From positions 1-48,923 of the forward strand of contig JAHJMN010000089.1 of the NCBI GenBank assembly GCA_018821305.1: DNA of 48,923 nt, read 5' to 3'. Positions 1 through 48,923 of the stretch are shown here, piece after piece (position 1 is the stretch's first letter; each line of letters starts with the position of its first letter). This stretch comes from Myxococcota bacterium (GTDB lineage: Bacteria; Myxococcota_A; Polyangia; HGW-17). Both the position numbers and the translations under genes were made by a program. The notes beneath the pieces are model-generated. The model made no database searches, had not been told where the DNA came from, and saw only the letters and a list, made by a program, of their open reading frames with translations.

Positions 1-74
1 ATGTTGTATTTGAGGTCAACTGACGTCTGTTTTTCATCACCGAGCTGGTACATCTTGCGCCTTCCAAACAGGTT

Positions 75-215
75 TTTTCGTGCCCTGTTATTCGCTTTGC
101 GAAGGAATTTGTTAAAATTCCTTACAGGGCACTCCTATAAATACAACATCTTGTGGTCTATGTCCTGATAAAAATTCATTTTTTGAATTCATTTTTTAAT
201 CAGGACTTAGACTAA
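75..215 (+). repeat. R1 element copy a (MITE-like, divergent)
   Basis: This is a diverged copy of the R1 family. The left end carries TTTCGTGCCCTG, followed by a hairpin with the near-palindrome GCTTTGCGAAGG and an AT-rich loop closing on CAGGGCAC. The second hairpin starts at GTCCTGAT and closes on ATCAGGAC at about 200-206. The right end ACTAA at 211-215 matches the ends of the better copies at 13547-13695 and 46020-46167. The TAG that ends the RHS fragment on the minus strand (212-214) lies inside this terminal repeat. Copy identity is clear in layout and end sequence but weaker inside than for the other copies. Confidence 0.6.
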
Positions 216-653
216 TCATAGTTGATGAGGGAAACGTACGCAAGAGGGCTTGTTTCATTGCAGTCGGTCATGGTGGCAAGAAGACCACGGTAGTTGTATG
301 TATTGCAGACGGAAACTGCTTCATCACCGGGGTAAATCTGCTTTGTTACGCGATCAAGATCATCGTATTCAACCTGAGAAGAATTTTGGCTCTCGACATT
401 TTTTCTTCGAAAAATTGCCTGCCGCCTCGTGAACGCTTTTCTGCGAAAACCGTTCTGTCCAGTTTGCGGGGGTTTCAAGGTCCCTGAATCTTCGGGCTTC
501 TGCGATCTGGCGACCACGCTGGTCATAGGAGAAGTAGTTTTCGGTGTTCTGACCTATGACGTAACTGAGGTTTCCAAGGAGGTTTTGATGCTCGACGGGG
601 TTTCCCTGATGATCAACGGCGTCTTCGGGCATATAGCCCTTTCCGCCTTCCAA
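212..653 (-). pseudogene. RHS/YD-repeat protein fragment, frameshifted
   Basis: Two overlapping minus-strand frames carry pieces of one RHS repeat protein. The upstream frame (653 to 369) contains the YD-repeat-like string ENYFSYDQRGRQIAEARRF. The downstream frame (526 to 212) contains EYDDLDRVTKQIYPGDEA and NTYNYRGLLATM, both typical YD-repeat signatures. The join needs a frame change at roughly 425-480, and a stop at about 669-671 closes the upstream frame, so no intact gene exists here. RHS proteins are large secreted or surface toxin-delivery proteins; this is only a decayed remnant of a few repeats. The stop codon of the last frame is provided by the R1 repeat end. Confidence 0.65.
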
Positions 654-833
654 CAGATGATATTTCTTCTACACTTAAGACAGTCGAGTTGGATCTTCAC
701 CCTACCCTTAGCCAGTGACTTTTTAAGATATTTTTTGAAGTGGAGTTTTAGATTTCATGCCGTTTTGACCGGGGAATGGCCGGGGAATGGTTTATGGGCT
801 GTTTTATATAAACCCCTAACTTATTGAAATTAT

Positions 834-910
834 TGGCGCCCCCGGGGCGACTCGAACACCCGGCCAACGGTTTAGGAAACCGCTGCTCTATCCGCCTGAG
901 CTACGGAGGC
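834..910 (-). tRNA. tRNA-Arg (anticodon CCT)
   Basis: On the minus strand a full cloverleaf can be drawn. The acceptor arm GCCTCCG pairs with CGGGGGC (one G-U). The D arm is GCTC/GAGC. The anticodon stem GCGGT/ACCGT closes the loop TTCCTAA, giving anticodon CCT (plus-strand 874-876). The T arm is GGGTG-TTCGAGT-CGCCC. Discriminator G is followed by a genomically encoded CCA at 834-836. It decodes AGG. It lies between the RHS remnant and the EF-G-like gene; tRNA genes are common integration targets, but no attachment-site duplication was seen. Confidence 0.93.
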
Positions 911-1023
911 GTGAAGGGTGTTTTATACCCCATGCACTTGAAATGCAAGCTGAAAGGAGGAACTGATTAGAAAATTGTTGTTGTGACGTGTTTTTATGGA
1001 TAGCAGGAGAGTGGAATGAAAGA

Positions 1024-3096
1024 CTATTCTTCTTCTTCTTCCATTTTTGCGCTGGAGATAATCTTGGTAGCGATTTCCGGTGGAACTCTTTCATAGTGAT
1101 CCATGGAAATATTGAACGTACCACGACCGGATGTCATTGATTCAAGATCTGCACTGTACTTCTGAATTTCTGCCAGAGGGACCTGAGCCTTGACAACAAC
1201 ATTCTTACCTTTTTGATCACTTCCGAGGGGGCGACCGCGTTTGGAAGTGATTGATCCCATGATTGTTCCCATATATTCCTGAGGAACTGTTACTTCAAGA
1301 TTGTAAATGGGTTCAAGTAAAACGGGGTTTGCGTTCTTCACTGCAGCCTGGAAACCTTTAGAACCGGCCATCTGGAATGCAGCATCAGAGGAGTCAACGT
1401 CGTGATATTTACCGTCGAGAAGGGCAACTTTAACGTTAATTACAGGATATCCTGCAATAACACCACGACTCATACGGTCACGGATACCTTTTTCAACGGA
1501 AGGAATCCACTGTTTTGGAATGGCTCCACCAAAGATCTTATCTTCAAATATGAAAGGTTCCGCCGTATCTGCCGGAAGTGGCTCGAGTTCAATAAAGCAA
1601 ACACCGAACTGACCACGACCACCGGATTGTTTCTTGTGTTTACCTTCGGTAACGGGGGATTTCTTTGTGATTGTTTCCCTGTAGGGAATGCGTGGAAGAG
1701 TCGTTTCAACTTCTACTTTGCCGCGTTTAAGCTTTTCAATGGCAACATCCAGATGCATCTGGCCCATACCACCAAGAAGGAGTTCACTTGAGTCAATGTC
1801 ACGCCACAGTTTGAGTGCAGGGTCTTCCGTAACGATGTCATTAAGCTTGGATCCGAGTTTGTCTTCGTCAGCTTTGGACTTAGGATGTACTGCAACGATA
1901 GCGATTGGCTCAGGTGTTTTTCCGAGATCAAAAACGTGACTGAAACTGTCGTCAGCTATCGTGTCACCGGTAAGCGTAAGCTTGAGTTTAGCCACAGCTC
2001 CGATATCACCGGCGTTCATTCCTTCACAATTGTCACGCTTCTTACCGCGAAGTACATAAAGTTGGCTGAACCGCTCTTTTCTATCCTGAGTTACGTTAGT
2101 GAATCCGCCATCAGAACCGATTGAGCCAGAAATAATACGGAATATCGACATAGTGCCGATATCAGTACTGAAAGTTTTAAAAACAGCTCCTGTAAATACG
2201 GAATTGTCATGTTTAATTTCAATAGTATCTTCACCCTTTACAGCGCGGAAAGGGATTCTGTCAACAGGTGATGGGAAAAATTCAATGGCGAAGTTGAGAA
2301 CTTCATCAATACCTACAATGCGTTTGGAACTTGCACACATAATAGGAGTAAGGATTCCGCTTCTAACTGCCTTTGGAAAACCCCTGGCCATATCATCTTC
2401 GCTGAGAGTCCCTTCTTCAAGGTATTTATCAGTGAGTTCTTCATCGCTTTCGGCGATAATTTCCATAAGTGCTTCGCGGGCTGCTTCCATTTCATCAACG
2501 AGATCACTTGGGACGGATGTTTCCGTCATGACGCCATTTTCAAAAATCAAGGCTTTGCCGGTAATGACATTTACCATCCCTTTGAAGGATGCTTCGTTTC
2601 CGATGGGAATATGAATTGGAACGCAATTGCGGGAAAGAGTTTCCTGAACGTCTTTGACAACCTGATTAAAGTTTGAACGTTCTTTGTCCATGCCGGTAAT
2701 AACAACGGATCTGGCTATGCCAGCGTCGTTCACAAATTCCCAGACCTTTTCAGTACCTACCTGAACACCGTCAGTGGCTCCTACAAGAACAAAAGCACCA
2801 TCGCTAACTGCGACGGAAATTCTGCTGTCATTCATGAAATCACTGGCACCGGGCGTATCAATCACATTGATTTTATGATTGTTCCATTCCGACCAGGCAT
2901 AGGAAGTGCTGACTGTTGAATGACGTTTTTGTTCTTCCGGTTCGAAATCGAAAGTAGAAGTTTCATCATCAACACTACCAAGTCTTGTATTGGCCTTGGT
3001 TACAAACAGCATTGCTTCAGCAAAAGAGGTTTTTCCTACACCTCTCTGACCAACGATTACCAAATTTCTGATTTTGTTTGATTCGTACTTGCTCAT
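1024..3096 (-). CDS. Elongation factor G-like translational GTPase
   Basis: A 690-residue protein with the EF-G domain order: GTPase domain, beta-barrel, and three C-terminal domains ending in the EF-G domain IV/V region. P-loop GQRGVGKTS is at residues 16-24 and the G3 motif DTPG at 80-83. The sequence resembles the 'EF-G-like' paralogue group more than canonical FusA: switch I reads PEEQKRHSTVSTSYAW rather than the canonical RGITI form. The G4 guanine-specificity motif is TGMD (134-137) instead of NKxD. The start has RBS GAGGAAC just upstream. The gene stands alone, without rpsL/rpsG/tuf, which also argues for a paralogue. Whether it translocates ribosomes or acts in recycling or stress cannot be told from sequence. 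Confidence 0.88.
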   Translation of the reverse strand: MSKYESNKIRNLVIVGQRGVGKTSFAEAMLFVTKANTRLGSVDDETSTFDFEPEEQKRHSTVSTSYAWSEWNNHKINVIDTPGASDFMNDSRISVAVSDGAFVLVGATDGVQVGTEKVWEFVNDAGIARSVVITGMDKERSNFNQVVKDVQETLSRNCVPIHIPIGNEASFKGMVNVITGKALIFENGVMTETSVPSDLVDEMEAAREALMEIIAESDEELTDKYLEEGTLSEDDMARGFPKAVRSGILTPIMCASSKRIVGIDEVLNFAIEFFPSPVDRIPFRAVKGEDTIEIKHDNSVFTGAVFKTFSTDIGTMSIFRIISGSIGSDGGFTNVTQDRKERFSQLYVLRGKKRDNCEGMNAGDIGAVAKLKLTLTGDTIADDSFSHVFDLGKTPEPIAIVAVHPKSKADEDKLGSKLNDIVTEDPALKLWRDIDSSELLLGGMGQMHLDVAIEKLKRGKVEVETTLPRIPYRETITKKSPVTEGKHKKQSGGRGQFGVCFIELEPLPADTAEPFIFEDKIFGGAIPKQWIPSVEKGIRDRMSRGVIAGYPVINVKVALLDGKYHDVDSSDAAFQMAGSKGFQAAVKNANPVLLEPIYNLEVTVPQEYMGTIMGSITSKRGRPLGSDQKGKNVVVKAQVPLAEIQKYSADLESMTSGRGTFNISMDHYERVPPEIATKIISSAKMEEEEE

Positions 3097-3249
3097 ATGT
3101 TCCTCAATTTGCTAAGGTTGAATAAATCAACGAGAATTGGCAGAAAATACAGTCGAATGATATAAACTGAATGTATTTACAGGTCAAGCTGAATCTTTTT
3201 TCAAAATTTCAGGACACGATCAAATTGGTTCTCATCCTGAAGTTTAATT

Positions 3250-6200
3250 TTAAAAAATAAATCCGAAATTGAAATGAACTCTGCCACTGGGATCTGTTCC
3301 TGGAATCCTGACCATTGGAATTCCGTATTCGAGGGAGATGACTCCCACGGGAGATACAAGTCTAAGAGCAGCCCCATAACCCGAGTGAAATATTGTTGAT
3401 TCAAATCCTGAATAATTGTTTATAATATAACCGGTATCAAAGAAAAGTGCACCCCAGATTGGCATTCCAAGAAGAAAACTCTTCTTGAAAATTGGAAACT
3501 GCAATTCGGTGTTCGAGATAAACCGAATATTTCCACCAAGAGGTGAGCTCTTGAATAAATTAACCGTGCCTCCGGGAGCAAGAGGGGCATAGGTGGTTTG
3601 AGCAAAAAGACGATCTTCTTCATACCCACGAACCGTAGTATCACCACCGGCGAAAAAACGTTCAACCTTGGGAAGAACATTGGTGGAAAAGAGAGGAATC
3701 CCATGGTCGTATCTTATACCCTGAGCAATCACAAGTCCAAAAGGTATTGGTATAAACAATTGCCCCGTGGCATTTATATGTATAAAATCATCATCTCCAC
3801 CCAGGTAGCGCGATGCCATACGCACTGAGGAAGTGAGTCTGTAGCCCTTTTTAGGAACCAGAGGATTATCACGCTTATCATAAATTACTGTCGGTCCAAG
3901 ACTTGCGGTTGTGGTTGCAAAATCTACTTTTGATGATTCATCCGGAGCAGACGATACTCTGACCAGATTTTCCTTGTAACTAACGTGCCGGATCTCATAC
4001 CTCAAAAACCATTGAAACCGTGGTGTCCACATCTTGCGCAGAGTCACAGAAGCACCATAAGTAAGGATATCCCCGAGGCGAACCGTTTCTTCCTGCCTTA
4101 CATAGCCTGTAACTTCAAAATTCAACTTTGTATTTAAAAATCTGGGATCCAGATAAGTAATACGGCCATGCTGGATTTCCGCACCTACTTCACCCTTTAC
4201 TTCAATGCTTTTTGCATAACCGAAAACATTGCGATTCCTGTAAGTGAAGGATGCAAAATATGGGTTGTCTGTTGAAAAACCGCCACCCAATTCAAGTTCA
4301 CCATAATCATCATATCTCTCTATTAAACTGACATAGACCGGGATCTTTTTAATATTGTTATTAAAACCAAGAAACTGAACTCGTACACTGCGAAAAACAC
4401 CAAGACTTCTGAGGTTTCGTCCTGCTTCCTCAATTACTTTTATTGAGTAGGAATCACCTTCTTTAAATGGAATTTCCCGCCAGACAACGGAGGATTTTGT
4501 TTTGAAATTGCCACGAATAACAATTGGGCCAAAAACCGTCTTCTCCCGACGATTAATATTGTATATGATTACTATACCTTTTTGATCATCCGCCGCTTTG
4601 ATATCCGTTGTTATAACTGTATGTGGGTACCCCATATTGGCAAGATATATTTTTATCTTTTTAAGATCCTCAGTGATATTTTCCATGGAGAAAGCTGATT
4701 TTTCTTTGACATCAGTCAACTTCTTCAACTTTTCCATAAGTCCTTTTTCCAAGCCATTCCATTTGATTTTACTAATTAAAACTCTTTTTCCTTCTTTGAT
4801 TTCAAAATCAACTGATACATATTCATGACCATGTCTTGAAGGAGCAGCGCTCTCTACACCTTCAAAAGTTGCTGGCCATTTATAATTCTTAAGAGGTCTG
4901 ACTTCAGCTTTTACTTTTGTTTCAGGGTACCCGGCAAGATTATAGAGCTTCTCTATTCTCTTTGCATCCTGGTTAATTTGTACCGGAGTTATAAAACCGC
5001 CACTTCCCAGTCCAAAATATGCCAGTTTCTTCGGGAAAATTTTTGTTTCAATCTCACTTTTAAGCTTTTGTGATTTAAAGTGTTTCTGACCATTAAAAGT
5101 TATCCTGCCTACCCTGTACTGCTTACCTTCCATAATGTAAAAAATAATTCTTAACCGGCCATTTCCAATTATGTAACTTTTGTGGTGAACCGCCGCATGG
5201 AAAAAACCTTTTTTCTGATAAGCATGACGAATATTTTCAGCACTTCTGTTAATTTCATATTCATCATAAGTACCTGAAGATACAAATGAAAGTTCTTCCA
5301 TAAGCTCTTCTTTTGGAATTTTCCTGTTTCCTTCAAGTAATACTTCAACTTTTCTTCGTTCTCTTATTATAAGATTGATATTTACGCGGCGTTTTTTTCG
5401 GTCAAGAGAAATCGATTTATCAAAGTCATGCCTGATACTTACACTGAAATACCCCAGCTTTCGGTAATATTTCTGAAGTTTTTGAATGTCCTTTTTAAAT
5501 GTCTGGAGATAAAAGGGTCGTTCATATAAAAATAGTTTATGACGAAAGAATTCAATAATTTTTTCTTTTTTAACGGCGGAGTTGCCACTCACGCCTATTT
5601 TTCCAAGTTTATATGATGAACCTTTATCAAGATGAATGTATAGGTCAAAGTTATATTTTCCAGGATATTCCTTTACTTTAATTTTAATAACACTATCAAA
5701 ATACCCTTCTCTGTGAAGATAATCTTCAATCCTTCGCCGCTGTAGTTCAAACAGCTCTTTGCGTTCTTTGGGATCAGTAGGGAGGGGCGTTCCCGGTCGA
5801 AGAATTACCCGTCTCATAATGTCGGTCTCAAAAAGTGGCCAATTTCCTTTAATAAAAACATTTCGCGTTATAAGAACCGGAAATAAATCCACAGTCAGGA
5901 CCTTCTGGGAATAATTCATGCTTCTTATGCTGTAGCCTATTTGTCCCAGAAATTTTTTAAGTACTTTTTCGGGGGGTCCAGGATTATTCTCCAGTAAAAT
6001 TAAAATAATCCGTCTAACGGTATCTTTTTTGTCAATGAGAGTCCCCGTTACCTCTATCCGGTCTGGCATTTCCCTACCGGATTTATTACTTTCAACATTA
6101 TTTTTTATGAGGCTCAGGATGGATTTTTTTCCATCTGGTTCAATGCGGGAAGGAATTTTACCTTTATTCTTTTTTTCTGAGATATCAGTTACCTCAGGTT

Positions 6201-6294
6201 TTTTCTCAACCTTGCTTTCACTCTTATTTTCGGTAACCGTTTTGTTCCCCGTTTGCAGTGTAAAAACGAGAAAAAAAATACTTAGTAAATTCAT
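3250..6294 (-). CDS. BamA/TamA-family outer membrane protein (POTRA repeats plus beta-barrel)
   Basis: A 1014-residue secreted protein. Residues 1-16 are a signal peptide (MNLLSIFFLVFTLQTG), followed by a charged Lys/Glu-rich linker of about 60 residues, then a long series of POTRA-like units (recurring 'G(Y/F)F..' and 'I.G(N)..' patterns), and a C-terminal Omp85 barrel. The barrel has the loop-6 signature TVRGYEED and ends in Phe, as expected for a BAM substrate and barrel. It is longer than E. coli BamA (~810 residues) because of extra N-terminal sequence. Role: insertion of outer-membrane proteins or export of envelope components. No skp, lpxD or tamB neighbour is present, so BamA and TamA cannot be separated here. 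The RBS before the start is weak. Confidence 0.85.
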   Translation of the reverse strand: MNLLSIFFLVFTLQTGNKTVTENKSESKVEKKPEVTDISEKKNKGKIPSRIEPDGKKSILSLIKNNVESNKSGREMPDRIEVTGTLIDKKDTVRRIILILLENNPGPPEKVLKKFLGQIGYSIRSMNYSQKVLTVDLFPVLITRNVFIKGNWPLFETDIMRRVILRPGTPLPTDPKERKELFELQRRRIEDYLHREGYFDSVIKIKVKEYPGKYNFDLYIHLDKGSSYKLGKIGVSGNSAVKKEKIIEFFRHKLFLYERPFYLQTFKKDIQKLQKYYRKLGYFSVSIRHDFDKSISLDRKKRRVNINLIIRERRKVEVLLEGNRKIPKEELMEELSFVSSGTYDEYEINRSAENIRHAYQKKGFFHAAVHHKSYIIGNGRLRIIFYIMEGKQYRVGRITFNGQKHFKSQKLKSEIETKIFPKKLAYFGLGSGGFITPVQINQDAKRIEKLYNLAGYPETKVKAEVRPLKNYKWPATFEGVESAAPSRHGHEYVSVDFEIKEGKRVLISKIKWNGLEKGLMEKLKKLTDVKEKSAFSMENITEDLKKIKIYLANMGYPHTVITTDIKAADDQKGIVIIYNINRREKTVFGPIVIRGNFKTKSSVVWREIPFKEGDSYSIKVIEEAGRNLRSLGVFRSVRVQFLGFNNNIKKIPVYVSLIERYDDYGELELGGGFSTDNPYFASFTYRNRNVFGYAKSIEVKGEVGAEIQHGRITYLDPRFLNTKLNFEVTGYVRQEETVRLGDILTYGASVTLRKMWTPRFQWFLRYEIRHVSYKENLVRVSSAPDESSKVDFATTTASLGPTVIYDKRDNPLVPKKGYRLTSSVRMASRYLGGDDDFIHINATGQLFIPIPFGLVIAQGIRYDHGIPLFSTNVLPKVERFFAGGDTTVRGYEEDRLFAQTTYAPLAPGGTVNLFKSSPLGGNIRFISNTELQFPIFKKSFLLGMPIWGALFFDTGYIINNYSGFESTIFHSGYGAALRLVSPVGVISLEYGIPMVRIPGTDPSGRVHFNFGFIF

Positions 6295-6439
6295 TAATGG
6301 ATTCCGGTATCAACTGTTAACCTTGGTATGGGCCACAGCATGGCATTCCAAAACAGAGATCTGGATATATCATAAATTGTTCTTTTAGGATATGGAGATT
6401 ATTGCAGATGTAAATTTAAAGGGAGCTGTAAAAATCTTC

Positions 6440-6991
6440 TCAGAAAAGAAGATGAAAAAAATCAAGAAAACGAAATTTTATTGCTGCCAGAGAGAAAAAA
6501 CCCCCTGCAGCAATTGCGATTCCATAGGGTAAAGCTGATGTTTCGAGTTCCTCCAGATGGACTCTGGTGCGATTGGGAAGTATCCATGACTTAAAAACAG
6601 TTACAAGGTTTTGTATTGTTTTCAAGAAGTGGCCATGAGCGACAACCCAGATTACAGCAAATATGAAACCTGCAATCACAGTGTATCCAATATGAGCTAT
6701 TGCGAAGGGCCAGGCAAAAAAGAAACCTGACATTCCCATAAGTTTGACATCGCCCATTCCCATATCGCCGATTAGTGCAAACAGAAGAAATACTGTGAAG
6801 CTCAAAAAACCACCACCAAGGCTTAATTTAAGACCGGAAATGCCTACAAAAGCCGTCCACATGGCGATAGCATAAATTGAACCGAATATTACAACAAGAT
6901 TTGATATTTCCCTTGATTTTACATCAGTATAAATAGAAATGATTAGACAAAGAGCAAGACCCGAGGCGATGAGAGGAAAAAACCACTGCAA
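6440..6991 (-). CDS. Prepilin peptidase, A24 (CpaA/TadV-like) family
   Basis: A 183-residue integral membrane protein, almost all hydrophobic helices. The two aspartates of aspartic prepilin peptidases are visible: one in IYTDVKSREI (about residue 23) and one in the GxGD motif GMGDVK (about 78-83). It lacks the N-terminal methylase domain of PilD, as in the short Tad/Flp enzymes. It starts with TTG two bases after the Flp pilin stop, with no clear RBS of its own, so it is probably translationally coupled. It would cleave the leader of the adjacent pilin in the inner membrane. The rest of a Tad machine (CpaB, CpaC, TadA, TadB/C) is not in this window. Confidence 0.88.
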   Translation of the reverse strand: MQWFFPLIASGLALCLIISIYTDVKSREISNLVVIFGSIYAIAMWTAFVGISGLKLSLGGGFLSFTVFLLFALIGDMGMGDVKLMGMSGFFFAWPFAIAHIGYTVIAGFIFAVIWVVAHGHFLKTIQNLVTVFKSWILPNRTRVHLEELETSALPYGIAIAAGGFFSLAAIKFRFLDFFHLLF

Positions 6992-6993
6992 AA

Positions 6994-7254
6994 CTAGCTG
7001 CCCATACCGTCGTTATCTTTACCAAATTCTTTGAGGCCCTTGGTTCTAATTTCTTTATTACCAGCCTTCATAGCATTTGTCTGCACGTTGGTTTCACCAG
7101 CGAGAGCGTTTGCGGAAGCACCGAAGAGCTTACGGATGTCATCACCGAAGAGGGTAATAACGCCGATAGCAGCGATGGCGATAAGAGCAACGATGATGAT
7201 GTACTCGGTCATTCCCTGACCTTTTTTGTTATTCATTCTTTTTACCAGGTTCAT
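6994..7254 (-). CDS. Flp/Fap-type pilin
   Basis: An 86-residue type IVb pilin precursor. A short basic leader (MNLVKRMNNKKG) is followed by QGMTEYIIIVALIAIAAIG. Cleavage after the Gly places Glu at +5 followed by Tyr, the invariant Glu-Tyr of Flp pilins, and then the hydrophobic assembly helix. The C-terminal half is polar (about 45 residues, rich in Lys, Gly and Asn), longer than the shortest Flp pilins. RBS AAAGGAG lies 7 bases before the ATG. Downstream is its prepilin peptidase, two bases away, making a two-gene unit. Function: pilus subunit for adhesion or surface attachment. Confidence 0.9.
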   Translation of the reverse strand: MNLVKRMNNKKGQGMTEYIIIVALIAIAAIGVITLFGDDIRKLFGASANALAGETNVQTNAMKAGNKEIRTKGLKEFGKDNDGMGS

Positions 7255-7329
7255 GACAATTCTCCTTTGAACGGGTTAGAGAGTTATTACCAACAATTAC
7301 TTTTTTACCCGAACCCGAGTAACTATACT

Positions 7330-7347
7330 ATCGGTCGGATGACCGAT
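7330..7347. other. 7-bp perfect hairpin ATCGGTC-GGAT-GACCGAT
   Basis: A perfect 7 bp stem with a 4 nt loop lies between the pilin start and the end of the next upstream minus-strand gene. A T-run follows on the plus strand, but both neighbouring genes run on the minus strand, so a plus-strand terminator would be antisense. It may be a 3' end or operator structure. Function unassigned. Confidence 0.35.
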
Positions 7348-7351
7348 TAGG

Positions 7352-7813
7352 TCATTTTTTTCGATTTAATCGTTTCATCTGTCGGATAAATCTTCGTCGT
7401 AATTTTCTGACATAAAAACATGGCCCAATAATTTTCACTTTATTTTTATCAAGTTGCATAACGCGAAAATCCGGTGCCATATAATAATCCGCGCGAAAAC
7501 CAGCGGAGAAGATCCGCCCCTGAGGATCAGGAATAAAACCCAAGCGGACAAGTTCTCTTTCAACCCAGAAAGTTGGATTTACTGAAAAATTGCTGAAATC
7601 AAGTGTCTCTTCAACATCATACAGCGTCTTAAACTTATATGTAGCGTATATAATGGAAAAAAGAACCGTAATCATGATTCCAAATGGGATCACTTGGTCA
7701 TACTGACTTTTCCTGTTCCAGTACATGAAACTGGGAATAGCAATGGTTGCAAATATTACTGATGTGGTTAAAAAGAAATTTAGCCACACTAAAATAGGGC
7801 GTCTGGTTTTCAT
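7352..7813 (-). CDS. Hypothetical two-helix membrane protein
   Basis: A 153-residue protein with two predicted membrane helices near the N-terminus (about residues 9-29 and 42-60). A soluble C-terminal domain of about 90 residues follows and ends in a strongly basic tail (RKLRRRFIRQMKRLNRKK). No family is recognised. It lies between the acyl-CoA synthetase and the pilin unit on the same strand, 43 bases from the synthetase and about 100 from the pilin gene. The RBS is weak. The basic tail could contact RNA, DNA or lipid head groups, but this is only inference. Confidence 0.6.
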   Translation of the reverse strand: MKTRRPILVWLNFFLTTSVIFATIAIPSFMYWNRKSQYDQVIPFGIMITVLFSIIYATYKFKTLYDVEETLDFSNFSVNPTFWVERELVRLGFIPDPQGRIFSAGFRADYYMAPDFRVMQLDKNKVKIIGPCFYVRKLRRRFIRQMKRLNRKK

Positions 7814-7856
7814 CGATGGGAATAATAAGAGTAGAGAAGTTTATGTCAAGAGAAGA

Positions 7857-9545
7857 TCAGATCTGATACGGAGTTCCATCAAATTCCATGCGGCGAAGCA
7901 ATTTCCGTTTTACTTTTCCACTCTGAGTTTTTGGAAGTTCTTTAACAAACTGAATCTTACGAGGATATTTATAAGGAGCTGCAACTTCCTTGACGTGATT
8001 CTGCAGATCTTTCACCAGCGCATCGGATTCTTCATATCCCTGACGAAGTACGATGAAGGCTTTAACAACTTTATCGCGCACAGGATCCGGGCTCTCAACA
8101 GCAGCAGCTTCATGAACAGCCGGGTGAGACATGAGGGCACTTTCAACATCGAAAGGACTGATACGGTAGCCACTGGCTTTGATAACATCGTCAGCACGAC
8201 CGATAAACCAGAAATAGCCGTCTTCGTCTTTGCGGAGAACGTCACCGGTATAAAACCACCCGTCAATGAAAACTTCTTTTGTGGCGTCTGGTTTATTGAG
8301 ATATTCCTTCATCATACCGGGATGAGAATCAATCTTGACACATAAAACACCAGGCTCACCCTGAGTAACCGGTTTAAGTTTGATTGCACCATCTTCGGAA
8401 TCTTCATCAGGAACTTCCATAAGCTCTATGGTAATACCTGCACCGATTTTACCGCAACTGCCCTGACGGATTTCCATGCCGACCATATTATGGACATAAA
8501 CCATGCATTCGCTCATTCCAATGCCGTCACGAATCGTAATTCCAAAGCGTTTCTGTACATTTTCAAAGGTGTCAGGAGCGAGAGGCTCACCGGCACTTGT
8601 TCCTTCACGCCATTTAGAAAGGTCATAGCGTTTTTCTGCATCCTTCACGTTCATAAGCATGCGGAACATGGTGGGTGTACCAATGAACACGCTGATTCCA
8701 TATTTTTCAAACATCTGGAACCATTTTTCCGGATTGAAACCACCAAGCTCGTGATAAAGAACCACACTCATTCCACGATGCATTGCATAAAGAAAAGATG
8801 AGGAAACGGGGAGAAGCCAACCGATTTCTGCCGGGCAGGTGATTACATCGGGAGCATCGTAGTTGTACCAGTGTTTGGCCAGATATTCATAAGCAACACC
8901 GTAGCGATGGAAATGAACAACACCTTTTGGATCACCGGTAGTGCCGCTTGTATATGCGATAAATGCGATGTCATCATTGCGTGTATTTACAGCTTTGAAA
9001 TTTTCGTCTGCTTCTTCCATCAGTTTTGTATATGAAAGATGTTTTTCAGATGTGGGTTTTTCCCCAAGGTAGTCAATTACAACAACATGCTCAAGGGTAG
9101 GAGCTTCGTCGCGAATATTGTCAACTACATCTACGAGTTGAGGTGTTGATATAACTACTTTGACTTTGGCATCATTCAAACGATAGAGAATATCTTTTTC
9201 CCTGAACATGGTTGATGTTGGAATGAATGCGCCACCGGCTTTTGCGACGCCAAGTGCAATTGTATAAAATTCAATGAGGTTACTCATTCGAAGCAAGAGA
9301 ACATCGCCCTTGCCGAAACCAAGTTTGGTGAGGAAACTGGCAACCCTGTTGGTATCAAGTCTTAACTGATCATAAGTGATCTGTCGGGCTTCTCCGTTAC
9401 TGTTTTCCCAGTAAATAGCCACACTATTTCCGAGACCGCGTTCACAGACTGCGTCAGTGGAAGCTACGCCTATGTTGAGGTTTTCGGGAACATAATCCCA
9501 CGGGTTCATTGATTTCCAGACCTGTTCGTAATTGAATTCACTCAT
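7857..9545 (-). CDS. AMP-forming acyl-CoA synthetase (acetyl/medium-chain type)
   Basis: A 562-residue member of the ANL superfamily. The ATP-binding P-loop-like motif YTSGTTGDPKGVVH is at about residues 200-213. The adenylation core motif DGIGMSECMV follows. The hinge region GWFYTGDVLRKDEDGYFWFIGRADDVI appears in two segments around residues 430-455. The C-terminal catalytic Lys is in KTQSGKVKRKLLRR. It activates a carboxylic acid to acyl-AMP and then acyl-CoA. The N-terminus (WKSMNPWDYVPENLNIG) and overall layout resemble medium-chain or benzoate-type synthetases rather than Acs, but the substrate is not readable. RBS GGAG lies 7 bases before the ATG. Confidence 0.88.
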   Translation of the reverse strand: MSEFNYEQVWKSMNPWDYVPENLNIGVASTDAVCERGLGNSVAIYWENSNGEARQITYDQLRLDTNRVASFLTKLGFGKGDVLLLRMSNLIEFYTIALGVAKAGGAFIPTSTMFREKDILYRLNDAKVKVVISTPQLVDVVDNIRDEAPTLEHVVVIDYLGEKPTSEKHLSYTKLMEEADENFKAVNTRNDDIAFIAYTSGTTGDPKGVVHFHRYGVAYEYLAKHWYNYDAPDVITCPAEIGWLLPVSSSFLYAMHRGMSVVLYHELGGFNPEKWFQMFEKYGISVFIGTPTMFRMLMNVKDAEKRYDLSKWREGTSAGEPLAPDTFENVQKRFGITIRDGIGMSECMVYVHNMVGMEIRQGSCGKIGAGITIELMEVPDEDSEDGAIKLKPVTQGEPGVLCVKIDSHPGMMKEYLNKPDATKEVFIDGWFYTGDVLRKDEDGYFWFIGRADDVIKASGYRISPFDVESALMSHPAVHEAAAVESPDPVRDKVVKAFIVLRQGYEESDALVKDLQNHVKEVAAPYKYPRKIQFVKELPKTQSGKVKRKLLRRMEFDGTPYQI

Positions 9546-9798
9546 GAGTTACTCCATTTTGGTTAATGATGATACTGGGACTCAGCCTGCATGGAGGATT
9601 TCAGTCACAGTACATGCGGTCGATAACTTCACAATTCGTTGTATTTTTACATTAACGAAGGAGAAAAAAGCAAGGATAAATGGAAGATATAATTAAAATA
9701 ATTTGGGAAATTTTTCACCCATATAATTTCCCCTAACCAGAACCGCAATTAAATGTGAGAATACTTTGATATTTATTAATAAAAACTAACTTGGGATG

Positions 9799-11037
9799 CT
9801 AAACTTCTTTTTTTATAAAAGCAAGACCGTCAGCGAAAACTTGAGCTATCTTTGCATAATCTTCTTCCGTGTGGCGGGCTGCAATATAACTGTGGTGGTA
9901 GGGCTGCATGAACACTCCCGCTCGAATTGCATAGGTGTGGAAAAGGATTCGTCTGGCTTTATATTTTTTATCGCTATCGGGAGTAAAATAAATATACGGC
10001 ATCATCGGATTTCCGGTAATTTTCGCAGGTACACCGGATTTTTCGATTATTTCTGCGAGATCTGCATTGAGTTTCGTGCCCCTCTCCCACAGAACATCCA
10101 GAACATTATCCCGTCTTAGAATTTCAATGGTTTTAAGAGCAGCTACCATTTCCAGAGAGTTCGGGAAAAACGTGGATGAAATGAAAACTTTGCCATTAAT
10201 AACATCCATAATTTCTTTTTTACCAACAAGTGCACTTATGGGATAACCGTTGGCCATGGCTTTTCCAAACACGCTCAAATCAGGAGTTACACCATATCGT
10301 TTCTGAGCTCCACCAAGACTCATACGGAATCCACTGCGAATTTCATCAAAAATAAGAAGCCCTCCTGCACCGTGAACGAGATCTCTTACTCCCTCAAGGA
10401 ACCCCGGAGCGGGATCTTCAACGGGATGAGCTAGAGGATGACCAACGGGAGTGATAATTACTGCAGCCAAATCACTTCCGTGAACTTTGATAAGTTCTTC
10501 AAGTTCTTCAATATGGTTATAATGAAATTCATAAATGTCTTCGTAAGTTTTTTCGGGAATTCCACCTTTTACTTCCACGCACCAGTCATGCCATCCGTGA
10601 TAACCGCAACGAATAATCTTATTTCGACCGGTATATCCTCGCGCTGTGCGAATTGCCGATGTTGTAGCATCGGAACCGGTTTTCATGAAAACGGACATTT
10701 CTGCACTGGGAATAAGTTCCCGCATAACTTTTGCAAGTTCATTCTGATATTTCTGGACTAGATTAAAACAGAAACCGTTTTCCATCTGCGCTGTAACAGC
10801 ATCATCGACTTCCTTTTCTCGATGTCCGAGAATGATTGGGCCATACGCACAAAGAAGGTCAATATATTCGTTTCCATCTGCATCCCAGACTCTTCCGCCC
10901 TTCCCCTTTTCAAGAAAAATTGGATATTCACCGGGTACAAAATTGTACGGCCTTCGAATTCCTAAAACTGCACCGGGAATAAGTTCCAGAGCCTCGGCAT
11001 AAAGACGTTCAGAATTTGTCAGTGTGAGTTTTTCCAT
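9799..11037 (-). CDS. Class III PLP-dependent aminotransferase, glutamate-1-semialdehyde aminomutase-like
   Basis: A 412-residue fold-type I PLP enzyme of the HemL/ornithine aminotransferase group. Visible features are the phosphate-binding segment MKTGSDATTSAIRTAR, the YHGWHDW motif, the PLP-pyridine aspartate in FDEIRSGFR, and the Schiff-base lysine in FGKAMANGYPISALVG. The YHGWHDW motif is common in GSA-aminotransferase-like enzymes outside haem synthesis (sugar or secondary metabolism), so calling it hemL would be unsafe. No hem genes are nearby. RBS AAGGAG is 6 bases before the ATG. The MCE gene ends 25 bases upstream on the same strand, so co-transcription is possible. Confidence 0.82.
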   Translation of the reverse strand: MEKLTLTNSERLYAEALELIPGAVLGIRRPYNFVPGEYPIFLEKGKGGRVWDADGNEYIDLLCAYGPIILGHREKEVDDAVTAQMENGFCFNLVQKYQNELAKVMRELIPSAEMSVFMKTGSDATTSAIRTARGYTGRNKIIRCGYHGWHDWCVEVKGGIPEKTYEDIYEFHYNHIEELEELIKVHGSDLAAVIITPVGHPLAHPVEDPAPGFLEGVRDLVHGAGGLLIFDEIRSGFRMSLGGAQKRYGVTPDLSVFGKAMANGYPISALVGKKEIMDVINGKVFISSTFFPNSLEMVAALKTIEILRRDNVLDVLWERGTKLNADLAEIIEKSGVPAKITGNPMMPYIYFTPDSDKKYKARRILFHTYAIRAGVFMQPYHHSYIAARHTEEDYAKIAQVFADGLAFIKKEV

Positions 11038-11062
11038 TTTGTCTCCTTGTTAAGATTTGAAT

Positions 11063-12631
11063 TTATTTTGTCATGCTTCCAATGGCACTTCCTCCAAAGA
11101 GAAGAAGAGCTTTGAGATCCTCATCTGTAAAGCGTATCTGTGCTCCAATGAAGAAGTCCCGACCGCCACCGGCTCCGGTTCTAGGTCGTTCATTCATGAG
11201 ATCATCAATACCTGCAATTAGATACATGCGACGGTAAAATTCCCACATGAGGCCGACTTTAACCCGGGGGAAAATATTGGCGGAAAAGTCAAAAATATCT
11301 GCATGAATCTGCAGTTTGTTATCCATCAGGTGTATATCAACGCCACCACCGCCGGTGCTTTCCTTGATACCGAAACGGAAGGTGAAGAAGTCGATTTTCT
11401 TAGCAAACATAAAACTGAAACGGAAAGAATCAGTAACGCTTATCTGCTCGGTTCGAGAGAGGGGCGGTCCCACCACCGGATTATCAGTCCTTGTGACAGT
11501 GTAGGTTGTTGAACGATATCCACGAGGATCATCAATTAATTCAATAAGATAATATTTATCATGTCTGGGAAAGATATTTACGCTGATATATGTTTTGACG
11601 GTATTTGCCATGAGATTGTACTCAGAGCGCAGACCAACTTCCGTCTGAAGCCCCGTTAAATTCCCCACAAAACCTTTAACATCGCTTGTTATTTTCTCGA
11701 TATCATCGGCAATTTTGGCAGATGTTACAAACTTCCCGATAGTCCCCTCTCCCTTATTAATTTTTTCAGTGATTTCCTTAATATTCTCAGTGAGACCCTT
11801 GGTGTTTGAGACAATTGATTTGTCTCCAGTAAGTTGATTATCGAGTTTATCAATCATTTTATTAATTTTTGATAAACCTGCCTGAAGGGAATCCCCGACT
11901 CCATCAATTCGCCCTCCGGTCCTGCCGATAATAGTTTTGAGATCTTTTGTTGTGTCGCGGATATTTTTAAGAATAACATCAATATCTCTGGGTGCCGTTG
12001 CCGTTACACCTTGAATATCTTTAGCAACATCATCAATTCGCTTTATAAGGGAATTCAGTGCCTTGGAATTGGTTACAATCGCATTGTCAGTGTTATTTAT
12101 GAGGGTTTTTACATTATGAGATGTAAGTTTACGAACTTCCTGCACAAGTTTCTGGATTTCCGGCAAAAGTTGGCCCGCATTATTTATGAGATCCCCTGTG
12201 GATGTGGGTTCTACAACAACCATGATGCGATCGCCGTTTTTAAGAAGTTTACTTTTCCTTTTCTGTCCTGAAATTGGATCCAGCATTGTGGGCGTTCCCG
12301 GATCTATTTCCAGATAAAAACCACCCATGAGAGACGTAGATTTCTTAGTTATCACAGCATTTTCAAATATACGATGCTTCTGGGAAATAAAAATATCAAC
12401 CCGGGCTTTACGACCATCAAGACTGCGGTCCACAATCTGACCAACCCGGAGGCCGGCTATCTGAACCATGGATTTATCCACAAGGCCCGTCGCGTCATTA
12501 AAAAGGGCATGGACTTTGTAGCCTTTTGCGCTGCCAATACCTTCCGTAACGGCATGAAAAGAATACCATGTCGCCCCCGCAACAATTAAAAGAAAAATTC
12601 CGACTTTTACTCCGGAAAAAAGACCTTTCAA
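11063..12631 (-). CDS. MCE-domain lipid transport protein (MlaD-like)
   Basis: A 522-residue protein. One N-terminal membrane anchor (about residues 8-27) is followed by an MCE domain (KGYKVHALFNDATGLVDKS, then VQIAGLRVGQIVD). A long helical region rich in 'I.N....I..I' patterns (about 150-330) probably forms a periplasmic tube. A C-terminal portion with beta-strand character (FFTFRFGIKESTGGGGVDI) is OM-protein-like. It is much longer than E. coli MlaD (~180 residues), closer to PqiB/YebT or the long MCE proteins of deltaproteobacteria. It starts with TTG overlapping the MlaF stop (TTGA), with AAAAGGAG upstream, so the two are coupled. Role: carrying phospholipid between the inner membrane ABC complex and the outer membrane. 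Confidence 0.86.
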   Translation of the reverse strand: MKGLFSGVKVGIFLLIVAGATWYSFHAVTEGIGSAKGYKVHALFNDATGLVDKSMVQIAGLRVGQIVDRSLDGRKARVDIFISQKHRIFENAVITKKSTSLMGGFYLEIDPGTPTMLDPISGQKRKSKLLKNGDRIMVVVEPTSTGDLINNAGQLLPEIQKLVQEVRKLTSHNVKTLINNTDNAIVTNSKALNSLIKRIDDVAKDIQGVTATAPRDIDVILKNIRDTTKDLKTIIGRTGGRIDGVGDSLQAGLSKINKMIDKLDNQLTGDKSIVSNTKGLTENIKEITEKINKGEGTIGKFVTSAKIADDIEKITSDVKGFVGNLTGLQTEVGLRSEYNLMANTVKTYISVNIFPRHDKYYLIELIDDPRGYRSTTYTVTRTDNPVVGPPLSRTEQISVTDSFRFSFMFAKKIDFFTFRFGIKESTGGGGVDIHLMDNKLQIHADIFDFSANIFPRVKVGLMWEFYRRMYLIAGIDDLMNERPRTGAGGGRDFFIGAQIRFTDEDLKALLLFGGSAIGSMTK

Positions 12632-13419
12632 TTCCGTGCTTCTCCTTTTACTGAAACTCCGCTGACGGTTAAAAACTCCTGCAGATTCAAATCACTACAC
12701 TGCAGGATTTCGTCCGGAGTACCTTCTGCAACGATTAGTCCCCCGTAAAGCATTGAAATACGGTGGGCGATACGGAAGGTGGAAGCCATATCATGACTTA
12801 TTACTACACTGGTTACTCCAAATTTTTCATTTATGGAAGCAATAAGATCATCAACGTTCTTTGTTGCGATTGGATCAAGCCCCGTGGTCGGCTCATCGTA
12901 AAAAAGAACTTCCGGTTCCATAACGATAGATCTGGCAAGGCCCACACGTTTTCTCATTCCACCGGAAAGCTCCGCAGGAAATTTATGCTCAATTCCTGGA
13001 AGATTTACACTTTCAAGAGCCTTTGTGACAACATCTTTAATCTCACCCTTACTTTTTTTAGTATGTTCAATAAGAGGAAACGCAATATTTTCAAATACAT
13101 TCATTGAGTCAAACAGTGCAGCATATTGAAAAACCATACCAAATTTATGGCGTATTTTATTCAATTGATACTCAGTCATGGGGACAAGATCTAACCCATC
13201 AACATAAATATGCCCGGAATCAGGTTTTAAGAGGCCCATGAGATGTTTCATGGTTACACTTTTTCCATGACCGCTTCCACCGATGATTATATTTATTTTA
13301 TGACGCTCAATATCAAGATTTATACCTTTGAGAATTTCCTGTCCTTTAAAAGACTTGCGCAAATCTCTAATTCTAATCTGATATTTTTCATCTTTAACCG
13401 ACGGATCATTTTCGGGCAT
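12628..13419 (-). CDS. ABC transporter ATPase of Mla-type lipid transport (MlaF-like)
   Basis: A 263-residue ATPase. Walker A is GGSGHGKSVT, the signature is LSGGMRKRVGLARS, Walker B with the catalytic Glu is VLFYDEPTTGLDP, and the H-loop is VVISHDM. The Gly-His-Gly-Lys Walker A and the GGMRKRVGLAR signature are characteristic of MlaF/Ttg2A-type ATPases. It is the first gene of a two-gene unit with the MCE protein (4-base overlap). The MlaE permease that normally sits between them is absent from the window. RBS AGGAAT precedes the ATG. The ATPase would energise phospholipid movement at the inner membrane. Confidence 0.9.
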   Translation of the reverse strand: MPENDPSVKDEKYQIRIRDLRKSFKGQEILKGINLDIERHKINIIIGGSGHGKSVTMKHLMGLLKPDSGHIYVDGLDLVPMTEYQLNKIRHKFGMVFQYAALFDSMNVFENIAFPLIEHTKKSKGEIKDVVTKALESVNLPGIEHKFPAELSGGMRKRVGLARSIVMEPEVLFYDEPTTGLDPIATKNVDDLIASINEKFGVTSVVISHDMASTFRIAHRISMLYGGLIVAEGTPDEILQCSDLNLQEFLTVSGVSVKGEARN

Positions 13420-13546
13420 GAGATTCCTGCTTTAACAACTCCTCAGAATATGTGCAGTTAAAAAAAAATCAAGTCCTGTGTGTGGGAATTGCTGGTCGAT
13501 TCACAAAGATACCGCCTTTTTCAAATTTAGAAGACGCAAGCATTTA

Positions 13547-13695
13547 ATTTGTTCGTGTCCTGTAATTCGCTTCGCGAAGGATTTTATTAAAAATCCTGAC
13601 AGGCCACTAGTAATATTTTCAACACCTTGCGGTTACTGTCCTGAGCAAAAATCAGGCGAAAAATTTGATTTTCGGTATTTCAGGACAGTAACTAA
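13547..13695 (+). repeat. R1 element copy b (MITE-like inverted-repeat element)
   Basis: A ~149 bp intergenic element. The left end is TTTGTTCGTGTCCTGTAAT and the right end is TCAGGACAGTAACTAA, which are inverted copies of each other apart from a few bases. The left hairpin holds the palindrome CTTCGCGAAG and closes on CAGGCCAC. The right hairpin has a perfect 12 bp stem, TTACTGTCCTGA with TCAGGACAGTAA. The right end contains the TAG stop codon of the neighbouring minus-strand lipoprotein gene (13692-13694). Closest copies are at 15688-15834 (same orientation) and 46020-46167 (opposite orientation). Confidence 0.85.
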
Positions 13696-15671
13696 TTCAG
13701 ATAACGCATAAGGATGCGGTGGAAGTCAACTATCGCACGATCTTCTGATTCAAGCGTTCCCTCGAAAATAATTGTGTCACCAGCCTGAATATTTCCACAG
13801 TTGGTACAGTTTGTGGCAGTTGCGGCAAACCCTGGAGTATTACCCGTTGATAGATCTCCACTTGCGATAACACCCATTCCACGTATAACAGAAAATGTAC
13901 CGTTGTAATTACGACAGGGAGCGGGAATCATTGAAATTTCCCAATCACTTCCAGCGGAAATGACGGAACTTACAGTGCCTCTGGCTTGCTTCTGAAGCGG
14001 CAGATAGCCCCCATGCCAACTGATTTGAGAGCTTGATTCAAACATATGATAATTATCATAATCTGTTACCCAAAAGATAAAACCGTCTCTTCCGTCATCA
14101 AAACCCAGAACCGCAGTTACCATGTCACCTTCAGTCCATGAACCTGATGAATCAAGATCATCATACATGAAAGCAGTTACACGCACAGCAGTTACCAGAT
14201 TTCCCATGGGATCCGTATAAGTGAATTCTATATTTTCAATTTCCTGGGCAGTGAGAACATCATCCACATCTGTAAGAGTAATCGGAGATGAATCTGCTGT
14301 TAATAATTGGTCGTGTATTATTGTACCTGTTGCCAAAAGAGCTGATATATCATTTCTCTCCATGTAGGAATCATCGTCGATAATACTCTGACTTCCATTT
14401 ACAACGGCAAAAGCTATGCGCCCTTCGGTAAAAGCAACGGTTTCCATCTCAACTTCAACTTCCGGAGAGAAAACCGGACTTCTTGTAATACTTACATTAA
14501 TATTGTCATGGAAAAGATCCCATTCGAGGATTTCAAATGTATCCTCGTAGGAATTTACAATATTCCATCCGGCATTTTCCAGAGTTCCCGTTACAGGAGC
14601 CTGAAACATAAGAATTCCGGTACTCTGATTTACGCCAAGAAGATACTCGCCTTCATCCCACTTATGATTATCGTTGAGGTCATCATATACAACCACAGCA
14701 TAGAAACCTTGAAGAATTGTCATGGCGTCATTTTCTACAAGGTCAGGACCCTGAATCGGCAGAATAAGTTCATAATCGGCTGGTTCTGGACACGGACATA
14801 CCGACTCACTTACAACTTCAACACCGACGGGATCAGTGAGTTCAACTAGTCCATTATTAATATTAATTCTAAAAAGTCCGACTCTAGAACTGTAATATCC
14901 CAAGGGGTAATGCTGTCCATTTGATACCGTGCCAGCAATAGAAGGCCCGGATAACTCGATTTGAGAGGTTTTCGCAGTTTCTATTCCTTCTAAAGATACA
15001 GAAAAAACATGAAGTCCAGCGGTGGGCGTCGTAAGCTCACTTATAATACGGCCCTGTGAATCCGTGGTTCCGTCTGCAGGAGACAACTGTGCTCCCGCCG
15101 TTTCATCCCCAAGGCTAATGGAAGCACCAACTATGGGACCGGATTCATCTGATACAGTAAACCTCATGGTATAAGTTCCCTGATTAAATTGAAAAGTAGA
15201 GTCCAGAGGAATGACATTTATGGAAAAATCAAAATCTATTTCAGCTGTTGCCTCTATTAAGATTGGTGTTTCCTGAGTGAAAGTATCTGTTTCGCTGACT
15301 TCCACTGCAACGGTTACAAGACCTGAAGAATTGGAATTTATTTGAAAAACAGCGGTTCCGTTAGAATCTGTAACAAGAACATCCTCGGTTGTTGTGACTG
15401 TCTGACCCAAATCGCCGGAAAAAACCGGGCGTACAGCAAGACCTTCAAGAGGATTACCATCGCCATCAACAACTGTAACCGTTATCGGAGCCTGCAAAAT
15501 TGTCTCGCTGACTGAATAAACAACATTGCCTTTTTCCACCAAACTCAATGATGCAGATGGCAAACCTGGATTGTTGTTTGAGTTGTTTTCGTTATTTGAA
15601 TCGTCATCACAGGCGAAAACAAACATACTAAAAAGACTTAATAAAATAGCAAGTTTAACAAATTTATACAT
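13692..15671 (-). CDS. Lipoprotein with Ig-like domains
   Basis: About 659 residues from the ATG at 15671, preferred because GAGGTG lies 6 bases upstream. A GTG three codons earlier would place that RBS inside the coding region. The signal peptide MYKFVKLAILLSLFSMFVFAC ends in a lipobox with Cys at about position 21, followed by DDDSNNENNSNNN, an Asn/Asp spacer. Residues about 40-230 look like two or three bacterial Ig-like (Big) domains (VTVVDGDGNPLEGL; FTVSDESGPIVGASI). The rest is a beta-rich region of unknown type, with DDLNDNHKWDEGEY and YDDLDSSGSWTEGD resembling Asp-rich calcium-binding loops. Probably surface exposed. The gene is bracketed by two R1 copies in the same orientation, and its stop codon is inside one of them. 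Confidence 0.8.
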   Translation of the reverse strand: MYKFVKLAILLSLFSMFVFACDDDSNNENNSNNNPGLPSASLSLVEKGNVVYSVSETILQAPITVTVVDGDGNPLEGLAVRPVFSGDLGQTVTTTEDVLVTDSNGTAVFQINSNSSGLVTVAVEVSETDTFTQETPILIEATAEIDFDFSINVIPLDSTFQFNQGTYTMRFTVSDESGPIVGASISLGDETAGAQLSPADGTTDSQGRIISELTTPTAGLHVFSVSLEGIETAKTSQIELSGPSIAGTVSNGQHYPLGYYSSRVGLFRININNGLVELTDPVGVEVVSESVCPCPEPADYELILPIQGPDLVENDAMTILQGFYAVVVYDDLNDNHKWDEGEYLLGVNQSTGILMFQAPVTGTLENAGWNIVNSYEDTFEILEWDLFHDNINVSITRSPVFSPEVEVEMETVAFTEGRIAFAVVNGSQSIIDDDSYMERNDISALLATGTIIHDQLLTADSSPITLTDVDDVLTAQEIENIEFTYTDPMGNLVTAVRVTAFMYDDLDSSGSWTEGDMVTAVLGFDDGRDGFIFWVTDYDNYHMFESSSQISWHGGYLPLQKQARGTVSSVISAGSDWEISMIPAPCRNYNGTFSVIRGMGVIASGDLSTGNTPGFAATATNCTNCGNIQAGDTIIFEGTLESEDRAIVDFHRILMRYLN

Positions 15672-15687
15672 GACGGGCACCTCGTAT

Positions 15688-15834
15688 TTAGTTCGTGTCC
15701 GGAAATTCGCTTCGCGAAGAATTTTATTAAAAATTCTATCCGTCCACTACTAGTAAATTCAACACCTTGCGGTTACTGTCCTGAGCAAAAATCGGCGAAA
15801 AATTTGATTTCTTGTATTTCAGGACAGTAACTAT
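15688..15834 (+). repeat. R1 element copy c
   Basis: A ~147 bp element, same orientation as the copy at 13547-13695 and strongly similar over its full length. The left end is TTAGTTCGTGTCCGG; the inner palindrome is CTTCGCGAAG; the right hairpin arms are TTACTGTCCTGA and TCAGGACAGTAA. It lies directly upstream of the lipoprotein start (its end is 16 bases from the ATG), so it would be in that gene's 5' leader. Confidence 0.85.
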
Positions 15835-16064
15835 TTAACCTGATAGCATGCCTTTTGTTCAGCTTCAAGCATACTTTTTACCTCAAACGATTTTCTGAAA
15901 TGCAAATATCCAGAATTTCAATTGAAATCGTGAATTCTCATGTACACAGATGTAGGATAATTTGCCACATAATTACACATGTGTCATAAATACTTATATC
16001 GAGGAAACAATCAGTTTTCCGCTTAACAATATTTTTTTAGAGACTTCACGGAGAGAAAAAAGCC
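15835..16064. other. Intergenic region, probable divergent promoter region
   Basis: 230 bases between the R1 copy and the SprT-like gene, AT-rich, with no ORF or convincing repeat. It presumably holds the promoter of the plus-strand SprT-like gene; no clear -35/-10 pair was assigned. Confidence 0.3.
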
Positions 16065-16988
16065 TTGAAAAGTAATTTTTTACATCAAAAAGGAACCTCA
16101 AATTTGATAAAAAGCGAAAAAGCACTAAATAATAATTGTGTCAGGAGATCGCTCGATTTGAGTTCAATTCAGATGTCACTTCCCCTTGAAGGAAGTTCAA
16201 AACCAAGAAGAATCACAAAAAGACCCAGGGCAAGCATTGCCCGACGCTCAGTCAACCATGCTGCACTGAGTTCATTTCCAAGTTTACCTCTTCAAAAACA
16301 ATTTCTGCAGGAGGAAATTTCTCTTCTGGAACGTCGGATAAGCGCTCATATGAACGGCGATTTAAGTATCACGGTTACCGACAACCGTAGTTCAATTATA
16401 AGTGTAAAACGCATCGGTGGCCGATATGAAGTCAGGCTTCACCACATGTTTTTGAATGCCCCATTTCGCATTATTATGGCACTCGGTCGTTACATTGAGA
16501 AAGCTGATGCCGCAAGTGGCATCATTCTTGAGACCTACATTGATTCCAACAGTTCACTTATAAAAGAGACAAATACCGTCTATAATCCTCCGGAAATGGA
16601 AACTGTCGGAAATTGCTTCAATCTTCAAGAAATATATGACCGCATTAATAAAAAGTATTTTAACAATACAATTTCTGCAGTTATTGGCTGGGGAAGACAG
16701 CTCGCTGGCAAACCACGCCATCATCGCAGTGTAAAAATGGGTACTTACAGTCTTGAAGACAAAATAATACGAATCCACCGGGCCCTGGATCGAGATTTTA
16801 TTCCACTTTATTTTATTGAGTCAGTTGTTTTCCATGAAATGCTTCATCAACTTCATGGTGTGGATGAAAGTACCGGAAAACGCCTTTTCCATCCCCCACG
16901 CTTTTTGGAAGATGAAAAGAAATTTGAGCATTACCATCTTTCCCGTCGCTGGGAACAGGAAAACATAAACCGCCTTCTTTATTTCTAG
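16065..16988 (+). CDS. SprT-like putative metalloprotease
   Basis: 307 residues. The start is TTG at 16065 with GGAGAG nine bases upstream. The first ~75 residues are basic and probably disordered. The C-terminal half has the SprT-like arrangement: LQEIYDRINKKYFNNTISAVIGW, RHHRSVKMGTYS, IIRIHRALD, and the zinc-binding VVFHEMLHQLHG (HExxH, about residues 261-272), with a further His in HPPRFLEDEKKFEHYH. SprT/Spartan-type proteins are zinc metalloproteases or related zinc-binding proteins; the bacterial members are poorly characterised. The TAG stop is also the first three bases of an R2 repeat. It may be co-directional with the next gene 248 bases on. Confidence 0.75.
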   Translation: MKSNFLHQKGTSNLIKSEKALNNNCVRRSLDLSSIQMSLPLEGSSKPRRITKRPRASIARRSVNHAALSSFPSLPLQKQFLQEEISLLERRISAHMNGDLSITVTDNRSSIISVKRIGGRYEVRLHHMFLNAPFRIIMALGRYIEKADAASGIILETYIDSNSSLIKETNTVYNPPEMETVGNCFNLQEIYDRINKKYFNNTISAVIGWGRQLAGKPRHHRSVKMGTYSLEDKIIRIHRALDRDFIPLYFIESVVFHEMLHQLHGVDESTGKRLFHPPRFLEDEKKFEHYHLSRRWEQENINRLLYF

Positions 16989-17115
16989 ACTGCTTCATGA
17001 ATAAAAGAATCGAAACGGGAAAAGTGAATGTTTTCATCCTGACATTTGTAATTATGCATTGATTTTAAATGTTTATGCCCTGATACTGATCCTGATCCTG
17101 TTTTCCTGACTTACT
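16986..17115 (-). repeat. R2 element copy e, head on the SprT-like stop codon
   Basis: The head TAGACTGCTTCATGAATAAA begins at the TAG stop codon of the SprT-like gene. The conserved body follows (GAATCGAAACGGGAAAAGTG, then ATGTTTTCATCCTG), then ATTTGTAATTATGCATTG, and a tail of CCTGAT/CCTG units to about 17110. It is the inverse orientation of the copies at 26588, 30310 and 48265. The remaining ~120 bases to the next start show nothing definite apart from ACTTTATAAAGGGG. Confidence 0.8.
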
Positions 17116-17236
17116 GAGACCCTTAAAACTTTATAAAGGGGACTTTGTGGATTGCACAGAATCAGTTTTTGTAGTTAAAATGTTAAAAGTCCTGAAACTT
17201 TTATAACTCCGGCTTCAACTTTACGGTAGGAACATT

Positions 17237-18691
17237 ATGGATTCAAATGCTCTCATCAGATTCCTGAATAGTGAAGATAATACTGCCTATGGTTCCGTGC
17301 GAACTATGAATTTTCTCGCACCACACTGCAATGAATTGTGTGCTGATCTCGAAATGAACCTGAAGATAATCCCAATTCATGTGATCACCCCTTCTGCTTC
17401 ATGGGAATTCATTAACGAAAACAGATTAATGAAGCTCATAACAAATGCGGATGACGATGCGATACTTCATGAGATGCAACGGTGCCAACTGCCTCAAACC
17501 CTGAAAGACAACATTAAGAGGTTCATCGTTAACAGGGTACCGGGCCCCTTAATTCTTGACTCCTCATTTCGCGGGGAAGACATGGGAATTACCCTTCCGC
17601 CTGATCTGTTTCCCGGAATTTATCTTGTTGATGCAGGTCATGATTTCAACGAGAGAGTAAGAAATCTTGAACTTGCAGTAAAAAAAATATGGGCAAATGT
17701 ATTTTTCAAGAAAAACCGTGAATATTATCAAAAACTAGCCCTACCCATGGAAGACTGGATGGTCAGCATAATCATTTCAGAACCCGGTTCACCACGCAGA
17801 GGCTCTTTCTATTACCCTGATGTCAGTGCTATGATTATACACGACGGAGAAAAGCTTACCGGGGCAGTTATTCCCGGATGGTGGTATTCTGGCATGTCAT
17901 TCAAAACCAGGCCTGTGCGATTTACGCCGGGACTTGGCATTGGTGAAGGGCCTGATACACTTATCGCAATTGAAGGAAAGCCTGGATTTGCCGCTGTAAT
18001 GGAGATCAGCAGGCATCTGGCAAAAACCCACGGCACAATGAACCTTCCCGTTGTAAAACCATCACACACTGATTCTAATGGTAAATCCGAACGAGTACCG
18101 GGCCTTGTCTGGGGCGAGGATTCTCGTTTTTCGACTCTGGCAGAGCACTTCATGGCCCGGGCTGTAAAAATTACTGGGGAGCCACTTTTGGGGCATTTTA
18201 TGGTACAACCGGATATGGAAACTGGAGAAATGACTGCATTTCTGAAAAATATTCGCCCCATTATTCCCCCGGTCACAACTACTTCTCTACCCAAACCCGC
18301 CAAAGACAACGTCAATTATCTATTCAAAGATGTTCCTTCAAGCCGCCATGGTGGCGGAATGATTAAATACCTTATTGAAGTAACCTCCGGCGTCAGTTTC
18401 CCGGATCTTTCTCGGTTCCTGGAACTTCTGGAATTCGAAGCTGAAGGTGCAATGGTAGTGGTTAGAAACGGCGTAAATACTGATGAAATCGCTCGCCATC
18501 AAAGTGTTGCGATAATCGCATCAGACTCTGAAATGACGGGTTTTCACGGCCAGGTTTGTGTTCCAGGAACATCAATCCCCATGGATAATCCCAATTTGCT
18601 ACCCTACCATAACGGTGAAGGTTTCACCGTAAAAGTAGCCCCCGTATCAATTAAATTTACTTCGGACGAAAAAGCCAGCGCCTGGATCTGA
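17237..18691 (+). CDS. Degenerate PEP/pyruvate-binding (PPDK N-terminal-like) protein
   Basis: 484 residues, soluble. No family matched outright, but residues about 105-240 follow the layout of the pyruvate phosphate dikinase / PEP synthase ATP-grasp N-domain. PGPLILDSSFRGEDMG stands where family members have '(I)VRSSxxxED'. It is followed by a pattern like VKKIWANVFFKKNREYYQK, then SFYYPDVSAMI and FTPGLGIGEGPDTLI. The usual Arg of VRSS is replaced by Asp (LDSS), so catalytic activity is doubtful. The C-terminal ~120 residues have no recognised domain. The ATG has GGTAGG upstream (weak). It lies after the SprT-like gene. A non-enzymatic or regulatory role is possible; confidence in the family call is moderate. 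Confidence 0.5.
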   Translation: MDSNALIRFLNSEDNTAYGSVRTMNFLAPHCNELCADLEMNLKIIPIHVITPSASWEFINENRLMKLITNADDDAILHEMQRCQLPQTLKDNIKRFIVNRVPGPLILDSSFRGEDMGITLPPDLFPGIYLVDAGHDFNERVRNLELAVKKIWANVFFKKNREYYQKLALPMEDWMVSIIISEPGSPRRGSFYYPDVSAMIIHDGEKLTGAVIPGWWYSGMSFKTRPVRFTPGLGIGEGPDTLIAIEGKPGFAAVMEISRHLAKTHGTMNLPVVKPSHTDSNGKSERVPGLVWGEDSRFSTLAEHFMARAVKITGEPLLGHFMVQPDMETGEMTAFLKNIRPIIPPVTTTSLPKPAKDNVNYLFKDVPSSRHGGGMIKYLIEVTSGVSFPDLSRFLELLEFEAEGAMVVVRNGVNTDEIARHQSVAIIASDSEMTGFHGQVCVPGTSIPMDNPNLLPYHNGEGFTVKVAPVSIKFTSDEKASAWI

Positions 18692-18714
18692 TTTTCAAAT
18701 CCCTTTTTGTATAT

Positions 18715-18890
18715 ATGTTTCCAGTCTTTATAATTTTACTTTAATATTTAATTGTTATATCCTGACCCTGATTCCCTGCTAAAAAAATCAGGAAGCAGGA
18801 AATCAGGAACAGTAACAGGACAATCAGGGGCTCTTTCCTGAAGCATCGCTGTAAAACGAGTCAGGGGCTTTTTCCTGAAGTATTTCTTTA
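18715..18890 (-). repeat. R2 element copy g, head truncated
   Basis: On the minus strand it reads GGAAAGAGCCCCTGATTGTC, then a run of CCTG units and inverted CAGG units round TTTTTTTAGCAGG. It continues into AACAATTAAATATTAAAG and TAAAATTATAAAGACTGG, matching the body of the copies at 26588 and 48265. The head itself is lost near the stop of the upstream plus-strand gene (18691). A second short CAGGGGCTTTTTCCTGAAG segment at about 18862-18880 duplicates the tail. Confidence 0.65.
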
Positions 18891-18924
18891 ATTTAAATTA
18901 CTATCGTATTTCTCCGAGAGCGGT

Positions 18925-19593
18925 CTATCGAAGGATAAATCGGGCGTAGAATGCAAAAAAAGCAGCAGAAATGAGAAACCATAGTGCGGAAGTTTTGATC
19001 ATTATAGACTGCCTCACTTTGCTCTCTTTCTTATCAAGTTCCCCAAGTCTTTTTGTATCTCTTATCAGGACAGCAACATTTGAAATAATTTTTTTCTGCC
19101 CGGTAATTTCAGTGACATCATCTTTCAAAGCAGACGCAGAATACAGATTTGCAGCCACAGCTCCGGTTCCCACCGAAAGTATAAATCCTATTATAAAAAA
19201 TGCCGCTGGAATACTCCGGAGTATGCCACGAGCTCCCGTATTTTCTTTTCGGGCAGAAAAGGAATCCGTAACCATTTTTCGAAGTTCAGCTTTCCGGAAT
19301 TCTTCAGGATCAACCTGAGGTTTTGGTGGCTCAACTTTTGTTATTTGTGGAATATTTGATTCTTTAAATTCATCGGGGATGGGAAGAGGAGGTGGAAGTT
19401 CCTGCCTCACATTATAAGCATCATCGGAAAGTTTCAGGGATTGTAAAGGCCCTGAAGCCTTGCTTACTGCAGGCTGGGAGGTATCCTTTACTTCTTCATT
19501 CGGAGAGGAGAGCTCAAGACCCTTAACACTCTCCGTTGTCCCAACCTTACGGGTTTCAGAATTACCAAAGTAACCTTCAAATGGATCGTGCAT
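18925..19593 (-). CDS. Hypothetical membrane protein with Pro-rich cytoplasmic N-terminus
   Basis: 222 residues. The first ~120 are polar and disordered, with a Pro-rich stretch (PPPLPIPDEF; PPKPQVDPEEF). A membrane helix follows (IPAAFFIIGFILSVGTGAVAA, about 130-150), then a short charged helical segment, and a second membrane helix at the C-terminus (ALWFLISAAFFAFYARFIL). RBS GGGAGG precedes the ATG. Its TAG stop reads TAGACCGCT, matching the first nine bases of the R2 head, though the sequence after that diverges. No family recognised. Confidence 0.6.
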   Translation of the reverse strand: MHDPFEGYFGNSETRKVGTTESVKGLELSSPNEEVKDTSQPAVSKASGPLQSLKLSDDAYNVRQELPPPLPIPDEFKESNIPQITKVEPPKPQVDPEEFRKAELRKMVTDSFSARKENTGARGILRSIPAAFFIIGFILSVGTGAVAANLYSASALKDDVTEITGQKKIISNVAVLIRDTKRLGELDKKESKVRQSIMIKTSALWFLISAAFFAFYARFILR

Positions 19594-19683
19594 AAAAAGC
19601 CTCCCGAAGGAATAAGAAAAAAGAAAAACAATAAAATAAAATATTTATGAGCAATAAATCATCTATGATTTTCTGTAAGAACA

Positions 19684-21966
19684 TTAATGTTTTTCTGTAA
19701 TAATCTCAATAACTTTTTCCGGTGTAAGTGGCAAAACGCTGATATCGCGGCCAAGAGCATTGGAAACAGCATTGAGTACCGCAGCACCTACACTGATAAA
19801 ACTTGGCTCTCCAATACCTTTTGCCCCGAACGGGCCCTGCGGTTCCGGCTCCTCAATAAAAGCCATATTCATAACTGCAGGCACATCCATTGATGAGGGG
19901 ATACTGTAATCTGTGAATCCAGCATTCAACATCTTTCCCTTGTGCATGCGGAAATCTTCCATTATGGCCCAACCAAGCCCCTGAACGGTTCCACCCTGAA
20001 CCTGACCTTCAATACCCACAAGATTAATTATCTGACCCACATCATGAACTGCTGTGGTTTCGAGCACATCAATTGCCCCCGTTTGGGTATCAACTCTGAG
20101 GCGAACGACATGTCCGCCGAAAGAGTAAAATGCATATGCTCTTCCCTGGCCTGTTTCAGGATCATAAATGCGATCTTCGCTTCGATACCAACCGATGGCA
20201 GATGGATTAATCTTCTTGAGATAAAGCATTTCAACTACTTTTTTCCAAGGAGTAGTTTCTTCGGTTTTGGGAGAAATGAACTGTCCATTCCTGCATATAA
20301 CGGTATCAGACTCAACTTTGAGAATTTTTGCTGCGACACTACAGAGTCTTTCATTCAACTGCTTTACACCGTCTATTACCGCATTTCCGCCACTCATGAC
20401 TGACCGCGATGCCACCGTCGGTCCGCTGTCAGGCACTAAAGCTGTATCAACTTCTTCAATCCGAATTAATTCTTCACTGATTCCGAAGGCGTTGGCGCAG
20501 ATTGTCCGCATGGCTGCTAAATTACCCTGCCCCATTTCTGTTACACCCACGGCAAGGGAGACACTTCCATCATTCAATATTGAAACTAAAGATGCACCTC
20601 TGTCCAGTCGGGAGCCACCCCAGTGGAGGTTAACACCGTAGATTGTTGTTCCAAGGCCGATCCCTTCGCGCCAATAACCGTCAACTTTTCCTTTTGCATT
20701 GTAATGGTCATCCCAATTGCTTTTTTCTTTCATAAGCTTGAGCATATCCTGATAGATATGAGCCTGGGGCAGAACTTCACCGGAAGAAAAAACAGGATTT
20801 TCGCGACTTAAACCGTTCATCTCGCGTATTTTTATGGGGTCAATACCCACAGTCATGGCCAGCCGATCAATCTGAGATTCATGTACAGCACCAACTTGAG
20901 GAGCACCAAACCCTCTGTATGGACCACCAAAAAGATTATTTGTATAAATAACTTTTGTATGAACATCCACGGCGCCGATGGAGTAGGGACCCACAGCACT
21001 TGTATTTGCTCTTTCCGCCACAATTGTGGATAAACCTGCATAAGCTCCGGCATCCACAAGTATTTCAGCTTTTACTCCAAGAATTTTTCCGCCTTTTGTG
21101 GCATACAGTTTGTGTTTTATTGCCATGGAGTGCCTTTTGGTTGAGCACTGCATATCATAAACTCTTGGCAGAACAAGCCTTACGGGCTTTCCTGTAGCTT
21201 TACACAAAGCCGCAGCGCACATGGCGGGTTCATCAGGATAGTCTTCCTTGCCACCGAACGCACCCCCGGTAACCGTCTGTATAACTCGAATCATATTATG
21301 AGGAATTCCGAGCATCCTTGCTACTCTGAAACGAACATAAAACGGACACTGGGTACTGGAGTAAATCCGATACGAACCATCGTGAACGGGAAAAGCAACG
21401 GTCCCTTGAGTCTCTAGATATGCATGTTCCTGCCCACCGATGGTATAGTCGTCTTCAATTACAACATCAGCTTTGACCACGGCATCCTCAAAGTCACCAC
21501 GCTTAACGAAAAACTCTTTAAAAAGGTTGCCGGATTCATGAACCTTCGGCGAACCATCATTCAGAGCAGTACGAATATCATAAACACCGGGCATTTCATC
21601 AATTTCAATAACCATGCGATCCCGGGCTTCCATTGCAGCTTCAAGGGATGTTGCAGCAATAAGAGCCAGTCTGTCCCCCACCATTCTCACTTTGTCTTCA
21701 GCTAAAAGAGACTGATCATCATAAATCATGCCTATTTTATTGTTTATGCCCGCGTTTTCCGCCGTAAGTATAGCCTTAACACCGCTGACTTTCAGAGCTT
21801 CACTTATATCAATCTTTTTTATAACTCCACTTGCAACAGGAGAAGAAACAACTACTGCATGAAGCATTCCGGGGAATTTAAGGTCCGGAAGATAAACACT
21901 TTTTCCACAAGCTTTCGCAACGGCATCGGGCCTTGGAAGACCACTGTCCAATCCTTTATTTTTCAT
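19684..21966 (-). CDS. Xanthine dehydrogenase-family molybdenum-binding subunit
   Basis: About 760 residues from the ATG at 21966 (AAAGGA upstream); an earlier in-frame start would add 17 residues overlapping the partner gene. It shows the full Mo-cofactor subunit layout, with FGGKEDYPDEPAMCAAAL, GPYRGFGAPQVGAVHE, GVTEMGQGNLAAMRTI and, near the C-terminus, GPFGAKGIGEPSF. The residues equivalent to bovine xanthine oxidase Glu802 (FGGKE), Arg880 (YRGFG) and the catalytic Glu1261 (KGIGEPS) are all present. This favours purine-type hydroxylation over a simple aldehyde oxidase, though the substrate is inference. It overlaps the upstream FAD/Fe-S gene by 11 bases. It should form a cytoplasmic complex with that subunit. 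Confidence 0.9.
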   Translation of the reverse strand: MKNKGLDSGLPRPDAVAKACGKSVYLPDLKFPGMLHAVVVSSPVASGVIKKIDISEALKVSGVKAILTAENAGINNKIGMIYDDQSLLAEDKVRMVGDRLALIAATSLEAAMEARDRMVIEIDEMPGVYDIRTALNDGSPKVHESGNLFKEFFVKRGDFEDAVVKADVVIEDDYTIGGQEHAYLETQGTVAFPVHDGSYRIYSSTQCPFYVRFRVARMLGIPHNMIRVIQTVTGGAFGGKEDYPDEPAMCAAALCKATGKPVRLVLPRVYDMQCSTKRHSMAIKHKLYATKGGKILGVKAEILVDAGAYAGLSTIVAERANTSAVGPYSIGAVDVHTKVIYTNNLFGGPYRGFGAPQVGAVHESQIDRLAMTVGIDPIKIREMNGLSRENPVFSSGEVLPQAHIYQDMLKLMKEKSNWDDHYNAKGKVDGYWREGIGLGTTIYGVNLHWGGSRLDRGASLVSILNDGSVSLAVGVTEMGQGNLAAMRTICANAFGISEELIRIEEVDTALVPDSGPTVASRSVMSGGNAVIDGVKQLNERLCSVAAKILKVESDTVICRNGQFISPKTEETTPWKKVVEMLYLKKINPSAIGWYRSEDRIYDPETGQGRAYAFYSFGGHVVRLRVDTQTGAIDVLETTAVHDVGQIINLVGIEGQVQGGTVQGLGWAIMEDFRMHKGKMLNAGFTDYSIPSSMDVPAVMNMAFIEEPEPQGPFGAKGIGEPSFISVGAAVLNAVSNALGRDISVLPLTPEKVIEIITEKH

Positions 21967-23338
21967 CTGTGTTTTTCCTTTCACTTGCCAGTTCCACGGC
22001 TTCAAAGATTTTTTCATATCCGGTGCATCGACATAAATTGCCGCTCAGAGCTTCCCGGATCTGCTCCCTTGAAGGATTCTTCACATTCTCCACAAGATGA
22101 TGCGCCGTCATTTCAAAACCTGGTATGCAAAAACCACACTGAACTGCACCAGCATCCACAAAGGATTTCTGAACATTTCCGGGATCGCTCCCTTCCATGA
22201 TTCCTTCTATTGTTGTGATTTCTCTGCCGTCTACACCACCCGTGAGAATCATACAGGCATTTACGGGGACGCCATCAAGTAAAACCGTGCAGGCACCACA
22301 TTCACCTTCACCGCATCCATTTTTTGCTCCCGTAAACAGAAGTTCATCCCGGAGGAAATCAAGAAGTCTCACATTCATGTTGCCGTTATAATTATATTTC
22401 TCGCCATTAACCGTAACGCAGATACCGCCGGAAGGAGCAAACTCAGCGTGGGCTTTTTCATTGTATGGTGTTTTGAAACTGGCAATTCCTGCCCTTCCCT
22501 CTTCAGAATCCGTGAGATGTCTTTTCAGAAAAGCTCCAGCCACATGCTTACGATAGGATGCCTTTCCGCGTACGTCGTCTATTGGCTTAATGGCTTCAGA
22601 AACCATTTTTGCCGCTTTTTCAATTGTTTCGTCGTTTAAGACAGAACCTTCAAGAAATTTTTCAACTTCATATGCTCTGAAAGGAACAGGAGCAACAGAA
22701 GCAATTCCAATTCTTGACTTTAAAACCCTACCAGCCTCATCAAGTTCCGTGAGACAGGCCATGGCCACAATACTTATCACCTGAGCCTTGCGTTGCCCCA
22801 TTTTGTGAAAGTGAGATATTACTCTTGTATCTGGCTTATGTGTCTTCTTTATAATAACTTCCGTTAGAAGTTCATCATCCCTCCGTACGCACTTTCCCGG
22901 ACCCGTAAAGAAATCCGTGAGGGCCACTATCCGTTCACCGGAACCAGACAGGAGCTTCACCTGCGCATCTAAAGCAATGAGTGCTGCAACACTGTCCGCT
23001 GCGGGAGAGGCATTCACAATATTACCCCCAATTGTTGCGCGGTTTCTTATGGGTGGAGCAGCAATCTGTGAAGCAGCCTTGGGAAGCAATGGAAATGTTC
23101 GCCATAAAAGGTCGTCCGAAGCAATCTGTGACATGTTTGTCAATGCCCCAATTTCTATATTATCACCGTTTTCACGCACATACCTGAGGGGAAGATATGT
23201 AATATCAACAATATCCTCAGGTTTGAAAACGCCTTTTTCAATTCGCACCGCCAGATCGGTTCCCCCGGCAATTATTCTGGCTTTTCCATTCAGCAGCGCT
23301 ACTGCACTTGATGGAGTTGAAGGTCTGAAATATGCCAT
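21956..23338 (-). CDS. Xanthine dehydrogenase-family FAD and [2Fe-2S] subunit (fused)
   Basis: 460 residues joining two subunits. Residues 1-~290 are the FAD-binding CoxM/XdhB-like domain, with the FAD motif ARIIAGGTDLAV and the RNRATIGGNIVNASPAAD segment. Residues ~305-460 are the two-cluster [2Fe-2S] domain: plant-type cluster Cys342, 347, 350 and 362 (NGCGEGECGACT), and second cluster Cys401, 404, 436 and 438 (VQCGFCIPG; GNLCRCTGYE). The domain order FAD then Fe-S is the reverse of the common XdhA (Fe-S then FAD). RBS GGAGGAAAAG immediately precedes the ATG. It is the first gene of the two-gene operon. It transfers electrons from the Mo site to NAD+ or another acceptor. Confidence 0.9.
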   Translation of the reverse strand: MAYFRPSTPSSAVALLNGKARIIAGGTDLAVRIEKGVFKPEDIVDITYLPLRYVRENGDNIEIGALTNMSQIASDDLLWRTFPLLPKAASQIAAPPIRNRATIGGNIVNASPAADSVAALIALDAQVKLLSGSGERIVALTDFFTGPGKCVRRDDELLTEVIIKKTHKPDTRVISHFHKMGQRKAQVISIVAMACLTELDEAGRVLKSRIGIASVAPVPFRAYEVEKFLEGSVLNDETIEKAAKMVSEAIKPIDDVRGKASYRKHVAGAFLKRHLTDSEEGRAGIASFKTPYNEKAHAEFAPSGGICVTVNGEKYNYNGNMNVRLLDFLRDELLFTGAKNGCGEGECGACTVLLDGVPVNACMILTGGVDGREITTIEGIMEGSDPGNVQKSFVDAGAVQCGFCIPGFEMTAHHLVENVKNPSREQIREALSGNLCRCTGYEKIFEAVELASERKNTDEK

Positions 23339-23560
23339 CTTTTCCTCCGGTTTATACGACTCCCGTCGAAGTCATAATGTAAAAATTAAATCAATTCAAC
23401 CGACAGATATTGTGCAATTTAATTAAAAGTCTAACAACCCTTTTTTTCCTATAAGCGTAGTTTTAGCGCTCAAAACCACCATTATTAACCATTTTCCATA
23501 TGGGCCTGGACTTTTCCTTGAAGTTTTCCAATAAGGATTATATCTTGCCCGGGACGGTAA

Positions 23561-23580
23561 CCAGACCGCTTTCTGGTTTA
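23561..23580 (+). promoter_or_regulatory. Leader hairpin before small lipoprotein
   Basis: AACCAGA-CCGCTT-TCTGGTT is a perfect 7 bp stem with a 6 nt loop, ending directly before the AAGGAG ribosome-binding site of the lipoprotein gene at 23593. The stem could tune initiation. A regulatory role is inference. Confidence 0.4.
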
Positions 23581-23592
23581 AAGGAGTTCCAA

Positions 23593-24093
23593 ATGAAAAA
23601 ATTCTTACTTGTCTTCACGCTGATCGCCGCCTGCTCTTCCACAGCAAAAAAAGATGATCCTACCCTTCCTCAAAGTCGGAATCAGAACAATGTATCTGAT
23701 CCCGCTAAAACCCCTGAAAACCAAGTGCAAACTGGACTTCAGACTTTTTTGAATGATTTCGTTGCTACAGTTTTAAAATTTGAAGAACAAAAAATTCTTG
23801 GAATGCTCGAAAAAGAGTATGTAAAAACCCAACTTGATCAATTTAAGAAGAAAGATGTTTACAGTTTCGTAAGTGAACTTTTCTGCGGCAATTCAAAAAG
23901 CGGAAAATTCAAGTGTTTTGTTTTAAGAGATATAATTTCCATTGAAATCAAGAAAATCGGACCCGCAACAAACGGCACAAAAAAAACATCGGAAGTCGTT
24001 TTTTCGGTTAAGTCAAAAGATGACTCAATCCAAGTCAATCTTACGGTTGTTTATGAAAAAAGTGGTTTTTCGATTCGTGGGGCCGTAGGCTGA
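23593..24093 (+). CDS. Small hypothetical lipoprotein
   Basis: 166 residues from the ATG at 23593, chosen because AAGGAG lies 6 bases upstream and a lipoprotein signal follows directly; a longer in-frame start at 23500 lacks both. The signal peptide MKKFLLVFTLIAAC has lipobox Cys at about position 14. A polar spacer leads to a small alpha/beta domain with three to four conserved-looking Cys/Phe positions (VSELFCGNSKSGKFKCFVL). It ends in a beta-rich segment resembling an NTF2-like or DUF-type fold, but no family was recognised. It is the first of three co-directional genes (SET protein 17 bases downstream). Confidence 0.7.
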   Translation: MKKFLLVFTLIAACSSTAKKDDPTLPQSRNQNNVSDPAKTPENQVQTGLQTFLNDFVATVLKFEEQKILGMLEKEYVKTQLDQFKKKDVYSFVSELFCGNSKSGKFKCFVLRDIISIEIKKIGPATNGTKKTSEVVFSVKSKDDSIQVNLTVVYEKSGFSIRGAVG

Positions 24094-24110
24094 TCACATC
24101 TGGAGGAAAC

Positions 24111-24464
24111 ATGGATTGTAATTGCTCAGTTACTGTGCGTGTTACTGAAAACAAAGGCAGATGCCTTTTTGCCGTTAAGCCAATTGCTTGTGGGAATGTG
24201 GCTGTTTGTAATCACATAATAAAACTGGATCAATCCATCGGACAGGATCCCGGGATAACCGAACATGAGTTTTCCTGGCCTGACGGTGGTTTATGTCTCA
24301 CCATGGGAGCCATAACTTTTGCAAATCATTCCAGTACGCCTAATTGCTCTTTAAAACCAAATGAAAAAGACCTCACCATGTCTCTTGTAGCCCTGAGGGA
24401 TATTTCTCCCGATGAGGAACTCACCTACAATTATGACTGCGAACTATGGTTTGCAGAGCTTTAA
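24111..24464 (+). CDS. Compact SET-domain protein
   Basis: 117 residues consisting of only a SET domain. Motifs are GRCLFAVKPIACGNVAV (SET-N), ANHSSTPNCSL (residues 71-81, the NHS...PNC S-adenosylmethionine/substrate motif) and ELTYNYDCE (103-111, the catalytic EELxYxYD-type strand with the key Tyr). SET proteins are lysine methyltransferases that use SAM. Bacterial stand-alone members of this size are common in some phyla but their targets are mostly unknown. A clear TGGAGG RBS lies 5 bases before the ATG. It lies 17 bases after the small lipoprotein, so the two probably share a transcript. Confidence 0.82.
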   Translation: MDCNCSVTVRVTENKGRCLFAVKPIACGNVAVCNHIIKLDQSIGQDPGITEHEFSWPDGGLCLTMGAITFANHSSTPNCSLKPNEKDLTMSLVALRDISPDEELTYNYDCELWFAEL

Positions 24465-24530
24465 AACCATTGGATGACAACTTAAAAATAGAGGGTATAA
24501 TAAACTGTTTATTTTTACTGGAGGTTTATT

Positions 24531-26417
24531 ATGAAACTGAGTCATAAATTATTAATACTGAGTTCTTTTGTGTTTTTAATCGGTGCTGGTTGTGAAGGAA
24601 AATCATCGTCTTACAACAATATAAACAACACAAATAATTCGAATAATACTAATAATACTAATAACAGTAATAACTCGAATAATACCAACAACACGAATAA
24701 CACAAATAATATCAATCCCGAGTGTGGAAACGGTGAACTCGAAGGAACGGAAGTTTGTGACGACGGCAATACGAATCCATTGGACGGTTGCAGTGCTGAC
24801 TGCTCGACTATCGAACCGGATTTTGCCTGTCCCGTGCCCGGGGAAGACTGCGTACGGATTGTAATCTGCGGAAACGGTCGAATTGAAGGCAACGAAACTT
24901 GCGATGATCGCAATACAAACAGCAATGACGGCTGCAGCGCAAACTGTACAATTGAGTCCGGCTGGATCTGCCCTGTTGTGGGAGCCGCATGCATAGCTGA
25001 ACGCTGCGGGGATGGCATAAAAGCAGGGTTTGAACTCTGCGACGACGGAAATAATAATCCGAACGACGGCTGCAGCCCCGACTGCAGACTCGAAGACGGC
25101 TACAACTGCGTCGGTACAAACTGTTATCAGACAATCTGCGGCGATGGAAATGTCGAAGGGACCGAAGAATGCGACGACGGTAATGCCCAAGTGGGTGATG
25201 GATGCAGCCCTGACTGCAAACGCGAGCCCAATTGCACCGGAGGAACCTGTCTTGCGGTGTGTGGCGATGGTATAGTCTGGGCTCCGGAGCAATGCGATGA
25301 TGGCAATACCATGTCCGGGGACGGCTGCAGCGCAAACTGCACAATTGAAACGGGTTGGGAATGCGTTGAAATCCCCGAAACCCCGCCGGATCAAATCTTC
25401 CTCCCCACAACTCTGAGAGATTTCATTCCCGGATGCGGAACCTATGCCCGACCCACGGATGAAGCTGCAGGCGCTCAGGCTCCCTACGGTCACCCGGATT
25501 TTGAATGTTACGGCGGAAGTGTCATCGATCCCAACAACGTAGAAGATGACCTTAGCCCCGATAAAAAGCCTGTTCGTATTGCAAATACAGTAACTTACAG
25601 CGATGCGTCTTTTAATTTATGGTATCGCTCAAACGACGATTATAACCGTACCTACAGTCAGATGCTTCCCCTCACAAACATTGGAAATGGCGTCTATCGC
25701 TATGAAAGCGCTGCACATTTTCCTCTTGACACTCTGGGCTGGATTAATGAACTTTGTGGTGGAGTCCAGTGTGAACCGCTTCAGCAGGGGCACAATTTCA
25801 GTTTCACCAGTGAAATAAGATACTGGTTTGAATACAACGGAACTGAACTCCTTGAATTCACCGGTGACGACGACGTCTGGGTATTTATTAACAACCGTCT
25901 GGCCGTTGATGTGGGCGGAATGCATCCTCCTCAAAGTGGTTCCGTAAACCTTGGAGACGCAGGAGTTGCTGCATTTTTAGGAATTACCGTTGGCGGAATC
26001 TATGAAGCAGTGGTTTTCCACGCGGAAAGACACACTTTTGGTTCAAATTACCGTCTGACTCTCACAAACTTCAATCGCGCGCCTTCCCAGTGTACATCTG
26101 ATTGCGGTGATGGAATAATCAGTTCCGTTGAAGCCTGTGACGATGGTGTAAACGATGGCAGTTATGGCACATGCAACTCCGATTGCACTCTTGCTCCCTA
26201 TTGTGGCGACGGTCATATCGATACCGAATTCGGCGAAGTCTGTGACGACGGAATCAATCTCGGCGGCAATGCATCCGCTTGTTCACCGGGCTGTCAGGAC
26301 TTTGGTGCATCCTGTGGTGATGGAGTACTTCAAGTATCTGAAGGTGAACAGTGCGATGACGGAAACACCGTCAGCGGCGACGGCTGCAGCCCCGATTGCC
26401 TCATCGAAATCGAGTAA
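24531..26417 (+). CDS. Cys-rich fibro-slime-domain lipoprotein (Myxococcus disulfide repeats)
   Basis: 628 residues. The signal peptide ends at lipobox GAGC (Cys ~20). A striking Asn/Thr/Ser spacer follows (about residues 30-63), then about five Myxococcus cysteine-rich repeats of the form CGDG...CDDGN...GDGCS.DC (residues ~64-290). A fibro-slime domain follows (about 300-520; GDDDVWVFINNRLAVDVGG, YEAVVFHAERHTFGSNYRL), with three more Cys repeats to the end. Fibro-slime domains occur in extracellular adhesive or matrix proteins; the Cys repeats are a Myxococcota/Deltaproteobacteria hallmark. Likely a surface-anchored adhesin. RBS GGAGG before the ATG. The TAA stop abuts the R1 element at 26418. 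Confidence 0.88.
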   Translation: MKLSHKLLILSSFVFLIGAGCEGKSSSYNNINNTNNSNNTNNTNNSNNSNNTNNTNNTNNINPECGNGELEGTEVCDDGNTNPLDGCSADCSTIEPDFACPVPGEDCVRIVICGNGRIEGNETCDDRNTNSNDGCSANCTIESGWICPVVGAACIAERCGDGIKAGFELCDDGNNNPNDGCSPDCRLEDGYNCVGTNCYQTICGDGNVEGTEECDDGNAQVGDGCSPDCKREPNCTGGTCLAVCGDGIVWAPEQCDDGNTMSGDGCSANCTIETGWECVEIPETPPDQIFLPTTLRDFIPGCGTYARPTDEAAGAQAPYGHPDFECYGGSVIDPNNVEDDLSPDKKPVRIANTVTYSDASFNLWYRSNDDYNRTYSQMLPLTNIGNGVYRYESAAHFPLDTLGWINELCGGVQCEPLQQGHNFSFTSEIRYWFEYNGTELLEFTGDDDVWVFINNRLAVDVGGMHPPQSGSVNLGDAGVAAFLGITVGGIYEAVVFHAERHTFGSNYRLTLTNFNRAPSQCTSDCGDGIISSVEACDDGVNDGSYGTCNSDCTLAPYCGDGHIDTEFGEVCDDGINLGGNASACSPGCQDFGASCGDGVLQVSEGEQCDDGNTVSGDGCSPDCLIEIE

Positions 26418-26576
26418 TAAGTTAATGTCCTGAAATTCGACATTTTCAAGTTAATGACGAATTTGTTCACAGGACATTAAGAATGAAGACCTTGAAATTA
26501 TTGTAGTGTTCTGAATAGCATGTTTTCCTAAACATGCTCAATTTTGATAAAAATTGAATTTCAGGACACAAACTTA
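26418..26576 (+). repeat. R1 element copy f
   Basis: A 159 bp element. The left end TAAGTTAATGTCCTGAAATT and the right end AATTTCAGGACACAAACTTA are inverted repeats (17 of 20 positions). The first hairpin closes on CAGGACAT at about 26470; the second contains AGCATGTTTT...AAACATGCT and ATTTTGATAAAAAT. It begins on the base after the TAA stop of the fibro-slime lipoprotein and ends just before an R2 copy. The internal sequence differs from copies b, c and e, so this is a subfamily sharing ends and architecture. Confidence 0.75.
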
Positions 26577-26587
26577 AATGATTCAGG

Positions 26588-26782
26588 AGAAAGCCCCTGA
26601 TTGTCCTGTTCCTGCTACTGATTTCCTGTGTTCCTGTATTTTTTAACAGGTAGACAGGCAATCAGGAAAACAGGTTCAGGATCTGCGGTTAAACATTCAA
26701 AATCAATGCATAATTACAGATGGCAGGATGGAAATATTCACTTTTCCCAATTTCGATCCTTTTACTCATGAAGCGGTCTAAT
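26588..26782 (+). repeat. R2 element copy a
   Basis: The tail AAGCCCCTGATTGTCCTG starts a set of CCTG units that face inverted CAGG units across ATTTTTTA, forming a long imperfect hairpin. The body follows (AAACATTCAAAATCAATGCA; GGCAGGATGGAAATATTCAC), then TTTCGATCCTTTTACTCATG and the head GAAGCGGTCTAA (reverse complement TTAGACCGCTTC). It is closely related to the copies at 30310-30512 and 48265-48416. Confidence 0.85.
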
Positions 26783-26799
26783 CGCTGCCATCCTGCCTG

Positions 26800-27292
26800 A
26801 CTACACGTATTCGACTGAATTCTACACGTACTTACCTGAATTTTACCGCCAGTCGGCATGAACCTACACGTACTCATCTGAATTCTTGTTTCGGTCGGCA
26901 TGAACCTACACGTACTCCTCTGCATTCTTTCTCCAGTCGTCATGATCCTACACGTACTCACCTGAATTTTACCGCCAGTCGCACCGATTTTACTTGAACC
27001 CATGTGGATTTAACCTCCGGTTGCACGGATTTAACCGCAAGCCACAATCTTTTTACCTCCGGTCGCTCTGATTTTACTTGAACCCATGTGGATTTAACCT
27101 CCGGTCGCACGGATTTAACCGCAAGCCACAATCTTTTTACTTCCGGTCGCCCTGATTTTACTTGAACCCATGTGGATTCAGATTCCTGCTACACTGATTT
27201 TACTTGAACCCATGTGGATTCAGATTCCAACTACTCTGATTTTACTTGAACCCATGTAGATTCAGATTCCTGTCACTTTGGTTTTACTTACA
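26800..27292. repeat. 21-bp minisatellite with 42/84-bp higher-order periods
   Basis: The anchor CTACACG occurs at 26801, 26822, 26864, 26906 and 26948 (spacings 21, 42, 42, 42). In the second half the anchor ACTTGAACCCATGT recurs at 26992, 27076, 27160, 27202 and 27244 (84, 84, 42, 42). All spacings are multiples of 21, so the unit is 21 bp with diverged alternating versions. The first five units lack minus-strand stops and would read as seven-residue units such as TGGKIQV-STCRIMT-TGERMQR-STCRFMP. The second half carries in-frame stops, so coding is doubtful. Confidence 0.85.
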
Positions 27293-27299
27293 GAAAAGC

Positions 27300-27407
27300 G
27301 CAAGACAGGGTCAGGTCATAAACATCTAATATAAATGTAAAATTACAAAAACTTGAAGCAAATATTCACTTTTTAGATTTCTATTTTTGTACTCATGAAG
27401 CGGTCTA
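27300..27407 (+). repeat. R2 element copy d (partial)
   Basis: CAGGGTCAGGTCATAAACAT continues into a diverged body (TATAAATGTAAAATTAC; AATATTCACTTTTTAG) and a well-kept head, GTACTCATGAAGCGGTCTAT. It has the same orientation as the copy at 26588. The tail is shortened by the adjoining minisatellite. Confidence 0.7.
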
Positions 27408-27430
27408 TGCTAACAATAATATGGGCTTTC

Positions 27431-27552
27431 CGCGTTCTTGCGAACGCTGAATTTCCGACGTTTGGTAATCACATCAGCGTGAGTGGCATCGCACCTGATG
27501 CCTCATGCGACGTTGAATCGGCGGATCATAAGCCTGTGACCACACAGGCGAC
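27431..27552 (+). repeat. R4 repeat copy 1
   Basis: It starts with the hairpin GCGTTCTTGCGAACGC, continues TTTCCGACGTTTGGTAATCA and ends in GCGGATCATAAGCCTGTG followed by ACCACACAGGCGACAAC. The end holds the perfect hairpin GCCTGTG-ACCA-CACAGGC (27532-27549). The first half recurs, diverged, at about 29777-29880; the second half recurs at 29583-29630 and 30189-30238. Together these copies flank the AT-rich gene pair. Confidence 0.75.
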
Positions 27553-27865
27553 AACTTGTAAATGACAACGTAAAAGAGCAAAAAAAGTGAAAATTCTTTT
27601 TGAAAACGAAAATATACGTTCCATAAACGAACATATAAATGGATAAATTGTTCACATTGACCACAAAGCGGAGAAAAGATCGAAACAGATATTGAAAAAT
27701 GTCACTTTTTAAATAAAATAAAAAAACTAATCGCAGTCGGTTATTTTCAGGACAGCAACTTATTAATAAAGAAGGATAATATAGCCCCAATGTTAATGGA
27801 TGGCGGAATAAAAAGTGCAAAAATACCAGGAAATAACCCTGGTGTTTACTCCACACAGGTTCTAA
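27553..27865. other. Leader of the AT-rich gene, with R1 end remnant
   Basis: About 310 bases without a supported gene. It is A/T-rich with several homopolymer A runs. TTTCAGGACAGCAACTTATT at about 27744-27763 matches an R1 right end without the rest of the element. ACCAGGAAATAACCCTGGT (about 27827-27845) is a 6 bp hairpin shortly before the lipoprotein start. A 35-codon ORF from 27791 was not judged real. Confidence 0.4.
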
Positions 27866-28423
27866 ATGATGTTGAAAAAACTTCTTCTAATTTTTAGCGT
27901 ATTTTATTTTATGGGTTGCTCTGTTCCGCCTGCTGTTTCAATTGAAAACTACGAACACATCAGCAATATAGTTGTCGTGAAAAATAATTTATATGCCTAT
28001 TTTGAAAAATTTTTCTTACCAATTTTTCTTCCAGTAAAAGATATTGACGAGTATGATATATATTTTACTGAAAAGTATTTGAAATTCGAAAATGGTATAT
28101 ATAAATATAAAAGTAAAATTATTGGTATTGATGCTGATTTTGTAGACGCAAATAAAATAAATATTGAGAATTTAATTGCAAATTTAAAAACGGATTTTTT
28201 CTTTATAGATTCAGTATTTTGTAATTATAATAAATATATAGAGTTAGTAAGAAAAAAAGTAAAGTTTTTAATTTTGCTAGATAGACGTAATGACAGACTC
28301 GGATTCGATATAGAAAATACGAAATGTAAAATCAAAAATTTTAAAGATACTAAATTTATTTTAGCTTTTCATGATTTTATGTTTTCTGATATTCCGAAAA
28401 AATCAAATTTATGGAATAATTAA
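27866..28423 (+). CDS. AT-rich lipoprotein, N-terminal part
   Basis: 185 residues. It starts MMLKKLLLIFSVFYFMGCS, a lipoprotein signal with Cys about position 18, then a Lys/Asn/Ile/Phe-rich polar sequence with no recognised domain. Base composition by eye is far lower in GC than its neighbours, pointing to recent transfer or a different selective history. The frame closes at ...PKKSNLWNN, but the +1-shifted frame overlapping from 28371 continues at the same composition with leucine-rich repeats. The two are probably one ~487-residue gene broken by a shift near the A-run at about 28397-28402. The RBS is weak. It sits inside an island bordered by R4 repeats. Confidence 0.6.
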   Translation: MMLKKLLLIFSVFYFMGCSVPPAVSIENYEHISNIVVVKNNLYAYFEKFFLPIFLPVKDIDEYDIYFTEKYLKFENGIYKYKSKIIGIDADFVDANKINIENLIANLKTDFFFIDSVFCNYNKYIELVRKKVKFLILLDRRNDRLGFDIENTKCKIKNFKDTKFILAFHDFMFSDIPKKSNLWNN

Positions 28424-29330
28424 ACTGAAATGTGATAAATCATGGCCATGTGAAGAACTTGATGAAAAGTTTTTAATGTTAAGCCAATATAAAAATTTGA
28501 GATTTTTAAAATATCCTTTTTTTAAAAATATTATTCTGAAAAATTACAAAAACCTGGAAATGCTTATCAATGATAATACTAATGTTGATGTATACAAACT
28601 TCCTATAATTACTAATTATTTAGGTAATATTTCATCTGATAATACTAGATTTTTTTATCGAAACAATAATACAATATTTTATAAATTTGGAATAAGAAAA
28701 CAAGTGTATTATATACTTAATGATTCTTATTATGAAATAAGAAATAAAAATGTTAAGCAATTTTCTGTTTATACAGATTCGATTAAAAAAATTCCAATAA
28801 AAAACAATGTTAACCTTTTATTTATTAATGCAAAAGTTAATATTGAAAGGAATAATTTCGAGGACAGTTTAAATATTCTTTCTATACATAAAGACAAAAT
28901 ACATAAATTAGAATTGATTAATAATAATAAACTATATACAATTAAACAAATTGAGAGTATACTCGCATATATTAAATCATTTACTCAATTGGAAATACTT
29001 ATTTTAGAAGGATTTGAAAATATAACTGATGAACTCTTACTTAAAATAGTTGAAAATCAAAAGTATTTAAAACACTTACGTATATTTTCTTCTAAAATAC
29101 ATGGTAAAAATATAAAATACATTATTGATAAATATCCAGGAATATTCCAAATACAGTTTTTTCATCATGAATTCCTTGAAAGCGAATTCAAAAAATTGGA
29201 TGACAGTTTCCAGATGAAAAAATTATTTTTATGTGATAATCCATATAAATGCTTTTTCTACAAGCAAATCGAAAAAAACATTATCCCTATAATAGATCAT
29301 TTATTGTTACCACAAATGCCAGAAGGATGA
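28371..29330 (+). CDS. AT-rich leucine-rich-repeat-like protein, C-terminal part of a frameshifted gene
   Basis: 319 residues, in a different frame from the preceding lipoprotein and overlapping it by 53 bases. Its first ~20 residues are probably not translated as such. From KLKCDKSWPCEELDEKFLML onward it carries irregular LRR-like units (LSQYKNLRFLKYPFFKNI; KSFTQLEILILEGFENITDE; NQKYLKHLRIFSSKIHGKN). This would fit a surface lipoprotein with an LRR solenoid, for binding or recognition. No upstream RBS or start supports independent translation. Either a pseudogene, a programmed shift or a sequencing error is possible. It ends 64 bases before a transposase remnant. Confidence 0.5.
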   Translation: MILCFLIFRKNQIYGIIKLKCDKSWPCEELDEKFLMLSQYKNLRFLKYPFFKNIILKNYKNLEMLINDNTNVDVYKLPIITNYLGNISSDNTRFFYRNNNTIFYKFGIRKQVYYILNDSYYEIRNKNVKQFSVYTDSIKKIPIKNNVNLLFINAKVNIERNNFEDSLNILSIHKDKIHKLELINNNKLYTIKQIESILAYIKSFTQLEILILEGFENITDELLLKIVENQKYLKHLRIFSSKIHGKNIKYIIDKYPGIFQIQFFHHEFLESEFKKLDDSFQMKKLFLCDNPYKCFFYKQIEKNIIPIIDHLLLPQMPEG

Positions 29331-29394
29331 GGGCCATCTGTAACAGGAAAGCTTATAATAATTGTTTATAAGAAGTGGTATAGAGGAAAAAGCT

Positions 29395-29487
29395 ATGCCG
29401 AAATATGACAGAGAGTTCAAAGAATCAATTATCAAAAAGATGATTCCACCTCAATCCAAACGAATAGCGGAACTATCGGAGGAATAA
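29395..29487 (+). pseudogene. Truncated transposase OrfA N-terminus
   Basis: 30 codons, MPKYDREFKESIIKKMIPPQ then SKRIAELSEE and a stop. This is the helix-turn-helix N-terminus of an IS3-type OrfA (usual form KY..EFK..IV.KML.P....V.ELS.E.GI). It is cut off right after ELSEE, where the usual GIS..TLY.W would follow. AGAGGAAAAAG lies upstream. The truncation point coincides with the start of the R4-containing duplicated segment at about 29478, so that segment likely replaced the rest of the IS. Confidence 0.6.
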
Positions 29488-29632
29488 AAAATCCCTGGTG
29501 GGGTTTGGGTACGGCAATATCGCAAAGCGAAATGCGAAGAGGGTAATCAGCATGAATCACCTCACCGGTGAATCCAAACATCGATGTTGAATCTACGGAT
29601 CATAAGCCTGTGACCACACAGGCGACAGCTTT
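29478..29632 (+). repeat. R4-containing duplicated segment, copy 2
   Basis: It begins GGAGGAATAAAAAATCCCTG, continues with GCAATATCGCAAAGCGAAAT and GCGAAGAGGGTAATCAGCAT, and ends with GATCATAAGCCTGTG, ACCA and CACAGGCGACAGC (hairpin 29606-29623). It is a diverged direct copy of 30069-30242. Both copies keep one plus-strand frame ending NPWW-(3)-AISQ-x-EMRRG-stop, a hint that this part once coded for a protein tail. Confidence 0.7.
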
Positions 29633-29666
29633 CCAGCCCGGGTCGTAAAAGCCGGGTCGTTTGATC

Positions 29667-29717
29667 CCTTCCCCTGTTTCATGCGCCGCCTTTGGCGGCG
29701 CATGAAACAGGGGAAGG
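29667..29717. repeat. Perfect 24-bp inverted repeat with 3-nt loop
   Basis: The arms 29667-29690 and 29694-29717 are exact reverse complements, with loop TTT; the centre reads GCGCCGCC-TTT-GGCGGCGC. The sequence is GC-rich inside an otherwise AT-rich island. It can form a very stable hairpin or cruciform. No T-run follows, so it is not a typical intrinsic terminator. It lies between R4 segments; function unknown. Confidence 0.85.
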
Positions 29718-29776
29718 AGGGAAGGAGGGTGGGCGCGATTCCAATCCCAGGGTTGAAACCCTGCGCTATACAAAGG

Positions 29777-29940
29777 CGTTCTACGAACGCGGAAATTCCG
29801 ACGTTTTGTAATAACTTCAGCGTGAATGCCATCGATCCTTGAATCCCCATGCCACGTTGAACGAACGGATCATAAACGTGAATGACACCAACCTGAATCC
29901 AAACGTTGACGTTGAATGAACGGATCATAAAAACACGGGA
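29777..29940 (+). repeat. R4 repeat, diverged copy of the 27431 half
   Basis: GCGTTCTACGAACGC, then GAAATTCCGACGTTTTGTAA and GCCACGTTGAACGAACGGAT parallel the copy at 27431-27520. A second GTTGAATGAACGGATCATAA follows at about 29911. The GCCTGTG...CACAGGC hairpin is missing from this copy. Confidence 0.6.
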
Positions 29941-30068
29941 TTACACAAACCTGAATGCAACCTGCCCACCCCAAAAAGAAACACGGGAAAAAGAACCTGC
30001 AACGCGGGTTCCACATATTCATCGTTTTTCTGTGAAAATCGGTGTAAGCGAAGGGATTAAAGATACCG

Positions 30069-30242
30069 GAGGTATCGAAAATCCCTGGTGGGTGGTGGGT
30101 CCGGCAATTTCGCAACGCGAAATGCGAAGAGGGTAATCACATCAGCCTGAATGACATCAGCCTGAATGACATCAACGGTGAATCCAAACATCGATGTTGA
30201 ATCTACGGATCATAAGCCTGTGACCACACAGGCGACAGCCCC
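30069..30242 (+). repeat. R4-containing duplicated segment, copy 3
   Basis: It begins GGAGGTATCGAAAATCCCTG and ends with the GCCTGTG-ACCA-CACAGGC hairpin (30216-30233) followed by GACAGCC. It is diverged from 29478-29632 and longer by an internal tandem TCAGCCTGAATGACA (two copies at about 30143-30172). Confidence 0.7.
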
Positions 30243-30309
30243 TCTATGAAATGCTGAACGTGACCTCTAGATGATTGGATGATTGTGTTTAAAATTGAAG
30301 AAATGCCTT

Positions 30310-30512
30310 CAGGTTAAAGCCCCCTGTTTTCCTGTTCCTGCTACTGATTTCCTGTGCCCCTGTATTTTTTTAACAGGGATTCAGGTAGGCAGGAAAACAG
30401 GGGCAGGAGCAGGAGCAGGCGTAAACATTCAAAATCAATGTATAAATAAAAAGGCAGGATGAAAACATTTACTTTTAATGTTTCAATCCTTTTACTCTGT
30501 CAGCGGTCTAAT
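30310..30512 (+). repeat. R2 element copy b
   Basis: Tail AAAGCCCCCTGTTTTCCTG, CCTG/CAGG hairpin round TATTTTTTTAACAGG, body GTAAACATTCAAAATCAATG then GGCAGGATGAAAACATTTAC, TTTCAATCCTTTTACTC, and head CAGCGGTCTAAT. The head points to the 3' end of the minus-strand tyrosine recombinase, whose stop is 19 bases beyond it. Confidence 0.85.
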
Positions 30513-30530
30513 CCTCTAACTTTGAGTCTT

Positions 30531-31421
30531 TCAGTTTCGGGGGTGGTGTTTTGTGTGGACTGCTTTTAAATCGTCGGCTACGAGGTGAGTGTATATCTGG
30601 GTTGTGCTTAGATCCTGATGGCCGAGCATGGTCTGGACGGACCTGATGTCACCGCCTCTTTCAAGGATGTGCGTTGCAAAACTGTGGCGGATTTTGTGGG
30701 GGCTCAGGCTTTCTTCGACGCCGCACAATCGGGCATATTCCGAAAGAAGTTTCCAGAAACCCTGCCTTGTCATGGGTTTGCCGCTTCTTCCCGGGAAAAG
30801 GCAGTTTGATCCGGTATTTTTTCCCAGCAAAGGTGTGCGACCCATGGCCAGATAATCTAAAATGGCTTGACGGGCACTTCGACCAAATGGAACATACCGC
30901 ATTTTGTTTCCTTTACCGACGCAGTAAAGAACATTGGTATTGAAATCAATATCCGCGATTCTGAGATTCACAAGTTCGCTTACTCTGAGACCCGTGGCGT
31001 AGAGAAGTTCCACCATGGCACGATCCCGAAGACCCCGGGGAGTGGAAGTATCAATAATATTTATTACTTTATCTATTTCTTCCAGAGTAAACACTCTGGG
31101 AAGAGGCTTTCCGTAAGTTGGAGTGCGAATCGTTTCAAAGGGAGTTGAATCAATCACCTGTCGCACTTTAAGAAAAATGTAAAGTCCCCGGACGGCGCTC
31201 AGTACCCGGGCCTGAGATCGGCGGGACATCCTGTCTCCCAGCCAGATCATAAAAGCACTGGCATCCGCAGATGTTAATGTCTCAAAAGAAAGACTGTTTT
31301 CCTCTAAAAACCGCATAAAAAAGCCCATGTCATGGCTGTAACTTTCAAGGGTTTTTCTTGCACGGCCTTTTTCAACACTCAAGTAAATCAGATAATTATC
31401 GATATGAGATGCTACTGTCAT
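30531..31421 (-). CDS. Tyrosine recombinase (XerC/XerD family)
   Basis: 296 residues, the usual Xer length. The N-terminal core-binding domain (SHIDNYLIYLSVEKGRARKT) is followed by the catalytic domain. Catalytic residues are visible: Arg in LYATGLRVSELVNLR, Lys in CVGKGNKMRYVPF, HxxR in HKIRHSFATHILERGG, His in MLGHQDLSTTQIY, and the nucleophile Tyr in that last motif. XerC/D resolve chromosome dimers at dif, and close relatives serve as integrases. Length and motif spelling fit a housekeeping Xer, but its place next to a repeat-rich accessory island means an element-borne recombinase remains possible. The start ATG has no strong RBS. Confidence 0.88.
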   Translation of the reverse strand: MTVASHIDNYLIYLSVEKGRARKTLESYSHDMGFFMRFLEENSLSFETLTSADASAFMIWLGDRMSRRSQARVLSAVRGLYIFLKVRQVIDSTPFETIRTPTYGKPLPRVFTLEEIDKVINIIDTSTPRGLRDRAMVELLYATGLRVSELVNLRIADIDFNTNVLYCVGKGNKMRYVPFGRSARQAILDYLAMGRTPLLGKNTGSNCLFPGRSGKPMTRQGFWKLLSEYARLCGVEESLSPHKIRHSFATHILERGGDIRSVQTMLGHQDLSTTQIYTHLVADDLKAVHTKHHPRN

Positions 31422-31452
31422 GGCGACACATTAATGCCATGTGTCTGGAGGG

Positions 31453-33759
31453 TCAAATTTTGCGTCGGTAAATCCGGAAGACAATGGCAAAAAACAAAGC
31501 CATGAAGAAGGGGAGTGTGGCAAATTGAGTATTTCCCGCAGCACTGCAATCGCAGCCGGTTTTTCCACCGGGAGTGATGTCGTCACCGTTTCCGGCGTCA
31601 TCATCGGTTCCGGCGTCATTTCCTTCTGTGCGATCCACATCAGGAAGACCGGGCATTTCCGTAGATTCCGTAGCACATAAAGCCTCGGGCCCTGTCTCAT
31701 TGCGAGCTCTAAGAGCTAATATAAGGGCTCCGGGACCAAAGCCTATCATGGGAACGCTTCCACGATAATCTCCGCGCTGGGGGCAGTTATCGGTCCCCCG
31801 GCAGTAAAGCTCACCCATGAGGTTATTATTGGCTTCAGATTGGCTGACAACCCAGTTGAGAAGAGCATCACGTCGCTGCGTCAGGCCGTTATAACTAAGG
31901 GCAACACTCATACGCAGGTCGATAAAGCTCCACTCCTGAAGGTCATACCAGTCGCCGTCATCGTTGCGATAGTAGCCCCCGTGACCGTTTTCAGTTCCGT
32001 CGAAAAATGTCTGATGATACTGCTGCAGTGATGCCGTAGAAATTGGGTCTCCCGGTGCAAAAATTCCGAAGTTGAATGCTTCGATGGCTGCAAGATCAAG
32101 GTAGCCAGTGCCGGAGAAAAGCTCTTCCATGGAGCCAGCGAGAACATTCTGTGTGTCCACCAGATTGAGTCTCATACCCTTCATGAGTTTTGAAACTGTA
32201 TCCCGGTATGACTGGGCTTCCGTCGTGTCATCCATATCTTCTGCAAGGGAAGATACGCTGCAAAGACCCTTTACTGCCATGGCCGTAGTGTAAGTGAAAC
32301 GCTTTTCGTTTCCGTTCCAGTGGCGCTCCCAGATGGATGAGTCCGGAGCAATGAGAAAAGTATGGTTTTCCGTAAGTTTAACTAGAGCTCCCGCCGTGAG
32401 ATCGCGTACATCATCCCAGTATTCATGCCACCATGTGTTTGAAGGATCAGCTTTTACGGTTTCAGCAAATGCCCAGAGGAAAAGACCAAAATCGTCAAAC
32501 TCAATGTTGGGGCCCTGATGATTGTAGTCCGTTTCTTCACGACCGGAACCATAGTATCGACATACGCTTATGTTGTATGGAACTCCAACAGCTTGTTCGT
32601 ACTCACCGCTGCGGGCTTCCAGCATGAATCTAAGGGCGTTGCGGGCTTCTTCCACATAACCGGTCTTTGCAAGGGCTACGATACCGTAACTTGCATCCCG
32701 CACCCAGGCAACGTTCCAGATACCTTCACCGGACGCCGGACGGGCTTTGGGAAGTGCCGCAAGAATCTGTCCGTAGGGATTTCCGTCATTGGTGTTTGGC
32801 TCCCGGACCTGAGCAAAGCGCAAAACTGCAATACTCTGTCTAACGAGGTCCTCTTCCCGGGAATCAATATTGGCGGGTAAAGTTGCCCGGGCTTGATGGG
32901 CGGCCCAGTTGGCCTGTTCGTCAGTCAGAAGATCTTCCGGTGACTTTCCGGTAACATATGCTTCAACACGATCAGCCATACCGGAAAGATCACCGTTATA
33001 GGAAACCGCCGTAACGATTCCGATCCAGGCTTTTGACCCTGCGGCAACACCGGAAGGAAGGTTGAACTGAAACCCCATAGCAAGATCATTGCCGGACACG
33101 GGATTATCATCGCCGTTATAGTCGCCACCATCATTCATTACTGACCATGGACTTGATGCTCCTGCAGAGGCTGCAAGATGACCGTCAGCGGCGGTTATGG
33201 GCCTGTAGTAAACAACGTAGGAATCTCCGGGCCCGTATTCAATCCAGCCGTTTCTGTATTCCGAAATGGTTTCGTTATCTGTGCGGTTTACACCATCCCC
33301 GAGATGAAGATTGTGAAGACTGAAAGCCGCCATGGGAGGTGCTTCACCGGAGATTTCGAACAGCATAACATAGGCGCTCTGGTCTATTTCAAAGGGGGAA
33401 AAAATCCAGGTCGTCGTCGAGAAATTGTCCGCACCGGTTATGTCCTGATCAACTTTAATGATTCCCGTACCGTTTAAATAAGCTACTGATGACTCATTGA
33501 CTGTGTTCATCCAGGTTGCTGATGCGCTCCGGATGCCGAAATAGGAATCGAACATGAGGTTGGGAGTTTCTTCAGTCCACGCATCAAACTGCTTGTAAAT
33601 ATGAGGATAAAAAGCAGCGATCTTGTGATCTCCGTCATAAAAACTATAGTGAACAGATGAAAACCCGTTGGAAGAAGGAATTTCCATGAAAGACTGATGA
33701 GGGGTCTGAGCACTGACGGTGTAACTCAAAGTAATTAATGCTAAAAAAATAGTTTTCAT
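31453..33759 (-). CDS. Secreted glycoside hydrolase family 15-like protein with MYXO-CTERM-like tail
   Basis: About 768 residues from the ATG at 33759, where the signal peptide MKTIFLALITLSYTVSAQ begins; an upstream in-frame start would add 16 residues and bury it. A beta-rich N-terminal domain is followed by an alpha/alpha barrel of glucoamylase type: NVAWVRDASYGIVALAKTGY, NIEFDDFGLFLWAFAE, the putative catalytic acid in DSSIWERHW, and LMGELYCRG...GFGPGALILAL near the end. The C-terminus has a DAGTDDDAGNGDD linker, GCDCSAAG, one membrane helix and RIYRRK, the layout of a MYXO-CTERM sorting signal. Likely an exported, surface-retained alpha-glucan hydrolase. Confidence 0.82.
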   Translation of the reverse strand: MKTIFLALITLSYTVSAQTPHQSFMEIPSSNGFSSVHYSFYDGDHKIAAFYPHIYKQFDAWTEETPNLMFDSYFGIRSASATWMNTVNESSVAYLNGTGIIKVDQDITGADNFSTTTWIFSPFEIDQSAYVMLFEISGEAPPMAAFSLHNLHLGDGVNRTDNETISEYRNGWIEYGPGDSYVVYYRPITAADGHLAASAGASSPWSVMNDGGDYNGDDNPVSGNDLAMGFQFNLPSGVAAGSKAWIGIVTAVSYNGDLSGMADRVEAYVTGKSPEDLLTDEQANWAAHQARATLPANIDSREEDLVRQSIAVLRFAQVREPNTNDGNPYGQILAALPKARPASGEGIWNVAWVRDASYGIVALAKTGYVEEARNALRFMLEARSGEYEQAVGVPYNISVCRYYGSGREETDYNHQGPNIEFDDFGLFLWAFAETVKADPSNTWWHEYWDDVRDLTAGALVKLTENHTFLIAPDSSIWERHWNGNEKRFTYTTAMAVKGLCSVSSLAEDMDDTTEAQSYRDTVSKLMKGMRLNLVDTQNVLAGSMEELFSGTGYLDLAAIEAFNFGIFAPGDPISTASLQQYHQTFFDGTENGHGGYYRNDDGDWYDLQEWSFIDLRMSVALSYNGLTQRRDALLNWVVSQSEANNNLMGELYCRGTDNCPQRGDYRGSVPMIGFGPGALILALRARNETGPEALCATESTEMPGLPDVDRTEGNDAGTDDDAGNGDDITPGGKTGCDCSAAGNTQFATLPFFMALFFAIVFRIYRRKI

Positions 33760-33829
33760 TATCACACCATATCTTAAGAAAATGATCCATGCCATTTTGC
33801 GTGACATTCTCTCAGGGTTTTAGGCAACA

Positions 33830-36649
33830 TCATGGAGTTGTTATAATTCTGGTCATCTTATTAGAGTTAAAACAAACAAGGTCCGGAACATTATCAGTAT
33901 CAAGATAGCCGGAAGTGCAGAAACTTGAACCGTAAACGGTAGTTCTAATTCGTGAGTGAACAGTCATTTCTCCATCGGAGCCTTCATGGAAATATTTGAT
34001 GCTCAGACCGTCAGAACACAGAAGAAGAAGGTCAGAGTATCCGTCCTGATCATGATCGCCTTGAACTATTTTAGAAACTGTACAGGAAGTGCTGACAAGT
34101 TCATTGTTAGTGAAGTGATCCGTATCATATTCCCAGATCTGAAGAGCCCCAAGGGTTCCATCCCAGGCTGCTAAAAGCGGGTTTGTGGAACTGGAATTTT
34201 CAACAAATGCAATTTTAGTATTGTTACCGGTTATGGAACCTAACGAAGCCATAACAAAGTTTTCTGCGTCCGTTGCCACAACTGTATAGATATTATTTGA
34301 ATTATCCAGTATGAGCAGATTATCGCCAACACCTGTCTGAGATGGAACATTCGTCATGTCAATGGTGTTCACGGCAACGGGAACAGTGTGAGTCTGATAA
34401 CTACCGGAACCGCCAGCTACAATTACGACATTGCCGGTACCTGTGAGGAAAGCGATATCCGGAATCATATCTCCATTAAAATCATAGCCGGAAATTCCTT
34501 TTACAATGGACGATGTTCCCAGGGAAACTGTCCCTGCCGGAGTAAATGTCCCGGAAGTATTTGAATAGACTTCCGCTGTGGAAACCCCGGATTTCAGAAT
34601 AACAAGATCCGGATATGAATCATTATAGAGATCAGCGGAGTAAACTGCAGAGATTCCAGAAATATTCATTGAAGTTAGAACACTGAATGTGCCGGAAGAT
34701 GTCCCCGTAAGGACGAAAAGTCGACCATCACCCGTTGCGAAGGCCACATCGCCAATTCCATCGTGATTAAAATCAGCTACCGTTGCTGAAAGAGCTGCAG
34801 CGGGAATTGAAAGGGCACTTGGGAGTGGCAGGGAAACAGGGTCATCGGTAGTTAAAAAGCCGTTTGCAATTCCACCAGCGGTGAAAAGATCGGCGGCACC
34901 ATCTCCATCTACGTCGGACCAGATGAAGTTTCCGGGGTTTGCAGGCCAGGCAAGTTGTGAATGGAATGACATATTGCCGCTTCCGTCACCGGAATAAATT
35001 GAAAACCCAGTGTCCGTGGAGAGAATAACGTCCTGATGATAATCACGGTCCCGGTCAGCTACAGCTATTTTTGAACTGCTTGAAGAGAGATTTTCAAGAT
35101 TGAAATCGGGACTGAAACTGCCGTTTGTTTTTGCAATATATACAGTTATTGAAGGAAGGGTTGGGCTCTGATTCTGTTTTAGTAAAACCAGGTCATGTCT
35201 GCCGTCACCATTAACATCCGCAGCGGTGAGATCCTTTGGATAACTCGTTGCATTCAGAAGAACCTGATTAAAAGTGAGGCCAGTGTTATTTTTGAAGATC
35301 TGTACGCTTCCGCCGGTAAAGCATGCTACAGCGAGATCATCACTGGTATTATTGTCGAAGAATCCTTTTGTTATTGCTACTGGACGCTGACAAGTACTCA
35401 AGTTACCAGCTACGGCGAAAGCAGATGTAACATACTTCATGAAAACAACGCGATCTGCAAAGGGAACCAGCACTGCAACTTCGGGAATGCCATCGTTATC
35501 GAAGTCCCCAGCTACAGCTCTGTCAACAGTAGAAGCATAAACTGTAGTACGCACGGGAGTGCCCCAGGTAAAGTTGCCAGCACCTTTAAAGAAAGCCATC
35601 CGGCGATTGGCGGTCTCAATTATAACGATATCCTTGATGCCGTCATCGTCAAAGTCGCCGGTAACAGGTGACAGTGGCGATGTAAGACCGCTACGGGACC
35701 ACATGTAAACATACCCCGTGGGAGTTCCAGCAAAAACATAAATTGTGGAACTGGAAAGTAAAATCAAATCGTTGATTCCGTCGCCATCCATATCAGCATA
35801 AGTCAGATCCACTGGAGTACCGGAAACGGGAAGCATACATGGGGTTGAAAGGCAGAAACCCGCTGGATCCCACACGCCGTCACCGCAATGGGCCGGGCGA
35901 CAATCCGTACGGCAGGCCCCTGCGATGCTATCGTTGTTGGAAGTACCGTCATCGCATTTTTCGCCGCGGCTTACTTCGAGGATTCCATCGCCGCAACCAG
36001 CGGTACAGTCCGCATTACAGAGGATGTCATTGATGGTGTTACCATCATCGCAGATTTCGACATCGGCCTGAATTATGCCATCGCCGCAGGTAGCGTTCAT
36101 GCACTCATTTGTACATGCGTCCGTATCCACTTCATTGGCGTCATCACATTGTTCCCCGGGATCCGTGATACCATCGCCACAACCGGGAATTATACAGTTT
36201 GTACGGCATACCGCGCCGGGAGAATCGGAGTTAAGAGCACCCTCGTCGCATTCTTCACCGGGGTCGAGAATTTCATCGCCACAGCCGCCAATTGTGCAAC
36301 CGGTGCGACATGTAGCCCCGGGTTCATTGGAATTATCGGCGCCTTCATCGCATTCTTCTGTCAACGGATCCGTAATGCCGTCGCCGCAGCGGGCAAGGAG
36401 GCAGTCTAGACGGCAGGATGCTCCGGGGTCATTTGAGTTGTAGATCCCGTTATCGCATTCTTCACCAAGGGATGTTTCTCTGATCCCGTTACCGCATCCT
36501 TCGATGACATCGGTGTCTGCATCCGCGTCGGCAGCATCAGTGCCGGCATCGGGAATATACGACGGATCGAAATCACTTCGACCGCAACTTGCAGTAATTG
36601 TAAGAAGACTAAAAGATACTGATAAGAAGAACTTGCTTATATTTTTCAT
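33830..36649 (-). CDS. FG-GAP/VCBS-repeat lipoprotein with Myxococcus Cys-rich repeats
   Basis: About 939 residues from the ATG at 36649 (GGGAG RBS), which gives the signal MKNISKFFLSVSFSLLTITASC with lipobox Cys; the in-frame upstream start lacks these. Residues ~50-270 carry about eight cysteine-rich repeats (CGDGI.DP.EECDEG; CDDGNTINDILCNADC). The rest is a beta-propeller of FG-GAP/VCBS units with calcium-type loops (ADMDGDGIND, GDFDDDGIKD, ADVNGDGRHD, SDVDGDGAAD, ADFNHDGIGD), seven or more units. Such propellers are common in integrin-like, surface and extracellular proteins. Probably a surface lipoprotein in adhesion or ligand binding. Confidence 0.88.
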   Translation of the reverse strand: MKNISKFFLSVSFSLLTITASCGRSDFDPSYIPDAGTDAADADADTDVIEGCGNGIRETSLGEECDNGIYNSNDPGASCRLDCLLARCGDGITDPLTEECDEGADNSNEPGATCRTGCTIGGCGDEILDPGEECDEGALNSDSPGAVCRTNCIIPGCGDGITDPGEQCDDANEVDTDACTNECMNATCGDGIIQADVEICDDGNTINDILCNADCTAGCGDGILEVSRGEKCDDGTSNNDSIAGACRTDCRPAHCGDGVWDPAGFCLSTPCMLPVSGTPVDLTYADMDGDGINDLILLSSSTIYVFAGTPTGYVYMWSRSGLTSPLSPVTGDFDDDGIKDIVIIETANRRMAFFKGAGNFTWGTPVRTTVYASTVDRAVAGDFDNDGIPEVAVLVPFADRVVFMKYVTSAFAVAGNLSTCQRPVAITKGFFDNNTSDDLAVACFTGGSVQIFKNNTGLTFNQVLLNATSYPKDLTAADVNGDGRHDLVLLKQNQSPTLPSITVYIAKTNGSFSPDFNLENLSSSSSKIAVADRDRDYHQDVILSTDTGFSIYSGDGSGNMSFHSQLAWPANPGNFIWSDVDGDGAADLFTAGGIANGFLTTDDPVSLPLPSALSIPAAALSATVADFNHDGIGDVAFATGDGRLFVLTGTSSGTFSVLTSMNISGISAVYSADLYNDSYPDLVILKSGVSTAEVYSNTSGTFTPAGTVSLGTSSIVKGISGYDFNGDMIPDIAFLTGTGNVVIVAGGSGSYQTHTVPVAVNTIDMTNVPSQTGVGDNLLILDNSNNIYTVVATDAENFVMASLGSITGNNTKIAFVENSSSTNPLLAAWDGTLGALQIWEYDTDHFTNNELVSTSCTVSKIVQGDHDQDGYSDLLLLCSDGLSIKYFHEGSDGEMTVHSRIRTTVYGSSFCTSGYLDTDNVPDLVCFNSNKMTRIITTP

Positions 36650-36808
36650 GGACCACTCCCATGTATGCGGTTTCATCAACCTACTACAAATAGCACATTT
36701 CAAAATTATTACCAGATTTTATATACTCCCGGATTACTTCAATTTCCTGGATCTGATAATATCTGTTCACACATAACTCCTGTTCCCTGAGCCATGAAAA
36801 ACAGGTCA
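36650..36808. other. Intergenic region, no feature recognised
   Basis: About 160 bases between the lipoprotein start and the end of the pseudouridine synthase gene. It is AT-rich and probably contains the lipoprotein promoter. No hairpin or repeat was recognised. Confidence 0.3.
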
Positions 36809-37651
36809 TCAACTAATTTCCGGCCAGAGTTTTGGGGGTTTCGCCTCAAAAACTACAGGTTCGGGAGCTTCAATAACGTATCGAAAAGAGTGGAGCATCA
36901 TCAGATCGCAACCTTCGAATTTATGCACATCTCCGTACCAGGGATCTCCCATTACTCCATATCCCAGATGTGAAAGATGTACGCGAATCTGATGTGTGCG
37001 CCCCGTATGCAAACGGAGTTTCAATATTGAAAACGTTTCCCTTTCGTCCACGGTCAGAATCTCTGTTACGGAATCAACCCCACCTTTTTTTACGATGTAT
37101 CGCTCTTTTCGCAGAGGATCCGGAGCAATGGGAAGATTTATCATCTGCGGTTTTATTCCCTTTGCGGAAACGACTGCCAGATATTCTTTTACCGTGGGAT
37201 ATTTTTCTACGGTTTTCAGAGCTGCAGAGTTTTTAGCAAATACCAGGACCCCGGTGGTGTGGTAATCAAGACGCTGAAAAATCCAGGTAGTTTTGAGACC
37301 AGCGGATTTCTCGACGGCGCGTTGAACACAGTAAAGATCTCCAAAAGGAGTTGGCGCTGTGGGCCACAGAAAGGGCTTGTTCACGGCAATAAAATCTTCC
37401 GTTTCACCGATTATAAAATCTTCCGCATCAATGGGTGGTGGTGGAGCAGGAAGTTTTTCAGGAAAACTTACTTTTGCACCGGCATGTACATGGCGACCGG
37501 CTATCTTGCACCTTGATTTGTTTAAAAATACCGCCCCCTGCTCAATCATTTTCTTGGCAAGGCGCCGGGAAATTACTGTGGCAAGGAGTTGATCAAGGCG
37601 GAGTCCGTCCTGATCACTTTTAACGGACAACTGTATAAACCCGTCTTTCAT
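36809..37651 (-). CDS. RluA-family RNA pseudouridine synthase
   Basis: 280 residues. An S4 RNA-binding domain at the N-terminus (LRLDQLLATVISRRLAKKMI) is followed by the catalytic domain. The catalytic Asp motif is QRLDYHTTGVLVFAKN (family HRLDxxTSGxxxxAK, with the usual first His as Gln). The C-terminal motif is LHTGRTHQIRVHLSHLGYGV, then GDPWYGD. It isomerises uridine in rRNA or tRNA; the exact target (RluC, RluD or other) is not readable. It starts inside the end of the UbiB-like gene (ATGA overlap) and is the last gene of a three-gene operon. Confidence 0.9.
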   Translation of the reverse strand: MKDGFIQLSVKSDQDGLRLDQLLATVISRRLAKKMIEQGAVFLNKSRCKIAGRHVHAGAKVSFPEKLPAPPPPIDAEDFIIGETEDFIAVNKPFLWPTAPTPFGDLYCVQRAVEKSAGLKTTWIFQRLDYHTTGVLVFAKNSAALKTVEKYPTVKEYLAVVSAKGIKPQMINLPIAPDPLRKERYIVKKGGVDSVTEILTVDERETFSILKLRLHTGRTHQIRVHLSHLGYGVMGDPWYGDVHKFEGCDLMMLHSFRYVIEAPEPVVFEAKPPKLWPEIS

Positions 37652-39309
37652 TTACGATTATTCCTTAATGTTATCCAGGATTTGGAAAACGCTCGAAGAA
37701 AGAAGAAACTGCAAAGCATTGCTCCGGCTTTGAACCAGAACGCCCGACTTTCAAAGCCGGCATCCTCATATCTGAAGGATGTCTGAATCATAGAATACCC
37801 TAAAAAGCCGAAGAAAACCTCCTGAATAAGATAATAAAACAGTGAAAGGGCACGTTCGGTGTCCGCAACACGGATTTCAATCTCACCATAGGAAAATCTG
37901 GAGATCAGTTTTCGGATTTCTGCGGGAAGAGCGATGGTATTTATTGCCAGCTCCCTCATGGCGCTCACCGCAAGAGAGCTTGGATCAAGACCGTATTTAA
38001 TTGAAAACCGCTTCAGGTGCGGCATAACAGATTCCATAACGTCAAGTTCGGGGCTTATATCAGTTACGATTCCCATCACACTGAGCATGGCCCGCTCAAG
38101 TAACACCCACTCCCTTGGAACATGGAAAGTCCTTGAAATATCTTTTATGGTAATGTTCATAGCCTGCAGGTCAGACCAGTTATCCATGGAATTCTTTAAA
38201 TTGAGTTTCACATTCCCGAGTTTCAGATTCTCAAGGCCGATTTCCTGATGGAATTTGTCGTGAAAGTGGGCAACCACCCGGTCATATATTCTCGGATCAG
38301 CTTCTAAAGCAATAAAACCCATTTTCTGCATGGCCCGGATAAGCCCCTGATTGTCTTTTCGAACTCCGGACTGTACGAATTCGACTATGCCTTCCCTTGT
38401 GCGTTCCGATATTTCACATGCAGCTCCGAAATCGATAAAAATCAGTTCCGGCCCGGGTTTCACAAGTACGTTTCCCGGATGAGGGTCCGCGTGGTAAAAG
38501 CCGTCTTCAAAAAGTTGAACCGCATAAGATTCAATGAGGAGTGAACTTACCAGTTCCGGATCGATATCCCTCTGTTTCATGCCGGCAATATCGTTAATTT
38601 TAATTCCATCGATAAATTCGGACACCAGAACGGTTTTCGTGGAGTACTGAGTGTAGCAGTGTGGAGCACGAATCCCCGGAATATCTTTAAAATTCTCCTG
38701 AAACCTCATCATATTATTTTTTTCAATATTGAAATCTATTTCTTCAAGAAGAATCTCACGAATCTCTTCGTAAATCCGGTTGAGTTGCGCATCGGGGAAA
38801 AACCATGCCAGAATCCCGACGATTCCTCGAAAAGCCTTGAGATCTGTGGCGAGTATTTTCTCAAGCCCCGGATACTGCACTTTCACTACGACATCATGGC
38901 CACCGTCTTTTAGACGCGCCCGGTGAACCTGTCCTATGGAAGCCGCCGCTAAGGCCACGGGAGCACATTCCTCAAGGATATCTTCAACATCACAGCCCCA
39001 CTCTTCGATAAGTCGAGGTTTTATTTCCTCAAAAGTCCGGGGAGGCAGGCGATCCTGAAGTACCGTAAGTTCCTCCCGGAAAGATGGAGGCAGCGCTGTA
39101 GCAAGTATTGAAATAAGTTGACCCAACTTCAAATAAAGCCCTTTTAACTTTATAAAGGCTTCCCGGAGGACGATCGCATTTTTCCGGTTAAGTTTATCAA
39201 AGTAAAGTGATGCCTGATCCGTCGTAAGAAACCGCACCCTCCACGCGGCCCATTTATAACTGAGGGTCAGTTTTATAACTATATAATATGCGTAATATTT
39301 TCTGAACAT
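37648..39309 (-). CDS. ABC1/UbiB-family atypical kinase
   Basis: 553 residues. UbiB/ADCK motifs are visible in order: LYLKLGQLISI (KxGQ), APVALAAASIGQVHRARLKD (Ala-rich nucleotide loop), VVVKVQYPGLE, EEIDFNIEKNNMMRF, YHADPHPGNVLVKPG (HxDPHPGN), and FIDFGAACEIS (DFG). Two hydrophobic segments near the C-terminus (YYLIQEVFFGFLGYSMI; WFKAGAMLCSFFFLRAF) would anchor it in the inner membrane. UbiB proteins are ATPases that support ubiquinone and other isoprenoid-lipid pathways. Its ATG overlaps the NtrC-type gene stop (TGATG) and its end overlaps the RluA start. Confidence 0.88.
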   Translation of the reverse strand: MFRKYYAYYIVIKLTLSYKWAAWRVRFLTTDQASLYFDKLNRKNAIVLREAFIKLKGLYLKLGQLISILATALPPSFREELTVLQDRLPPRTFEEIKPRLIEEWGCDVEDILEECAPVALAAASIGQVHRARLKDGGHDVVVKVQYPGLEKILATDLKAFRGIVGILAWFFPDAQLNRIYEEIREILLEEIDFNIEKNNMMRFQENFKDIPGIRAPHCYTQYSTKTVLVSEFIDGIKINDIAGMKQRDIDPELVSSLLIESYAVQLFEDGFYHADPHPGNVLVKPGPELIFIDFGAACEISERTREGIVEFVQSGVRKDNQGLIRAMQKMGFIALEADPRIYDRVVAHFHDKFHQEIGLENLKLGNVKLNLKNSMDNWSDLQAMNITIKDISRTFHVPREWVLLERAMLSVMGIVTDISPELDVMESVMPHLKRFSIKYGLDPSSLAVSAMRELAINTIALPAEIRKLISRFSYGEIEIRVADTERALSLFYYLIQEVFFGFLGYSMIQTSFRYEDAGFESRAFWFKAGAMLCSFFFLRAFSKSWITLRNNRK

Positions 39310-40673
39310 CAGTCACCGTTTTCCGTTTCATCTTCCTCGGAAAGTTTACGATAAATCGTCCTGGTTGTAATACCTAGAAGTCTCGCAGCGGATGCCTTGT
39401 TGCCGTCTGTGAATTTCAGGGTTTCACGTATGATTTTGAGTTCAATCTCTTCCAGGGGCACTCCGATGGGAACTGAAAGAGAAGATTTCATAGCGGGCTC
39501 ATGAGTAAGCTCCGGGGGTAAATCCGAAGTTGTAATAAAATCCGTGCGGGTTAAAACCACGGCTCTTTCAATGATGTTTTCCAGTTCTCTCACGTTGCCA
39601 CCCCAGGGCCATGAAAGGAGGATCTCCAGAGCATCATGGTCTATTCCACGGATATTCTTACTGTTTTTTGCATTAAACTTCTTAATAAAACTCGCACACA
39701 GGAGGGGAATATCGTCGAGACGATCCCGAAGGGGTGGAACTGTGATGCATATCACGTTAAGTCGGTAAAACAGGTCTTCCCGGAAGGTTCCTTCCGCTAC
39801 CATTTTCTTAAGATCTCTGTGAGTTGCGCAAATCAGGCGAAAGTTTACCCGGAATCCCGAGTCGCTGCCCACGGGTTCTACGATACCTTCCTGCAGGACC
39901 CGCAGGAGTTTTACCTGCAAAGACGGTTTGAGTTCACCAATTTCATCAAGGAAAAGGGTACCACCGTCCGCTTGACGGATTTTCCCCATGCGATCTTTAT
40001 CAGCTCCCGTAAAGGCACCCTTCGTATATCCAAAAAGCTCGGATTCTATTATGGTTTCAGGCAGTGCTCCACAGTTCAAAATCACAAACGGCCTGTCACT
40101 CCGGTTTGAAGCATCATGGATTGCCCGGGAGGCAAGTTCTTTTCCGGTACCGCTTTCGCCCTGCAAAAGTACCGTGGCATTGCTCTTTGCAACGCTGTTA
40201 ATCAGATCTACCATCTTGCGGAAGGCATCACTTGTTCCTGTCATTTTCTGAGTGCCAGATTCCGAACGAAGCATGCTTTTAAGGCGCATGTTTTCTTTAA
40301 CCAGACTGTGCTTTTCCAGCGCCTTGCTGATGGTTTTCATGAGCTGAGCCTTTTTCACAGGCTTTGTAATAAAGTCATAAGCACCCATTTTCATAGCATT
40401 TACAGCAGTTTCCACACTTCCAAACGCCGTCATCAGAATGATTTCCGGCTCTCTGCCGAATTTCTTCACAAGTTTTATAAGTTCGATGCCATCAAAATCC
40501 GGAAGGCGCAAATCCGTAAGAATGAGATCTATGTCTTCGCTTTTGATTACTTCGAGAGCTCGTTCGCCCGTATCTGCCGTAAATACTGTATATCCTTCCC
40601 TTAAAAGAAGTTTTTCCAGAGAAGATAATATCCCCGGTTCGTCGTCCACAAGTAGAATTTTAATTGTATCCAT
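39309..40673 (-). CDS. NtrC-family sigma-54-dependent response regulator
   Basis: 454 residues, the canonical three-domain layout. Receiver: acidic pair DD at 10-11, phospho-Asp54 in ILTDLRLPDF, and Lys104. AAA+ domain: Walker A GESGTGKE (172-179), the sigma-54-contact loop GAFTGA (219-224), Walker B GGTLFLDEIGEL. Fis-type HTH at the C-terminus: GNKASAARLLGITTRTIYRKL. It should activate sigma-54 promoters in response to a histidine kinase, which is not adjacent. First gene of an overlapping operon with the UbiB-like and RluA-like genes, an unusual pairing. No strong RBS is seen. Confidence 0.92.
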   Translation of the reverse strand: MDTIKILLVDDEPGILSSLEKLLLREGYTVFTADTGERALEVIKSEDIDLILTDLRLPDFDGIELIKLVKKFGREPEIILMTAFGSVETAVNAMKMGAYDFITKPVKKAQLMKTISKALEKHSLVKENMRLKSMLRSESGTQKMTGTSDAFRKMVDLINSVAKSNATVLLQGESGTGKELASRAIHDASNRSDRPFVILNCGALPETIIESELFGYTKGAFTGADKDRMGKIRQADGGTLFLDEIGELKPSLQVKLLRVLQEGIVEPVGSDSGFRVNFRLICATHRDLKKMVAEGTFREDLFYRLNVICITVPPLRDRLDDIPLLCASFIKKFNAKNSKNIRGIDHDALEILLSWPWGGNVRELENIIERAVVLTRTDFITTSDLPPELTHEPAMKSSLSVPIGVPLEEIELKIIRETLKFTDGNKASAARLLGITTRTIYRKLSEEDETENGD

Positions 40674-40756
40674 CTAGAAATGCTTTCAAAAAACCGAAAA
40701 CCCGGTTTTAGCGTTTTTAAAAAATAATGGAAAATCCATAATTTGTCAACGCCGGG

Positions 40757-40786
40757 CAAAAAAAAAGGGAGCCCGAAGGCTCCCTT
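40757..40786 (-). terminator. Rho-independent terminator of the Cys-rich lipoprotein gene
   Basis: GGGAGCC-CGAA-GGCTCCC (40767-40784) is a perfect 7 bp GC stem with a tetraloop. On the minus strand it is followed by a run of nine or more T (plus-strand A-run at 40758-40766). It lies about 30 bases after the stop of the gene at 40815-42377. Confidence 0.9.
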
Positions 40787-40814
40787 GAGTCGTCAACTCA
40801 GATTAGAATCTGAA

Positions 40815-42377
40815 TTATTTGCCTGCAGTCGCTGGGGGAACGCAGAATCCGAGGTTGGATTCGCTGGTTTCCGTATCGGTGTAGGTCTGTCCATTAGCTA
40901 CATAGCTGTAACTGTGCTGTTCGTGATCTTCGGTGAAGATTCTGGAAGCAGTTACGCAGGTGTATGTTCCATCGCCGATACCTTCGCAGGTTGTTCCTGG
41001 ATTGGAAGCGTCGCAAACCTGGATACAAGCCCATTCGAGGGTTCCGGGATCTGAACCTGTGGTAATAGCAGTGTACATATCGAGATCCATGAAGTTACGG
41101 ATGTAGCAGATACTTCCGGCTTCACATGTTTCGGTAGTAGCTTCACTGTCGCAAGTTGCGTCAACAGCAACAGCTTCGGTGGAGTCAGAGCAAGCGCCGA
41201 GGAGAGAACCCCAGCCGTTAACCTGACAGGTCTGACCTGTGGGGCATTCACTTGTTCCGTCTTTTACCTGAAGACCGGTTACGAGGTCGCACATGATGAT
41301 GGCTTCGTCGATAATAACATTGGCGTCATCAGTCATAGGAACGCAGAGTCCCTGATCAGCTTCTCTGAAGAGGAAGTTGGAGTTTGCAGTGCCGTCGTCA
41401 TTAGTGGCTTCGGTATCGATGCTGTTAAGTCCAAGGCAGTTCCAGTTTGCGGGGCAGGTGTCTGCTCCGTCAAGGGAATCGTTAGGATCGCAGTAGTCAA
41501 AGCAGTTACCGGTTGTGGAAGTCTGATTTCCGGCGTCATCTCTCGGAGTGAGGCAGCGGCCTTCGCACTGGGTAGCAGCATCAACGTTCAGCATGCCGTC
41601 GAGGGCTTCGTCATCGTCAGATTCGCAGGATGCGTTGTTTGCAAGGGTACCGACTTCGATACAAATACCGGTGTCGTCAATGGATCTCCACAGGGGAGCG
41701 CAGAAGCCTTCACGGCCGTTGCCGAGGTCACATGCAGCGTTAACATCAGAAGGAACGCCGATGAAGCCGGACATATCGCCGTGACCGCAGAACTGATAGA
41801 AACATTCGCCACTCATGTAGGAGTTGTCAAGGCACTGGAGTGACCAGCCGCAATCGGTTCCCACATCGCATGTCTGGAGGCACATATCATAAATCTGATC
41901 GCAAACGCCATCAAAACCGTTTGCGCCGCAGCATTCGTTGGAACCGCCCGTGGTGGAGCATTCATCCCAGAGGTCGTTGTTGCAGGCTTCAACGCAGCCG
42001 CTTGTATCTCGCATACATGCATCGCAGGAAAGTGTACCACTTGCAAAACCAAGGGATTCACATGTTTCATCGCCGAAATCTGTACCGTCACATTCTTCAT
42101 TACCTGCCATTACGCCGTCGCCACATTCGATTGTTTCACAAGCGGAAGTATTGATTGTGCAGTCTGCGTTACAACTAACTGTTCCAAAACTTCCGGGAAC
42201 CAGGTTTGCGCAGGTGGCGCTGGCGGGGATGAGGTTTCCGTCGCAAGCTTCGCCAGAATCGAGAACTTCGTTACCGCAAAGGTTGTTGTTGTTGTTGGTA
42301 TCGTCGTCATCGCAAGCGGCGGCGAATACGGCGAGGCTGGACATTGCTGCTAAAAGGAATAATTTTCTTACTTTCAT
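40815..42377 (-). CDS. Cys-rich lipoprotein
   Basis: 520 residues. The signal MKVRKLFLLAAMSSLAVFAAAC has lipobox Cys ~22, followed by DDDDTNNNNN. Two CGxxVxxxGEACDG / CGDGVMAGNEECDG units, variants of the myxobacterial disulfide repeat, come next. The rest is a long Cys-rich region (over 30 cysteines) in which C.......CxxxCD-type pairs recur, with no recognised fold. The protein is acidic. RBS AAGGAG lies 7 bases before the ATG, and a strong terminator follows. Codon use looks GC-richer and more regular than in neighbours, suggesting good expression. Probably an abundant surface lipoprotein. Confidence 0.82.
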   Translation of the reverse strand: MKVRKLFLLAAMSSLAVFAAACDDDDTNNNNNLCGNEVLDSGEACDGNLIPASATCANLVPGSFGTVSCNADCTINTSACETIECGDGVMAGNEECDGTDFGDETCESLGFASGTLSCDACMRDTSGCVEACNNDLWDECSTTGGSNECCGANGFDGVCDQIYDMCLQTCDVGTDCGWSLQCLDNSYMSGECFYQFCGHGDMSGFIGVPSDVNAACDLGNGREGFCAPLWRSIDDTGICIEVGTLANNASCESDDDEALDGMLNVDAATQCEGRCLTPRDDAGNQTSTTGNCFDYCDPNDSLDGADTCPANWNCLGLNSIDTEATNDDGTANSNFLFREADQGLCVPMTDDANVIIDEAIIMCDLVTGLQVKDGTSECPTGQTCQVNGWGSLLGACSDSTEAVAVDATCDSEATTETCEAGSICYIRNFMDLDMYTAITTGSDPGTLEWACIQVCDASNPGTTCEGIGDGTYTCVTASRIFTEDHEQHSYSYVANGQTYTDTETSESNLGFCVPPATAGK

Positions 42378-42582
42378 AGTGTTCTCCTTATAAGAAAAAG
42401 GGTTACGTGGTAAACATTATCGTTAAGGGCCTATAACAGAACCTGAACATTTGTGCAAGTTATTTAGCACAGGATTTTTCACAAGCCACTAATTTATTCC
42501 CAATAAATTGCACTTTTTTTGGCTTTAGTGACTTTTGTCATATAATTCTCCTCCGGGCACCAGTCTGCTTACGGGAGATTCA
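42378..42582. promoter_or_regulatory. Divergent promoter region
   Basis: About 205 bases between two divergent genes, each with a good RBS. It must hold the promoters for both. No operator repeat was recognised and no -35/-10 boxes are assigned. Confidence 0.4.
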
Positions 42583-42891
42583 ATGGATAAAAAAGTCTTT
42601 GACCAGCGACGAATCATTAAAACCGCAAAATGGGCAGTACGCATTGCCTTCGCGGCCCTCATGGCCCTGATCATCGGCGCTCTCCCCGTGTATATAAACA
42701 ATGAAATGAAAGACATCCGCAAAATGAAGCGGGAGCTTGCAGCCATGAAAAAACTGAATTCCCGCCTTTTTGCCGATCTCGAAGAATCCGCTGTGAAACT
42801 GGACAGTCTGAAAACCAAAGCCGGTCTTGAGCGGATCATCCGGGAAAAGGGTTTCGCACCGAAAGACGCCCTTGTTTATCAATTTGAATAA
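42583..42891 (+). CDS. FtsB/DivIC-like septum formation initiator
   Basis: 102 residues from the ATG at 42583 (GGGAG six bases upstream). A short basic N-terminus is followed by one membrane helix (VRIAFAALMALIIGALPVYI). A coiled coil comes next (EMKDIRKMKRELAAMKKLNS and RLFADLEESAVKLDSL), then ERIIREKGFAPKDALVYQFE, which matches the FtsB/DivIC C-terminal signature (IAREKxGxxxxgEivf). FtsB acts with FtsL and FtsQ in the divisome. It precedes the GGDEF gene by 42 bases and is probably co-transcribed with it. Confidence 0.82.
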   Translation: MDKKVFDQRRIIKTAKWAVRIAFAALMALIIGALPVYINNEMKDIRKMKRELAAMKKLNSRLFADLEESAVKLDSLKTKAGLERIIREKGFAPKDALVYQFE

Positions 42892-42933
42892 CGCCGTTTG
42901 GGAAGATCTCTTCCAAGGGCATACAGGTAACAT

Positions 42934-45036
42934 ATGACGACGAAAGTAATTTCCAGGCTTAAAAACGGCATTGAAAATCGTTGGGTTTTTCTCACAACCC
43001 TTACTGTTGCCTCGTTTTTCCTCATGGGGCAGTTTAAACACGCCTCCGCTGCCCTGACCATCATCCTCACGGCCATCTTAGGCGTTACAGTAATATATAA
43101 ACTGTTTTCCCGATTCCGCGTCCCGGCGGTTTCCACAACCAGTTTTCTTCAGGAACTGGAAACGGGGCTTCTCTTCACCGTGGTTGCGGCCATCGTCATT
43201 CAATTTACCGGGGGAGAGAAATCAGCTTTTCACCCCATTAACTATGCCCTCGCAGCGTTTTTAGCAGCGTATTTCAGCGCATCCGTCGGAATTTCCTGCC
43301 TTCTGGTCATGATCTTCCTTGAATTTGCATCCATGAAACTCGCGACGGCCAGTGGAGACCAGTTTGCAATTCGCTCCCTTTTCATTGCAACTTTCGCGGT
43401 TTTAGGGTGGCTTGCCCTGAAACTCGAAATCACACGCCTGCGCTTCAATTCGCAAAAAGGGCTTGAATCGGAACTTAGTCGCATTCGGCAGGATGCTGAA
43501 GATTTCCGCCTCATTGGAACCAGCGTTTCGTCAACTACCCGTACAAGAGAAGAGGCTCAGTCCCTTCTGAGTCGGGCCAGCGTGGAAAACATCCATGGAA
43601 ACCTTTATTTCCTCGTAAACATGCTCTGCGAAGCCCACGCATTAAACACCTGCGCAGTTTTGTGGTATGACGAAGACGCCAGCACTCTTAAAGTCAAAGA
43701 AGCTTCCACAAGCAGCAGGTTTTTTGAAGCATCTGCTTTCCCGGCACTCCGGGGGCCTGTGGGTTACGTTGTTAAAAACCGAACTGCTGTAAACCTCGGT
43801 GATTTCCAGCGTCGTTTCGGCGCCGGTGCCGTGCCCTATTACAACGGAAATGAAAACGTCGGCTCCCTTGCGGCGGTTCCCATCATGGAAAACGGTCAAC
43901 TCCGCGGGATTTTGTGCGCTGACAGGGCTGCGTCTACACCTTTCACTGAAGGTCAGATCGCTCTTTTTTCCAGTGCAACGGATCAGATCCTTCGCATTTT
44001 AGTAACGGAACGTGCTTTCCACAGCATCGAGAAATCCAAATTCGAGCAGGAAAAGTTTTTTCAGGCGTCCATGCTCATGAACGAAGCTCTCGGCGTCGAT
44101 CAGGTTGTAAAAAGTGCATTTGAGAGTGTTAATTCAATTATTCCCGTGAGCCAGATGGCTATAATTACGACGGATGACAATACTTGCAGACTTACAGGAA
44201 TGCGAGGCAGCGTATTTGAAAGCCTTTCGGGTCTGAATTTCTCCGTGGAACGCAGTTTATTTGCTTTAGTAATGGAAAACCGTCATCACCTCCCCATAAA
44301 CGGTGAACTGCGGGATCCCAAACAGATCGTAATTACTTCCACCACGGATTTTTCACACATGAAAAGTGTTCTGATTCTCCCCCTCATCGTGGGAGATCGA
44401 GCCTTCGGAGGTTTCATTTTAGCAGATGAGCGACCGGCTTTGTTCAACCATAACCGTCGGGAAATGCTTGGAGTTATTGCAAACCAGGTAGCAACAGCAC
44501 TGCAGAATGCTCTCATGTACGAGAAGTTGGAGCTCATGGCAACCACTGACGGCCTCACGGGCCTTACAAACCATCGCACTTTCCAGGAAAAATTCAGTGA
44601 AATGCTGGCCCGGGCAACGCGCCTTGGGAATCCCCTGAGTGTAATTCTTACGGACATCGACAAGTTCAAGTCTGTAAACGATACCTATGGCCATCCCGTT
44701 GGAGACGTGGTCATAAAGCGGGTTGCGAGTATTTTGAAAAAGCGGGTCCGTAATATTGATCTCGCTGCGCGTTACGGTGGTGAAGAGTTTGCGATGGTTT
44801 TAGAATCCACAGATACTGAAGGGGCCATGGCACTGGCTGAACGCATCCGGCAGGAAGTGGAAAATGAAGTCTTTGAATCAGAACTTGGTGAGTTTAAAGC
44901 ATCCATAAGTCTCGGAATTGCAACATATCCCATCGAAGGTATGCACAAGCAGCAGCTCATCGAAAAAGCAGACAAGGCACTTTACTATGCCAAACAGCAC
45001 GGCCGAAATCAGGCCGTCTACTTCGGAAACACCTGA
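42934..45036 (+). CDS. Membrane-bound GAF-GGDEF diguanylate cyclase
   Basis: 700 residues. An N-terminal block of about six membrane helices (residues ~10-175) is followed by a short coiled coil and two GAF-type sensor domains (about 220-370 and 375-530; GPVGYVVKNRTAVNLGDFQR, VLILPLIVGDRAFGGFILAD). The C-terminal GGDEF domain has TDGLTGLTNHRTFQEK and the active site GGEEF at 615-619. The product-inhibition I-site RxxD (RNID, 606-609) is intact. It should make cyclic di-GMP from two GTP, with feedback control. It lies next to the FtsB-like gene, so a link of c-di-GMP to division or motility is possible but is inference. Confidence 0.92.
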   Translation: MTTKVISRLKNGIENRWVFLTTLTVASFFLMGQFKHASAALTIILTAILGVTVIYKLFSRFRVPAVSTTSFLQELETGLLFTVVAAIVIQFTGGEKSAFHPINYALAAFLAAYFSASVGISCLLVMIFLEFASMKLATASGDQFAIRSLFIATFAVLGWLALKLEITRLRFNSQKGLESELSRIRQDAEDFRLIGTSVSSTTRTREEAQSLLSRASVENIHGNLYFLVNMLCEAHALNTCAVLWYDEDASTLKVKEASTSSRFFEASAFPALRGPVGYVVKNRTAVNLGDFQRRFGAGAVPYYNGNENVGSLAAVPIMENGQLRGILCADRAASTPFTEGQIALFSSATDQILRILVTERAFHSIEKSKFEQEKFFQASMLMNEALGVDQVVKSAFESVNSIIPVSQMAIITTDDNTCRLTGMRGSVFESLSGLNFSVERSLFALVMENRHHLPINGELRDPKQIVITSTTDFSHMKSVLILPLIVGDRAFGGFILADERPALFNHNRREMLGVIANQVATALQNALMYEKLELMATTDGLTGLTNHRTFQEKFSEMLARATRLGNPLSVILTDIDKFKSVNDTYGHPVGDVVIKRVASILKKRVRNIDLAARYGGEEFAMVLESTDTEGAMALAERIRQEVENEVFESELGEFKASISLGIATYPIEGMHKQQLIEKADKALYYAKQHGRNQAVYFGNT

Positions 45037-45096
45037 TTCCATTTGCCTTATTCACGAACTAAACATACGCTTGAGTAACTTATAGGAGGTTTAAAT

Positions 45097-45909
45097 ATGT
45101 CAAAATTAATGATTAATGAACAATTGTGCACAAAATGCGGGACATGTAGTGATTTCTGCGTAACAAAAATAATTTCCACCACTTCTGATGGTTGGCCTGA
45201 AATTTCACCTGAAAAGGCACTTGCCTGTATCATGTGTGGGCATTGTGAGTCGTTTTGTCCTTCAAAAGCCCTTACTCTTGATTTTAACGTTGAAGCAAAA
45301 TTGAAAACAAAAGAAAAAAACCAGATCCAAATAGATCTGGAAAGTTTATTTAAGAATCGAAGATCAATAAGACATTTCAAATCTGACACTGTCAAGTCTG
45401 AAGATATTGAGAAAATTATTGATATTGCAAGATATGCCCCGACAGGAGGCAATTCTCAGACTGTTCAGTGGACGATTGTGCAAAACAGCAATGATGTTAA
45501 AACAATAGCTAGCCTTACAGTTGAATGGCTGAAAACAATCATCAATTCTGATCATCCATTGAGTGATTTTGCACCTTTTGTTATATCAATGTTCGAATCC
45601 GGCATGGATATAATATCCAACGGAGCCCCGTGCATGGTGTTCAGTCACATACCAGAAAACAAACTCAAAGACGCTACAGATTCAATAATTGCAATGTCGC
45701 ATTTTGATTTGATCGCACCTGCTTATGGAGTAGGAACCTGCTGGGCTGGATTTGTTCTAATGGCATTAAATGGCTATGCACCCTTAAGAGAATTCCTGTC
45801 CCTTGAAAACCGATTGACAGGTGGCGCGGTGATGATTGGATATCCTGTATTGAAACCAGTCACAATACCCGGAAGGAAGTCGCCTGCCATAATTTATAAG
45901 CACTCATAA
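45097..45909 (+). CDS. Ferredoxin-nitroreductase fusion protein
   Basis: 270 residues. The N-terminal ferredoxin domain has two [4Fe-4S] motifs: Cys11, 14, 17 and 21 (CTKCGTCSDFC) and Cys44, 47, 50 and 54 (CIMCGHCESFCP). The nitroreductase domain follows from about residue 90 (FKNRRSIRHFKSDTVKSEDI, RYAPTGGNSQTVQW, GVGTCWAGFVLMAL), the FMN-binding fold. Such proteins are typical of anaerobic or microaerophilic bacteria and reduce nitro compounds, quinones or related substrates using ferredoxin-type electrons. RBS TAGGAGG is 8 bases before the ATG. Followed by R2 and R1 repeats. Confidence 0.9.
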   Translation: MSKLMINEQLCTKCGTCSDFCVTKIISTTSDGWPEISPEKALACIMCGHCESFCPSKALTLDFNVEAKLKTKEKNQIQIDLESLFKNRRSIRHFKSDTVKSEDIEKIIDIARYAPTGGNSQTVQWTIVQNSNDVKTIASLTVEWLKTIINSDHPLSDFAPFVISMFESGMDIISNGAPCMVFSHIPENKLKDATDSIIAMSHFDLIAPAYGVGTCWAGFVLMALNGYAPLREFLSLENRLTGGAVMIGYPVLKPVTIPGRKSPAIIYKHS

Positions 45910-45954
45910 TATTTCTTTTTAAAATTAAGATTTTCTCAAAACTCAGGCTGTTTT

Positions 45955-45996
45955 TATACCGCTTGCGGAGTAAAAGGATCGATATTGGGAAATTGA
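45955..45996 (-). repeat. R2 element copy f (head only)
   Basis: ATACCGCTTGCGGAGTAAAA then GGATCGATATTGGGAAATTG matches the first ~40 bases of the R2 head and body. It lies about 45 bases after the nitroreductase stop, with the head towards that gene. The tail is missing and an R1 copy follows. Confidence 0.65.
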
Positions 45997-46019
45997 ATTA
46001 AAAATTACCTTCCTTTTAA

Positions 46020-46167
46020 TTAGTTAATGTCCTGAAATACCGAAAATCAAATTTTTCGCCCGATTTTTGCTCAGGACAGTAACCGCAAGGTGTTGAAAAT
46101 ATTACTAGTGGCCTGTTATAAATTTTAATAAATTTCTTCGCGAAGCGAATTACAGGACACGAACTAA
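46020..46167 (-). repeat. R1 element copy e
   Basis: A ~148 bp element in the inverse orientation to copies b and c and very similar to them. Ends TTAGTTAATGTCCTGAAAT and TTACAGGACACGAACTAA are inverted repeats. The palindrome CTTCGCGAAG is inside. It lies between convergent genes, and its right end abuts the TAA stop of the HEAT-repeat lipoprotein (46168-46170). Confidence 0.85.
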
Positions 46168-47148
46168 TTACTTTTTATTGATTATATCCAGGGTGTCCTG
46201 GGCGTATTTGCGGATGCTGTAATCTTTGTGTTTCAGGGCTTTTTCGAGTTCGGCCTTAGCGAAAATCGCGTCTTTTCCCGCATCTTTCAAAGCCAGTGCC
46301 GCCATCCGTGCAATGGCAAGGCGCTTGTGACCGAGATATTTTGCAAGTCTTGGAACCGTAAGGTGCCGATGTTTAGTAATGGATCCGAGAGTTTTCACAA
46401 GGGTCTTAATCTGATGAAATTCTTCCTTTGGGTCTTCCTTTACAAGGACTTCAATACCCTTTTTCTCGTCGGGACGCAGTTTCCATAAAGTGAGGGCACT
46501 TGAATGACGCAGCCAGTATTTGTCGTGGGTCAGATATTTTTCAACTCTATCATAATAATTCCCTGCTTCTTTCGAAAAAGCTCCAATGGTTTTAACAGCC
46601 TGCCACTGCACCAAAAGAGTCTGATCCGTCAATGCCTTATCGAGAGTCTGCACGACTTTATCATTCCACAGACCGTTTTTCTCAAGGGAGTCAATTATCA
46701 TGACTCTAACCTGAAATTTCGGCTCTTTTTTAAACATTTCCGTAAGCACATCAACAAACTTACTATTTTTCTTTTTACCATGACCAAGAAGTTTCACGCA
46801 GTTAAGCCGTAAAAAATTGTTATCCGTGCGTAGCCCCTTGAGGATCCGTTCGTATACATCATCACCCACCGCAAGAATTTTATCGTATATTTCCGGCAGA
46901 TCCGTCACAATCGGTGTTGCTATGAGGTCAAAAAGCTCATCGATGTTCATTTTCCGGAAGTCTTTTTTTCCGTCAGTATATTTCTTCACAATAGAATCAG
47001 CTTTTGTCAGTTTTACGGGCTGACCCTTGTTGTTAATAAAACGTTTTTTAACTTTCTTTTCCGATGGCTTTTTCTCTGCTTGAGATTCCTTCTTTGATGA
47101 ACAGGACATACCAAACAAAACTGTTATAATTAATATGGTAAATTTCAC
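46168..47148 (-). CDS. HEAT-repeat lipoprotein
   Basis: 326 residues with a GTG start and GGAG 9 bases upstream. The signal MKFTILIITVLFGMSC has lipobox Cys ~16, followed by a Lys/Glu-rich spacer (SSKKESQAEKKPSEKKVKK). Residues ~100-326 are a helical solenoid of HEAT/PBS-lyase type units (FLRLNCVKLLGHGKKK; LVQWQAVKTIGAFSKE; RLAIARMAALALKDAG; DYSIRKYAQDTLDII). Such repeats make protein-binding scaffolds. Probably attached to a periplasmic membrane face. Its stop codon directly meets the R1 element. Confidence 0.82.
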   Translation of the reverse strand: MKFTILIITVLFGMSCSSKKESQAEKKPSEKKVKKRFINNKGQPVKLTKADSIVKKYTDGKKDFRKMNIDELFDLIATPIVTDLPEIYDKILAVGDDVYERILKGLRTDNNFLRLNCVKLLGHGKKKNSKFVDVLTEMFKKEPKFQVRVMIIDSLEKNGLWNDKVVQTLDKALTDQTLLVQWQAVKTIGAFSKEAGNYYDRVEKYLTHDKYWLRHSSALTLWKLRPDEKKGIEVLVKEDPKEEFHQIKTLVKTLGSITKHRHLTVPRLAKYLGHKRLAIARMAALALKDAGKDAIFAKAELEKALKHKDYSIRKYAQDTLDIINKK

Positions 47149-47309
47149 AGGTCACTCCGTATTTCATAATACCCGCAGGGCCACACACAGCATATTTCAG
47201 TGTAATGCCGCGGTCAAGTCGGGTGTTTTTCTCTGATAAAAATAAACGGGAAAATGGAAAAATATTATGTTAAAGTCGTTGTGGCCCCATTTTCGGGGTG
47301 GAGAACTCA

Positions 47310-48251
47310 ATGCAGGCTTTTTTCGAATCCATAACTTCGCTTATGGAAAAATATCTCAACATTTCAAACCAGACCGCCGGTCGAATTCTGTTTACCCTCA
47401 TCGTTATTCTGGCATGGCAGATTCTCGCCTTCGTATCCGTAAAACTTCTTTCAAGGCATGTAAAAGACCTCGCGCGGCGCTACATTACCACAAAACTTGT
47501 GGTCTACCTCTTTCGCATTGCGGTTATCATTATATTTTTCCGCGTATGGATTGGCGTTGGGAGCGGCCTGTGGGCCTACCTTGGACTTCTCAGTGCCGGT
47601 ATCGCTGTAGCCCTCCAGGACTCACTTGCCAATTTCGCTGGTTGGATTTTCATCATGGTTTCAAAACCATTTGCCATCGGCGATCGCATCCAGATTGACG
47701 AACATGCCGGGGATATCATTGACATCAGAATCAGCCAGACGACTATTCTCGAAATCGGAAAATGGGTAAAAGCTGACCAGAGCACCGGGCGTATTATTCA
47801 CATCCCTAACGGCTGGTTTCTAAAAAAATCCCTCGTTAACTTCACACAGAAATTCAACTTCATCTGGAACGAACTTGAAGTCGTAGTCACCTTTGAAAGC
47901 GACTGGGAAAAAGCCCGTAAAATTCTGGAGGAAATCGCCGTTGATTGCCAGGATATGTCCGAAGAGGAAGCCCAGAAATACATCCATCAGGCGGCTCAGT
48001 CTTTTCTCATTTATTATAATAAACTTACACCCTTCGTCTGGGTTTCCGTAGCTGATATCGGCGTAAGATTAACAATACGCTACCTTTGCCGGCCGAAATC
48101 CCGCCGCTACACTGAAACCCGCATATGGGAATCAATTCTCCGCCGTTTCAAAGAACACTCGGACATCGATTTCGCCTACCCCACGACCCGCATCTACTAC
48201 AACCCGAACGAAAAAAAATCCGCCCCCGTGCCTCAACTCCCCCCGGAATAG
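47310..48251 (+). CDS. MscS-family mechanosensitive ion channel
   Basis: About 313 residues from the ATG at 47310, with GGAG six bases upstream; a GTG four codons earlier would include that RBS. Three membrane helices (about 24-45, 65-83, 90-115) include the pore helix region GLWAYLGLLSAGIAVALQDS then LANFAGWIFIM, characteristic of MscS. This is followed by the beta domain PFAIGDRIQIDEHAGDI and the conserved IHIPNGWFLKKSLVNFT. A cytoplasmic C-terminal domain comes last. It releases solutes on osmotic downshock. It ends shortly before an R2 copy. Confidence 0.9.
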   Translation: MQAFFESITSLMEKYLNISNQTAGRILFTLIVILAWQILAFVSVKLLSRHVKDLARRYITTKLVVYLFRIAVIIIFFRVWIGVGSGLWAYLGLLSAGIAVALQDSLANFAGWIFIMVSKPFAIGDRIQIDEHAGDIIDIRISQTTILEIGKWVKADQSTGRIIHIPNGWFLKKSLVNFTQKFNFIWNELEVVVTFESDWEKARKILEEIAVDCQDMSEEEAQKYIHQAAQSFLIYYNKLTPFVWVSVADIGVRLTIRYLCRPKSRRYTETRIWESILRRFKEHSDIDFAYPTTRIYYNPNEKKSAPVPQLPPE

Positions 48252-48264
48252 AACGTTCTATAAT

Positions 48265-48416
48265 AATGACTAGAAATCAGGAAATCAGGTTCAGGAAGTC
48301 AGGAAAACAGGCTCAGAATCAGGTCGTAACCATTTAACATCAAAGTAAAATTACAAATGGCAGGATGAAAACAAGTACTTTTCCCGTTTCGATCCTTTTA
48401 CTCCTCAAGTGGTCTA
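48265..48416 (+). repeat. R2 element copy c, head on a stop codon
   Basis: Tail of CAGG units (AAATCAGGAAATCAGGTTCA), body CATCAAAGTAAAATTACAAA and GGCAGGATGAAAACAAGTAC, then TTTCGATCCTTTTACTCCTC and head AAGTGGTCTA. The last three bases CTA (48414-48416) are the TAG stop of the minus-strand gene that runs off the window. Confidence 0.85.
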
Positions 48417-48923
48417 TAAACCGTGGATTTTTATTGTGTAGTTATCTGCCTGGAGGGTTTCTTCGTAGATTTTGTTGTCCCAGTCGTGGGTTTTGTCGCG
48501 GTCGAAGATGAGGATGTAGACTGCGGTTGCTTCACAATCTTTTGCGTACTCAAGGGTCTGCTCGATGGCCTGTTTCTTCTTACTCTCAAGGCCGTCTTTG
48601 GGCCGCAGGACTTTCAATTCGATGACAATGCGCTGCTCCTCCGGGGCAAAGGGTTTGCCCCATTTCAGCATGAGGTCAGTACGACCGCGATTTAAGCCGT
48701 ATTCACGGTACACGGTGCCGTTTCCGTTTGCCACACGCTGCAAAAATGCCTGAAATACAAGATGGGGAGCTGCTACCTCGTAGCCGGATATGTGTGATGC
48801 CCATATTTTGCTGTTTTCACGCCAGAAGGTCACAAACATCCTGACCAGAAGGTCGCTGTCGAGGCTTCCGTCACCGCGGATCCAATCGGGTTTAAAGTAA
48901 CTGAGAAAGTACTCCTGCCTTGA
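48414..48923 (-). CDS. PD-(D/E)XK nuclease-domain protein, C-terminal part (AAA-ATPase-like family)
   Basis: The frame stays open to the window end, so only the last ~169 residues are seen. They show the C-terminal restriction-like domain seen in some AAA-ATPase-like proteins: AFLQRVANGNGTVYREYG, GRTDLMLKW and IVIELKVLRPKDG (the D...ExK catalytic pattern), then EQTLEYAKDCEATAVYILIF. The visible upstream part (QEYFLSYFKPDWI) would belong to the linker. These proteins are often linked to mobile DNA and defence-like roles, but function is unproven. The TAG stop is provided by the R2 element at 48265-48416. Confidence 0.75.
   Translation of the reverse strand, partial: SRQEYFLSYFKPDWIRGDGSLDSDLLVRMFVTFWRENSKIWASHISGYEVAAPHLVFQAFLQRVANGNGTVYREYGLNRGRTDLMLKWGKPFAPEEQRIVIELKVLRPKDGLESKKKQAIEQTLEYAKDCEATAVYILIFDRDKTHDWDNKIYEETLQADNYTIKIHGL

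Follow-up and report, generated by a model that had tools for sequence, protein, structure and literature searches.

Dense accumulation of miniature repeat elements and hairpin-module arrays at an intergenic synteny breakpoint in a Myxococcota genome

The intergenic region between a DUF4215 "fibro-slime" gene, which ends at position 26,417, and a tyrosine recombinase gene, which begins at 30,531, is crowded with repeats around a single AT-rich gene, raising the question of whether it is a decayed mobile island that carried this gene as cargo or a site at which independent elements have accumulated. The window analyzed is the whole 48,923-nucleotide contig C106, one of 216 in the 5.22-Mb draft assembly G000, whose draft state may have affected both how the arrays appear and the splitting of the reading frame described below. 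Eight repeat elements were identified between 26,418 and 30,530 (Table 1), covering 2,247 bp of the 4.1 kb, or about 2 elements per kb, against a background of 0.09 per kb in a 400-kb control sampled at preset positions, a density approximately 20 times that of the genome at large. The densest 4.1 kb held three elements in this position-chosen control and five among regions that had been selected for their repeats, compared with eight in the island. These values bear out the dispersed repeats and the "accumulation hotspot" of the first-pass annotation, which had been made from the DNA letters alone. Families A to D are all genome-wide, none being specific to the island, and the minisatellite alone is nearly private to it. 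The locus is a real accumulation site of unusual density, made up of miniature elements of known kinds, among which the D system is the one distinctive component. The reading favored here, with a probability of roughly 0.75, is that the intergenic region, at a rearrangement breakpoint, has accumulated independent, non-autonomous A, B, C, and D elements beside a minisatellite and the AT-rich gene.

TABLE 1 Features of the repeat-dense region and the adjoining recombinase gene, in window coordinates
Feature	Position	Strand	Description
Family A MITE	26420..26574	.	155 bp, ends AGTTAATGTCCTG.../...CAGGACACAAACT
Family B, 5'-truncated	26576..26781	+	Full-length element ~245 bp, terminal inverted repeat TAGACCGCTTCATGAGTAAAAGGATC
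Minisatellite	26797..27300	.	42/84-bp period
Family B, right-hand half	27305..27408	+	Subtype present at many genome sites
Family D fragment	27432..27557	+	h5 - spacer - h1
Family C	27572..27747	+	~176 bp, four other full-length copies (80-89%)
AT-rich orphan gene	27866..29330	+	Putative lipoprotein-like N-terminus; frames 27866-28423 and 28371-29330
Possible transposase remnant	29395..29487	+	30 codons, then stop
Family D array	29474..30245	+	Spacer-h1/h2-h3-(h4)-h5-spacer-spacer-h6-spacer-spacer-h1
Module h3, perfect hairpin	29667..29717	.	24-bp arms, 3-nt loop
Family B, third copy	30308..30511	+	Of the ~245-bp MITE family
XerC/D-type recombinase	30531..31421	-	Conserved-synteny chromosomal gene, outside the island

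Families A and B resemble bacterial MITEs in being short, non-coding, and bounded by terminal inverted repeats, and A further resembles them in its hundreds of terminal motifs and its short insertion-site duplications. Alignment of 13 copies of A defined the 155-bp element and its terminal inverted repeats, and the 17-base terminal motif has 369 exact occurrences in the genome, compared with 2 of a reversed control. The length is uniform: of 19 intact copies, 15 measure 155 bp, and 11 are bordered by an exact 4-bp flanking duplication, as left at a target site. The island copy has no target-site duplication, its 4-bp flanks being different (AATA and TAAA), which fits either recombination between copies or later decay. 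On contig C26 (G000:C26:16499-16833), three A end motifs are spaced exactly 159 bp apart, suggesting tandem MITEs that share their 4-bp duplications. For B, the end pairs lie about 245 bp apart at several loci, which is the fixed spacing of inverted ends that characterizes MITEs; flanks such as CTAG on either side of its copies suggest a TA-type target duplication, and the 32-base right end is also present in a genome of the same genus (G001). The island copy of B that abuts A lacks its first ~38 bp. This A-B junction is found again on contig C216, and the repeated contact of A with B at a similar junction (L002 and L016) is a point of difference from bacterial MITEs. Of the earlier proposal of a hotspot with nested insertions, the hotspot is supported, by the element density and by A adjoining a B copy without its beginning; strict nesting is at most a possibility. 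No parent transposase was found for A or B, and the search for an autonomous parent of A yielded no pair at IS length among 100 of the 369 end motifs. Most likely, DDE-type transposases would have moved both families in trans by way of their terminal inverted repeats.

Family C is represented by five copies in the genome, including the one in the island. The minisatellite described in the first-pass annotation was recovered with the period given in Table 1. Elsewhere in the genome only weak, partial similarity to it was found, at two places on different contigs, one of them adjoining B and D elements on contig C4.

The gene at the center of the region is as AT-rich as had been claimed: its GC content is 20 to 24% (23% for the gene as a whole), with a minimum of 0.20 in the GC profile, and the coding sequence is split across two frames that overlap at approximately 28,371 to 28,423. 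An assembly error and a real frameshift cannot be separated as the cause of this split. The start of the protein (LLLIFSVFYFMGC) appears lipoprotein-like, and the gene was probably acquired from outside. Its product matched no protein family, and no convincing homologue was found among 38 relatives. The single-sequence structure model, with a mean pLDDT of 44, is too poor to support an LRR fold, so that the LRR label previously attached to the protein is not established. Another orphan gene that is likewise AT-rich and looks similar lies on contig C11 (L075, 1-1026), some 120 bp upstream of a D array; comparison of the two genes detected no similarity in sequence. The short open reading frame that follows the island gene, first described as a transposase stump, has no Pfam or NCBIfam match, but a 16-amino-acid match at 75% beside a B element on contig C67 (L089) suggests, without proving, that it is a remnant.

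Family D consists of arrays of hairpin modules. Approximately 140 pieces are present in G000, and none was found in 12 relatives, including the same-genus genome. No match was obtained in plasmids, in phages, or in a pattern scan of viral contigs, and an origin from any of these sources was rejected on that ground. The order of the modules is constant over about 40 regions: a spacer of ~70 bp ending in GGATCATAA is followed by h1/h2 (GCCTGTG-CACAGGC and CCCGG-CCGGG), the long palindrome h3, h4 (CCCAGAGCTGAAGCACTGGG), h5 (GGCGTTC-GAACGC), a spacer, and h6 (GAACCTGCAACGCAGGTTC). Units, some of them partial, follow one another in tandem, for the most part in the same orientation, in arrays of up to ~1.8 kb, and the repeated partial units point to tandem duplication as the means by which arrays may have lengthened. 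The perfect 51-bp hairpin recognized in the first reading of the island is confirmed as module h3. Among 35 copies of h3 found by a sequence model, pairing between the two arms of the same copy fails at 5.0% of the 21 positions (median 0), compared with 32.7% when arms were swapped between copies, and 0 of 10,000 permutations gave a value as low as that of the own arms. Pairing in the h3 stem is kept by compensatory change while the sequence shifts; the cause of this upkeep may be selection or template-switch correction, which the data do not separate. Integron cassettes were considered and rejected as a source: the spacers hold GTTRRRY-like strings (GTTGAAT), yet the arrays are non-coding and consist of multiple hairpins, and no integron integrase lies close to them.

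The closest known counterparts of the D arrays are the REP/BIME systems with RAYT genes (PMC2817692, PMC3116915, PMC6006769), which they resemble as high-copy extragenic palindromes in mosaic clusters, in the upkeep of the palindromes by compensatory changes, and in the presence, at two of three loci, of a Y1 HUH transposase gene with the same palindromes inverted on either side. They differ from these systems in that each unit is made of several unlike hairpins in a fixed order, separated by ~70-bp spacers, and in that most arrays keep their modules in one orientation, where REPs within a BIME alternate. The h3 palindrome, at ~51 bp, is longer than REP palindromes (20 to 40), and inspection of h4 and h5 by eye revealed no 5' GT[AG]G foot.

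Three Y1_Tnp genes in G000 scored above the Pfam cut-off, and at two of the three loci (C84 and C8) tnpA has h5-h4-h3 on one side and the inverted h3-h4-h5 on the other; no transposase gene was found with modules h1/h2 or h6 on both sides. The two TnpA proteins scanned, those of C84 and C131, scored 78.6 and 64.0 bits against the NCBI IS200/IS605 model (cut-off, 55) and did not match the REP transposase model (23.2 bits for the D-linked TnpA that scored 78.6; cut-off, 80), a point of difference from RAYT systems. By their Y---Q--HH signature (YIEKQELHH and YIQNQEVHH), the proteins would belong to TnpA-Y1 subclass 1.2 (PMC6006769), which they also resemble in low copy number. Members of this subclass, mostly from Cyanobacteria and Bacteroidetes, are described as generally without IS200-type terminal structures and without IS properties (PMC6006769); in contrast, two copies in this genome have inverted three-hairpin ends, and one of the two is located in a CRISPR array. 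This copy, on contig C8, is embedded in an array whose 36-base repeats recur at a spacing of 70 to 74 bases, broken by a single 786-base gap at the tnpA unit. The array contains 11 repeats and lies downstream of genes encoding Cas8g, Cas7g, and Cas56g (type I-G). At the left end of the unit, the stretch made up of repeat, spacer, and left end is tandemly duplicated with a 205-bp step (L274, 5458-7061; G000:C8:13457-15060). The location of this copy inside a type I-G CRISPR array provides direct evidence of past movement of the h5-h4-h3-tnpA-h3-h4-h5 unit. At C84, the second tnpA element is adjoined immediately on its left by tandem repeats of ~72 bp (L275, 5900-6150).

In the published precedent, RAYT genes lie between inverted REPs, for which mobilization in trans is proposed (PMC2817692, PMC6006769), and by analogy with RAYT/REP systems (PMC2817692) TnpA may mobilize the D arrays in trans. 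The predominance of one orientation in D arrays, unlike that in classical BIMEs, counts against the favored reading, as do the unmatched flanks of the island's A copy, the failure to find parents of A and B, and the lack of transposase genes between h1/h2 or h6 modules. A RAYT-like gene on contig C103 (L074, 8662-9597), whose 5' end lies ~150 bp from the start of a D array, scored 29.7 bits against a cut-off of 80 and was rejected as a clear RAYT.

It is a tentative possibility that the AT-rich gene arrived with the D array, D arrays serving as platforms for landing or recombination at which AT-rich accessory genes become trapped. In 500-bp windows within 3 kb of D arrays, 3.8% of the DNA has a GC content below 27%, compared with 0% of the 400-kb control; the orphan gene on C11 is close to a D array; and several neighbors of the arrays are defense or toxin-antitoxin-like genes, suggesting that the arrays are often located in defense or accessory regions. 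However, AT-rich DNA is also frequent in D-free regions picked for A, B, or C copies (L108, L109, L111, and L113), which weakens the case for a D-specific enrichment and may tie AT-rich DNA to repeat-rich accessory regions generally, and the D regions had been selected for their arrays and often lie at contig ends. AT-rich DNA near D is regarded here as characteristic of accessory regions and not as proof of cargo carried by D. The genes recorded near D arrays on contigs C146 (L080), C126 (L083), C67 (L089), and C87 (L096) encode PIN (PDC-M11A), ASCH, a HipA-like kinase with DUF3037, and DUF6602/NucC-like, SLATT-like 2TM, HNH, and PD-(D/E)XK proteins.

The D arrays could also be RNA-level elements, either terminators or processed hairpin RNAs, that are kept by selection on transcript structure and are not mobile DNA. 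The strong compensatory pairing in h3 and the long GC-rich stems would agree with such a role, but it is improbable given the sporadic locations of the arrays, their absence from the same-genus genome, and the use of h3-h4-h5 as the ends of a mobile tnpA unit; furthermore, no Rfam family was found, and perfect palindromes could also come from template-switch correction.

The flanks of the island bear on its integrity as a unit. From the recombinase gene to window position ~45,036, gene order matches contig 75 of G001, mostly at 67 to 76% identity. To the left of the recombinase, G001 contains other genes; its fibro-slime homologue is on another contig, and the gene that occupies its left flank is located on contig C132 in G000. 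Synteny with G001 stops at the island, which therefore coincides with a synteny breakpoint at which the empty site is unreadable, and comparison with the available relatives, left-flank synteny being lost, yielded no empty site. No distant relative carried the island unchanged, the AT-rich gene and the D arrays being absent from all relatives searched. The recombinase contains a PF00589 domain (E value, 2.3e-49) and scored above the cut-off for PRK00283; for the XerD model the score was 327.9 against 329.6. Because it is syntenic with its neighbors in the same-genus genome, the GH15 and FG-GAP genes, it is ruled out as the integrase of the island. The claim that the island ends at a tyrosine recombinase is thus correct as to the gene next door, but this gene is of the conserved XerC/D type and lies outside the island. 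No element-specific integrase, such as integrase-bearing genomic islands have at one end, was found, and the only long repeat near both edges belongs to the genome-wide B family. The idea of a decayed mobile island with a cargo gene, first put forward as a possibility, is only partly supported. One decayed genomic island that the neighboring recombinase integrated, with the AT-rich gene as cargo, draws partial support from foreign-looking GC (~0.22), an orphan gene, an adjacent recombinase, and absence from relatives, but is quite improbable, since that recombinase is syntenic, each repeat family occurs independently across the genome, and no direct repeat was seen to bound the whole block.

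At an accumulation site of the kind favored here, the A, B, and C elements and the D arrays would have landed or recombined independently. The D modules would most likely be cut and joined as single-stranded hairpins by the Y1 HUH transposase, and recombination between repeat copies may have reshuffled the flanking genes. It is unlikely, as a wider proposal, that a subclass-1.2-like IS200 TnpA drives a BIME-like system whose ordered multi-hairpin modules spread in a species-specific manner, preferentially into accessory and defense regions, with perfectly maintained long palindromes, and serve as platforms for recombination, disrupting synteny and capturing AT-rich genes from outside.

The D array family is thus linked to a transposase, for which a naturally occurring insertion serves as evidence, and structured inverted ends are seen with an IS200-like TnpA subclass that was thought to be without IS properties. 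It offers a concrete case for asking how palindrome arrays form and why their stems stay perfect, as well as whether such arrays seed genome rearrangement in bacteria that the usual REP models do not cover. To the left of the region, a small gene for a SET-domain protein (PF00856; window positions 24111-24464) adjoins the fibro-slime gene in this bacterium.
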